Assembly (NCBI GenBank): GCA_025359945.1
Contig: JANYDD010000090.1
Span: 1-36,179 of the forward strand
Length of the DNA stretch: 36,179 bases
From: Bdellovibrio sp.
Lineage (GTDB): Bacteria; Bdellovibrionota; Bdellovibrionia; Bdellovibrionales; Bdellovibrionaceae
Reading direction: 5' to 3'
The translations under genes and the position numbers were made by a program. Below are positions 1-36,179 of the stretch, piece by piece (positions within the stretch are counted from its first letter, which is position 1; the number at the start of each line of letters is the position of its first letter). A model generated the notes under the pieces. It saw only the letters and a program-made list of their open reading frames with translations, had not been told where the DNA came from and did not search any database.

Positions 1-2731
1 CCAGCGTACTTTGAGTCATCGCCAAAGCAAAGAAAGCTCCGCACGCCGCCAATGGCAAGACCAACATGATGGTGAGCGGAGTGATAAAAGATTCGTATAA
101 AGAAGCCAGCACCATATAAATAAACAAAACGCCCAGGCCCATCGCGATCATCATATTGACGATCAGTTCCTTAAAGTTCTCGGCTTGCCCAACAAATTTA
201 TATTTCATTCCGGGCGGCAAAGGCTTTTCAATCTCTAAAAGTTTAGTGACATCCGCGATAGCTCCGCCCATTCCAGGTCCCTGTGGCGCGATGTCGGCGT
301 TGATTGAAATATAGCGCACCCGATCTTGGCGATTAATGGTCATTGGACCTTCGGCGTTTTTAACATCGGCGAAAAGTTTTAAGTACGTCAGTCGATTGTT
401 CATATTTGGAATTCGAATATTTTGTAAAAATTTTTGAATATCACGTTGATCCTCGCGCAGGCGAATTCGAACATCATACTCGCGACCGTCCTTGCGGTAA
501 ACGGCGGGGACTACGCCTTCGACCAATGACCTAAGCTCTTGCCCGACCTGAACATTTAAAACCCCTAGTTGAGCCGCCTTGACCGGATCGATGTCCACTT
601 GAATTTCAGGCTTTCCGGGGCGATAGCTGCTATCCACGTCCAAGAAAGCAGAATGTTTTTTCAAAGTATCAAAAGTTTCCTTGGCCACTTTTTCAAGCTG
701 AACTTGTTGGGTCCCAATCAAAAAAAGGTTAAAAGGCCGCTGGCCCCCGCCGGTGCGGTCTTGGTCTTTCACCACGGGATTTGCATAAGCAAAAGGTTTC
801 AACTGCTGCCGAATCTGATCTTTAAATTGCGTCGTGTTCATTGAACGCTCTTTGGACGGCACCATCGTCACAAAAAAATTGGCTTTATTGGATTCTCCTT
901 GGGCATTTCCAACGCTTAAAACGGTTTCCAAAACCTCTTTATGTTCGCGAACCAACTGATCAATCTGCTGCGCGACCTGGGTCATGCGATCCAGGCTTGT
1001 GCCCGGAGGCAAATCCAAAGCGACCATAAACTCGCCGTTATCTTGTGGAGGCAAAAAAGTTTTTGGAATAAATTTAGTAATCCAAATCGACGCGACAAAA
1101 ATTCCCAATGCCACCATCAAAGTGGTTTTGGGAAAGTTCAACGTTTTTTCCAAGATCGACACGTATTTATTTTCCAAAAAGCTTTGAAATCGATCAAAGG
1201 CCATTAAAATTCTTTTGATAAAAAATTCTTTTTTCTTTCCGGTTCCGGCGTCCAAAGAATGGCTTTTTCCGGCGAAGTAAGCAGAAAGCATTGGTGCCAT
1301 TGTGATAGCGTCCACCAGCGAAATAAGCATCGCAAAACAGATCGTCAGTCCAAACTCTTTAAAGAATTGTCCCACGACGCCTTGAAGAAAACCAATAGGC
1401 CCAAACACCGCGATTACGGTCATGGTGGTTGCGATCACTGCCAACAAAACTTCGCGCGTACCTTCGATGGCAGCCTGTCGGGGGGGCTTGCCCATTTCGA
1501 TATGCCGATAAATATTTTCGCGAACGACGATGGCATCATCGATTAACAAACCCACGGCCAAAGACAATGCCAACAGGGTCATAATATTAATTGAAAATCC
1601 CGCCAAGGCCATCAACACAAATGCACCCAGCAAAGAATTAGGTAGGGCAAGACTAGTAATCAAAGTAGATCTAAATGAAGCCAAAAATAAAAACACCACC
1701 ATGATCGTTAGCGCAATTCCGATTAAAATTGATTCTTTGACATCAGCGATATTGGCCCTGATTGGTTTGGATCCATCTTGAACCATTTTTAAAAAAGCTT
1801 TGCCTTTAATTTCAGGATTAATTTGCTCCAATTTTTTTCGAACGCTTTCCACCACTTTAACCGTGTTGGATCCCGACTGGCGGTAAACTTGCACTAACAT
1901 TCCGGCTTTGCCATTGACGAAAGTTCTGGATTTTTCTTCCTCTAACCCCTCGACGACATCGGCAACTTCGCCGATGGTAATAGGCTTTTGAAAATTGGCG
2001 TAGGAAATGGGAACCTGTTTAATTTCTTGAATGCTTTTGTATTCGCCCAGTGTGCGAATTACATTTGTTTTGTCTCCACGATCGATTTTTCCAGCCGGAG
2101 TATTTTTTCCGGTAGTAGCCAGAGTGGCGCGAATGGAACTTGCTGCTAATTCGCGCTCGGAGATTTTATTCAAGTCCAATTCAACCCGAATTTCTTTTTT
2201 TCTTCCGCCTAAAATTTCAACCAATCCCACTTGATCCACTTGTTCTATCCGAGGTTTGATCTCTTGATCGACAATATCAAACAGATCAGCCATTGGCAGA
2301 TCAGATTCCACAGCGACCATCATCACGGGTTGGTCAGAAGGGTCGATGCGGCTGACGATGGATTCTTCGGCGTCCTCGGGAATTTTATTTTTAACTTTCG
2401 AAATTCGATCGCGAATCTGTTGTTCCGCGTACTTGATATCGGTTGTTAAATTAAATTCAGCGATAACGATGCTGGTGCCCTCTTGGCTGATCGAACTTAA
2501 AGTTTTGATACCAGACAGGGACGACAGTTCGTCTTCGATGGGTTTGGTGATCAAAGTTTCGATTTCGCTGGGACCCGCGCCCGGGTATCCGGTCAACACT
2601 CTGACAATGGGAAAAGTCACGTCTGGAAATAAGTCTACCGATAGACCTCGAAGAGACAGTACCCCGACAATAATTATCAAAGTAAACAGGCAAGTAATAA
2701 AAACCGGGCGCTTAATCGAAAGTTCAACCAT
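1..2731 (-). CDS. RND-family efflux transporter (HAE1/AcrB-like inner-membrane pump), 3' end outside window
   Basis: About 910 codons read on the minus strand from an ATG at 2731 to the window edge; AcrB-type pumps are about 1030-1050 residues, so roughly the last 120 are missing. The N-terminus (MVELSIKRPVF followed by a hydrophobic helix) is typical of RND pumps. The proton-relay aspartate pair lies in the fourth-helix motif LAVGLLIDDAIVVREN (Asp398, Asp399). The porter-domain start VDLFPDVTFPIV and the motif GYPGAGPSEIE are also typical. The family exports drugs or amphiphiles using the proton gradient, together with a periplasmic adaptor and an outer-membrane channel; neither partner is in the window. 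A GGGGGA ribosome site sits about 6 bases before the ATG. Family assignment is firm. Substrate is unknown, and the choice of HAE1 over the metal-exporting HME branch is inferred from general similarity. Confidence 0.93.
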   Translation of the reverse strand, partial: MVELSIKRPVFITCLFTLIIIVGVLSLRGLSVDLFPDVTFPIVRVLTGYPGAGPSEIETLITKPIEDELSSLSGIKTLSSISQEGTSIVIAEFNLTTDIKYAEQQIRDRISKVKNKIPEDAEESIVSRIDPSDQPVMMVAVESDLPMADLFDIVDQEIKPRIEQVDQVGLVEILGGRKKEIRVELDLNKISERELAASSIRATLATTGKNTPAGKIDRGDKTNVIRTLGEYKSIQEIKQVPISYANFQKPITIGEVADVVEGLEEEKSRTFVNGKAGMLVQVYRQSGSNTVKVVESVRKKLEQINPEIKGKAFLKMVQDGSKPIRANIADVKESILIGIALTIMVVFLFLASFRSTLITSLALPNSLLGAFVLMALAGFSINIMTLLALSLAVGLLIDDAIVVRENIYRHIEMGKPPRQAAIEGTREVLLAVIATTMTVIAVFGPIGFLQGVVGQFFKEFGLTICFAMLISLVDAITMAPMLSAYFAGKSHSLDAGTGKKKEFFIKRILMAFDRFQSFLENKYVSILEKTLNFPKTTLMVALGIFVASIWITKFIPKTFLPPQDNGEFMVALDLPPGTSLDRMTQVAQQIDQLVREHKEVLETVLSVGNAQGESNKANFFVTMVPSKERSMNTTQFKDQIRQQLKPFAYANPVVKDQDRTGGGQRPFNLFLIGTQQVQLEKVAKETFDTLKKHSAFLDVDSSYRPGKPEIQVDIDPVKAAQLGVLNVQVGQELRSLVEGVVPAVYRKDGREYDVRIRLREDQRDIQKFLQNIRIPNMNNRLTYLKLFADVKNAEGPMTINRQDRVRYISINADIAPQGPGMGGAIADVTKLLEIEKPLPPGMKYKFVGQAENFKELIVNMMIAMGLGVLFIYMVLASLYESFITPLTIMLVLPLAACGAFFALAMTQSTL

Positions 2732-2870
2732 TATATCCCCCGAAAGAGTAACCCAGATGTTGTCTTAGTTCGCCATCATTTCAAAGAAAATAATTTCGGT
2801 CTTTGCGGGGCATCGGGCAAACGGGCACAAGACAAAAGTCGTCAAATTAAAGACAAGTAAGGAAAAAAGT
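2732..2870. other. Gap between minor-pilin operon and RND gene
   Basis: About 140 bases between two minus-strand genes. I see the RND ribosome site near 2738-2743 but no clear hairpin terminator and no convincing promoter. A TTGACG on the minus strand lacks a matching -10 box. The 87-codon open frame ending at 2765 overlaps the pilin gene in another frame and has no family features. Confidence 0.4.
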
Positions 2871-4139
2871 TTAAAGAGTTGAACAAGAAATCGGAATGTC
2901 ATTTTCGAAATCGCGCAAATCGTAAATTCGCGCTGATTGAAATAAACTAGATTCGTAGTTTGAACGGGGGAAAGTGATCGCAACACCGCTGGTATTTCCT
3001 GAGGGGTCAGTCCTTGCCCAAGTAACAATCTGATTTACAGGGTCAGAATTGGTGCCGACAGTGCTCATAGCGCGTTCCGCTTTTCCTGACTGTAAGTCTT
3101 TTATCGACATCATCACCGCCATCTTGCTGACGCAGTCTCGACCTTTTTTTGAGTTAGCCGTCGAAATAACGTCCGTTTGACCATCTAGTTTTTGTGTCAC
3201 GGTGACAACTGTGCTGCCGTCGGCTTGTACGATGGGATTGGAAGTGACCACCCTTTCGGTGGCGGACAAAGCATTTGTTGCAGCTGTGATAAACGCGACT
3301 CGAAATTGGCGAATCGAAAATTGTCCCGAGTTTAAAATGACTTTTTTTGTATCGGTCTCTTCATTATAACTCACTAAATTCGAAGTTCCTGAGTCTAAGC
3401 AAACGACCTCGGTGCTAGATCCATACGCTGCCGAGCCGGCCGTAAAAGTAACAGCCTGTGCGGTGGTAGTTCCACCATAATTTTTGGGTTGGCGAACCGT
3501 GACATCCGTATAAAAAAACTGAATTTGAACTCCATTTGAGTCAAACCTTGTGTTGCCGGCGATATCTAAGTTCGATGCAGGTCTTGGACTAACATTAGCG
3601 ATCACGTATCTTCTTCGACTTTTTCCATTGGAATCGATCAGCACTAATTCTTGGCCCTCGCGCGCTTTGGCAATAGTAGAATTTGCAGCTGCACCAGGGG
3701 GAGTATTGAATATCATAGCCCCACCAACGCTTTCAGTCCATGGCGATGCAAGCGTTTCCCTTTGCAAACCAGGGCGCAAGTAGGTCACTCGGAACCCGCC
3801 ATTCACAATAGCGCTTCCGTCCATAGATAACGAACAAAAATTGGGCTTAAACCCACCCGCTATATTAGCTACGCCTTGGTAAAGTCCATCTGACGGGGCT
3901 ACTAAATCTTCCGGCGGATTCAACTTCACCGCATTTTCTATTTGTGTTTGCAGAATTGTATAAACGGCCCGGACTTGGGTTTGCCCCATTAATTTATTTA
4001 AAAATGTTTGGCTCTCTCTAAAATAACCTGTGGTCAGCTCTGTCGTAGCTAATAAAAGAATCACCGACACCACAGCGGCGACCAGAACCTCGATGATGGT
4101 AAACCCTTTCGGATTCGTCAAAAGTTTATTGGCTAACAT
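2871..4139 (-). CDS. PilW-like minor pilin / pseudopilin
   Basis: Starting at the ATG at 4139, the protein has a 12-residue leader ending in Gly (MLANKLLTNPKG) followed by FTIIEV and a long hydrophobic helix. That is the class III prepilin signal cleaved by PilD, with Glu at mature position 5. The C-terminal domain is about 400 residues, larger than average for PilW, and has scattered cysteines that could form disulfides. A longer reading from 4193 exists, but it would add 18 residues ahead of the leader and sits further inside the upstream gene. The 4139 start overlaps the previous gene by 14 bases, which suggests translational coupling. Likely a minor subunit at the tip of, or priming, a type IV pilus. 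The order PilX-like, PilV-like, PilW-like supports this; a type II secretion pseudopilin is the alternative. Confidence 0.82.
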   Translation of the reverse strand: MLANKLLTNPKGFTIIEVLVAAVVSVILLLATTELTTGYFRESQTFLNKLMGQTQVRAVYTILQTQIENAVKLNPPEDLVAPSDGLYQGVANIAGGFKPNFCSLSMDGSAIVNGGFRVTYLRPGLQRETLASPWTESVGGAMIFNTPPGAAANSTIAKAREGQELVLIDSNGKSRRRYVIANVSPRPASNLDIAGNTRFDSNGVQIQFFYTDVTVRQPKNYGGTTTAQAVTFTAGSAAYGSSTEVVCLDSGTSNLVSYNEETDTKKVILNSGQFSIRQFRVAFITAATNALSATERVVTSNPIVQADGSTVVTVTQKLDGQTDVISTANSKKGRDCVSKMAVMMSIKDLQSGKAERAMSTVGTNSDPVNQIVTWARTDPSGNTSGVAITFPRSNYESSLFQSARIYDLRDFENDIPISCSTL

Positions 4140-4692
4140 AAAAAGACTCAGATTTTGTTTGCCACGTTCCCTGAGGGGTTTTCTCGGCAACAATCACTGT
4201 CAAAGTCCGCGCTTTCATCGAGGGCAAAGCCATTTGCGGATTATCAAAGGTGATGGCAGGGGCAGCGACAGGTTTTGCTAACAAAACTCGAAGTATGGTG
4301 ATTTGGATCCCCCGGGATTCTAATGCGGCATTTTGCGATTTTAGCGCAGCCAAATTGGTTTCCCAATCGATCCGGTCAGGCTGACAATTTAAACCCATAG
4401 ATGTTGAGGCCAAAACTGTGCCATCGCTTTGCAAGCCGTCGATATCGCACCATCCAGTCAATTGATCAAAGTCACCAAGAGTAATTTTTTTTCCAAGCTT
4501 AAGCTGGGCGGTCACTTCGGAAATTTTTTGATTAACAATGGACGACTGCAAAACGGTTCTTTCTAAATCTCCAAATGTTTGCCGCTGCAATTGATAAAGG
4601 CTGAGTAGCGCCAGCATCAACATTGTTAGAAGCGTCAAAGACAGCAACGCTTCAAGAAGAGTAAAGCCGGAGTTCGAAAAATGAAACTTCAA
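4126..4692 (-). CDS. PilV/GspI-like minor pilin
   Basis: 188 residues. The N-terminus is MKFHFSNSG followed by FTLLEALLSLTLLTMLML, a prepilin leader of 9 residues with the conserved Gly at -1 and Glu at +5, then one hydrophobic alpha helix and a small globular domain. The start codon is TTG, overlapping the stop of the upstream pilin gene by 4 bases (TTGA). A strong GGAGGAG ribosome site lies just upstream and decides this start. Placed between the PilX-like and PilW-like genes, it is best read as the PilV-like minor pilin of the same assembly. PilV and GspI cannot be separated from sequence alone. Confidence 0.8.
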   Translation of the reverse strand: MKFHFSNSGFTLLEALLSLTLLTMLMLALLSLYQLQRQTFGDLERTVLQSSIVNQKISEVTAQLKLGKKITLGDFDQLTGWCDIDGLQSDGTVLASTSMGLNCQPDRIDWETNLAALKSQNAALESRGIQITILRVLLAKPVAAPAITFDNPQMALPSMKARTLTVIVAEKTPQGTWQTKSESFYVSQ

Positions 4693-7655
4693 GGCGCTCC
4701 TCCGGTGCTGGAGATGGCTCCTGGAATCGGAGTTCCAGAAATGATTCCTAGTACATCAAACGAATCTGAAGGCGTTTCAAAAACAAATGACTGCGATCCC
4801 ATATTTGTAGATTGCAAGTAACCCCAAGTGTCGCTCAAATTATCACAGGAGACATTGTTCGCTCCATCGGAGTAAAAGCGGTTAACTTGAGAAAATTCCT
4901 CAATCGCCGTCCTGGGCCAGTTATATCCGATCCTTGTGGCGCGGCTTTTGGTTTGGCTGCCTGAAGTGGATTCTCCGTAACTAAAAACAGGCAAGGCATA
5001 AAGAATCCCACGATAAAATAAGCTAGAAATTTTAATAGAACTTGTCCCCAGTGAGTTCTTTAAAGCGTTGTACTGAAGGTAGAATGCATAAGGAAGAAAA
5101 TCGGGCGCTACATGGACTTCGATGGCGGGATTCCCATCTGAATCCACCACAGATTTTTGCTCAAAAAACTTAGAAGATCTTGGCGGCAAGTGATTAACCT
5201 CTATCATATTCTTCAACTGATCATAAGTTAATTTTCCCAGGCTAATATCAGAAGCCTTGACGACTGGCTTGGCCATACCCGCGGTGTCCAGTTGAACTTT
5301 GTTAAAAGAGCATTCTAAATTTTTTGATTCTGGTTGAAGAGAATGAATATTCCAAAACCCCTTTAAATAAAACAGTCGACTATCTTCAAGTCTGGCCACA
5401 GGAATTAAGTCAGTGCAATAGGCAAATTGCGTGGAATCGCTTCGGCACCTAGCGCCGCTCTTTGAATATTGTCCCAGTGAATTTGATTCGTTGGATTTCA
5501 GCGAGTTAAAATCGCTGGTCGTAACAAAAAAAGCCACGTTTTCAAGCTCTAGATCTCGGCGGCCGTATTTATATGCGTCTTCTTCCCATCGATCGTGTTG
5601 ATGAATAAATGATTTTCGCAGATCCACTAACTGAACCCCAGCGTCGTCGAAGGAGCTTTGGACTAAGCTTGCATTTGTAATCAGCGCGTTTCGGCTCAAG
5701 TGAACGTAGCTTTCAGCTACAAACTGAGTGATCCCAGGCGCAATAAACGCAAGCTTTAAACTGGGCAATTTTTCCATATCGTCCGAGACATCTTTATTAA
5801 ATGAAACCATGCGAATTTTTTCAGGCTCCTGGGTTGGAAGAACCTGTCGTTTATCTGCTTGAAAGCCCCGTAACACAAATTCGCTATAGCTGACGTAAGT
5901 GTCAGACGAAGACGTATCAATATTCGCGCTGACAAACCAGATGGGTAAGTTTTTTCTAACTTCTACGTCCGGAATCGCGTCGGCAAAAAGTCCTTTTTTT
6001 GAATCCTGGCGGATTTCGACAGGCGTTTCCGAAAAAATCACTCTTCGTGAAAGCAATGCTTTTTTGGACCGCGAAAGCATCTCTACAGTCACGGGCACTT
6101 TAAGAGATAGATTTGAATTGGAAAGGACCGAATAAGTTTTGCAAAGATCATTCAGTCCGGTTTGATCTCCGAAGTTTAAAAAGCTGGAAAGTGCCCTAGC
6201 CACATGGTTTGATTTTACGGGCTGACAATCTTCATATTTTGGAAGGGCGTTGGAAGCGGTTATGACTAATCCACATTTTGCCGCGTCTTCTTTAAGAGCC
6301 GCTAACGTGTCGGGCGTGATGCTTGGAAAGTTGGGCAATTCGCTTCGGTTGGTATCCGAAGCTTTTAAAGAATCGTTCAACCCGGCCGAATATTTCCACT
6401 GGCCAAATCCATTAGGGAAATCTTTTGAAGACGAGCAATTAAGGTCCTTACCGGCCACACACGTCACGTCTGAAATATTCCACCCAGTTTCATAAAGTTG
6501 ATTCGGGCCGGGACCGCCTCGAATCATACCGGTGTTTTGCAATACAAATCTTCTTTCTGAATTCACCAAATAACTTCCGGTGTCCATGGCCGATGACGGC
6601 TGTATTGGCTTGTTCGTATCGCCGCCAGTCAAAGCAACGGGGTAGGCGTTATTGATGAACTTAGATTTTTCTAGAGGCTTTCCTTCTTTAAGTGCCTGTA
6701 CTAACTCTACTGCCTTCGAGTAATCCTTGAAAAAAACGGCTTGACCGCCGATTTTAAGTACCCTCACAAACTGATTTTGCGCACCTTCAGAGGCAACGCT
6801 ATCAGGGAAAACAAAAACGTCCTTCAGCCAATTAATCGCATTTTGATTGATTAACTTTCTGTTGATCGGCGCTGTCGGAACGGGAAAAAGTTTTCCCGGT
6901 ATCGGCTTGGCCCACGGAAAAGGGATCAGCTGGTCAGCGTATTTGATGCCACCTGTAAACATCATTTGCGGTGCCTGGACGATGATATTGTAGTTCTTAG
7001 GATCATTCGCGGCCACTCTAGCCAAAAAAGAATCATCTGAATTCGTGTTCGCGTCAGTCGGAGCCGGAAGCGGCATTCGGAAATTGGTAGGATTTAAAAC
7101 CAATTCACCTTCTAAATAAATATTTTTATTATTGCCCAGTAAAGTGGTGGGCCGTTTGGGATTTGTCGACGAATCTAAACTTAAGCGAAAGCTAGACTCC
7201 TTGGTCACGGATCCTTCGGTGGCTTTTAGGACCAGCAAATTTCCGCCTGCATCTTTTAGTTCATAACGTTTGATGGCCTTTACCGTTTTATCGTTCTTGG
7301 TCACCGAAGCTTGAAACTCGTAAATCAAATGTTCCGGATCATCGGGAATAAACCTGGCCACCATCTGGACAACAGTATCATCAGAAATTTTCAGTGTTCC
7401 TTTGGTCTCTAAAGTTCGCATGCAATCATTGTCAGGAGGAGGTTCCCAAAATCGACGTTGCAAGGCCGCTTCCATCAATGGGAAAGCAGATCGCGCTGCA
7501 ATCTCTAGAGCGTAGGTTTGAGTTTGTTGGGCCTCGAGCTTGATCTGACTGAGCATCATCTGGCCCACGACAAAAACCCCAAGAACAACAAAATTACTAA
7601 TGATTAAAAGCAGTAGAACCGCCGTCATTCCAGAATTTGATTTTAATGGGTTCAA
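4689..7655 (-). CDS. Very large PilX/GspK-like minor pilin
   Basis: About 988 residues from a TTG at 7655, chosen because a GGGGGT ribosome site lies 7 bases upstream; an in-frame TTG at 7676 lacks one. A short leader (NPLKSNSG) is followed by MTAVLLLLIISNFVVLGV, a prepilin-type helix that lacks Glu5. Loss of Glu5 is characteristic of PilX and GspK, the subunits at or near the fibre tip. Known PilX is about 170-200 residues and GspK about 300, so this one has several hundred extra residues. They contain many cysteines, and I recognise no domain in them (no MIDAS motif seen). It is the first gene of the operon. I infer a fibre-tip or adhesion role; a predation function is speculation. Confidence 0.72.
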   Translation of the reverse strand: MNPLKSNSGMTAVLLLLIISNFVVLGVFVVGQMMLSQIKLEAQQTQTYALEIAARSAFPLMEAALQRRFWEPPPDNDCMRTLETKGTLKISDDTVVQMVARFIPDDPEHLIYEFQASVTKNDKTVKAIKRYELKDAGGNLLVLKATEGSVTKESSFRLSLDSSTNPKRPTTLLGNNKNIYLEGELVLNPTNFRMPLPAPTDANTNSDDSFLARVAANDPKNYNIIVQAPQMMFTGGIKYADQLIPFPWAKPIPGKLFPVPTAPINRKLINQNAINWLKDVFVFPDSVASEGAQNQFVRVLKIGGQAVFFKDYSKAVELVQALKEGKPLEKSKFINNAYPVALTGGDTNKPIQPSSAMDTGSYLVNSERRFVLQNTGMIRGGPGPNQLYETGWNISDVTCVAGKDLNCSSSKDFPNGFGQWKYSAGLNDSLKASDTNRSELPNFPSITPDTLAALKEDAAKCGLVITASNALPKYEDCQPVKSNHVARALSSFLNFGDQTGLNDLCKTYSVLSNSNLSLKVPVTVEMLSRSKKALLSRRVIFSETPVEIRQDSKKGLFADAIPDVEVRKNLPIWFVSANIDTSSSDTYVSYSEFVLRGFQADKRQVLPTQEPEKIRMVSFNKDVSDDMEKLPSLKLAFIAPGITQFVAESYVHLSRNALITNASLVQSSFDDAGVQLVDLRKSFIHQHDRWEEDAYKYGRRDLELENVAFFVTTSDFNSLKSNESNSLGQYSKSGARCRSDSTQFAYCTDLIPVARLEDSRLFYLKGFWNIHSLQPESKNLECSFNKVQLDTAGMAKPVVKASDISLGKLTYDQLKNMIEVNHLPPRSSKFFEQKSVVDSDGNPAIEVHVAPDFLPYAFYLQYNALKNSLGTSSIKISSLFYRGILYALPVFSYGESTSGSQTKSRATRIGYNWPRTAIEEFSQVNRFYSDGANNVSCDNLSDTWGYLQSTNMGSQSFVFETPSDSFDVLGIISGTPIPGAISSTGGAP

Positions 7656-7708
7656 CAATACACCCCCGTCGGTCAAAGTAGTCTTTGACTGAACCTCTTT
7701 CTAATAAC

Positions 7709-7735
7709 CTATCGGCGGGAATTCACTAAAACTTA
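7709..7735 (-). promoter_or_regulatory. Sigma-28 (FliA)-like promoter for the pilin operon
   Basis: On the minus strand the sequence reads TAAG, 15 bases, GCCGATAG. The enterobacterial FliA consensus is TAAAGTTT-N11-GCCGATAA; this matches 6 of 8 bases in the extended -35 region (TAAGTTTT) and 7 of 8 in the -10, with exact spacing. It ends about 50 bases before the chosen start of the first pilin gene, a normal leader length. FliA-type promoters are reported to drive attack-phase genes in Bdellovibrio, so attack-phase expression of the pilins is a reasonable inference. Confidence 0.6.
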
Positions 7736-7822
7736 AGCCTTTGGTCCAGGTGCTTACAGTTCACTAAAAAAACCTGACGACAGTCTCATTACAAGAAATT
7801 TAGAAGATCAGTTTTATCGAAT

Positions 7823-8206
7823 TTACTTTTTGGCTTTCATCATTCGACTGACCAAATCGGCCAGCTCGCCAAATAGGTCGCCGTCGCGTAGGGTGATGTC
7901 TTGGACTTCGCCCTTTTCTAGGTAAGCGCGAATCGCTGTCTCGATTCGAAATAAGGGTCCTGCGATTTTGTTAGAAATGACTAGTCCCAAAAAAATATAA
8001 GTGAAAAAAATTACAAAAACGCCCACTGAAAGAAACGGCACAATTTGATTTTCGCCGGCCAAAGAGACAAGAAAATCATAAACCCGGATGATCAGCACGG
8101 CCATAAGTCCCATGGAAATCGAAAAGATTAAAAAAAGCTTTTGAACTTGGCTGCCGATAAAATATTTTTTTCGCTTAAACTTCTGGGGTTCGATTTTTGT
8201 TTCCAT
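7823..8206 (-). CDS. Two-helix membrane protein ending in a HAMP domain
   Basis: About 127 residues from the ATG at 8206 (a longer reading from 8242 adds 12 residues). A basic N-terminus with KRKKYFIGSQVQ is followed by one transmembrane helix (LFLIFSISMGLMAVLIIRVY), a short loop, and a second helix (FLSVGVFVIFFTYIFLGLVI). It then runs directly into NKIAGPLFRIETAIRAYLEKG, the proline-containing first helix of a HAMP domain, and a second amphipathic helix. There is no kinase, methyl-accepting or cyclase output domain. HAMP domains relay signals between membrane and cytoplasmic modules, so a free-standing one may regulate by hetero-dimerising with a larger receptor; that is inference. Monocistronic, minus strand. 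Confidence 0.75.
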   Translation of the reverse strand: METKIEPQKFKRKKYFIGSQVQKLFLIFSISMGLMAVLIIRVYDFLVSLAGENQIVPFLSVGVFVIFFTYIFLGLVISNKIAGPLFRIETAIRAYLEKGEVQDITLRDGDLFGELADLVSRMMKAKK

Positions 8207-8308
8207 ATATCTATGGTCAGATTTTTTAAAAAACAAAGGCAAGCAAATTTATATTTGCGCCGGACCTTTCCTTTAGACTACAGTCCTTGTGACCTTAGGA
8301 GGTTATTT

Positions 8309-8815
8309 ATGCTTTATGAAATCACAGTCCCACCAATGATAAAGATGCTAGGAAATTTGGTTCACCTTTTGGAAAAGGGCGAAAATTTAGCCGCCGTAAA
8401 AAAATTCGAGCCCGAAGTGTTATTGCAATCCCGATTGGCCCCAGATCAATTCCCATTGGCCCGCCAAATTCAAATCGCCTGCGATACTGCAAAGCTTGGT
8501 GCTGCGCGATTGACCGGTAAAGAAGCCCCAACCCACTCTGACAACGAAAAAACCTTTGCTGAATTCAAAACAAGAATTCAAAGCGTGATCACTTATTTGG
8601 AAAAATTCACTGTGCAAGACTTTAAAGAATCTGAAACCAGACATATTTCTCAACCCCGTTGGGAAGGTCAGTACTTGACCGGAAAAGAATACGTTTTTCA
8701 CCACGCAGTACCTAATTTTTATTTTCATGTGACTGCAGCATACGAAATTCTTCGACACAACGGCGTCGAAGTCGGCAAAAAAGACTACTTAGGCCCGTTG
8801 CCTTTTAAGAAATAA
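8309..8815 (+). CDS. DUF1993 family protein
   Basis: 168 residues. The ATG at 8309 is preceded by a near-ideal AGGAGG ribosome site 6-7 bases away, so the upstream in-frame ATG at 8141 is rejected. The protein is soluble, with no signal peptide. It has the family pattern of a helical N-terminus, a central Arg/Gln-rich stretch, and the motifs RWEGQYLTGKEY and HHAVPNFYFHVTAAYEILRHNGV near the C-terminus. It resembles DUF1993/DinB-like four-helix proteins, where the histidines could bind a metal. The function of DUF1993 is not established. It stands alone between divergent and convergent minus-strand genes. Confidence 0.8.
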   Translation: MLYEITVPPMIKMLGNLVHLLEKGENLAAVKKFEPEVLLQSRLAPDQFPLARQIQIACDTAKLGAARLTGKEAPTHSDNEKTFAEFKTRIQSVITYLEKFTVQDFKESETRHISQPRWEGQYLTGKEYVFHHAVPNFYFHVTAAYEILRHNGVEVGKKDYLGPLPFKK

Positions 8816-8957
8816 AATCGGCAGTTCTGCATCAAATTTGTTATTTATCTTCAGGGTCAAATGCCCATTGAAATTGACGAACTGGCTTGGGATACTTTGA
8901 ATCTAGGAATTCCAAAAGTGTTATCAATTTCTTCGATTGGACTATTGTCTACGTTTC

Positions 8958-9539
8958 CTACCCCTTGGGTTTGAGCATTTTCTCGATCCGGCTGTCGGGG
9001 ATTAGCCAGATCATTGCAACGATGACGTACAAAGCCAGCGATATTCTGGGTTGCCAAAAGGCAAGTGGGATTGCGACGGAATAAAATCCTAGCGAGATAT
9101 TTCCTTTAAAATCTTTTCCCAGGGCTTTGGCGATCTCTGAGTTTTCACCGTGGCTTGAGACCAGTGAATGACTTAAAAGAGAATACGCAAACCCGGCCAT
9201 CAGTAAAACGGCTCCGTAAAGGGCCACTGGAACTTCTGCAAAATGATTTTCTCCTGACCATGCAGTCACGAATGGAACTAGCGACAGCCAAAACAGCAAG
9301 TGGGCATTGGCCCACAAAATTTGGCCGCTTACGTGTTTCACAAGTTGAAATAAATGATGGTGGTTATTCCAGTAAATGCCGATGTAAATAAAACTAATCA
9401 GATAGCTTAAGAAGACGGGTGCCAGAGGCTTTAGTGCCGAAATTTCGGGAGAGTGCGGAATTTTTAGTTCTAACACCATAATTGTAATTAATATGGCCAG
9501 AACGCCATCACTAAATGCTTCCAGTCTATTTTTGTTCAT
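8958..9539 (-). CDS. TMEM175/DUF1211-type potassium channel family protein
   Basis: 193 residues with about six hydrophobic segments. The N-terminus RLEAFSDGVLAILITIMVLEL contains the FSDGVxAI..T signature of the first helix, which forms the selectivity filter in bacterial and lysosomal TMEM175 channels. Later NNHHHLF and WANAHLLFWLSLVPF match the family's second and third helices. Bacterial members are about 200 residues with one six-helix repeat and assemble as tetramers that leak potassium. An AAGGGA ribosome site precedes the ATG. It is not in an operon; its 3' end lies about 140 bases from the end of the convergent DUF1993 gene, and nothing distinct is seen in that gap. Confidence 0.85.
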   Translation of the reverse strand: MNKNRLEAFSDGVLAILITIMVLELKIPHSPEISALKPLAPVFLSYLISFIYIGIYWNNHHHLFQLVKHVSGQILWANAHLLFWLSLVPFVTAWSGENHFAEVPVALYGAVLLMAGFAYSLLSHSLVSSHGENSEIAKALGKDFKGNISLGFYSVAIPLAFWQPRISLALYVIVAMIWLIPDSRIEKMLKPKG

Positions 9540-9826
9540 CAGAAATTCCCTTATTGAGCGAATGCGAACTCACCGCATCGCTAGCCAGCGATCCTGTTTC
9601 ACGGCGTGGATTCTAAATATCGCTTCGGTTGTGCCGGCTATTCTTTTGACAAAGACAACTTAACCCCGCTTAACCCACCTATGCACATGACGCCAGCAAA
9701 TTCGCCTTGTCGAATATTGTCGACTTGAATGCGCTCCAGTCGAACACGACAGGTAGGTGGCGTCATGTGCATACGTAAGCCGCTTAAGCTACTCTTGAGT
9801 TTTACTTGAGAGCAATTGAATTGGAC
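9540..9826. other. Intergenic region carrying the first mobile-element copy
   Basis: About 290 bases between the divergent channel gene and permease remnant. Its main content is the 106-bp element at 9674-9779 and its flanking 8-bp duplications. A TTGACA on the plus strand at 9646-9651 could be a -35 box whose -10 region was separated by the insertion, but no clear -10 is seen. Confidence 0.45.
9674..9779 (-). mobile_element. 106-bp MITE-like element, copy 1
   Basis: This is a 106-base element with terminal inverted repeats of about 21 bases (18 of 21 match, inner core TATGCACATGACGCC). It is flanked on both sides by the identical octamer CCGCTTAA at 9666-9673 and 9780-9787. The reverse complement matches the copy at 24226-24331 at 105 of 106 positions. 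An internal GTCGA...TCGAC inverted repeat can also pair. It is too short to encode a transposase, so it is presumably mobilised in trans by an unseen insertion sequence that makes 8-bp target duplications. It sits 47 bases before the permease start. Confidence 0.88.
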
Positions 9827-10336
9827 ATGGAAAAAAACAAAAATAAATCCACCCAGATTTTGATTCCAAGGCTGGGGCTTCCAACAGCGATCTTTATCGT
9901 TATCGGCACCATTATTGGTTCAGGAATTTTTAAAAAAGTGGCGCCGATGACGGCCAAGTTACAATCGCCCGGTTTGGTTTTATTTTGTTGGGCGTTGGCG
10001 GGTATGGTCACATTGTTTGGAGCACTAACTTATGCCGAAGTCGCCGGGCGATTGGCTCAGACGGGTGGGCTTTATGCTTATCTGCGATCGATGTTTGGCA
10101 AGCCCGTTGGATTTTTATTTGGCTGGGCTTGTTTCGCGGTGATTCAGTCTGGTTCGATCGCTTCAATCGCCTATGTTTTTGCAGAAGCTCTGTTTGGTCT
10201 TTTTCCATTTTCGTTTTACGGCAAGATCGCAGAGAAAAGATGGGCTGAGGGATTTGGAAAAAATAAACGCTTCTTTAGTTTCGAAAAAAAGAGAACTCAC
10301 TTTTATTTTTTGACGTTACCACGCGCTCAGAGTTGA
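9827..10336 (+). pseudogene. Truncated APC-superfamily amino-acid permease
   Basis: The first about 135 residues match the N-terminus of amino-acid/polyamine permeases: a first helix with GLPTAIFIVIGTIIGSGIF (the substrate-backbone-binding GSGIF motif), a second helix ending in LTYAEVAGRLAQTGGLYAYL, and a third, GFLFGWACFAVIQSGSIAS. After LFGLFPF the similarity stops and about 40 charged, unrelated residues run to a stop at 10336. Complete permeases have about 12 helices and 430-500 residues; no remaining part is seen in any frame downstream. A 3' deletion is therefore likely and the product non-functional. The ATG at 9827 is used; a TTG at 9806 is possible. The mobile-element copy just upstream may be linked to the rearrangement, but this is not shown. 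Confidence 0.8.
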
Positions 10337-10515
10337 AATCGAAAAGCTACTAAAACCATCTGAAAGTGGTTTGTAATTGCGAAATTCAGAGTCCCGCGCC
10401 TCAAATACTTCTCCAGTAATCGTTAGGACGAAGTGCAACGTAGCTGGCTGTATGAATTTCCTTAGAGGCAAAGGTGACGTTGAATGAGGTCAACCTGAAA
10501 ATATCTATGGATCGC
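10337..10515. other. Gap between the permease remnant and the hydrolase gene
   Basis: About 180 bases. A 63-codon minus-strand frame (10401-10592) overlaps the hydrolase 3' end and has no recognised features. The sequence may be rearrangement debris linked to the permease truncation. No terminator hairpin is evident. Confidence 0.35.
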
Positions 10516-11265
10516 TTATATTCCGGATGCGAACCTCTTAATGAAGTGTGAAACTCTGGCTTCGTAAATATCTTTGAAATCACGAAGCCCATTTAAATGG
10601 CCCGCTTGAGGAAGGCTTAGTTTTTCGAAATCAAGTTGGGCATGCGGCGAGAAAACCAAATCAATATGTGAAGGCGGAATCAATTTATCTTTCCATCCCT
10701 GAACTGACATCACCGGAAAATCCTTTGGAAAAGAATTTAGGTCATTGTGAATGCTTTGCGGGTGTGGGGTCCACAACAAGGCCATCAATGCGGCCTTGGC
10801 TATTTTTTTTGGAGGAAAAGAAACGGGCTCCTCAAATGTGTAGTAGTTGACCATGGATTGAAAAAGGTTTCCCGACGGCCCGCCATCGCAGATGAACGCA
10901 GTCACGTCGTATGCTTTTCTACGCGCTAACGCTTCGACGGCGCTTCCACTTGGGTTTGAAAATGAAAAGACGATTTTTTTTCCTGGAATCAGATTCAGTA
11001 ATTTTTCGATTTGATCTGCCCACACGTGCTTCATGCCAATCTTCCCGGTGAAAGACACCATCGGCATACTAAAGTCCATGCGCACCGGGATCATATCAAA
11101 CAAAACAATATCAAACCCTAGATGATTTAAAAACAAAGCGTGTTTCTTCAACGAGACTTTGCGGGCTCCAAAAAAGGGAACTAACAAAACAGTTTCTTGA
11201 AATTTTTTTTCAGGTGCTAACAGGGCTTCGCCCTCGAAGGGAAATTCAATTTCGTCGAGATTCAT
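10516..11265 (-). CDS. Alpha/beta-hydrolase-fold protein
   Basis: About 249 residues from the ATG at 11265 (an in-frame TTG at 11274 is possible). The layout fits an alpha/beta hydrolase. There is an early strand (ETVLLVPFFGARK) and a nucleophile-elbow position at KIVFSFSNPSGSAVEAL. A late acidic residue lies in SVQGWKDKLIPPSH and a late histidine in LPQAGHLNGL. The elbow reads SFSNP rather than the canonical GxSxG, so the serine assignment is uncertain and the glycines are missing. No signal peptide. The start lies 20 bases inside the end of the AceE-like gene, implying co-translation. A role in processing a thioester or ester product of that enzyme is conceivable but not shown. Confidence 0.68.
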   Translation of the reverse strand: MNLDEIEFPFEGEALLAPEKKFQETVLLVPFFGARKVSLKKHALFLNHLGFDIVLFDMIPVRMDFSMPMVSFTGKIGMKHVWADQIEKLLNLIPGKKIVFSFSNPSGSAVEALARRKAYDVTAFICDGGPSGNLFQSMVNYYTFEEPVSFPPKKIAKAALMALLWTPHPQSIHNDLNSFPKDFPVMSVQGWKDKLIPPSHIDLVFSPHAQLDFEKLSLPQAGHLNGLRDFKDIYEARVSHFIKRFASGI

Positions 11266-14056
11266 GGGATTCAACTTTTTTAGAATTCTTTTCAGGCGAA
11301 GCGCCTTGAGATCGAAGAACGGTCTGGCTAATTTTCACATTCTCAAGCGCAGTTTCTTGAAGCACTTTCTGGCAAGCCTGGACGACCGATGCGGAATCAA
11401 TATGATGATATTTGTAAACATCTTCGGGACGTCCGCACTTTGAATGCTTTTTAACTGCCAGCGAGATCTGCTTTACACCCAATATCGAGCCCAGATTATC
11501 AAGCAAGCCAACTTCTCCGTCATGAACAGAGACGACGGGTGTTCGTTTCCCAGCAATCGCCATAAATTCGTGGCCATTCATATATTCAGTCGGATGAACA
11601 ATCAAATCTCCACTCAAACCAAAATTATTTTTCAAATAAGAAAAATCGTTCTGATCAGCTAGTAGACCACAAAATAAATCAGGACTGGTCACGACAACCA
11701 CGTTGGCATAAATGCCTTGGGCCAGCAGCGCTTCGGATGCTTTAATAGCTTCGGTGGTGGGTGAACCCATCGAAATAATCTGCACGACGTTGTCGCCTGG
11801 CTCAAATCCTGCATAGCCGTGATAATCGATCAGCGAATAAGCCCCTTGCAAAACATCATTTTGAATCACGGCGAAAATCTCAGCGTCCGACAAAGATTCA
11901 AGTTCAGATTCAACCTGTATATTAGGACCATCAGCCGTTGGCTTCATCGTGAAGTCAGCCAAGCATAGTAAGGCATCCGCGTTTTGTTTAAAGCGCTTTT
12001 GACGTTTCAGATTAAATAAAAAATCTTTTTGTTCGATCCCGCGAGTGACTCCGCGAATGAGTACACCAGTGCGCCCTTCGTTATCCATCAATACGTGGCG
12101 CTTGATCGCGTCGCTTAAAATCCAATCTAATTCTTGGCAAAAGAAAGGCTCCCAAGTAATCTGATTTGGAATTTGAAAATCAGATTTCCATCCGTGCTGC
12201 GCGCCCTCGGGTGAAAGTGTGACGCCGGAAGGAGTTCCTACGCAAATAAAACTAGATTTCCAGTACAGATTATAAAAATACTGATCCAAGGCTCGTTTGA
12301 TAAAAAAATCATACACTGTCATGAGCGGGATAATCGGAACTCCCAAAGTGTCGCGAAGTCGACCAAAAGCTCCCACGCACGACATTACATTCGATTCCAC
12401 AATTTCAAAACGAATAAACCGGTCAGAAGCCTCTTCACCAGGGACTAGATCCGGAGTTTTTGTATCTTTGACGCCGTTTTCAGCCTCAAAATCGATCACC
12501 ACCGGTGCTCCAAAAATTTTTCCATCCATCGCCGGATTTAAATTAGTGGAAGTTCCCACATCGGGCGCCATCGACACTAAAAGCTCAGAAGCTTCTTTCC
12601 ATTTTTTTTCAAAATCAGATAAAGGCTTGGCTGAACTTTCTGTTTTTGTATTTGCAAGACGGGTTAATTTTGCCGTCAGCTGTCCCAGCATCCACTGGGT
12701 GTGAGGGTAGCTTGCCATCTTAAGATTAATATCCAAAGTGGGCGGGATTTCCCCATTCTCAGTTAGCTTTTTTAAAAAATATTTTTGATTTTTTTCTTTT
12801 AGATTTTTTTGTTCAAGAATTTGTCCCAATAAAAAATCACCACGCCTTTTCAAAAACTGACCTTCGGGACAGTCGGCTCCAAAGCCTTTAAATAAAACAT
12901 CTAAATTTTGTTTTTTCTGAAGCTCTAAAATTTCATCTTCAGTGGGCAAGGCCGAATGATTTCCGGGCGCAGCAGCACATCGAAGTCCCCAGCCCTTCAC
13001 GGTGTGTGCAATAATTAAAGTGGGTTTACGGCGATTGAGTTTTGAATCATGCATGGCCCTGGCCATTGTCATCAAATCGTGGCCGCCTAAATCTCGCAAA
13101 GCCTCGAAAAGTTCCTGATCCGAAACTTGTTGTAGGAAACTTTTTAACTGAGGGTGATCTTTGATCAGGCCTTTTTTTAGCAGCTGCATGTCTTGAACCA
13201 ATAGAAGCGATTGCAATTCGTAATCTTCTAGTTCGTTTTCTAAAAAATTTTGAAAAGCCTGGCCGCCCGCACGGCTAAAAAGTTCTAAACGTTTGCTGCC
13301 GTGTTGAACCTGGATGACTTCCCAGCCATTGGCGATAAATGTTCTTTCAATCCGTTGACCGTCAGTACCACCCATCATTTTTTTATTATTGATCCGATGG
13401 CCATCTAAACTTTGCCGATTGTAATCTAAAATCCAGGTCAGATTTCCAAGTTCGCGTTCGGCAAAATCAGGCACGGCTTCAAACATCGAGCCTTCGCGAA
13501 ATTCTGAATCGCCAGCGACAGCCCAAAAATGCGCATCTTTTGGAACATCATATCCGTGGTCAGCTGCGTACCTGTAAGCCAGCGCCATATACCCGGCTTT
13601 AACAGGCGGAATGCCCACCGTTCCTGATGGGAAAAAATTATGATGATCGCAATCATAGGCAGAATGATAGGACTGAAATACAGGTTCGCCATTCTGAGAA
13701 AAAGCGCGAAGCCCCATCATCGCCTGATCACAATCAGCTTCCGAAAGTCGGGTGAAATCAGAATTTAAAAAAAGTTTTAACAAATAATTGTAGGCGTGAT
13801 CCGTAGGCGATGCGTGCGGTTTGTTGGCGATATGATCAAATCCTGTTTTTACGATCAGGTGAAGCGCCCCAAGAATATGCAGCGATGACGCCGATGCCGA
13901 GACGTGGCCCCCAATTTTGGGATCACCCTTTTCTTTGTCACTTCGATGATTGGCCTGAAAAATCATTTGAGTTGCCAAGTAGTGAGCTCGAGAAATGATA
14001 TTTTTTAAAACTGCTTGGTCAGGCGTCTGGGAATTTGGAGATGCCGTTTTTTTCAT
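11246..14056 (-). CDS. AceE-like thiamine-diphosphate enzyme (pyruvate dehydrogenase E1, homodimeric type)
   Basis: 936 residues, close to the roughly 890 of AceE. Similarity to the E. coli enzyme is visible along the N-terminal half: an early GGHVSASASS region, the diphosphate-binding motif AVAGDSEFREGS at about residues 180-190 (GDGEMDEPES in AceE), NRQSLDG at 213-219 (NLQRLDG in AceE), NGWEVIQV, LGGHD and LIIAHTVKGWG. The C-terminal part has the transketolase-like pyrimidine-binding and terminal domains. The family decarboxylates 2-oxo acids and passes the acyl group to a lipoyl E2, but no E2 or E3 gene is in the window. The GDG to GDS change and overall divergence make the substrate uncertain. 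It lies 42 bases downstream of the TonB-like gene and overlaps the hydrolase gene. Confidence 0.82.
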   Translation of the reverse strand: MKKTASPNSQTPDQAVLKNIISRAHYLATQMIFQANHRSDKEKGDPKIGGHVSASASSLHILGALHLIVKTGFDHIANKPHASPTDHAYNYLLKLFLNSDFTRLSEADCDQAMMGLRAFSQNGEPVFQSYHSAYDCDHHNFFPSGTVGIPPVKAGYMALAYRYAADHGYDVPKDAHFWAVAGDSEFREGSMFEAVPDFAERELGNLTWILDYNRQSLDGHRINNKKMMGGTDGQRIERTFIANGWEVIQVQHGSKRLELFSRAGGQAFQNFLENELEDYELQSLLLVQDMQLLKKGLIKDHPQLKSFLQQVSDQELFEALRDLGGHDLMTMARAMHDSKLNRRKPTLIIAHTVKGWGLRCAAAPGNHSALPTEDEILELQKKQNLDVLFKGFGADCPEGQFLKRRGDFLLGQILEQKNLKEKNQKYFLKKLTENGEIPPTLDINLKMASYPHTQWMLGQLTAKLTRLANTKTESSAKPLSDFEKKWKEASELLVSMAPDVGTSTNLNPAMDGKIFGAPVVIDFEAENGVKDTKTPDLVPGEEASDRFIRFEIVESNVMSCVGAFGRLRDTLGVPIIPLMTVYDFFIKRALDQYFYNLYWKSSFICVGTPSGVTLSPEGAQHGWKSDFQIPNQITWEPFFCQELDWILSDAIKRHVLMDNEGRTGVLIRGVTRGIEQKDFLFNLKRQKRFKQNADALLCLADFTMKPTADGPNIQVESELESLSDAEIFAVIQNDVLQGAYSLIDYHGYAGFEPGDNVVQIISMGSPTTEAIKASEALLAQGIYANVVVVTSPDLFCGLLADQNDFSYLKNNFGLSGDLIVHPTEYMNGHEFMAIAGKRTPVVSVHDGEVGLLDNLGSILGVKQISLAVKKHSKCGRPEDVYKYHHIDSASVVQACQKVLQETALENVKISQTVLRSQGASPEKNSKKVESHESRRN

Positions 14057-14098
14057 TTGTGGGGTTCCTCGCTAGGGCATTTTTTACTCTAGTTTTAT

Positions 14099-14989
14099 TT
14101 AAGCCTCAAGGATGAAATCCCAGCGAATTCGGATCGTGCCGTCTTCATCCACCATTCCAGAAGGCGGATTAGGAAAAGGTGCGGCCGCGCGAAAAGCTTC
14201 GACAGCGGCTTCATCAAGATCCTGAACGCCGGACTGCCCAATAATCTGAACTTTCACCAATTGGCCGCCTTTGTCTAGTGTGACTAAGCATTTAGTAATT
14301 CGATCCGCAGAGGACGCAATCGTTCGACCTTCTTGAAACAGTTGTTTGACCTTTTCGCGAACTTTTGGAGTCCAATATTCATTTAGTTGGGTTCGAACGC
14401 GATTGTAAAACGTGTAGTATTTAAATTCTCGGGTCGACAATAAGGTTTCGACTCCTGGATCCAGGTCTTTGATATAATCCAAAGTTTGCGAAACTTCAGC
14501 GCCAGGTTCCTGCGCCGGCCGGGATTCTTTCTGAGGCTGATTTTTAGCGACGGCCTCTTGTCGTTTTTTATTTTCATTGATGGATTCAACGACGTCAAAA
14601 TGCGGAAGAAACTTTTTAAATTTCTCAGCCGGGGGCGTTTCCGGGGGCGATATTGGGCTTTGTTCCGGTGGAACTCTTTGATTTTTCATATTTTGAAATT
14701 GACCGTGGTTTTTGGCAACAGATTGGCGCACCACCTTTTGATTATTTTTACTTAAATATTTCGCTTTAGGGTCGATGTCTTGATTGATCGCCTGTTCATT
14801 TTGATCCACAATTTGGCGTTGTGGTTCCTTTTCTGGAATGGGAGCTGTTCGCAGATCGATCTCTACAATATTTTGGCGTTGCTGAACTTGAGGCAAAAAA
14901 TATTTTTGCAAAAATAAAAACGCGCTAAATCCTAGATGAAGCGCCAAGGACAAAAGCAGCGATAAATAAAAAATATTTTTCTTTTTCAT
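14099..14989 (-). CDS. TonB/TolA-like energy-transducer protein
   Basis: 296 residues. A short basic N-terminus is followed by a single membrane anchor (IFYLSLLLSLALHLGFSAFLFL) with the in-helix histidine common in TonB proteins. A proline-, glutamine- and lysine-rich periplasmic spacer follows (for example PPEQSPISPPETPPAEKF). The C-terminal domain contains CLVTLDKGGQLVKVQIIGQS and LDEAAVEAFRAAAPFPNPP, the TonB C-terminal fold signature. Such proteins carry proton-motive force from an ExbBD- or TolQR-type motor to the outer membrane. No motor genes are adjacent. It is first in a minus-strand run with the AceE-like and hydrolase genes, a combination without obvious functional logic. Confidence 0.85.
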   Translation of the reverse strand: MKKKNIFYLSLLLSLALHLGFSAFLFLQKYFLPQVQQRQNIVEIDLRTAPIPEKEPQRQIVDQNEQAINQDIDPKAKYLSKNNQKVVRQSVAKNHGQFQNMKNQRVPPEQSPISPPETPPAEKFKKFLPHFDVVESINENKKRQEAVAKNQPQKESRPAQEPGAEVSQTLDYIKDLDPGVETLLSTREFKYYTFYNRVRTQLNEYWTPKVREKVKQLFQEGRTIASSADRITKCLVTLDKGGQLVKVQIIGQSGVQDLDEAAVEAFRAAAPFPNPPSGMVDEDGTIRIRWDFILEA

Positions 14990-15114
14990 TCTGTAATATC
15001 TATCGGACGCGCTTTTAATTCGCTGGAGTGAAAAATGGATGGTCTAGTAAGAACTTACAAATAACACTCCACTTCTGAGCTGGCGTCTTATAGAATTTCT
15101 GCATGGGGAGTGCG

Positions 15115-15849
15115 ATGGGGATAGAGGTCTGGTGTCGGACAGATAAGGGGAAAAAAAGATCCAGTAATCAGGATTCGTTTTTTGTCTCGAAAGAATTAGG
15201 TTTATTTGTCGTCGCAGATGGAATGGGTGGACACTCAGGCGGCGAAATCGCATCTGCCATTGCTGTAAAAACCGCCGAAGAAGTGGCGCGGGCTGAACTT
15301 AAGTCCAGTTTGCCCCCCGAAGCCGTTATTCAAAAAATCTACGAAGAAGCCAGCGCCAGAATTTTTGACAAAGGCACTTTAGAAATGCTGAGCTTGTCGG
15401 GCATGGGCACGACGATGGTCCTGGCTTTAGTTAGAAATGATTATATTTATATCGGCAACGTCGGAGATTCTCGGGCGTATCTGCATGTATCGCCCTTTTT
15501 GTGGCAAGTGACCGAAGATCATTCACTAATGAACGAACAAATTAAAGCAGGTGTTTTAAAAGAAAATCAGGCGCACTTATTTCAGCAAAAAAATGTCATC
15601 ACTAGAAGCGTCGGTTACGAGCGTGAGGTGGCAAGCGATGTTGTTCGCCGCAATCTTTCCTTCAATGAATCGTATCTGCTTTGTTCGGATGGCTTGTCGG
15701 GTTTAGTTTCTGATCAAAGAATCAATGAAATTCTCAATCAAAATCCTGCAGATCAGGTGATCGATCGTTGTATTCAACAGGCACTGTTGAACGGCGGCGA
15801 TGATAACGTTACGGTTTTGCATCTTAAGGATTCAGTAGGGCATGGATAA
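15115..15849 (+). CDS. PP2C/PPM-family serine-threonine phosphatase
   Basis: About 244 residues from the ATG at 15115, chosen because GGGGAG lies 4 bases upstream; the ATG at 15103 overlaps that site. All the bacterial PPM metal-binding motifs are present: RSSNQD (18-20), VADGMGGHSGGE (33-43), GMGTTMVLALV, NVGDSRAYL, LLCSDGLSGLV and GGDDNVTVL. The family removes phosphate from Ser/Thr using two Mn or Mg ions, often opposing Hanks-type kinases; no kinase gene is in the window. The stop overlaps the next gene's ATG by 8 bases, so the phosphatase and the cell-wall peptidase are probably co-translated, which suggests a link to envelope control (inference). Confidence 0.92.
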   Translation: MGIEVWCRTDKGKKRSSNQDSFFVSKELGLFVVADGMGGHSGGEIASAIAVKTAEEVARAELKSSLPPEAVIQKIYEEASARIFDKGTLEMLSLSGMGTTMVLALVRNDYIYIGNVGDSRAYLHVSPFLWQVTEDHSLMNEQIKAGVLKENQAHLFQQKNVITRSVGYEREVASDVVRRNLSFNESYLLCSDGLSGLVSDQRINEILNQNPADQVIDRCIQQALLNGGDDNVTVLHLKDSVGHG

Positions 15850-16846
15850 AAATAAAATTACTTTTTTTATAGTTTCGAACCAATCTGGGCAAACCCGAAA
15901 ACTGGTGATTCCCGCGCGATTGGCTAAAATTGTTTCCACATTTGGGATATTGATTTTGATGACCTTGGTCGCGGGCGTGATCGACTATTTAGGCCTTCTG
16001 TATCAGACTTCGGAAAACAAAAGACTGAAAGCAGAAAATGCGCAGCTGACAAAACAATTTCAGATTGTTGAAGGTAAAATTTCAAGTCTTGAAACAAGCC
16101 TTGAGCGCGTGACCACCTTTACCACAAAAATTAAACTGATCACGAACATCGAAAGCGAAGATCGCTCGATGAAATTGGCCATGCCCACGCAGCCGCCGGC
16201 CAATCAGGCGATTGAAGAATTTGATCAGCCGATTGATCAACGAGAAAGTTCCGCCGATCTTGAAAAGATGGACCAAGAATTTCAAGATAAAAAACCATTG
16301 AACGAAACCCAGGGCGAATTGGCCGAAAATTCTGGGCGCGACTATCAGTCTTTAGTTATCAGGGTCGAACGGGCGATCAAAGAATCCCAACTGCGCGAAC
16401 AAAGCGTTTTAGATTTATGGGAAACGATTTCTGAAAAACAAAGCTTGATGAACGCAATTCCAAATATTCGTCCGGCGCGGGGATGGATCACTTCGCGTTT
16501 CGGATACCGAGTTTCTCCGTTCACTGGGCGACCAAGCTTGCACACGGGATTAGATATTGCTGCAGCTCCGGGAGCCCCCATCTTTGGACCAGCTGATGGT
16601 TTGGTGACCTTCGCCGGGTATGATGAAGGCTACGGAAAAATGGTCACCATAGATCATGGACACGGATATCAAACTCGATATGGACACCTGGCTCATTTCT
16701 ACGTGCAAGTCGGACAAAGGGTAAACCGCTGGGACATCATTGCATCAGTTGGAAACACGGGGCGTTCCACTGGGCCACATTTACATTACGAAGTGCGACT
16801 GAATGGCGTTCCAAAAAACCCAGCATTTTTTATTTTGGATGAATGA
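15842..16846 (+). CDS. Membrane-anchored M23 (LytM) peptidoglycan endopeptidase
   Basis: 334 residues: a short cytoplasmic start, one transmembrane helix at about 28-50, a coiled-coil-like region at about 52-100 and a second helical stretch to about 205, then an M23 domain. Zinc ligands are visible as HTGLD (His234, Asp238) and GPHLHYEV (His313, His315), with an extra catalytic-type His282 in RYGHLAH. As all catalytic residues are kept, this should be an active D,D- or cross-link-cleaving peptidase in the periplasm rather than an EnvC/NlpD-like activator; coiled coil plus LytM also occurs in such regulators. It lies between a phosphatase and a lipoprotein gene with 8-base overlaps on both sides. 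Confidence 0.9.
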   Translation: MDKNKITFFIVSNQSGQTRKLVIPARLAKIVSTFGILILMTLVAGVIDYLGLLYQTSENKRLKAENAQLTKQFQIVEGKISSLETSLERVTTFTTKIKLITNIESEDRSMKLAMPTQPPANQAIEEFDQPIDQRESSADLEKMDQEFQDKKPLNETQGELAENSGRDYQSLVIRVERAIKESQLREQSVLDLWETISEKQSLMNAIPNIRPARGWITSRFGYRVSPFTGRPSLHTGLDIAAAPGAPIFGPADGLVTFAGYDEGYGKMVTIDHGHGYQTRYGHLAHFYVQVGQRVNRWDIIASVGNTGRSTGPHLHYEVRLNGVPKNPAFFILDE

Positions 16847-17330
16847 CCAACTCATAAAGTTTTTAGCCTTGTCCGTACTAGTTTTAGGATTGGGAGCCTG
16901 TCAGTCGATGAAGAAAAATTCACTGCTACAATTGCAAACCATAAGACTGAAACCCGGCCAAGATTTAAAACAAGAACTTCAAAAGCTAACTGAAGAAAAA
17001 AAATTGAAAGCGGCATCGATCGTCACGGCTGTGGGAAGTTTAACCCAGGCTAAAATCCGTTTTGCCAATATGTCCGAAGGAACGCAAATCAAAGGCCCTT
17101 TCGAAATTGTCTCGTTGGTCGGAACTGTGTCTACTTTGGGAACCCACCTTCATATTGCGGTTTCAGATTCAGCGGGAAAAACTTTGGGTGGGCATTTGGT
17201 CGAGGGAAATATTGTTTACACGACTTGCGAAATTACTGTAGTCGAAAATCAAGATTTGGTTTTCGATCGTCAAGTGGACTCTGAAACTGGTTATAAAGAA
17301 CTCTTTATTCGAGATCGCAGCCAAGATTGA
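16839..17330 (+). CDS. Lipoprotein with a PPC (DUF296) domain
   Basis: About 163 residues from the ATG at 16839, which overlaps the peptidase stop by 8 bases. The N-terminus (LIKFLALSVLVLGLGAC) is a lipoprotein signal with lipobox LGAC. The rest matches the PPC domain (plants and prokaryotes conserved): TAVGSLTQAKIRFAN, then THLHIAVSDSAGKTLGGHLVEG, whose histidines form the likely metal site, then CEITVVE. In plants the domain sits next to AT-hooks; most bacterial copies are small cytoplasmic proteins, so an exported, lipid-anchored form is unusual. Its biochemical role is unknown. Third gene of the phosphatase-peptidase operon. Confidence 0.85.
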   Translation: MNDQLIKFLALSVLVLGLGACQSMKKNSLLQLQTIRLKPGQDLKQELQKLTEEKKLKAASIVTAVGSLTQAKIRFANMSEGTQIKGPFEIVSLVGTVSTLGTHLHIAVSDSAGKTLGGHLVEGNIVYTTCEITVVENQDLVFDRQVDSETGYKELFIRDRSQD

Positions 17331-17467
17331 GATCAGATTCAGTTTATAGGATTTGTGTTTGTGGGCGCGCCCTTCTGATTTTGTGGGCTTCAAATTCGTC
17401 GGTCACGGGGTGCTCGGCCTTGTGGGCATTCGCGCTTGAAAAATTTTTTCGATAGCCGAATTAGTCG

Positions 17468-17495
17468 CAGTCCCCGCGATGGGGACTGCTGCTTT
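17468..17495 (+). terminator. Likely intrinsic terminator after the phosphatase operon
   Basis: An 8-bp GC-rich stem, CAGTCCCC paired with GGGGACTG around a 5-base loop (GCGAT), is followed within a few bases by GCTTTT. It lies about 140 bases after the PPC gene and just before the end of the convergent minus-strand gene. The T-run is on the plus side, so it mainly stops plus-strand transcription. The short T-run lowers confidence. Confidence 0.6.
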
Positions 17496-17509
17496 TAATA
17501 TTTTAGCTA

Positions 17510-19780
17510 TTAATCGCAGGCGAGTTCTTTTCTTTTTGAGTTTACTAATTTCATGTCGACTAAATAGTCCTTTGATAACTTGGTGGCGTCGGATCTATTT
17601 CCCGACATCACGTACAAGCGTTGGGTGTAAGGATCGTACTGATCGAAACAGGCTTTTTGTAAACCGTCTTGGAATTCAGAATCCACGAAAGTACTTAAAA
17701 CTTGGCAAAAGAAAACTTGGGATTCTAAGACTTTGTTTGTCGCATTCCATGATGAAACTATGTTTTTTAAGTATCCACAAAACTCGCGTTTGATTGGGGC
17801 AGCTTTAATTAATTTCGCATCAATAGGCTCCAATGTTTTCGCCATTTGCCTAGATTTCATTCTAAGAAAAGACCAGTCGATCTCGGGCTCTCTAAAAAAT
17901 GAATAAGTTAGCTCAGGTGAAAGTTCAGCGTAGTTTTTTTCAAAGGCTACGTTGTAAATCTTCGTTCGAAGATTTTTTAATTCTTTGATGAAGCTTTTTT
18001 CTTGTTTGATTCTTTCGCCATTTGTCCAACGTAGCCAGGCCCACGCTGGGGATACGTTTTTTTGCTCGAAACCTGGTACTCCAAGATTGGCGACAAAAGT
18101 TACAAATCGGTCCCATTTGTTTTTCCACCAGCCTTCTGCAAAACGATCTCCGAACAAAACTTTCTTAAGGACTAGTCGTTGCGCAAGTAATTCACTGACG
18201 TCAAGAACGCTGTTATCAGCGGCGTTAACGACGATTTTTTCCTTCTGTTCTTCAAATTTAAGAGTCTTCTCGATGTCAAAAAAGTTTTTGATTTTTTGAT
18301 CTTGAGTTAAATAGCGCTCGACTGATTTTTTCAAAGATCGCGCGCTTTTTTGCGTGGACTCGACAATGCGCTCAAGATTTTCAATATAATTGTTTCCCAG
18401 TTGCGCGCAATCTACCGACGACATCTGATTTTTTTGCGGGTCTAACAAGGCCAAGCGAAGTGCTTGTTCGCCTTCCAAATAAGTGGACTGGGACAAAGTT
18501 TTTTGTTTTTGATTGGCCATCACTTGCGCAAAGGTCAACAAAACGGCTGAGGTCACCGAATTGCTTTCAGACACCCGTGCCGCCAATTTTCTGGAATAGA
18601 TGCAGGCCATTTGTGAGTTGCCCAATTGGGACATCTCTAATCGCATATTATTCACCCGATAAGAGTTAGCATTGGACTGAGATAGCAGTCGATCAAACTG
18701 ACCACCCATACGACTACTGAATTCGGAAATTCTTTTTATTTCCGCTGGCGCAGAACTAAGAACACTGTTTCGATAATTTCCGATACGGCTCATATTTTGA
18801 TTGTAGGCGCTGAGGTCCTGAGGCGACTTCGAGGCCCCAAGATAAGATTCAATGCGTTTATTAATTCGGTAGTACTGACAAATATTTTGCAAAATAGCGA
18901 ATCGTTGGTTCACATCAGCGACAGACACAGGTTTTTGCGTGTTTAAATTTCCAATGGCTTGAATAATATTTCCGGTGCCTTTTAATCCCACCAAAAACTG
19001 GACAGCTTCTCCGAAAGCGGGGTTGGCAGTTGCTGCCGCCACCAAGTACGGAGTTAACGACTGAACCATATCTGAAAGGCCAGTCATCCATTTTCCTGAA
19101 ATCGCGTCTTTTTGATCGGCGCCGTTCTCACCAACTTTGCAACTCTCAGCGCGAGCCACTTTTTGCGAAAAGAAAGTCGACAAAGAATCAAAACCTTTAA
19201 GAAGTACATTGAGATTTCTTTCAATCTCGTCCATTCGGTCGGGATTCAGAGAAAAGGTTTCTGGATCGGCGACTAATTTCTTGATCTCGACTCCGGCTTT
19301 AACCAAACCGTCTGAAAATCCAGGTCCAAAATTTCCGATAGCGCCATCACAAGCGCCGGACTCTTGGACTAATTTTTTAGTCAAAGCTTCGATAGCAACG
19401 ACCAGATCAAGCATTGGGCGATTGTCGGTCAAAGGGCAGTTGATCTCGGGGATCAATGATCCATCGACTGTTAGACTTGGAGAAAAAGCATCGGTCGGTT
19501 TTGAAAGTGAGTTGTCTTCAACACTTGAAGTTGCGTTCGGAATCACTACGGGCGCTTCTTTGGGAAGTTTTAAAATCACTTCCTCTTCAGAGTACACGTT
19601 GGTGTTGTCAGAAAAAGCGAAGGCCCCTTGCGTGGTCATCGCCACAATTGCGGCCAAAAAATAGGTTCCGAAGCTGGACTTTCGGCTGTGCCGCCCTTTG
19701 TTTAGCGAGCTTGCTGGATGGCTTGCTTGGATCAGGTCCTTCTGGAATATGTCCTTTTGAATTGTGCTTTTTTGAATCAT
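17510..19780 (-). CDS. Exported helical protein of unknown function, with a poly-G tract before its start
   Basis: 756 residues. The N-terminus has about 36 charged residues with a degenerate short repeat (IQKSTIQKDIFQKDLIQ), then a hydrophobic stretch FGTYFLAAIVAMTTQGAFAFS with an AxA-type cleavage site. This is an unusually long signal peptide. The rest is mostly helical, with paired cysteines spread along the chain (for example NCPL, GACDG, ESCKVG, NICQYY, REFCGY, FFCQVL, KACFDQ, ELACD) that suggest disulfides in the periplasm or outside the cell. No known domain was recognised. The ATG follows a run of 12 G residues by only 3 bases, and that run is the sole ribosome-binding candidate. Confidence 0.75.
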   Translation of the reverse strand: MIQKSTIQKDIFQKDLIQASHPASSLNKGRHSRKSSFGTYFLAAIVAMTTQGAFAFSDNTNVYSEEEVILKLPKEAPVVIPNATSSVEDNSLSKPTDAFSPSLTVDGSLIPEINCPLTDNRPMLDLVVAIEALTKKLVQESGACDGAIGNFGPGFSDGLVKAGVEIKKLVADPETFSLNPDRMDEIERNLNVLLKGFDSLSTFFSQKVARAESCKVGENGADQKDAISGKWMTGLSDMVQSLTPYLVAAATANPAFGEAVQFLVGLKGTGNIIQAIGNLNTQKPVSVADVNQRFAILQNICQYYRINKRIESYLGASKSPQDLSAYNQNMSRIGNYRNSVLSSAPAEIKRISEFSSRMGGQFDRLLSQSNANSYRVNNMRLEMSQLGNSQMACIYSRKLAARVSESNSVTSAVLLTFAQVMANQKQKTLSQSTYLEGEQALRLALLDPQKNQMSSVDCAQLGNNYIENLERIVESTQKSARSLKKSVERYLTQDQKIKNFFDIEKTLKFEEQKEKIVVNAADNSVLDVSELLAQRLVLKKVLFGDRFAEGWWKNKWDRFVTFVANLGVPGFEQKNVSPAWAWLRWTNGERIKQEKSFIKELKNLRTKIYNVAFEKNYAELSPELTYSFFREPEIDWSFLRMKSRQMAKTLEPIDAKLIKAAPIKREFCGYLKNIVSSWNATNKVLESQVFFCQVLSTFVDSEFQDGLQKACFDQYDPYTQRLYVMSGNRSDATKLSKDYLVDMKLVNSKRKELACD

Positions 19781-19783
19781 TAA

Positions 19784-19795
19784 CCCCCCCCCCCC
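19784..19795 (-). repeat. Poly-G (12) tract at a ribosome-binding site
   Basis: Twelve consecutive G residues on the coding strand, ending 3 bases before the ATG of the 756-residue exported protein. Such tracts change length by slippage. Here a length change would move or weaken the Shine-Dalgarno contact rather than shift the reading frame. Phase-variable translation is a plausible inference. Confidence 0.7.
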
Positions 19796-19846
19796 AGGTT
19801 GATTGGCGTACCTTGATTCGAACGAGAGTATTCAAATTGGCGACTC

Positions 19847-19863
19847 TGTCAATAACATTGACA
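19847..19863. promoter_or_regulatory. Palindrome with back-to-back TTGACA boxes between divergent genes
   Basis: TGTCAAT and ATTGACA flank the centre AAC as a perfect 7-bp inverted repeat. The minus-strand TTGACA (19852-19847) is followed after 16 bases by TACTCT at 19830-19825, a fair -35/-10 pair for the 756-residue protein. The plus-strand TTGACA lacks a good -10 box. The palindrome may be an operator, a shared promoter core, or both. Confidence 0.45.
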
Positions 19864-19948
19864 CCCCTGACAATATTTTAAACAGACAAGTGCCTCGTAA
19901 TGAGCTTTGATAAAGGAAATTGTGGCCTGTGTTTTGAAGTGATTATGG

Positions 19949-20551
19949 ATGATGACTCTCAAAATTCGTCGACTATTTATTTTAATCTTTTCGATCTATG
20001 GCTCCGCGTGCGTCTTTTCATCTTTATGTTCGGCGGCTGTTCCTAAATATAATTACCTAGATGAAGTGTCTCAATCTGGGGCTATCGATCGTGAGCTTGT
20101 TGTGGCCTATGAAGCCATTCGTAATGAAAAGCCAGCTTATGATTACAATAAGTTGATCCCCAGCAATATCGCTTCAATGGTCGGCCAGACGGCCGTCGAG
20201 GCAATGGCCGATAAGGGCGTGAACGATTGGTGGATGAATTCCGAGCTTAAGCAATCCGACATGGGTCAGACTGTCGACAAGGTTGAAAAAGCGATGAGAC
20301 AAGAGGTCTCGTTTCGCTCGGCGAATTCGAAAATCGAGCATAAATTTGTGATGCAGTATTTAGCGTTCCAAGCGCGGACCGAATTAAAATATTCAGGCTT
20401 GGCGGATGCGCAAGTCTACTACACGCAGAAAAATTCGACTCTTGGAATCGAGATGTCTGAAAAACTCACGCAGAATGAATCCTTGGTTTTTAATCATCAA
20501 ATAAACCCCGTTGAAAACGTCAGTAAGGTTAGTTTACTAATTAGTTTTTGA
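19949..20551 (+). CDS. Exported protein of unknown function
   Basis: 200 residues. The N-terminus (MTLKIRRLFILIFSIYGSACVFSSLCSAAVPKY) is a signal peptide, most simply cleaved after SAA; the YGSAC stretch could act as a lipobox but is a poor match. The mature part is acidic to neutral and helical, with no cysteines and no recognised motif. The ATG at 19949 has only a weak upstream ribosome site. It is divergent from the 756-residue gene across about 170 bases and convergent with the HExxH gene, ending 27 bases before that gene's stop. Its place between two large exported proteins suggests a related role, which is inference only. Confidence 0.7.
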   Translation: MMTLKIRRLFILIFSIYGSACVFSSLCSAAVPKYNYLDEVSQSGAIDRELVVAYEAIRNEKPAYDYNKLIPSNIASMVGQTAVEAMADKGVNDWWMNSELKQSDMGQTVDKVEKAMRQEVSFRSANSKIEHKFVMQYLAFQARTELKYSGLADAQVYYTQKNSTLGIEMSEKLTQNESLVFNHQINPVENVSKVSLLISF

Positions 20552-20578
20552 AGTTAATTTTAATTGATCCACTTAAAA

Positions 20579-23395
20579 TTACCGGGACGGAAGCGGACTG
20601 CCCATCGCGATTCCATGAATGGGTTCGGGCATTGAAAGTGGTACAGCACCAGTTCCGGATCCGGTGTTTCCCGAGGACACAACTTGTCCAGCATCTGGTG
20701 ATAAAGAATTAGCTTCAGAAACAGAACTAGTAGCAGGAGGGTTGTTGACCGGCGCCGGAGCCTCTTTGATTTTTATATTGAGGCGCTGAAGTTCTGTCGG
20801 CGAAATTGAAACGATATTGTTGGCTGACGTAGTTGTAGTAATTCCGGTCGACCCAAATCCGACCTGTCGATATTTTACCGAAGAATCTTTTGGAACATCG
20901 GTGAATTCCATCATTAACATTTTGGTAGTTTTCAATCCATTTTCAATAGTTGTTCTGAAGACGATATAATTTTGATCTAAGGGATTTGAACCTAAGGGCA
21001 TTCCATGATTAGGGGTCACCCGAGAATCGGTGATAATTTCGTCATTCCATTTCAGCAAAACAGGAAAACCATTCTTATCCAATGGGCTATTGGGAACAGC
21101 TTTAAACGGCATAAAAATCATGACCTTGATCGGAGCCGTTTGTATAGAATTTGTAACTGAGCTTGAGCTCCAGCCAGAAAGCCCCGTCATAAAAATATCT
21201 TCATTTATGTTAACTCCCGTGGGCAATCCCGGCACTGAACCCTGCGGGGGCGGAACTGGAGTTGGACGATTTGAACCCGATGATGTGGTCGTCACTAATG
21301 CTGGCGGTGTTTTTCCAGGAGGTGGATTGAATACAATTCCCTGATCGGCAGGCGGAGCGGCAGGAAGTTTATCAGTGGAACTTCCATCAGGCGCTTTGCT
21401 GGATTTGTTTTCTGGTTTTTTAGAAAATCGTCCGGCTTCGACAGAGTATTTGGGATTGTACTCGCTTTGCGTTCTTGCCAAAGTTTCTGCAGCAAGTTCT
21501 TCTTTAGACTTTTCAGGGCTGTTAAACATCGAGCGAACCATTTCAGTTGTCGCGTCCGCCACACCACTGGCAACACAAGTAAAGCAGTCGATCGTGTCGC
21601 CGATAAAAATATCGAAAACTTGGATAGAAAACTTACCAACTCCCAACGGATCATTTTTAATGATTCGAATATTTGACGCCAAATCGTCTCGAGCTGTTTG
21701 ACTGGTCATAAGCTCGTAGCCGGTGATTCCTAAGAAAACGACCGAGACCGCACCTCCGACAACTGTTCCGGCGGTAGCGCCAGCTGTAGCAGCCACAGCA
21801 CCTTCACCAACAACCACGGCAGTTCCGGTTTTCACGATCAGTCCCACAGTGGCCGCGCCACCTGCCACCGCGCTTGGGATCAACACAGTTCCGATAACTA
21901 AATTGTTTCCAGAATCCCTTGCGGCACGATTCATTATATCTAATCGTTCGATATCATCGCGGGCATTTTCATATTCAGCTTTGTACTTTGCTGTGTTCAT
22001 TACAAAATCAAGGGCTGCATCGGCAGTGCCTTTTCCGGTTTTTCCTAAAGCTTTCACTTCTCGATCAAAAAATTGTCCTGCGGGACCAATGTTTGCACGT
22101 TGAACACTGGCCTCGGAAACTCCGTTAAATCCCACAGTGCCCGGGGGCGATAGGGGAGTTCCTAACGGCGAAGGGGCGGCTTGCCCAATAATGACCTGTA
22201 CGGCCCGTTGTTGAGCAATCTCGACCTGTTTGAATTGCGCTTGCCTTGTTATATCACCCGCTTTGTAAGTATCCATTTGCTTATCTAAAAGCGTGATGGC
22301 TTGCCGACCGATATTTTCATCCAATGCTGCGTAGGGGTCCATACCCAATCGGCTTCCGTAAACTAAGATTCCAGACTGAACCTTAAAATTTTGGTCCAGA
22401 AGGCTAATGTCATGAAACGTGCTTTGACCATTGATTGGGTCGTTATAAATGATCTGTTTAACTGTCAGAGTCGTATTCCCAGGGCCTAGAAATGCCGCCA
22501 AAGATTGGCCGTTTCCCATATTCCCTGATCCCAAAAAAGTTAACTTTTCTTTTGTTATTCCGCCCATCCCTTGAATAGCTGCCAAGTTCAAAAGGTTGGA
22601 AGCTTTTGCTGTACTTAGACTGTTCTGACTTTCCATAAGGTTGCCCAATGAGCGTTGTAATTCTCCGGGCGTGCGATTGGGATTGCTCAGAAGGTCATTC
22701 GCGATTTGAAGTTCGACTTTTGATTGTACCCAAAACGATGAGCTTTCCTGTGCTGAAGGTGACGGATAACTCAACTTGAATTCGTTAAGCGCCTGCCGTT
22801 CACCCGAAGACAAGCTACCCGGTGGCAAGTTACTTTCAACGATCGCCCACGCCGGTTCTGACATGCTCACCACAAATTTTTCAGAATTTCCGACAAGAAA
22901 TTGGCTGCGATGATTGATTTCGTGAGCAAGGGTTGGATGAAATATATCCAGCGCCAACTGTTTGAGTTCAGATTCGGGAATGTTGTATTTATTTGCAAAC
23001 CCAGCAAGCCGTGCCGCCACCAATCCAAGGTCACCATTGATTCTCACTTTGTCAGAAACCGTGTTGTAGACTCCTGCTTCAAAGATAGAATCAAATGCAA
23101 AGTCGCCAACTCCCAAACGATTCAGAACATCAATGTCAGATTTTTGAAAAGAATGGACCGCGGCTTGGACAGCAGCCTGAAGTTCCGCAGTGGTCGCATT
23201 GGTAAAGAAAATGGAGGTTGTCCCGCCAATCGTTAAAGCGGAAAAAATCGCTTTCAGATAAAAGCCTCTCCTGGCACGCGAATGATCGGTCAACCTTCTG
23301 CCTAAAGATTTTTTAGTCCTGCGATTGTTGCTTTTGGGCCAAAATTTTCTACCGGGTTCAGTCGAACTGTTTTTTTGGGATTCATCGTTACACAT
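20579..23395 (-). CDS. Large exported protein with an HExxH metallopeptidase-like motif
   Basis: 938 residues. A long basic N-terminus (about 43 residues with many Arg/Lys) precedes a hydrophobic stretch (FYLKAIFSALTIGGTTSIFF) that may be a signal or anchor. At about residues 157-162 AHEINH fits the zinc motif HExxH, and Glu180 in SEPAW, 18 residues on, could be the third ligand as in gluzincins. A glycine/alanine-rich hydrophobic segment at about 510-570 may insert in a membrane. The C-terminal third is proline-rich and low in complexity (PPPQGSVPGLPTG, PPADQG). No full-length family was recognised. A sigma-28-like promoter lies about 40 bases upstream. A secreted protease or effector is possible but unproven. 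Confidence 0.72.
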   Translation of the reverse strand: MCNDESQKNSSTEPGRKFWPKSNNRRTKKSLGRRLTDHSRARRGFYLKAIFSALTIGGTTSIFFTNATTAELQAAVQAAVHSFQKSDIDVLNRLGVGDFAFDSIFEAGVYNTVSDKVRINGDLGLVAARLAGFANKYNIPESELKQLALDIFHPTLAHEINHRSQFLVGNSEKFVVSMSEPAWAIVESNLPPGSLSSGERQALNEFKLSYPSPSAQESSSFWVQSKVELQIANDLLSNPNRTPGELQRSLGNLMESQNSLSTAKASNLLNLAAIQGMGGITKEKLTFLGSGNMGNGQSLAAFLGPGNTTLTVKQIIYNDPINGQSTFHDISLLDQNFKVQSGILVYGSRLGMDPYAALDENIGRQAITLLDKQMDTYKAGDITRQAQFKQVEIAQQRAVQVIIGQAAPSPLGTPLSPPGTVGFNGVSEASVQRANIGPAGQFFDREVKALGKTGKGTADAALDFVMNTAKYKAEYENARDDIERLDIMNRAARDSGNNLVIGTVLIPSAVAGGAATVGLIVKTGTAVVVGEGAVAATAGATAGTVVGGAVSVVFLGITGYELMTSQTARDDLASNIRIIKNDPLGVGKFSIQVFDIFIGDTIDCFTCVASGVADATTEMVRSMFNSPEKSKEELAAETLARTQSEYNPKYSVEAGRFSKKPENKSSKAPDGSSTDKLPAAPPADQGIVFNPPPGKTPPALVTTTSSGSNRPTPVPPPQGSVPGLPTGVNINEDIFMTGLSGWSSSSVTNSIQTAPIKVMIFMPFKAVPNSPLDKNGFPVLLKWNDEIITDSRVTPNHGMPLGSNPLDQNYIVFRTTIENGLKTTKMLMMEFTDVPKDSSVKYRQVGFGSTGITTTTSANNIVSISPTELQRLNIKIKEAPAPVNNPPATSSVSEANSLSPDAGQVVSSGNTGSGTGAVPLSMPEPIHGIAMGSPLPSR

Positions 23396-23436
23396 TGATT
23401 AAGTCCATTTCATAGAAGAGGTCGTTTTCAACGATC

Positions 23437-23464
23437 CCATCGGCAAAAATTTAAAAAAATTTTA
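23437..23464 (-). promoter_or_regulatory. Weak sigma-28-like promoter for the HExxH protein
   Basis: On the minus strand TAAA is followed after 16 bases by GCCGATGG (6 of 8 matches to the FliA -10), about 42 bases before the ATG. The spacer is AT-rich, and 15-base spacing is reached with AAAA instead of TAAA. It is weaker than the pilin promoter but shares the upstream TTGGTCCAGG motif at 23475-23484. Confidence 0.4.
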
Positions 23465-23534
23465 CAGCTTGCTCTTGGTCCAGGCGTTCCGCTGTATCAA
23501 ACTGATCAAATCGTCGAGTCCTCGCTTCAAAGGG

Positions 23535-23555
23535 TGCTTCCACTTATTGGAAGCA
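23535..23555. promoter_or_regulatory. Candidate operator: perfect 8-bp inverted repeat
   Basis: TGCTTCCA and TGGAAGCA are separated by CTTAT. It lies in the divergent region between the HExxH gene and the TIGR02147 remnant, about 55 bases before the latter's ATG. A TTGACG at 23573-23578 with TATTTC 17 bases later could be the plus-strand promoter. Operator function, for example autoregulation, is inference. Confidence 0.35.
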
Positions 23556-23609
23556 GAATGTTTCCAAAATGGTTGACGGGACCCCCAAAGGAATCTATTT
23601 CACCCAACC

Positions 23610-24607
23610 ATGTTGCATCCTGAAACCCTTCGCCCTGAAGATATTTTAAGGCACGAATTTAAGATTCGCGTGAGTCGCAATCCGCGCTATTCTTTGCGCA
23701 GTTTTTAAACTATAAGCGACCAATCACGGCTAAAGCAGCGGTAAAAATTTCGAACAGTCTTGGGCTTGATCCAAAATTCCATCGCCAGTTTTTAAGTGCC
23801 GTTTTAGCGACCCAAAAAAAAGAATCAAGCCCTTCTTCAAATACAACGCAGGGTTTATCCGATGAAGATTTATACCTTTTGCATCACGAAGAATTTGAAC
23901 TGATCAGTGATCCGCTTCATTTTTACTTCTTAAGTTTGATTGAAACTGAAGATTTTGTTTTTGAAATGAAATGGATCGCCAAACGATTGGGCGTTTCTGT
24001 CATTGAGGCTCAGCAAATTGTCGAGCGTCTTAAAAAAATAAAACTGATCGAAGTCAGCAAAGATGGTCAGGTTTTCCGAAAGGTTCCGCACTGGCGAACA
24101 TCGGATGGAGTTCAAAATCTAGCTTTGCGAAAAGCCCACCGGACGCAATTGCAAACCACTTTGGATCAATTTGAACAAATCAATCTAGAACTTCGAGATT
24201 TAAGTTCGATGGTTATGGCGATTGACTTACGTATGCACATGACGCCACCTACCTGTCGTGTTCGACTGGAGCGCATTCAAGTCGACAATATTCGACAAGG
24301 CGAATTTGCTGGCGTCATGTGCATAGGTAGGGCGATTGATCTTAAAAAACTTCCCCAAGCCAAAGAGAAAATTAAACGCTTTCGTCGTGAGCTTTGTAAA
24401 TATTTAGAGTCCGGCAAAAAACAAGAGGTGTATTCGCTTTGTATTCAACTGATACCCCGAAGTCTTCCTTCAAAATCAAAAAAAAATGAAATGGATCCAA
24501 GGTTTTTTAGTATTGTCTGTTTTTTGCATTCTCCCCTTTGCCCATGGAGGCGGTGGGTATGGAAACGGCGGCTTTGTCATTCTGAAAGCTTCGACAAACT
24601 CCATTGA
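23610..24607 (+). pseudogene. TIGR02147-family regulator, broken by a frameshifting deletion and a MITE insertion
   Basis: From the ATG at 23610 the frame reads MLHPETLRPEDILRHEF, then VSRNPRYSLRSF, the usual TIGR02147 N-terminus, and stops at a TAA near 23706. Similarity resumes in another frame with QFLNYKRPITAKAAVKIS, then NSLGLD, the end of the helix-turn-helix domain, and continues with the family C-terminal domain to LCIQLIPRSL. About 12 codons between the halves seem deleted, with a frameshift. Near residue SSMVMAID a 106-bp element plus 8-bp duplication adds 38 codons before AIDLKKLPQAK resumes. The open frame after 23879 starts only at a weak TTG and lacks most of the DNA-binding domain. 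Its tail runs past the expected end into the next gene. Confidence 0.75.
24226..24331 (+). mobile_element. 106-bp MITE-like element, copy 2, inside a coding region
   Basis: Same element as at 9674-9779 in opposite orientation, differing at one base near the end. It is flanked by the identical octamer GCGATTGA at 24218-24225 and 24332-24339. Its terminal inverted repeats match at 19 of 21 positions. The frame used by the host gene is open through the whole element and begins with ATG-CAC-ATG after two codons. Element plus duplication is 114 bases, a multiple of three. Confidence 0.9.
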
Positions 24608-25502
24608 GTTGGCTGACTACTATGCTTGGGAAAACGAGTATCCCATCAATTTTTGCGATCCATCATTATGTGTCGATGAAAATTTTGAAGAGCTCATCAA
24701 ACGCTATTTGCCTCGATCCCCACAAAGATATCGTCTTTATAAAATGTGGTATCCCCAATTTTTCAACAACAACGTCAAACGACTTCCACAGAATGTGTTT
24801 TTGCGAGACATTTTTGAATTCGGGGCTTTTCCTATTCCGAACCAATTTTCCAATGGCACTACAGCTCGGAATTCCGCCGAAATTATTCAGTACGGAAGGA
24901 AGATAAAAATAGCTGTAGATGAGAATTTAAGGTTCTACCCAAATGATCATTTGAAAGACGCTTGGTTGTCTGAAGACCTACCGCTTGAGTGGCTTGGAAA
25001 TAAAATCATTTGTACAGGGCGATCAAGGGCAATTTTTTCATCGGATGGTGATATCCAAAGCTCTCATCATCTTGGTTTGCCACCAGGAGATGCCAAGATC
25101 GAGTTGTTGACCTTTCCTTGCGGGCTAGGTGCTGATCTAATTTTTTCAAGTGGATCTGCAACTGACGTTTGCTGGCTGAAAACGGGAAAGATCGAGTGCC
25201 CATTTTTCAAAGCGCAAATTAACGCCAGCCTGGGGGCGAGCCCTTCGAATGCACCAGTCTTACGAAGAAATCCATCGGCTAACGGATCGACTGGGTGGGG
25301 CATTGGATATTCAAATCGCCTTGCCAACTTAACTGAGATTCAGATCAAAGATGCATGGTGGAGCGGACTGATAAAAAACCTGCAAAGGGATTCTAACAAT
25401 TCAAAATTCATTGGCCAACTTAAAGCCCCCACCGAATTAAAATACAAACACGGTCAAATAAAATTAGCCCCCGGGCCGATTGAATTTGATCTTTTAGGAT
25501 AA
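24486..25502 (+). CDS. Secreted protein of unknown function, probably shortened by an internal stop
   Basis: 338 residues from ATG to a TAA at 25500. A signal peptide (MKWIQGFLVLSVFCILPFAHG) is followed by a glycine-rich start GGGYGNGGF and then NSIELADYY. Secreted Bdellovibrio-type proteins with a GNGG start and an ELLDYY-like motif are familiar to me but functionally undefined. Cysteines are present in the body. After the stop the same frame stays open for 91 more codons to 25778, so the gene was probably about 430 residues long. The start overlaps the end of the TIGR02147 open frame, and this regulator plus secreted-gene pairing is common for the family. The decay of both suggests loss of selection. 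Confidence 0.65.
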   Translation: MKWIQGFLVLSVFCILPFAHGGGGYGNGGFVILKASTNSIELADYYAWENEYPINFCDPSLCVDENFEELIKRYLPRSPQRYRLYKMWYPQFFNNNVKRLPQNVFLRDIFEFGAFPIPNQFSNGTTARNSAEIIQYGRKIKIAVDENLRFYPNDHLKDAWLSEDLPLEWLGNKIICTGRSRAIFSSDGDIQSSHHLGLPPGDAKIELLTFPCGLGADLIFSSGSATDVCWLKTGKIECPFFKAQINASLGASPSNAPVLRRNPSANGSTGWGIGYSNRLANLTEIQIKDAWWSGLIKNLQRDSNNSKFIGQLKAPTELKYKHGQIKLAPGPIEFDLLG

Positions 25503-25778
25503 GTCACACGGGCCATTCCCATTTCAAAAGTACAATCTGTTCGGACGGCAACTGGCCAGGAATTCAAAATCGGCGCTTCTTGCTATCTAAAAATTTTCCG
25601 CGATCGGCCAGAACGCGTTCGATTTTTTAACGACGGTTCTCTTTATAGTTTCTCGGTTCATGAAACTTCTGATATTAACTATGGCTCAGAAAAAACAACT
25701 GCTATGCCTGGTACATTTGTATATCTTAAACCAGACGGCACGGTCGAAGAGTTAAGAAACTATTGGATGAATGACTAA
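25503..25778 (+). pseudogene. Severed C-terminal part of the preceding secreted-protein gene
   Basis: In the same frame as the 24486 gene, directly after its TAA, 91 sense codons follow to a TAA at 25776. They read as ordinary protein: VQSVRTATGQEFKIGASCY, then FFNDGSLYSFSVHET, then GTFVYLKPDGTVEELRNYW. There is no ribosome site or good start codon at its beginning, so it is not an independent gene. A single nonsense change (for example of CAA or GAA to TAA) would explain it. Read-through or a sequencing error are alternatives. It overlaps the convergent lipoprotein gene by 4 bases. Confidence 0.7.
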
Positions 25779-26143
25779 GTTTTTGTATTGGATACGCAAA
25801 GACCTTGTATCAGTACTTTGTTGGTCCACGAAAAAAAACCCAAGCTTGTCGAATGCTGGGTGGTGATACTGGTCAACCGCCCCTTGGGGCAATTGCTGAT
25901 CAAGTCTTGCCGGGCTTTTTCAACGTAGTCTGAATCAAAAGTAAAACTAAATATCACAAATTGTTCGCCCTGGCCCTTAACCACTTCGCCGTTTTCTAAT
26001 GCGGCAAAAGGAATATTATCCGAAACATAAACCTGGTGCACCGAATAGGCGCAGCCACTGGCCAGCAAAAGTAGTAATCCGCACAATACTTTTTTTCCGA
26101 TCAAGACGCATCGACGAAGGCCTGGCCAAAAAATGCGAATCAT
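25775..26143 (-). CDS. Small lipoprotein, paralog 3 of 3
   Basis: About 122 residues from the ATG at 26143, which overlaps the upstream gene's stop by 4 bases (ATGA); the longer start at 26167 is less likely. Lipobox LLASGC follows a hydrophobic signal. The C-terminal half shares with its two neighbours the pattern of a conserved cysteine before a G-x-x-(T/S) turn (NCPKGRLTSITTQ) and a second cysteine near the end (GLCVSN). It also shares FTFDSDYVEKARQDL with FNFNNDFVDELVGDL of the next gene. The two cysteines may form a disulfide. Function unknown; probably an envelope protein. Last gene of a three-gene operon. Confidence 0.75.
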   Translation of the reverse strand: MIRIFWPGLRRCVLIGKKVLCGLLLLLASGCAYSVHQVYVSDNIPFAALENGEVVKGQGEQFVIFSFTFDSDYVEKARQDLISNCPKGRLTSITTQHSTSLGFFSWTNKVLIQGLCVSNTKT

Positions 26144-26469
26144 GTTTTCTGACCCGTTCGCTGGCAATAACCGGTGGCAGTCACTCGGCGAGAATAGACG
26201 ATCATCAGAAAATAATTAACCACTTCGTCTTTGGTCAGAATTCCGCTGACGATGCCGTCTTTGCATTGGTTTTTCAGATCACCCACCAACTCATCCACAA
26301 AGTCGTTATTAAAATTAAAACCTAAAAAAATTATTTTTGATTTTTCAGTTCTGACGGGTGCGTCTCGGCGTGCAGGGATCGAGGTCAAAGAAATACTTTC
26401 TACCGACACGCATCCCATACCTAACGTAGACATCGCTGCCGCAGCCAAAATCAAAATAAAGTTTCTCAC
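26140..26469 (-). CDS. Small lipoprotein, paralog 2 of 3
   Basis: About 109 residues. The start is a GTG at 26469 that overlaps the upstream stop by 4 bases (GTGA) and has AAGGAG about 8 bases before it; the ATG at 26499 would lie inside the neighbour and lengthen the signal. Signal VRNFILILAAAAMSTLGMGC ends in lipobox LGMGC. The mature part carries FNFNNDFVDELVGDLKNQC, then GIVSGILT, and ends in TGYCQRTG, matching the paralogs. Function unknown. Confidence 0.75.
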   Translation of the reverse strand: MRNFILILAAAAMSTLGMGCVSVESISLTSIPARRDAPVRTEKSKIIFLGFNFNNDFVDELVGDLKNQCKDGIVSGILTKDEVVNYFLMIVYSRRVTATGYCQRTGQKT

Positions 26470-26936
26470 AAAGAGGCTCCTTTTTTCTCGCGCAAACAAA
26501 ACCCAGTGACTTTTACGATTTCGCCACTAATCACCGGATATTTTCTAGTTTCACGAATCGAAGTGACCCCGGAGTAATTTCCAGAAGGGCACTGTTGGTG
26601 AATTTGATAGATAATTTTTTCAGCGTATTTTTCAGAAAAAACGGGCGCACCAGAGCGTGGTCCCATTTGAAACAAAGCAACCAATGCAGCCACATTTCCT
26701 ATATCATTTCCCGCCTGACTACCGCTAGCCCGACCTAGGCGCTCAATATCTTTTACGTCAACGCCAGTCTCGCTGACTTTGACATCGAACGGGACTTGAA
26801 CAAATTGCGATCGATTGTCGATATCCGAAAGTTGAACCTTATGAAGAATTGCGCAACCGCAAAGACCAAGCAATAAAATGGCTTTAAGAAACGCAGTTCG
26901 AAAAAATGTAAAAAGATTTGGTCGCGAAAAAATCAT
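26466..26936 (-). CDS. Small lipoprotein, paralog 1 of 3
   Basis: 156 residues. A hydrophobic signal ends with the lipobox LGLCGC. It carries the shared C-terminal pattern: QQCPSGNYSGVTSI, then about 17 residues, then VTGFCLRE. It is longer than its paralogs because of an insert with small residues (LGRASGSQAGNDIGNVAALVALFQM) that may form a membrane-interacting helix. A TTGACA at 26976-26971 on the minus strand lies about 35 bases before the ATG, and no ribosome site is visible, so the transcript may have a very short leader. First gene of the operon. Confidence 0.75.
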   Translation of the reverse strand: MIFSRPNLFTFFRTAFLKAILLLGLCGCAILHKVQLSDIDNRSQFVQVPFDVKVSETGVDVKDIERLGRASGSQAGNDIGNVAALVALFQMGPRSGAPVFSEKYAEKIIYQIHQQCPSGNYSGVTSIRETRKYPVISGEIVKVTGFCLREKKGASL

Positions 26937-27102
26937 CAGACGTCAATTTTAATTTTGATAGTGGTGGATCTGTCAACAAATTAGCGAAAAATATTTTTAG
27001 AATCTAAATAATGATCCGCTTTGAATTCGCAATTAAAAAAATCTCTTAGATACTGTAGCTTCTGAAAGTGGCCAATTAGAAATCAAAAAAAACGGAATGT
27101 GA

Positions 27103-28026
27103 TTGCTGAAAAAGAAAAATGAAAAGTTTATCCTCGTCTGTTTGTTGGCGTTTTCCTGGTCCAAGTTATCAGCTGCAAATATCGATTCAACCACAGATTT
27201 GAATTCAAAATTGAACGAGGACGCACTTGCAAATTCAAAAACAAACACTGAGCAAACCGAAAAGCTACCCAAATTCGAAATCGGTATGGGCGGGGCAGCG
27301 GCGAACTCCTTTGACTATCCGGCTGCCGATCAACAGCACTTTCACTTTTTGCCTTTTCCATACTTTATCTATCGAGGCAGCATTTTTAAATCCGATCGTG
27401 ATCGTGGAACTCGAGCCGAATTTATCTCAGATGACTATCAAACGTTTGATTTAAGTTTTGGCGGAAGTTTTCCCAGCCCGAAAGATTCTAACCTGGCTCG
27501 CGCAGGGATGAGCAGCTTAGATTGGTTGGGCGAAGTAGGCCCCCGTTATAATGTTAGGCTTTGGTCGCAGCAAAAGGGAAAAGAAAGCACTAGCAGTTTA
27601 CGCGCGCAGATTTCCTGGCGTGCGGTTTTCGCAACCGATTTTTCTAGGGTTAAGGATCAGGGAAATTTACTGCAGCCGCAGCTCAGTTATCAAACCTACT
27701 TGGCAGATCAAATACGATTGTTTTCAAAACTGGGAGTCATCTTTGCCGACGAGCGTTTGGCCAGCTATTTTTACGAAGTTCAAGATAAAGACGTCACTGA
27801 ATTTCGACCCCGGTATCAAGCTCGCCCTGGTTTTTTGGGAACTAGCCTTGATGTAGGGCTTACTTATTTTTGGTCGAAATCCCTTCGCATTATCCTAAGC
27901 CAGGATTTTTCATTTTTTTCAGGCTCTGCAAATCAAGGAAGTCCGCTTTTCCGCAAATCCGAAAATCAATCAACACTTTTGGCATTCATCTGGGTTTTCC
28001 ACGTCGTGGAACAGGGATCAGACTAG
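27103..28026 (+). CDS. MipA/OmpV-like outer-membrane beta-barrel protein
   Basis: About 307 residues starting at a TTG (27103), with GGA about 8 bases upstream. Signal peptide KFILVCLLAFSWSKLSAAN is followed by a polar linker. Alternating aromatic-polar strands then include FEIGMGGAAANSFDYPAAD, FPYFIYRGSIFK and QARPGFLGTSLDVGL, and the chain ends in an aromatic-rich strand. The order of GxGG, YPG/A-like and RGxxF motifs matches MipA/OmpV proteins, which are porin-like barrels or scaffolds for murein enzymes; the exact role here is unknown. The terminal residue is not the usual Phe. It is divergent from the lipoprotein operon; the 166-base gap is AT-rich with no clear plus-strand promoter. Confidence 0.75.
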   Translation: MLKKKNEKFILVCLLAFSWSKLSAANIDSTTDLNSKLNEDALANSKTNTEQTEKLPKFEIGMGGAAANSFDYPAADQQHFHFLPFPYFIYRGSIFKSDRDRGTRAEFISDDYQTFDLSFGGSFPSPKDSNLARAGMSSLDWLGEVGPRYNVRLWSQQKGKESTSSLRAQISWRAVFATDFSRVKDQGNLLQPQLSYQTYLADQIRLFSKLGVIFADERLASYFYEVQDKDVTEFRPRYQARPGFLGTSLDVGLTYFWSKSLRIILSQDFSFFSGSANQGSPLFRKSENQSTLLAFIWVFHVVEQGSD

Positions 28027-28279
28027 TCGCAGCGTTGGATTTGAAACTCTGACCCGATAGAGTTGTCTTGACCTTTTTCGGCGCACCAAACATCATATAC
28101 AGAATCAGCAACAGTTTTTTAAATAGGCTGTCACATGCATCTTTTAGATTAGGGACTTCAACGGTTTCATAACCGCTTTCTTGGCAGGTCGACCAACTTC
28201 CTCGACACACATACCTTGCCAGTTCCGCATTTGAAACAAACCCATCAACCAAAAACGACATCGTAAAAAAATATCTCAT
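27986..28279 (-). CDS. Small hypothetical protein, doubtful
   Basis: About 97 residues from an ATG at 28279 with GGAG 6 bases upstream, so translation is credible. It overlaps the end of the convergent barrel gene by 41 bases. It has several cysteines (YVCRGSWSTC, KDACDSL) and a hydrophobic stretch (LLLILYMMFG). I recognise no family. It may be the downstream half of a frameshifted gene with the ORF at 28245-28439: the two are joined at a run of eight A residues. Confidence 0.4.
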   Translation of the reverse strand: MRYFFTMSFLVDGFVSNAELARYVCRGSWSTCQESGYETVEVPNLKDACDSLFKKLLLILYMMFGAPKKVKTTLSGQSFKSNAATSLIPVPRRGKPR

Positions 28280-28439
28280 CGAATCTCCTTTTTTTTGAAT
28301 GAACAAACGCCAATCCAAACGGTGCGAAACGAATTCCGGATCCGCCGCCGACAAGAAATTTCGATGTACCACCTGTTCGGGGTCCGGCGTGTCCACTTCC
28401 GGCCGCAAATAATGCCAATAAAAATATACCGAGTCTCAA
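28245..28439 (-). CDS. Small putative secreted Gly-rich protein, doubtful
   Basis: About 64 residues from a TTG at 28439, with GGAAAAAG upstream; a longer frame from 28547 is open too. RLGIFLLALFAAGSGHAG is a good signal peptide with a GHA cleavage site, followed by TGGTSKFLVGGGSGIRFAPFG. It overlaps the next ORF by 35 bases across an A8 run. Either a tiny exported protein or the N-terminal part of a frameshifted gene. Confidence 0.4.
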   Translation of the reverse strand: MRLGIFLLALFAAGSGHAGPRTGGTSKFLVGGGSGIRFAPFGLAFVHSKKRRFDEIFFYDVVFG

Positions 28440-28547
28440 CGGGAAATCTTTTTCCGAAGCCAAAGAAATTTTGGCGCAAAGTGGATTTAATACAAAGTAC
28501 GAAACTCCATTTGGTATGGTGCCTTTTGGGAACTCCGACGGCCGCAA

Positions 28548-28672
28548 TGTCTGGATTTTACCAAGCGGAGAAGTGGTGAATCGAAAGTAGGTCGATCAAT
28601 TTTGACATCCGTTGTAGATTTGACAAGACCCAGGGTGTGGTGTTCCTCAGACGAAGATCTGTTTGGATTGGC
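28548..28672. other. Gap after purD
   Basis: About 125 bases between the stop of purD and the doubtful small ORFs. I see no clear terminator, promoter or RNA gene. Confidence 0.3.
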
Positions 28673-29929
28673 TTAGGTGCGCGCGCCAATATCCATACGT
28701 TTTTGCAAACCCACCCAGGATACTTTTTCAGCTTGAGCGTAAGCAGTAGCGATGCTCGTTTGGCGATCAGGACCAAGCCCTACTGCGCCTAAGACTCTTC
28801 CGCCAAAGACTTTCCAGTTGGGGTCACGACTGGTTCCCGCGTGAATAAAATAACTGTTGGGCGTATTCGCCAAAGGATCGCCAGTAATCGCAGCACCTTT
28901 TTCTGGATGATCTGGATATCCTGGCGCTGCTAAAATCACACAAGTGGCAAAAATATTTTTAAACTGCACGGGAGAAATTTCTCCTTGTGCTAGCGCAAAA
29001 AGTAATTCTGCTAAATCATTTTTGATCAGCGGCACTAGGACTTGGGTTTCTGGATCGCCAAAGCGGCAGTTGTATTCAAGCAGATATGGTTTTTGATCTT
29101 TTACCATTAGTCCTAAAAAAACTACGCCTCGATAAAATAAATTTTCTTTTTTAAACCCGCTTAAGGTTTTTTCGATAATTTCGCTTTGGATTTTTTGATC
29201 TAGGTCTTTTGAAATTTCCATTGGAGCAATCGTTCCCATTCCGCCTGTATTGGGGCCTTGATCACCATCTTGCAATCGTTTGTGATCTTGGCAAATGGGT
29301 AGGGCTTGGAAAGAAGTTCCGTTGGTTAAAAATAAATAGCTTAGCTCGTAGCCTGGGATAAATTCCTCAAGCAGTGCGCGTTTTCCGGCGTCGCCTAAAA
29401 TTTTTAAATCAAAAAGTCCTTCGGCGGCTTTTTTTAGTTCGCTTAAGTTTTTGCAAATATAAACGCCTTTACCTGCGGCCAATCCGTCTGCTTTTAGAAC
29501 GTACGGTGATTGAAATTGCCCGGCTCTTGATAAAGTTTCTTCGACAGTACTGACGATTTCGAATCGGCTGGTGGGGATTTGATGCTCGATCATAAATTTC
29601 TTAGAAAATATTTTCGAACCTTCCAGCTGCGCGGCCTTTTGGCTTGGGCCGACAACTAATATATTTTCCGCTCGCAAAAAATCTGACAGGCCCTCAACCA
29701 AAGGGTTTTCGGGACCAATCATCACAAAGTCGATTCTTTCATCCAAACAAAAGTTTTTAATTTCTAAAAAAGAATGAGTTGGGATATTCTTGATCACGGC
29801 CTGTTCAGCCATGCCCGGATTGCCGGGGGCCACAAAAACTTCAACAACCGAATCACATTCTGAAAAAGCTTTGACCAGGGCGTGTTCGCGGCCACCAGAA
29901 CCGATCACCAAAACCTTTAAGCGCGCCAC
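28673..29929 (-). CDS. purD: Phosphoribosylamine-glycine ligase
   Basis: 418 residues, normal for PurD. The N-terminus LKVLVIGSGGREHAL and APGNPGM match the family. The ATP-grasp core follows: SKIFSKKFMIEHQIPT, VLKADGLAAGKGVYI, GPNTGGMGTIAP and LLEYNCRFGDPETQ, the metal-binding loop. It joins glycine to 5-phosphoribosylamine using ATP in purine synthesis. The start is GTG, placed right after the stop of the HD-domain gene (TAA then GTG) with no gap and no clear ribosome site, so it probably depends on coupling to the upstream gene. No other pur genes are nearby. Confidence 0.96.
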   Translation of the reverse strand: MARLKVLVIGSGGREHALVKAFSECDSVVEVFVAPGNPGMAEQAVIKNIPTHSFLEIKNFCLDERIDFVMIGPENPLVEGLSDFLRAENILVVGPSQKAAQLEGSKIFSKKFMIEHQIPTSRFEIVSTVEETLSRAGQFQSPYVLKADGLAAGKGVYICKNLSELKKAAEGLFDLKILGDAGKRALLEEFIPGYELSYLFLTNGTSFQALPICQDHKRLQDGDQGPNTGGMGTIAPMEISKDLDQKIQSEIIEKTLSGFKKENLFYRGVVFLGLMVKDQKPYLLEYNCRFGDPETQVLVPLIKNDLAELLFALAQGEISPVQFKNIFATCVILAAPGYPDHPEKGAAITGDPLANTPNSYFIHAGTSRDPNWKVFGGRVLGAVGLGPDRQTSIATAYAQAEKVSWVGLQKRMDIGART

Positions 29930-31243
29930 TTAGATTTTCTGCTGAGTCAGTAGGGCCTCAGCTTTCTCGTAGTCGGGTTGATCGACGTACAGTCGATTGA
30001 TGATGCGGGTGCCTTCGTAGCGCTTAAAAATTTCTGTCGATTGATCAATCGGCACGGGTTGATCCCAACGATCATATTCGTCGACGACATAAATTTGAAA
30101 GGCTTTGTCCTCGGGTTGAGCCGCGTGATATTTTGACAAGCGCGCTTGCGAGCTAACCCAAATCACATCAATACCGTTTTTATCCAAAAGATCTTTAATC
30201 CTTTGCGGTCGATAAGAATCTTCGGTTGTGTGAATCTCGGATAGTACGCGGTAAGGTTTGCGCTGCACGATCCTTTTCGCCCATGGATTAGTTTGCGTCT
30301 GCAAATGCTCAAACAATTTTGAATCCGTGTACTTTGTGTATTCGTGAATATCAGCCGGCAAAAAGAAACTGCAATCCTTGGATGTCAGATAGCGATTCAT
30401 CATCTCTTCGTAAATGATCGACTTGTGATGAAAGTAAACCATCAAATGCATATGATGGCGCGAAATTAAAAAATCATCAAAAGTATAAAGCGCTCGACGA
30501 TTGATCGCTAAATGTTGTTTGCCCTCGACAGAATACGTGGTCAGGTTGTTCAACATCCAGGGCAAATCAAATTTTCCATAATTAGTGCCGCAGAAAAAAG
30601 AATCTCGTTCTAGATAATCCATTCGATCGCAGTCTAACTCTGAACTGACCAATTGAGACAAAATCGGGCGATAGTCCATTCCCATATCAATAAAAAAATC
30701 ATCAAAATTCATCAGCGATGGGTCAATCAACGTTGCGATCTGAATCGGATCAATATCAGGAAAATTTTTCTTCAAAGTCTCGGACAAATTGGAATCGGTT
30801 AAATATTTAATTGTGTAATCTTCATGGGTCGCGCGGGGAGAAGTATTTTCTAAAAAACTTTTTTGTTTTTTGATCAACCGATTTTCGTAGGCTTGAATTT
30901 TTAATTCTTTCACCGGGGGCATGACTTCTTCGATGGCGTGAGAAAGCGGACCGTGCCCCACATCGTGCAAAAGCGCAGCCAGACGAAGGACCTGCCGCAA
31001 TCGATTTCTGACCGATGAACTTGAAAAGCGCTGGCCTTTAAAAATCTGATCAAAGGCAACGCCTGCGATATGGCAGACGCCGATAGAATGTAGGTAGCGG
31101 TTGTGGGTGGCGCCGGGAAAACTAAGTTCCGAAAATCCCAATTGTTTGATGGCCCTTAGCCGTTGGTATTCAGGCGTGTCGATCACTGCGACTTCGGCAT
31201 TGCTTAAAGTTAGTGTCCCATGAACGGGATCGCGAATTTCCAT
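29930..31243 (-). CDS. HD-superfamily phosphohydrolase (SAMHD1/COG1078-like)
   Basis: 437 residues. The start MEIRDPVHGTLTLSNAEVAVIDTPEYQRLRAIKQLG is the family signature. Metal ligands are in RYLHSIGVCH (His52), the HD pair in LLHDVGHGPLSH (93-94), and SSELDCDRMDYLERD with the last Asp. Related enzymes cleave dNTPs to nucleosides and triphosphate or hydrolyse nucleotides. It shares an operon with purD and is divergent from thyA and folA, so a nucleotide-pool role is a reasonable inference. Ribosome site GGAG precedes the ATG. Confidence 0.9.
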   Translation of the reverse strand: MEIRDPVHGTLTLSNAEVAVIDTPEYQRLRAIKQLGFSELSFPGATHNRYLHSIGVCHIAGVAFDQIFKGQRFSSSSVRNRLRQVLRLAALLHDVGHGPLSHAIEEVMPPVKELKIQAYENRLIKKQKSFLENTSPRATHEDYTIKYLTDSNLSETLKKNFPDIDPIQIATLIDPSLMNFDDFFIDMGMDYRPILSQLVSSELDCDRMDYLERDSFFCGTNYGKFDLPWMLNNLTTYSVEGKQHLAINRRALYTFDDFLISRHHMHLMVYFHHKSIIYEEMMNRYLTSKDCSFFLPADIHEYTKYTDSKLFEHLQTQTNPWAKRIVQRKPYRVLSEIHTTEDSYRPQRIKDLLDKNGIDVIWVSSQARLSKYHAAQPEDKAFQIYVVDEYDRWDQPVPIDQSTEIFKRYEGTRIINRLYVDQPDYEKAEALLTQQKI

Positions 31244-31331
31244 GTGGTCTCCATCGGATCTCCTTGTGACACAAAGGCCAAAGATTTGAAATCAAATTCA
31301 TCTTTTGCGTGCAGTCAGCTAGCCTTTGGTT

Positions 31332-32126
31332 ATGAAAGTCTATCACGAACTTCTTGAAAATATTCTTCACAATGGCGAAAAAAAACACGATCGCACGGGA
31401 ACCGGCACTCTGAGTTTGTTCGGAGCGCAGCTGCGATTTCCACTGCAAAATGGTTTTCCTTTGGTGACAACTAAAAAGCTGCATTTGCGCTCGATAATTG
31501 TCGAGCTTCTGTGGTTTTTGCGAGGGGAAACCAATGTTCAGTATTTGCGCGAAAACAAGGTCACTATTTGGGACGAGTGGGCCGATGAAAACGGCGAATT
31601 GGGCCCCGTTTACGGAAAGCAATGGCGGTCATGGCAAGCCCCCGATGGACGAAAAATCGATCAGATTTCGAACGTGATTCAACAAATCAAGACCAATCCA
31701 GATTCTCGGCGGCTGATGGTTGTAGCCTACAACCCCGGCGAAGTCGAATCGATGGCGCTTCCGCCCTGCCACGCGTTTTTTCAGTTTTACGTAAGCAAAG
31801 GCAAGCTTTCGTGTCAGCTTTACCAGCGAAGTGCCGATGTTTTTTTGGGGGTACCTTTTAATATTGCTAGCTATGCTTTGTTAACACATATGGTGGCGCA
31901 AGTTTGTGATCTTCAGGTGGGGGATTTTGTGCATACGCTTGGCGACACTCACTTGTATTTGAATCACATCGAGCAAGCCAGGCTTCAAATCGCCCGTGAT
32001 GAGCGTCCGTTGCCGACGCTTCGCTTGAATCCCAACGTTAAAAATATTTTTGATTTTCAGTTCAGCGATTTTGAAATTTTGAATTATGAGCCTCACCCCG
32101 GCATCAAAGCGCCGGTGGCGGTGTGA
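31332..32126 (+). CDS. thyA: Thymidylate synthase
   Basis: 264 residues from the ATG at 31332, exactly the length of E. coli ThyA; an in-frame TTG six bases upstream is ignored. Key motifs are [32 protein letters not shown], the catalytic Cys146 in [30 protein letters not shown], and the C-terminal GIKAPVAV. It converts dUMP to dTMP using methylene-tetrahydrofolate. The stop overlaps the folA start by 4 bases. Confidence 0.97.
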
Positions 32127-32656
32127 GCGATTTGGTGATCAAAATTTCTGCGATCGCAGCGATGGCCAGCAACCGGGTCATTGGTCTGAACAATCAGTTG
32201 CCCTGGCATCTTCCCGAAGACCTGAAATTTTTTAAAGAAAAAACAAAAAACTCGATTCTCCTGATGGGGCGAAAAACTTTTGAGAGTTTAAAAAAACCTC
32301 TTCCGAACCGGTATCATTTGGTGATTACACGCGACCCCAGTCAGTATCAGTCGACCGAACAAGTAAAGTATTTTGCATCGATCGAACAGGCCCTTAAGCT
32401 TTCAAAAGATTTAATTCGAGAAAGAAAATATCCCGCGGAAGTTTTTGTGGTGGGTGGCGGCGAAATTTACACTCAGTCCGAAAAATACTGGGACACTTTA
32501 TACTTAACCGTCATTGAAAAAAATTTCGAGGGAGATGCCTATTTCCCTAAATTTATTGAGTCTGATTTTAACCTGAAGGAAGTTCTAAAACGAGAACTTC
32601 CTTTTGAGTTTGAGATTCGAACTTACCAAAGAATCAATTCACCGGCGCTTCAATAA
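32123..32656 (+). CDS. folA: Dihydrofolate reductase
   Basis: 177 residues. It starts at a GTG overlapping the thyA stop (GTGA). Motifs: [31 protein letters not shown] with the substrate-binding Asp33, [11 protein letters not shown], and [10 protein letters not shown] for NADPH binding. It regenerates tetrahydrofolate from the dihydrofolate made by ThyA, so the thyA-folA pair is a functional unit. The last 23 bases overlap the convergent lipoprotein gene's end. A hairpin lies within the 3' coding part. Confidence 0.96.
32576..32605 (+). terminator. Hairpin inside the 3' end of folA
   Basis: An 11-bp perfect stem (AAGGAAGTTCT / AGAACTTCCTT) with a 6-base loop (AAAACG) is followed by TTTT (two of the Ts are in the stem). 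It is weak in GC. It may act as a terminator for thyA-folA before the folA stop, or end the convergent lipoprotein transcript 30-60 bases after its stop. A coding coincidence cannot be excluded. Confidence 0.4.
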
Positions 32657-33602
32657 CTTGAAACCTATAAGTTTGAATCAGCTCGTTGTCGGTGGTGTTC
32701 ATAATTGCACTGGTCGAGTAAGAAGGGTTCCAGCTGCGCGAATAGCAGCTGTCGGAACTCAAAGTTTTTATTCCTGCTGGCGAAACCAAAACATCGCGGA
32801 ATTTAAAATTCTTCTCAACCCCGTTGCAGCTAAAAACTTCATCTTTTTCAGAAATTCGTTGGGTGGCAGGATAAACTTGGGCGCCAATTTTAAAATGCCC
32901 CTGAAGCAATTTATTAGTCAAAGAAACTGATTTGACCCAACTGCATCTTAAATCGCCCTTATCCAAACTAGAGTTTAATTTGGCTTCTTGTTCAAATTCA
33001 GGGCTGACTTTCAATTCTTTAATTTTTCTTGCGCTCCACTGTTCGCCTTGGGTTTTTCCGTTGTGAGTATACTCCTCAATTTCAGTCGCGTCTGAAGTGG
33101 AACTAAACGGTGGGCTCTGTAGATCAGTGGCACTGAAATTCTTTAGGACTCGTTCTAAAACGATTTTGCTCTCGGACTTTTCCATAATTATGGAAACACT
33201 TGTGCCTTCCGCTGAACCGAAAACAAAAATTTCGGGTCCTGGATCGCTACCAATTTTTAAGGAACTCTTGCTGTAGCGTTTGTTCATATAAGATGAAAAC
33301 TGATAGGAATAAACCTCTCCGGCTTTGGCTTCGGGGTTGACAATTGAACTTCTTTTTTCTTTACACCTGGGGTTCAAAGTCTGCTTCTCGGAGAACTCCC
33401 CGTATTCTCTGGGACTTATTTCTTTTTCTGGCACAAAACTATTGTTTTCATCGATTTTTTGTTCGATTGGAAGGCCAACTCGGACTTGCCCATTTCCATC
33501 TGATGGAGAACTTTTTTTTGAGCAGGCCACTAGTCCCAGCAGACCTGCGCTTACGAGCACCGCCAATGCTGCATTTCGATTTCTTATTTTATTTTTTTCC
33601 AT
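32634..33602 (-). CDS. Lipoprotein, paralog of the gene at 33693
   Basis: 322 residues. The N-terminus MEKNKIRNRNAALAVLVSAG followed by LLGLVAC is a lipoprotein signal; the mature start CSKKSSPSDG is polar and flexible. It shares with the neighbour the order EKEISPREYGEF, then RCKEKRSSIVNPEAKAGEVY, then an EFEQEAK stretch, RCSWVKS, GHFKIGA, CNGVEKNF, and SCYSRSWNPSYS. Four or so conserved cysteines suggest two disulfides. No known domain was recognised. The ribosome site AGCGAGGTTA is shared with the paralog. Confidence 0.78.
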   Translation of the reverse strand: MEKNKIRNRNAALAVLVSAGLLGLVACSKKSSPSDGNGQVRVGLPIEQKIDENNSFVPEKEISPREYGEFSEKQTLNPRCKEKRSSIVNPEAKAGEVYSYQFSSYMNKRYSKSSLKIGSDPGPEIFVFGSAEGTSVSIIMEKSESKIVLERVLKNFSATDLQSPPFSSTSDATEIEEYTHNGKTQGEQWSARKIKELKVSPEFEQEAKLNSSLDKGDLRCSWVKSVSLTNKLLQGHFKIGAQVYPATQRISEKDEVFSCNGVEKNFKFRDVLVSPAGIKTLSSDSCYSRSWNPSYSTSAIMNTTDNELIQTYRFQVIEAPVN

Positions 33603-33692
33603 ATTAACCTCGCTTTGGTTTAAATAGTCTTTATTTTTTAATTTCCAAAATTAATCTAAATTCAGTTTTTCTCTGGAAATCCATTTTCAAAT

Positions 33693-34718
33693 TTATTCTT
33701 GGCTGAGTGGAGATCGAGTCTTTTTCGACTTAAACTCAATAATATTTTCTTTATCGGATAAATTAGTGATAGTCGTACTAGTAAATGCAGGTTCCATCCA
33801 TAAGCCGCAGATATTCGATCCCATCTTTTTTAGTGCCGATGTCTGAACGTTTATTTCTTGCTGTCTGAAATTCTTTTCAATTCCATCACAGTTAAAAACG
33901 CCATCGAACTCTTCTGTCATTGCGATAGCTTCAAATGTATTCGCCCCAAACACGATATGGCCGGCAGCGAATTTCTCAGTTTTTGAAGTATTCTTGACCC
34001 ACTTGCATTTAATTTTACCAGCTTCGACCTCGAACTTCTCTTTGCACTCTCTTTCAAACTCGGGGTTTATTTTCATTTCTTTAGTTATTTTCATGGACCA
34101 ATTTTCGGGCTGATCCGTGGTCTCGCGAAGATACTCTTTAAGCTCTAGGCCATCTTGAGGATTCAAAGTAGAGGCGCTAATAACGCCATCAATCGAATAA
34201 AAAGGATATTCTCTTTGTATCAAAACTCGACGATCCGATTTTTCAAGGACGGTTGAAATATGTCTGCCCCGGAAAGTCGTTCCCATGATCTCGAAGGAAT
34301 GCCCCGCGTTTTCGAATTTTCCAGAGGTCTTGGTGTACTTATTGTTTCCCGACCCATAAAAATCATCGCCATAGATCTCGCCCACTTTGACATCCGGATT
34401 AATTTTGCTACTTCTTATTTCAGCGTTGCAGTTTTTCCCCTTTTTTTCTGACGTCATCAACGCGCCAAATTCTGTCGCGGTCAGTTCTTTTTCAAAAACA
34501 AAAGGGTTGGACACGTCGATATTGGCCTGGCCTGCGTTTCCAGAGCCCTCCGAGTCTGGTGGTTTTTGACTTTTCCCCGCCCCTCCTCCGATATTCAAGG
34601 CCCCTGTCTCTGAATTGCTGGTGGCTTTAGAGCAGGCGACGAGTCCCAACCCCAGCAGACCCGCGCTTGCAAATAGCGCCATTCTAGCCGCTCGATTTCT
34701 TGTTTTATTTTTGTTCAT
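33693..34718 (-). CDS. Lipoprotein, paralog of the gene at 32634
   Basis: About 341 residues from the ATG at 34718, chosen because the upstream AGCGAGGTTATT matches the paralog and the resulting signal (NKTRNRAARMALFASAG followed by LLGLGLVAC) aligns exactly; the longer reading from 34829 is rejected. Shared features are EKELTATEFGALM, NCNAEIRSSKINPDVKVGEIY, EFERECKEKF, CKWVKNTS, CDGIEKNF and NICGLWMEPAFTSTT. The mature N-terminus is a low-complexity linker rich in Gly, Ser and Asn. A recent tandem duplication followed by divergence is the simplest origin. Confidence 0.78.
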   Translation of the reverse strand: MNKNKTRNRAARMALFASAGLLGLGLVACSKATSNSETGALNIGGGAGKSQKPPDSEGSGNAGQANIDVSNPFVFEKELTATEFGALMTSEKKGKNCNAEIRSSKINPDVKVGEIYGDDFYGSGNNKYTKTSGKFENAGHSFEIMGTTFRGRHISTVLEKSDRRVLIQREYPFYSIDGVISASTLNPQDGLELKEYLRETTDQPENWSMKITKEMKINPEFERECKEKFEVEAGKIKCKWVKNTSKTEKFAAGHIVFGANTFEAIAMTEEFDGVFNCDGIEKNFRQQEINVQTSALKKMGSNICGLWMEPAFTSTTITNLSDKENIIEFKSKKTRSPLSQE

Positions 34719-34761
34719 AATAACCTCGCTTTTTAAAAGTGTTTCTCTTTTTTTAAAAAAA

Positions 34762-35853
34762 TTATTTTGCTTTAAGTTGATGCAGCGACTGATAAGCCTC
34801 GGACAAAACCTGGTTGCTGCTGATTTCAATTTGGGAATTGTACTTTAGTAACTGATAAGGTTCGCAACTTTCAAAAAATCCTTGAATATCCCGTGTATAA
34901 ATATTGATCGCTAGGTTAACGACCTGTTGCGGCTTTTTTCCTGGGCAGGTGATTACTGCTGTTTCGGGAATTATTTCCATCACGCTATTCCATTTTGTCG
35001 AATCATGGTCCTTGTAAAATCCGCGGTAGAATTTTTTAGCATATTGGCCGTTTGATTTTGAAGTGTGGCCTCTTTGGGTTGTGCATTTGGCCTGCACAGC
35101 AAGTTCTGCATCGACCGCGTCAAAAAAAGTTCTCAAATTTTCCTGATGCTCGGAAACCAGTTCAAAATTTTTACTGATCTGGCTTTTGATTTGTGAAAGA
35201 ACCGGTGAATTTCGAAGCACTTCAAAATTAATAGTCTCAGAAGAGGCTTTTTCTAGATCCGATAAACTAAGATTTGTCGTTTGCAGAATTTTCCGCCTCA
35301 ATTCGTAATTTTGATCGGATGAAATCGCCGTCAGGGTTTCCTCAAAGACCGCATCAAAATCTAGAGTCGACTTATCGCTCATCAGAAGCCTAAGTTTTTG
35401 ATGACGCTGATGAGTCGTCCCTGAATTTAAACTCAAGATCTTCTTATCGCTGCCTAAAATAAAATCGAATCGAATCGCCGGGTCCATCAAGCTTGAGGTC
35501 AGTTGGCTAAAAACGGTCGGAAGACTTTTTCCAGAACTGGGGTCAGCAGTTTTTCGACAATAGCTATTTGGAAACTTGTCAAAAAAACCCAAGGCCTCGG
35601 CCGCGCCAATTTCACCGCTAGATTCAAAGAATGGATTTGACCAACTCAGCAAATTTCCATCAAGCTTTGCCTTAATTTCATCAGGTTTTAAAAGTCCGCC
35701 TTTGACCAAATTAATTTTTTGTTTTTCGTTAGCGGGATTGCATCCAAAAAGTAGGGTCAAAATTAAAATTGGCAAAAGCGAAACCAGCGCGCGAAGAAAA
35801 CTTTGCGAGCCCAGCACCCTATTTAATAAAGTTTTAAAACAAAATCCAAACAT
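34762..35853 (-). CDS. Lipoprotein of unknown function
   Basis: About 363 residues from the ATG at 35853; an in-frame ATG at 35898 would give a signal over 50 residues long. The hydrophobic stretch ALVSLLPILILTLLFGC ends in the lipobox LFGC. The mature part is helical and has cysteines (SYCRK, AKCTTQ, ITCPGK, ESCEPY). No family was recognised. It is 43 bases upstream of the paralog pair on the same strand and probably co-transcribed with them. Upstream on the minus strand is a TTGACA at 35942-35937 with no good -10 box. Confidence 0.75.
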   Translation of the reverse strand: MFGFCFKTLLNRVLGSQSFLRALVSLLPILILTLLFGCNPANEKQKINLVKGGLLKPDEIKAKLDGNLLSWSNPFFESSGEIGAAEALGFFDKFPNSYCRKTADPSSGKSLPTVFSQLTSSLMDPAIRFDFILGSDKKILSLNSGTTHQRHQKLRLLMSDKSTLDFDAVFEETLTAISSDQNYELRRKILQTTNLSLSDLEKASSETINFEVLRNSPVLSQIKSQISKNFELVSEHQENLRTFFDAVDAELAVQAKCTTQRGHTSKSNGQYAKKFYRGFYKDHDSTKWNSVMEIIPETAVITCPGKKPQQVVNLAINIYTRDIQGFFESCEPYQLLKYNSQIEISSNQVLSEAYQSLHQLKAK

Positions 35854-35898
35854 AGAAGTTTCACCCGCTTCCCCAATGTCATACCAAATACATGCCAT

Positions 35899-36063
35899 CT
35901 TAGATGGCGGTTAACAGCACCTGGTCCAAAAAAAATGTCAAAAAAATAGCAAAAGTGCCCAAAATAAGTAAAATCGCTAGGGTCCTTGAAACCCGGACTT
36001 TCCAGTAAAAATTCACAAATTGTTAAGCGCCTCTGGTAGCGTCCCGATTTTGGTAGAAATTTT
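35899..36063. other. Gap upstream of the lipoprotein cluster
   Basis: About 165 AT-rich bases. It contains a third copy of the TTGGWCCAGGYG motif on the minus strand (near 35911-35924), 12-14 bases downstream of a TTGACA. No RNA gene or clear terminator is visible. Confidence 0.35.
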
Positions 36064-36179
36064 TCAGAGAGCTTCCAGAATCATTTTCATTCTTTTATTT
36101 CCTAGGCTGCGGGGAAGATCAAATTGAAGTTGTTTGATCATTGAATTTTTTTCTTCCCGAACCTTTTTCCAAAGTCTTC
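36064..36179 (-). CDS. C-terminal end of a gene running off the right edge
   Basis: On the minus strand one frame is open from the edge to a TGA at 36064, about 38 codons, reading VREEKNSMIKQLQFDLPRS, then LGNKRMKMILEAL. The composition is normal for a soluble charged protein. It is too short to assign a family, and chance openness is possible. Confidence 0.4.
   Translation of the reverse strand, partial: RLWKKVREEKNSMIKQLQFDLPRSLGNKRMKMILEAL

Follow-up and report, generated by a model that had tools for sequence, protein, structure and literature searches.

A recently active family of 106-bp transposase-less elements in a Bdellovibrio genome, with a probable IS1595-family partner

Short gene-less repeats in bacterial genomes may be mobile elements or structural repeats of another kind. 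The window studied here, a stretch of 36,179 nucleotides forming contig C88 of a Bdellovibrio sp. genome, contains two almost identical repeats of 106 bp, and the question that it raises is whether these repeats transpose and, if so, which enzyme moves them. Direct re-reading bore out the two copies reported by the first-pass annotation, one base apart, each lying between its own, different perfect octamer (CCGCTTAA for copy 1 and GCGATTGA for copy 2; Table 1). The copies are on opposite strands and their sole mismatch in 106 positions is at element position 3 (C/T). The terminal inverted repeats (TIRs), which had been put at about 20 bp, are present, but their perfect core is 16 bp long (TATGCACATGACGCCA) and sits within imperfect outer ends, which match each other at 22 of 27 positions. 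The ends of the element are TATGCACATGACGCC, with boundaries CCTACC and CTTACG. No transposase gene is present, the longest open frame being the element's own 35 codons; with its small size and TIRs, the earlier classification as a MITE-type element stands.

Table 1. Positions of the MITE copies and associated features (window coordinates unless a locus is named)
Feature	Position	Strand	Remarks
MITE copy 1	9674..9779	+	106 bp, intergenic
Copy 1, left 8-bp target-site duplication	9666..9673		CCGCTTAA
Copy 1, right 8-bp target-site duplication	9780..9787		CCGCTTAA
Copy 1, left terminus	9674..9694	+	20/21 bases equal the end of the G029 IS1595-family element
Copy 1, right terminal inverted repeat	9758..9779	-	
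MITE copy 2	24226..24331	-	106 bp, 1 difference from copy 1
Copy 2, left 8-bp target-site duplication	24218..24225		GCGATTGA
Copy 2, right 8-bp target-site duplication	24332..24339		GCGATTGA
Copy 2 host gene, DUF4423 (PF14394), stop-to-stop frame	23663..24607	+	domain split by in-frame insertion
IS630-in-MITE loci	L062:1053-2157 (G000:C100); L041, L046, L047, L055		

The two copies belong to a much larger set. The genome to which the window belongs (G000; 2.74 Mb in 106 contigs) yielded 40 scored matches to the MITE at 95-100% identity, and reading the copies locus by locus gave 41 distinct full-length copies, together with truncated ones that stop at contig breaks or at an IS630; the whole-genome search for more copies proposed by the first-pass annotation thus returned them in number, well in excess of what chance would give. 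Perfect 8-bp target-site duplications (TSDs), mostly of different octamers, flank 35 of the full-length copies. The six others depart from this in various ways: in one the duplication is short by one base, another, the most divergent of all, has a single mismatch in its duplication, an IS630 cuts into the end of a third, and the remaining three are close to contig ends, with unlike flanks. Searching the genome for the TIR core with at most two mismatches produced 94 matches, against 0 for a reversed control pattern. Most copies are identical to a consensus (n = 14) or to variants 3C (n = 6), 74A (n = 5) or 30G+74A (n = 5), and as these variants fall into subfamilies, several source copies appear to have been amplified recently. 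No copies were found in the plasmids or the viral contigs searched. The repeats in the window therefore belong to a family of more than 40 tiny elements without genes that was active recently, and the earlier claim of independent, recent transposition is upheld by the different sites and TSDs of these copies and by the finding that none of the other same-family genomes searched contained a whole copy.

Alignment of 35 reconstructed empty sites revealed a target motif of about TRRC-N-[NAAATTTN]-N-GYYA, which is symmetric around the centre of the TSD, spans positions -4 to 13 and has little or nothing beyond. Symmetrised information sums to 4.12 bits, whereas random sites from the same loci give 1.20±0.24 bits (maximum of 1000 samples, 1.94). 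Such symmetry is as expected of a dimeric transposase, in a symmetric complex with DNA, that staggers its cuts by 8 bases.

The identity of the likely transposase is indicated by the ends of the element. A full-length insertion sequence (IS) with the same ends, for which the first-pass annotation had suggested a search, was found in a relative from the same family (G029:C94); it is a complete IS1595-family element of 952 bp, but no 8-bp duplication was seen in its flanks. Its ends are CCTACCTATGCACCTGACGCC and CCTACCTATGCACTTGACGCC, and the left 21 bases of the MITE match them at 20 positions, flush with the element boundary. Its transposase of 291 aa matches PF12762 (DDE; 69.8 bits) and PF12760 (zinc ribbon; 36.4 bits), both above the cut-off. 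Within the IS1595 family, TSDs of 8 bp, the length seen here, are on record for the IS1016 group (PMC10045372). The Bdellovibrio genome itself carries the TIR core with two changes at the ends of contigs C20, C34, C47 and C69, and the DNA beside these ends codes for either the first or the last part of an IS1595-type transposase. All four run off their contigs, which break in repeats, such that only ends and end fragments of this IS are visible and its body is unassembled. Across 27 positions, the MITE left end agrees with the IS ends of its own genome at 22-23 positions and with those of the G029 IS at 24. The MITE differs from the IS1595 elements in its length of 106 bp, the lack of a transposase, an unrelated interior and the outermost bases of its right end (CTTACG vs CCWACC). 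The interior, of about 65 bp, has no match to the G029 IS beyond the ends, and hence a simple internal deletion is unsupported.

On the basis of these sequence comparisons, the element is very probably a non-autonomous MITE that an IS1595-family (ISXO2-like) transposase moves in trans. Such an enzyme would bind the TATGCACNTGACGC ends, make target cuts that are staggered by 8 bases and insert the element, and repair of the gaps after insertion would generate the 8-bp duplication. The MITE may have been derived from an IS of the IS1595 family through replacement or loss of its interior. A lone IS1595-type end (CCTACCTATGCACTTGACGCCGGTAA) was also observed in another genome, at L095:1404 (G010:C116), adjoining an ORF that resembles a Crp/Fnr regulator; no second IS1595-type end was seen within the 1.05 kb read at this locus.

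A different candidate for the parent IS was rejected. At the ends of contigs C20, C41 and C57, about 80 bp of the MITE form the start of a longer element, which turned out to be an IS630-type element (DDE_3, TA target) inserted in MITE copies. Three different MITE copies carry the IS630-type element at one and the same TA, and both of its orientations occur; a fourth copy has it at another TA, close to the end of the copy. The MITE thus seems to serve this element as a landing site.

The distribution of the MITE is very narrow. In a scan of the phylum, with two candidates scored per genome, whole copies were present in only 2 of 368 genomes, namely the Bdellovibrio genome and G122, a metagenome-assembled genome (MAG) from another family of the same order. 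A scan of 84,980 species genomes for the paired ends of the MITE, which may omit records from the window's own genome, returned only JANXMF01, a MAG labelled Pseudobdellovibrionaceae, whose two sites are the two G122 sites. Both G122 copies carry their own perfect 8-bp TSDs, and the 9.2 kb flank next to one of them has no match to the Bdellovibrio genome. The left end of the Bdellovibrio IS1595 (141 bp) occurs at 99-100% identity in these two of the 368 genomes only and at 73-74% in G010 and G029. The MITE and a near-identical IS1595 are, therefore, co-distributed in the same two genomes. This pattern fits a recent joint horizontal transfer of MITE and IS1595 between families, in which the two would have moved together between Bdellovibrionales lineages; alternatively, the sharing may reflect shared metagenome contamination, G122 being a MAG.

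Gene membership of the insertion sites was assigned from coding-potential gene calls, and 16 of 35 sites are inside genes. Since about 86% of the window lies within ORFs that are 100 or more codons long, insertions in genes appear to be depleted. The reading frame is broken in 10 of these 16 genes and remains open in 6; the interrupted genes include those for an IS3-type transposase, a DUF4360 protein and an AAA_14 ATPase. The MITE plus TSD is 114 bp long (3 x 38) and one of its six frames is stop-free, which accounts for the six insertions that read through. One of these, missed by the earlier reader, is copy 2, which with its TSD adds 38 codons in frame to the DUF4423 gene. With the insert present, the match to this domain breaks into two stretches (115.7 bits), and it is a single stretch (127.9 bits) after the flanks are joined; this homology, at the level of the predicted protein, is the sole empty-site evidence. 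Copy 1 lies between a TMEM175-like gene (8961-9539, minus strand) and a truncated amino-acid permease ORF (9827-10333, plus strand), whose start ATG at 9827 is 47 bp downstream of the element. The permease ORF matches only the first 114 of the 427 positions (the first quarter) of AA_permease_2 and is probably a pseudogene remnant. At locus L026 (G000:C69:50306-50411), the MITE is in an NDH-2-like NADH dehydrogenase gene and one TSD is short by one base; either this gene is frameshifted or there is an assembly error.

The in-frame insertions raise the possibility of a protein-friendly palindromic element, like those of Rickettsia, whose open frame is kept and whose 38-residue inserts survive in genes and so shape the placement of copies. 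Rickettsia palindromic elements can give host genes an in-frame peptide (PMC10969869), and the length and stop-free frame of the MITE, the reading through of genes by copy 2 and five other copies, and the position of one of the two G122 copies in frame within a 289-aa ORF are all features that such an element would have. However, the Bdellovibrio MITE mostly breaks the frame when in genes and its copies are mostly outside genes, despite the ORF cover of the window. The six open insertions exceed the expectation of 1/6 (p = 0.04), but selection for in-frame insertion is not significant when target preference is modelled in a target-weighted null (p = 0.11); open insertions thus show no clear excess over chance. 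We consider this explanation highly improbable. A distinct claim, also unlikely, combines a joint and very recent jump of MITE and IS1595 between Bdellovibrionales families (predatory relatives) with working proteins that have gained a 38-residue segment through some of the in-frame insertions, copy 2 in the DUF4423 gene being an example.

Two further explanations concern the nature of the mover and of the repeat. The mover could be the transposase of another IS family that also makes 8-bp duplications, with ends that are similar by chance; the transposase of the Bdellovibrio genome is incompletely assembled and the ends of its IS1595 are not identical to those of the MITE. Against this stand the exact boundary of the match to the G029 ends and the restriction of the MITE and its near-identical IS1595 to the same two genomes, and we give such a coincidence very little credence. 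REP/BIME-like or regulatory hairpin repeats (terminator-like sequences, RNA elements) would account for the strong hairpin potential of the MITE, which is about -47 to -51 kcal/mol for 106 nt. On that view the copies would not be transposons, but this reading is refuted by the perfect duplications at 35 sites, and opposed by the insertions within genes, the symmetric target motif and the lack of an Rfam match within the window; its probability is negligible. Mobilisation in trans by an IS1595-family transposase remains the preferred reading.

The general mechanism is textbook, and the MITE is a real, recently mobile and new example of a well-known kind. MITEPye1 is moved by IS1182-family ISs, with TIRs common to MITE and IS (PMC11578231), while the QMITE1/2 elements of Coxiella are MITEs present in tens of copies (PMC5896051). 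The Bdellovibrio MITE resembles these in being short and non-coding, in having TIRs and target duplications and, as in Coxiella, in reaching tens of copies; the IS family, the ends, the host and the length of the duplication set it apart. No description of an IS1595 MITE or of a Bdellovibrio MITE was found in the open-access literature searched. For the Bdellovibrionales, the family is a clear case of recent MITE activity, with its target preference measured and a probable partner IS identified. Our results document a MITE-IS pair that is near-identical across different families, and a genome in which one small element has disrupted ten genes or more.

What the first reader, a model, noticed from the sequence alone, without database searches (positions are those of the whole stretch)
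24218..24339. MITE insertion inside a gene adds exactly 38 in-frame codons
Element plus 8-bp duplication is 114 bases. The frame used is open across the entire element, so the host open frame continues into its conserved C-terminus (AID duplicated at both ends). This resembles the Rickettsia palindromic elements that live inside proteins. A 106-bp length plus 8-bp duplication always preserves frame, and the element has one fully open and two almost fully open frames, which may make it tolerable inside genes.
Basis: partly seen in the sequence, partly recalled or inferred. Interest (0 to 1): 0.85.

Follow-up and report, generated by a model that had tools for sequence, protein, structure and literature searches.

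The report
Mobile DNA inside a dead gene
A 106-base mobile element present in about 46 near-identical copies has jumped into the remains of a regulator gene without shifting its reading frame, but most of its insertions in other genes break them, so there is no sign that the element is adapted to live inside proteins.

Summary
A 106-bp element (24226-24331) with about 22-bp inverted ends and an exact 8-bp duplication (GCGATTGA) interrupts a TIGR02147-family reading frame; the 114 added bases read as 38 sense codons and the family's C-terminus follows. It is one of about 46 copies (full-length ones mostly 96-100% identical), 35 with perfect 8-bp duplications. Its ends match an IS1595-family insertion sequence whose fragments lie in the same genome, so it is best read as an IS1595-type MITE.

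Of 15 insertions inside clear ORFs, 5 read through and 10 stop or shift the frame; 3.2 open ones are expected by chance (P = 0.19). One open frame in 106 bases is ordinary, substitutions among copies show no constraint on the peptide, and copies are strongly depleted from genes. The host gene is already broken upstream: 14 residues of its helix-turn-helix are missing with a change of frame, so this read-through is probably without consequence.

Two other copies (C61:49726, C58:13534) sit in frame in ORFs with relatives on both sides and are better candidates for a tolerated insert. Overall: a new member of a known kind, of low interest.

The parts
24226..24331 (+). MITE, 106 bp, IS1595-type, one of about 46 copies in the genome
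24226..24247 (+). left terminal inverted repeat (CTTACGTATGCACATGACGCCA)
24310..24331 (-). right terminal inverted repeat (inward CCTACCTATGCACATGACGCCA)
24218..24225 (+). target-site duplication GCGATTGA, left copy
24332..24339 (+). target-site duplication GCGATTGA, right copy
23610..23704 (+). N-terminal remnant of the host TIGR02147-family gene, in a different frame from the body and ending at a stop
23705..24487 (+). body of the host TIGR02147-family frame interrupted by the MITE; lacks 14 HTH residues present in 11 relatives; runs on past the family's usual C-terminus to a stop at 24607
9674..9779 (-). second copy of the MITE in the window, between ORFs, with 8-bp duplication

Best explanation
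It is a non-autonomous IS1595-type MITE that was mobilised recently by an IS1595-family transposase. It inserts with an 8-bp duplication at sites of varied sequence and in either orientation. Shown: the copies, their ends, their duplications, and IS1595 fragments with near-matching ends in the same genome. Inferred: that this transposase moves the MITE. The 114-base in-frame gain at 24218-24339 follows from the element's length (106 + 8, divisible by 3) and from landing in the one of six reading positions that is open. It persists here because the host TIGR02147-family gene is a decaying pseudogene (shown: HTH deletion with frame change; inferred: loss of function), not because the peptide is tolerated or useful.
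For: About 46 copies, 35 with perfect 8-bp duplications. Right end 20/23 identical to the own-genome IS1595 ends and 21/23 to a complete IS1595 element in G073, whose transposase hits NF033547 and PF12762/PF12760; C-terminal pieces of that transposase at 94% identity lie at three contig ends of this genome. In a scan of 141 genomes of the order, the MITE and this IS end occur together in the same two genomes only. IS1595 members usually have 8-bp duplications (PMC8101967). 5 of 15 intragenic copies open against 3.17 expected, P = 0.19. Genic share 15 of 37 against about 85% ORF coverage of the window. Host gene missing 14 HTH residues with frame change against 11 relatives.
Against: No complete IS1595 copy is assembled in this genome, only ends at contig breaks, and the MITE ends differ from those IS ends at 3 of 23 positions, so the exact parent is not identified. 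The genome is a 106-contig draft, so a sequence error in the host gene's N-terminus is not excluded, though loss of about 14 codons against 11 intact relatives would be an unusual error. Whether the gene decayed before or after the insertion is unknown.
Confidence: 0.82

Rival explanations
1. The element is adapted to live inside proteins, like Rickettsia palindromic elements: length and open frame are selected so that insertions stay tolerable, and the 38-residue insert is expressed in working proteins.
For: Net insertion is a multiple of 3 in nearly all copies; forward frame 2 is open in most copies; two in-frame insertions lie in ORFs with relatives aligning on both sides (C61:49726 and C58:13534).
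Against: 10 of 15 intragenic copies stop or shift the frame; no excess of open ones (P = 0.19); shuffles with fixed ends have at least one open frame in 55% of cases; no synonymous bias in the frame; copies depleted from genes; host gene of this finding broken.
Confidence: 0.06
2. The junction is an assembly artefact: a repeat joined to an unrelated ORF.
For: The genome is fragmented at MITE and IS copies; the copy at the end of C26 lacks a duplication and its left flank (AAGGATTG) matches the right flank of the copy on C57, which suggests a chimeric join there.
Against: At 24226 both flanks carry the identical 8-bp duplication and both arms of the ORF align with the same protein family.
Confidence: 0.03
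3. The insert is translated and the truncated TIGR02147 protein, without its HTH, keeps some function with a 38-residue loop.
For: The frame is open from the TTG at 23879 to 24607 and the left arm has a positive coding score.
Against: No start codon in the body frame before 23879, HTH residues missing, insertion falls in the conserved MAID stretch just before the LPxAK..F motif, frame runs past the family's normal end, right-arm codon score negative.
Confidence: 0.07

Closest known systems
IS1595-family insertion sequences and MITEs derived from insertion sequences
   Same: 8-bp target duplications, ends 20-21 of 23 identical to IS1595 elements of this and a related genome, IS1595 transposase pieces in the same genome
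   Different: No transposase, 106 bp; interior not similar to the IS interior seen here; exact parent not found
Rickettsia palindromic elements (RPE)
   Same: Small palindromic repeat, found inside ORFs, open in one frame, some in-frame fusions
   Different: Intragenic copies mostly break the frame; no conserved peptide; perfect 8-bp duplications and IS1595-like ends. RPEs are reported inserted in ORFs with fusions in nearly half of copies in R. conorii and 11 of 12 in other species (PMC10969869)
QMITE1/QMITE2 of Coxiella burnetii
   Same: About 50 copies each, some in frame inside ORFs of unknown function, one family a target for another IS (PMC5896051)
   Different: Unrelated origin, longer (150-400 bp), different duplications

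Membership tests
MITE | short, no transposase, terminal inverted repeats | tested here: met
   106 bp, 22-bp ends with 20 of 22 matching, no room for a transposase
MITE | multiple copies with target-site duplications | tested here: met
   about 46 copies, 35 perfect 8-bp duplications
IS1595-family derivative | 8-bp target-site duplication | tested here: met
   family rule from PMC8101967
IS1595-family derivative | ends shared with an IS1595 element | tested here: met
   20-21 of 23 positions
IS1595-family derivative | mobilised by an IS1595 transposase | not testable with these tools
   only co-occurrence in two genomes
Rickettsia palindromic elements | intragenic copies predominantly in frame | tested here: not met
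   5 of 15 open, chance level
Rickettsia palindromic elements | conserved encoded peptide | tested here: not met
   14 nonsynonymous and 3 synonymous of 17 changes
TIGR02147 protein family (host gene) | complete N-terminal HTH followed by the family's C-terminal part | tested here: not met
   score 48.1 against cut-off 50; 14 HTH residues missing with frame change

The most novel reading that the evidence does not exclude
Insertions of this MITE in the open frame survive in working genes more often than insertions in closed frames, as the copies at C61:49726 and C58:13534 may show, making it a further, independent case of a mobile element that spreads inside bacterial proteins.
Probability: 0.08. 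Interest if true: 0.6.

Novelty: new member of a known kind. Interest (0 to 1): 0.2.

Why it matters
It shows that an eye-catching in-frame mobile-element insertion can be explained by element length and one-in-six frame odds plus a dead host gene. The useful by-product is a young, high-copy IS1595-type MITE in an uncultured Bdellovibrio-like bacterium, with two in-frame insertions in apparently intact genes that could be tested.

Tried and rejected
Plasmid and viral collections: no match to the MITE. The genus holds only this genome, so no allele without the insertion could be compared. A Pfam PF12762 search of the own genome found only one partial IS1595 domain; the other IS1595 pieces came from a protein search. 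A solved-structure search of the host frame gave no meaningful hit. The cut-off of 150 aa for 'genic' is my choice; the copies at C85:3713 (at a start codon), C96:78913 (upstream of a start), C62:5197, C63 and C74:259 were left out as ambiguous. Counting C85:3713 as open would give 6 of 16, which is still not a strong excess.

Full report
Observation. The element at 24226-24331 is 106 bp, has 22-bp inverted ends (20 of 22 positions matching) and is flanked by GCGATTGA on both sides. Forward frame 2 is open throughout; forward frame 1 and reverse frame 1 stop at base 103 only. The reading frame of a TIGR02147-family protein (48.1 bits, just under the cut-off of 50) continues through it, and the residues after it align with 11 relatives, which have no insert there.

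What it is. A genome search found 40 scored copies and 45 copies of the core; one further half copy appears. Full-length copies are mostly 96-100% identical; 35 have a perfect 8-bp duplication, which marks recent transposition and makes a misjoin at this locus unlikely. Copies lie in both orientations. The ends match the ends of an IS1595 element: a complete one in relative G073 (291-aa transposase, NF033547, PF12762 and PF12760) and fragments at contig ends C20, C34, C47 and C69 of this genome, at 20-21 of 23 positions. The same MITE occurs twice in one other genome of the order, a MAG labelled Pseudobdellovibrionaceae, each copy with its own 8-bp duplication, and that genome also holds the IS1595 end. 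At the one of these two sites that was checked, the flank is found in the window's genome only as short, distant matches, the best 78% identical over 233 bases; a misbinned contig in that MAG is not excluded. IS1595 elements usually make 8-bp duplications (PMC8101967).

Test of the interpretation. For each copy the flanks were joined in a script to give the empty site, and ORFs across it were examined. Fifteen copies lie inside ORFs of at least 150 aa. Five are read through: this finding, C61:49726, C18:21550, C61:53480 and C58:13534. Ten end in a stop or a frameshift, including an IS3-type transposase (C35), an NDH-2-type oxidoreductase (C69:50306, with a 113-base insertion) and an AAA_14/DUF4143 protein (C18:4147). 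From each copy's own open frames 3.17 read-throughs are expected; five or more has P = 0.19. Having one open frame of six is ordinary: 72% of full shuffles and 55% of shuffles with the ends held fixed have at least one. Seventeen distinct substitutions among copies give 14 nonsynonymous and 3 synonymous changes in the open frame, close to the random ratio of 231 to 74. Genic copies are 15 of 37, while ORFs of 100 aa or more cover about 85% of the window, so insertions in genes appear to be mostly lost, open frame or not; a transposition preference for intergenic DNA would look the same.

The host gene. The N-terminus of the TIGR02147 gene is at 23610-23704 in another frame and ends in a stop; the body resumes in the next frame. 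Against 11 relatives, 14 residues covering the helix-turn-helix are missing. The body frame has no start codon before the TTG at 23879 and runs past the family's usual end into the next gene. The insertion falls in the conserved MAID stretch just before the LPxAK..F motif. I infer that this is a pseudogene and that the in-frame insertion is not maintained by function.

Better cases. C61:49726 (306 aa without the insert) has relatives in G008 that align on both sides of the insertion, and C58:13534 (544 aa) has a paralogue at C33 that aligns up to and straight after it. As RNA the element folds into a very stable hairpin (-51.1 kcal/mol, z = -7.2), which could itself disturb expression of any gene that carries it (inference).

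Comparison with the known. In-frame intragenic MITEs are already documented, most strikingly the Rickettsia palindromic elements, and also QMITEs of Coxiella and ERIC elements (PMC10969869; PMC5896051). This element works like an ordinary IS-derived MITE and fails the two RPE features that could be tested here, so it is filed as a new member of a known kind.

Noticed in passing
L041 73-178, L043 73-178, L044 113-218, L015 65-170, L038 near 144-249: Several MITE copies are cut at a TA dinucleotide (bases 25-26 in three copies, 3-4 in one, and one further site) by the end of another insertion sequence; the TA target suggests an IS630-type element that uses the MITE as a landing site. Family not verified.
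   Followed up: partly
L009 1481-1626 and L041 (reverse complement) 179-190: The MITE copy at the right end of C26 lacks a duplication and its left flank AAGGATTG matches the right flank of the C57 copy, which points to a chimeric assembly join through the repeat.
   Followed up: partly
L034 around 1501-1606: The MITE at C85:3713 lies at a probable start codon: the duplication CAGATGAA contains the ATG, so the gene may now be translated from the downstream copy with AGGTAGG of the element just before it.
   Followed up: no
L038 741-846: One copy (C13:741) has its two end sequences exchanged relative to the core (CCTACC on the left, CGTAAG on the right), as if the core had been inverted between the inverted ends.
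   Followed up: no
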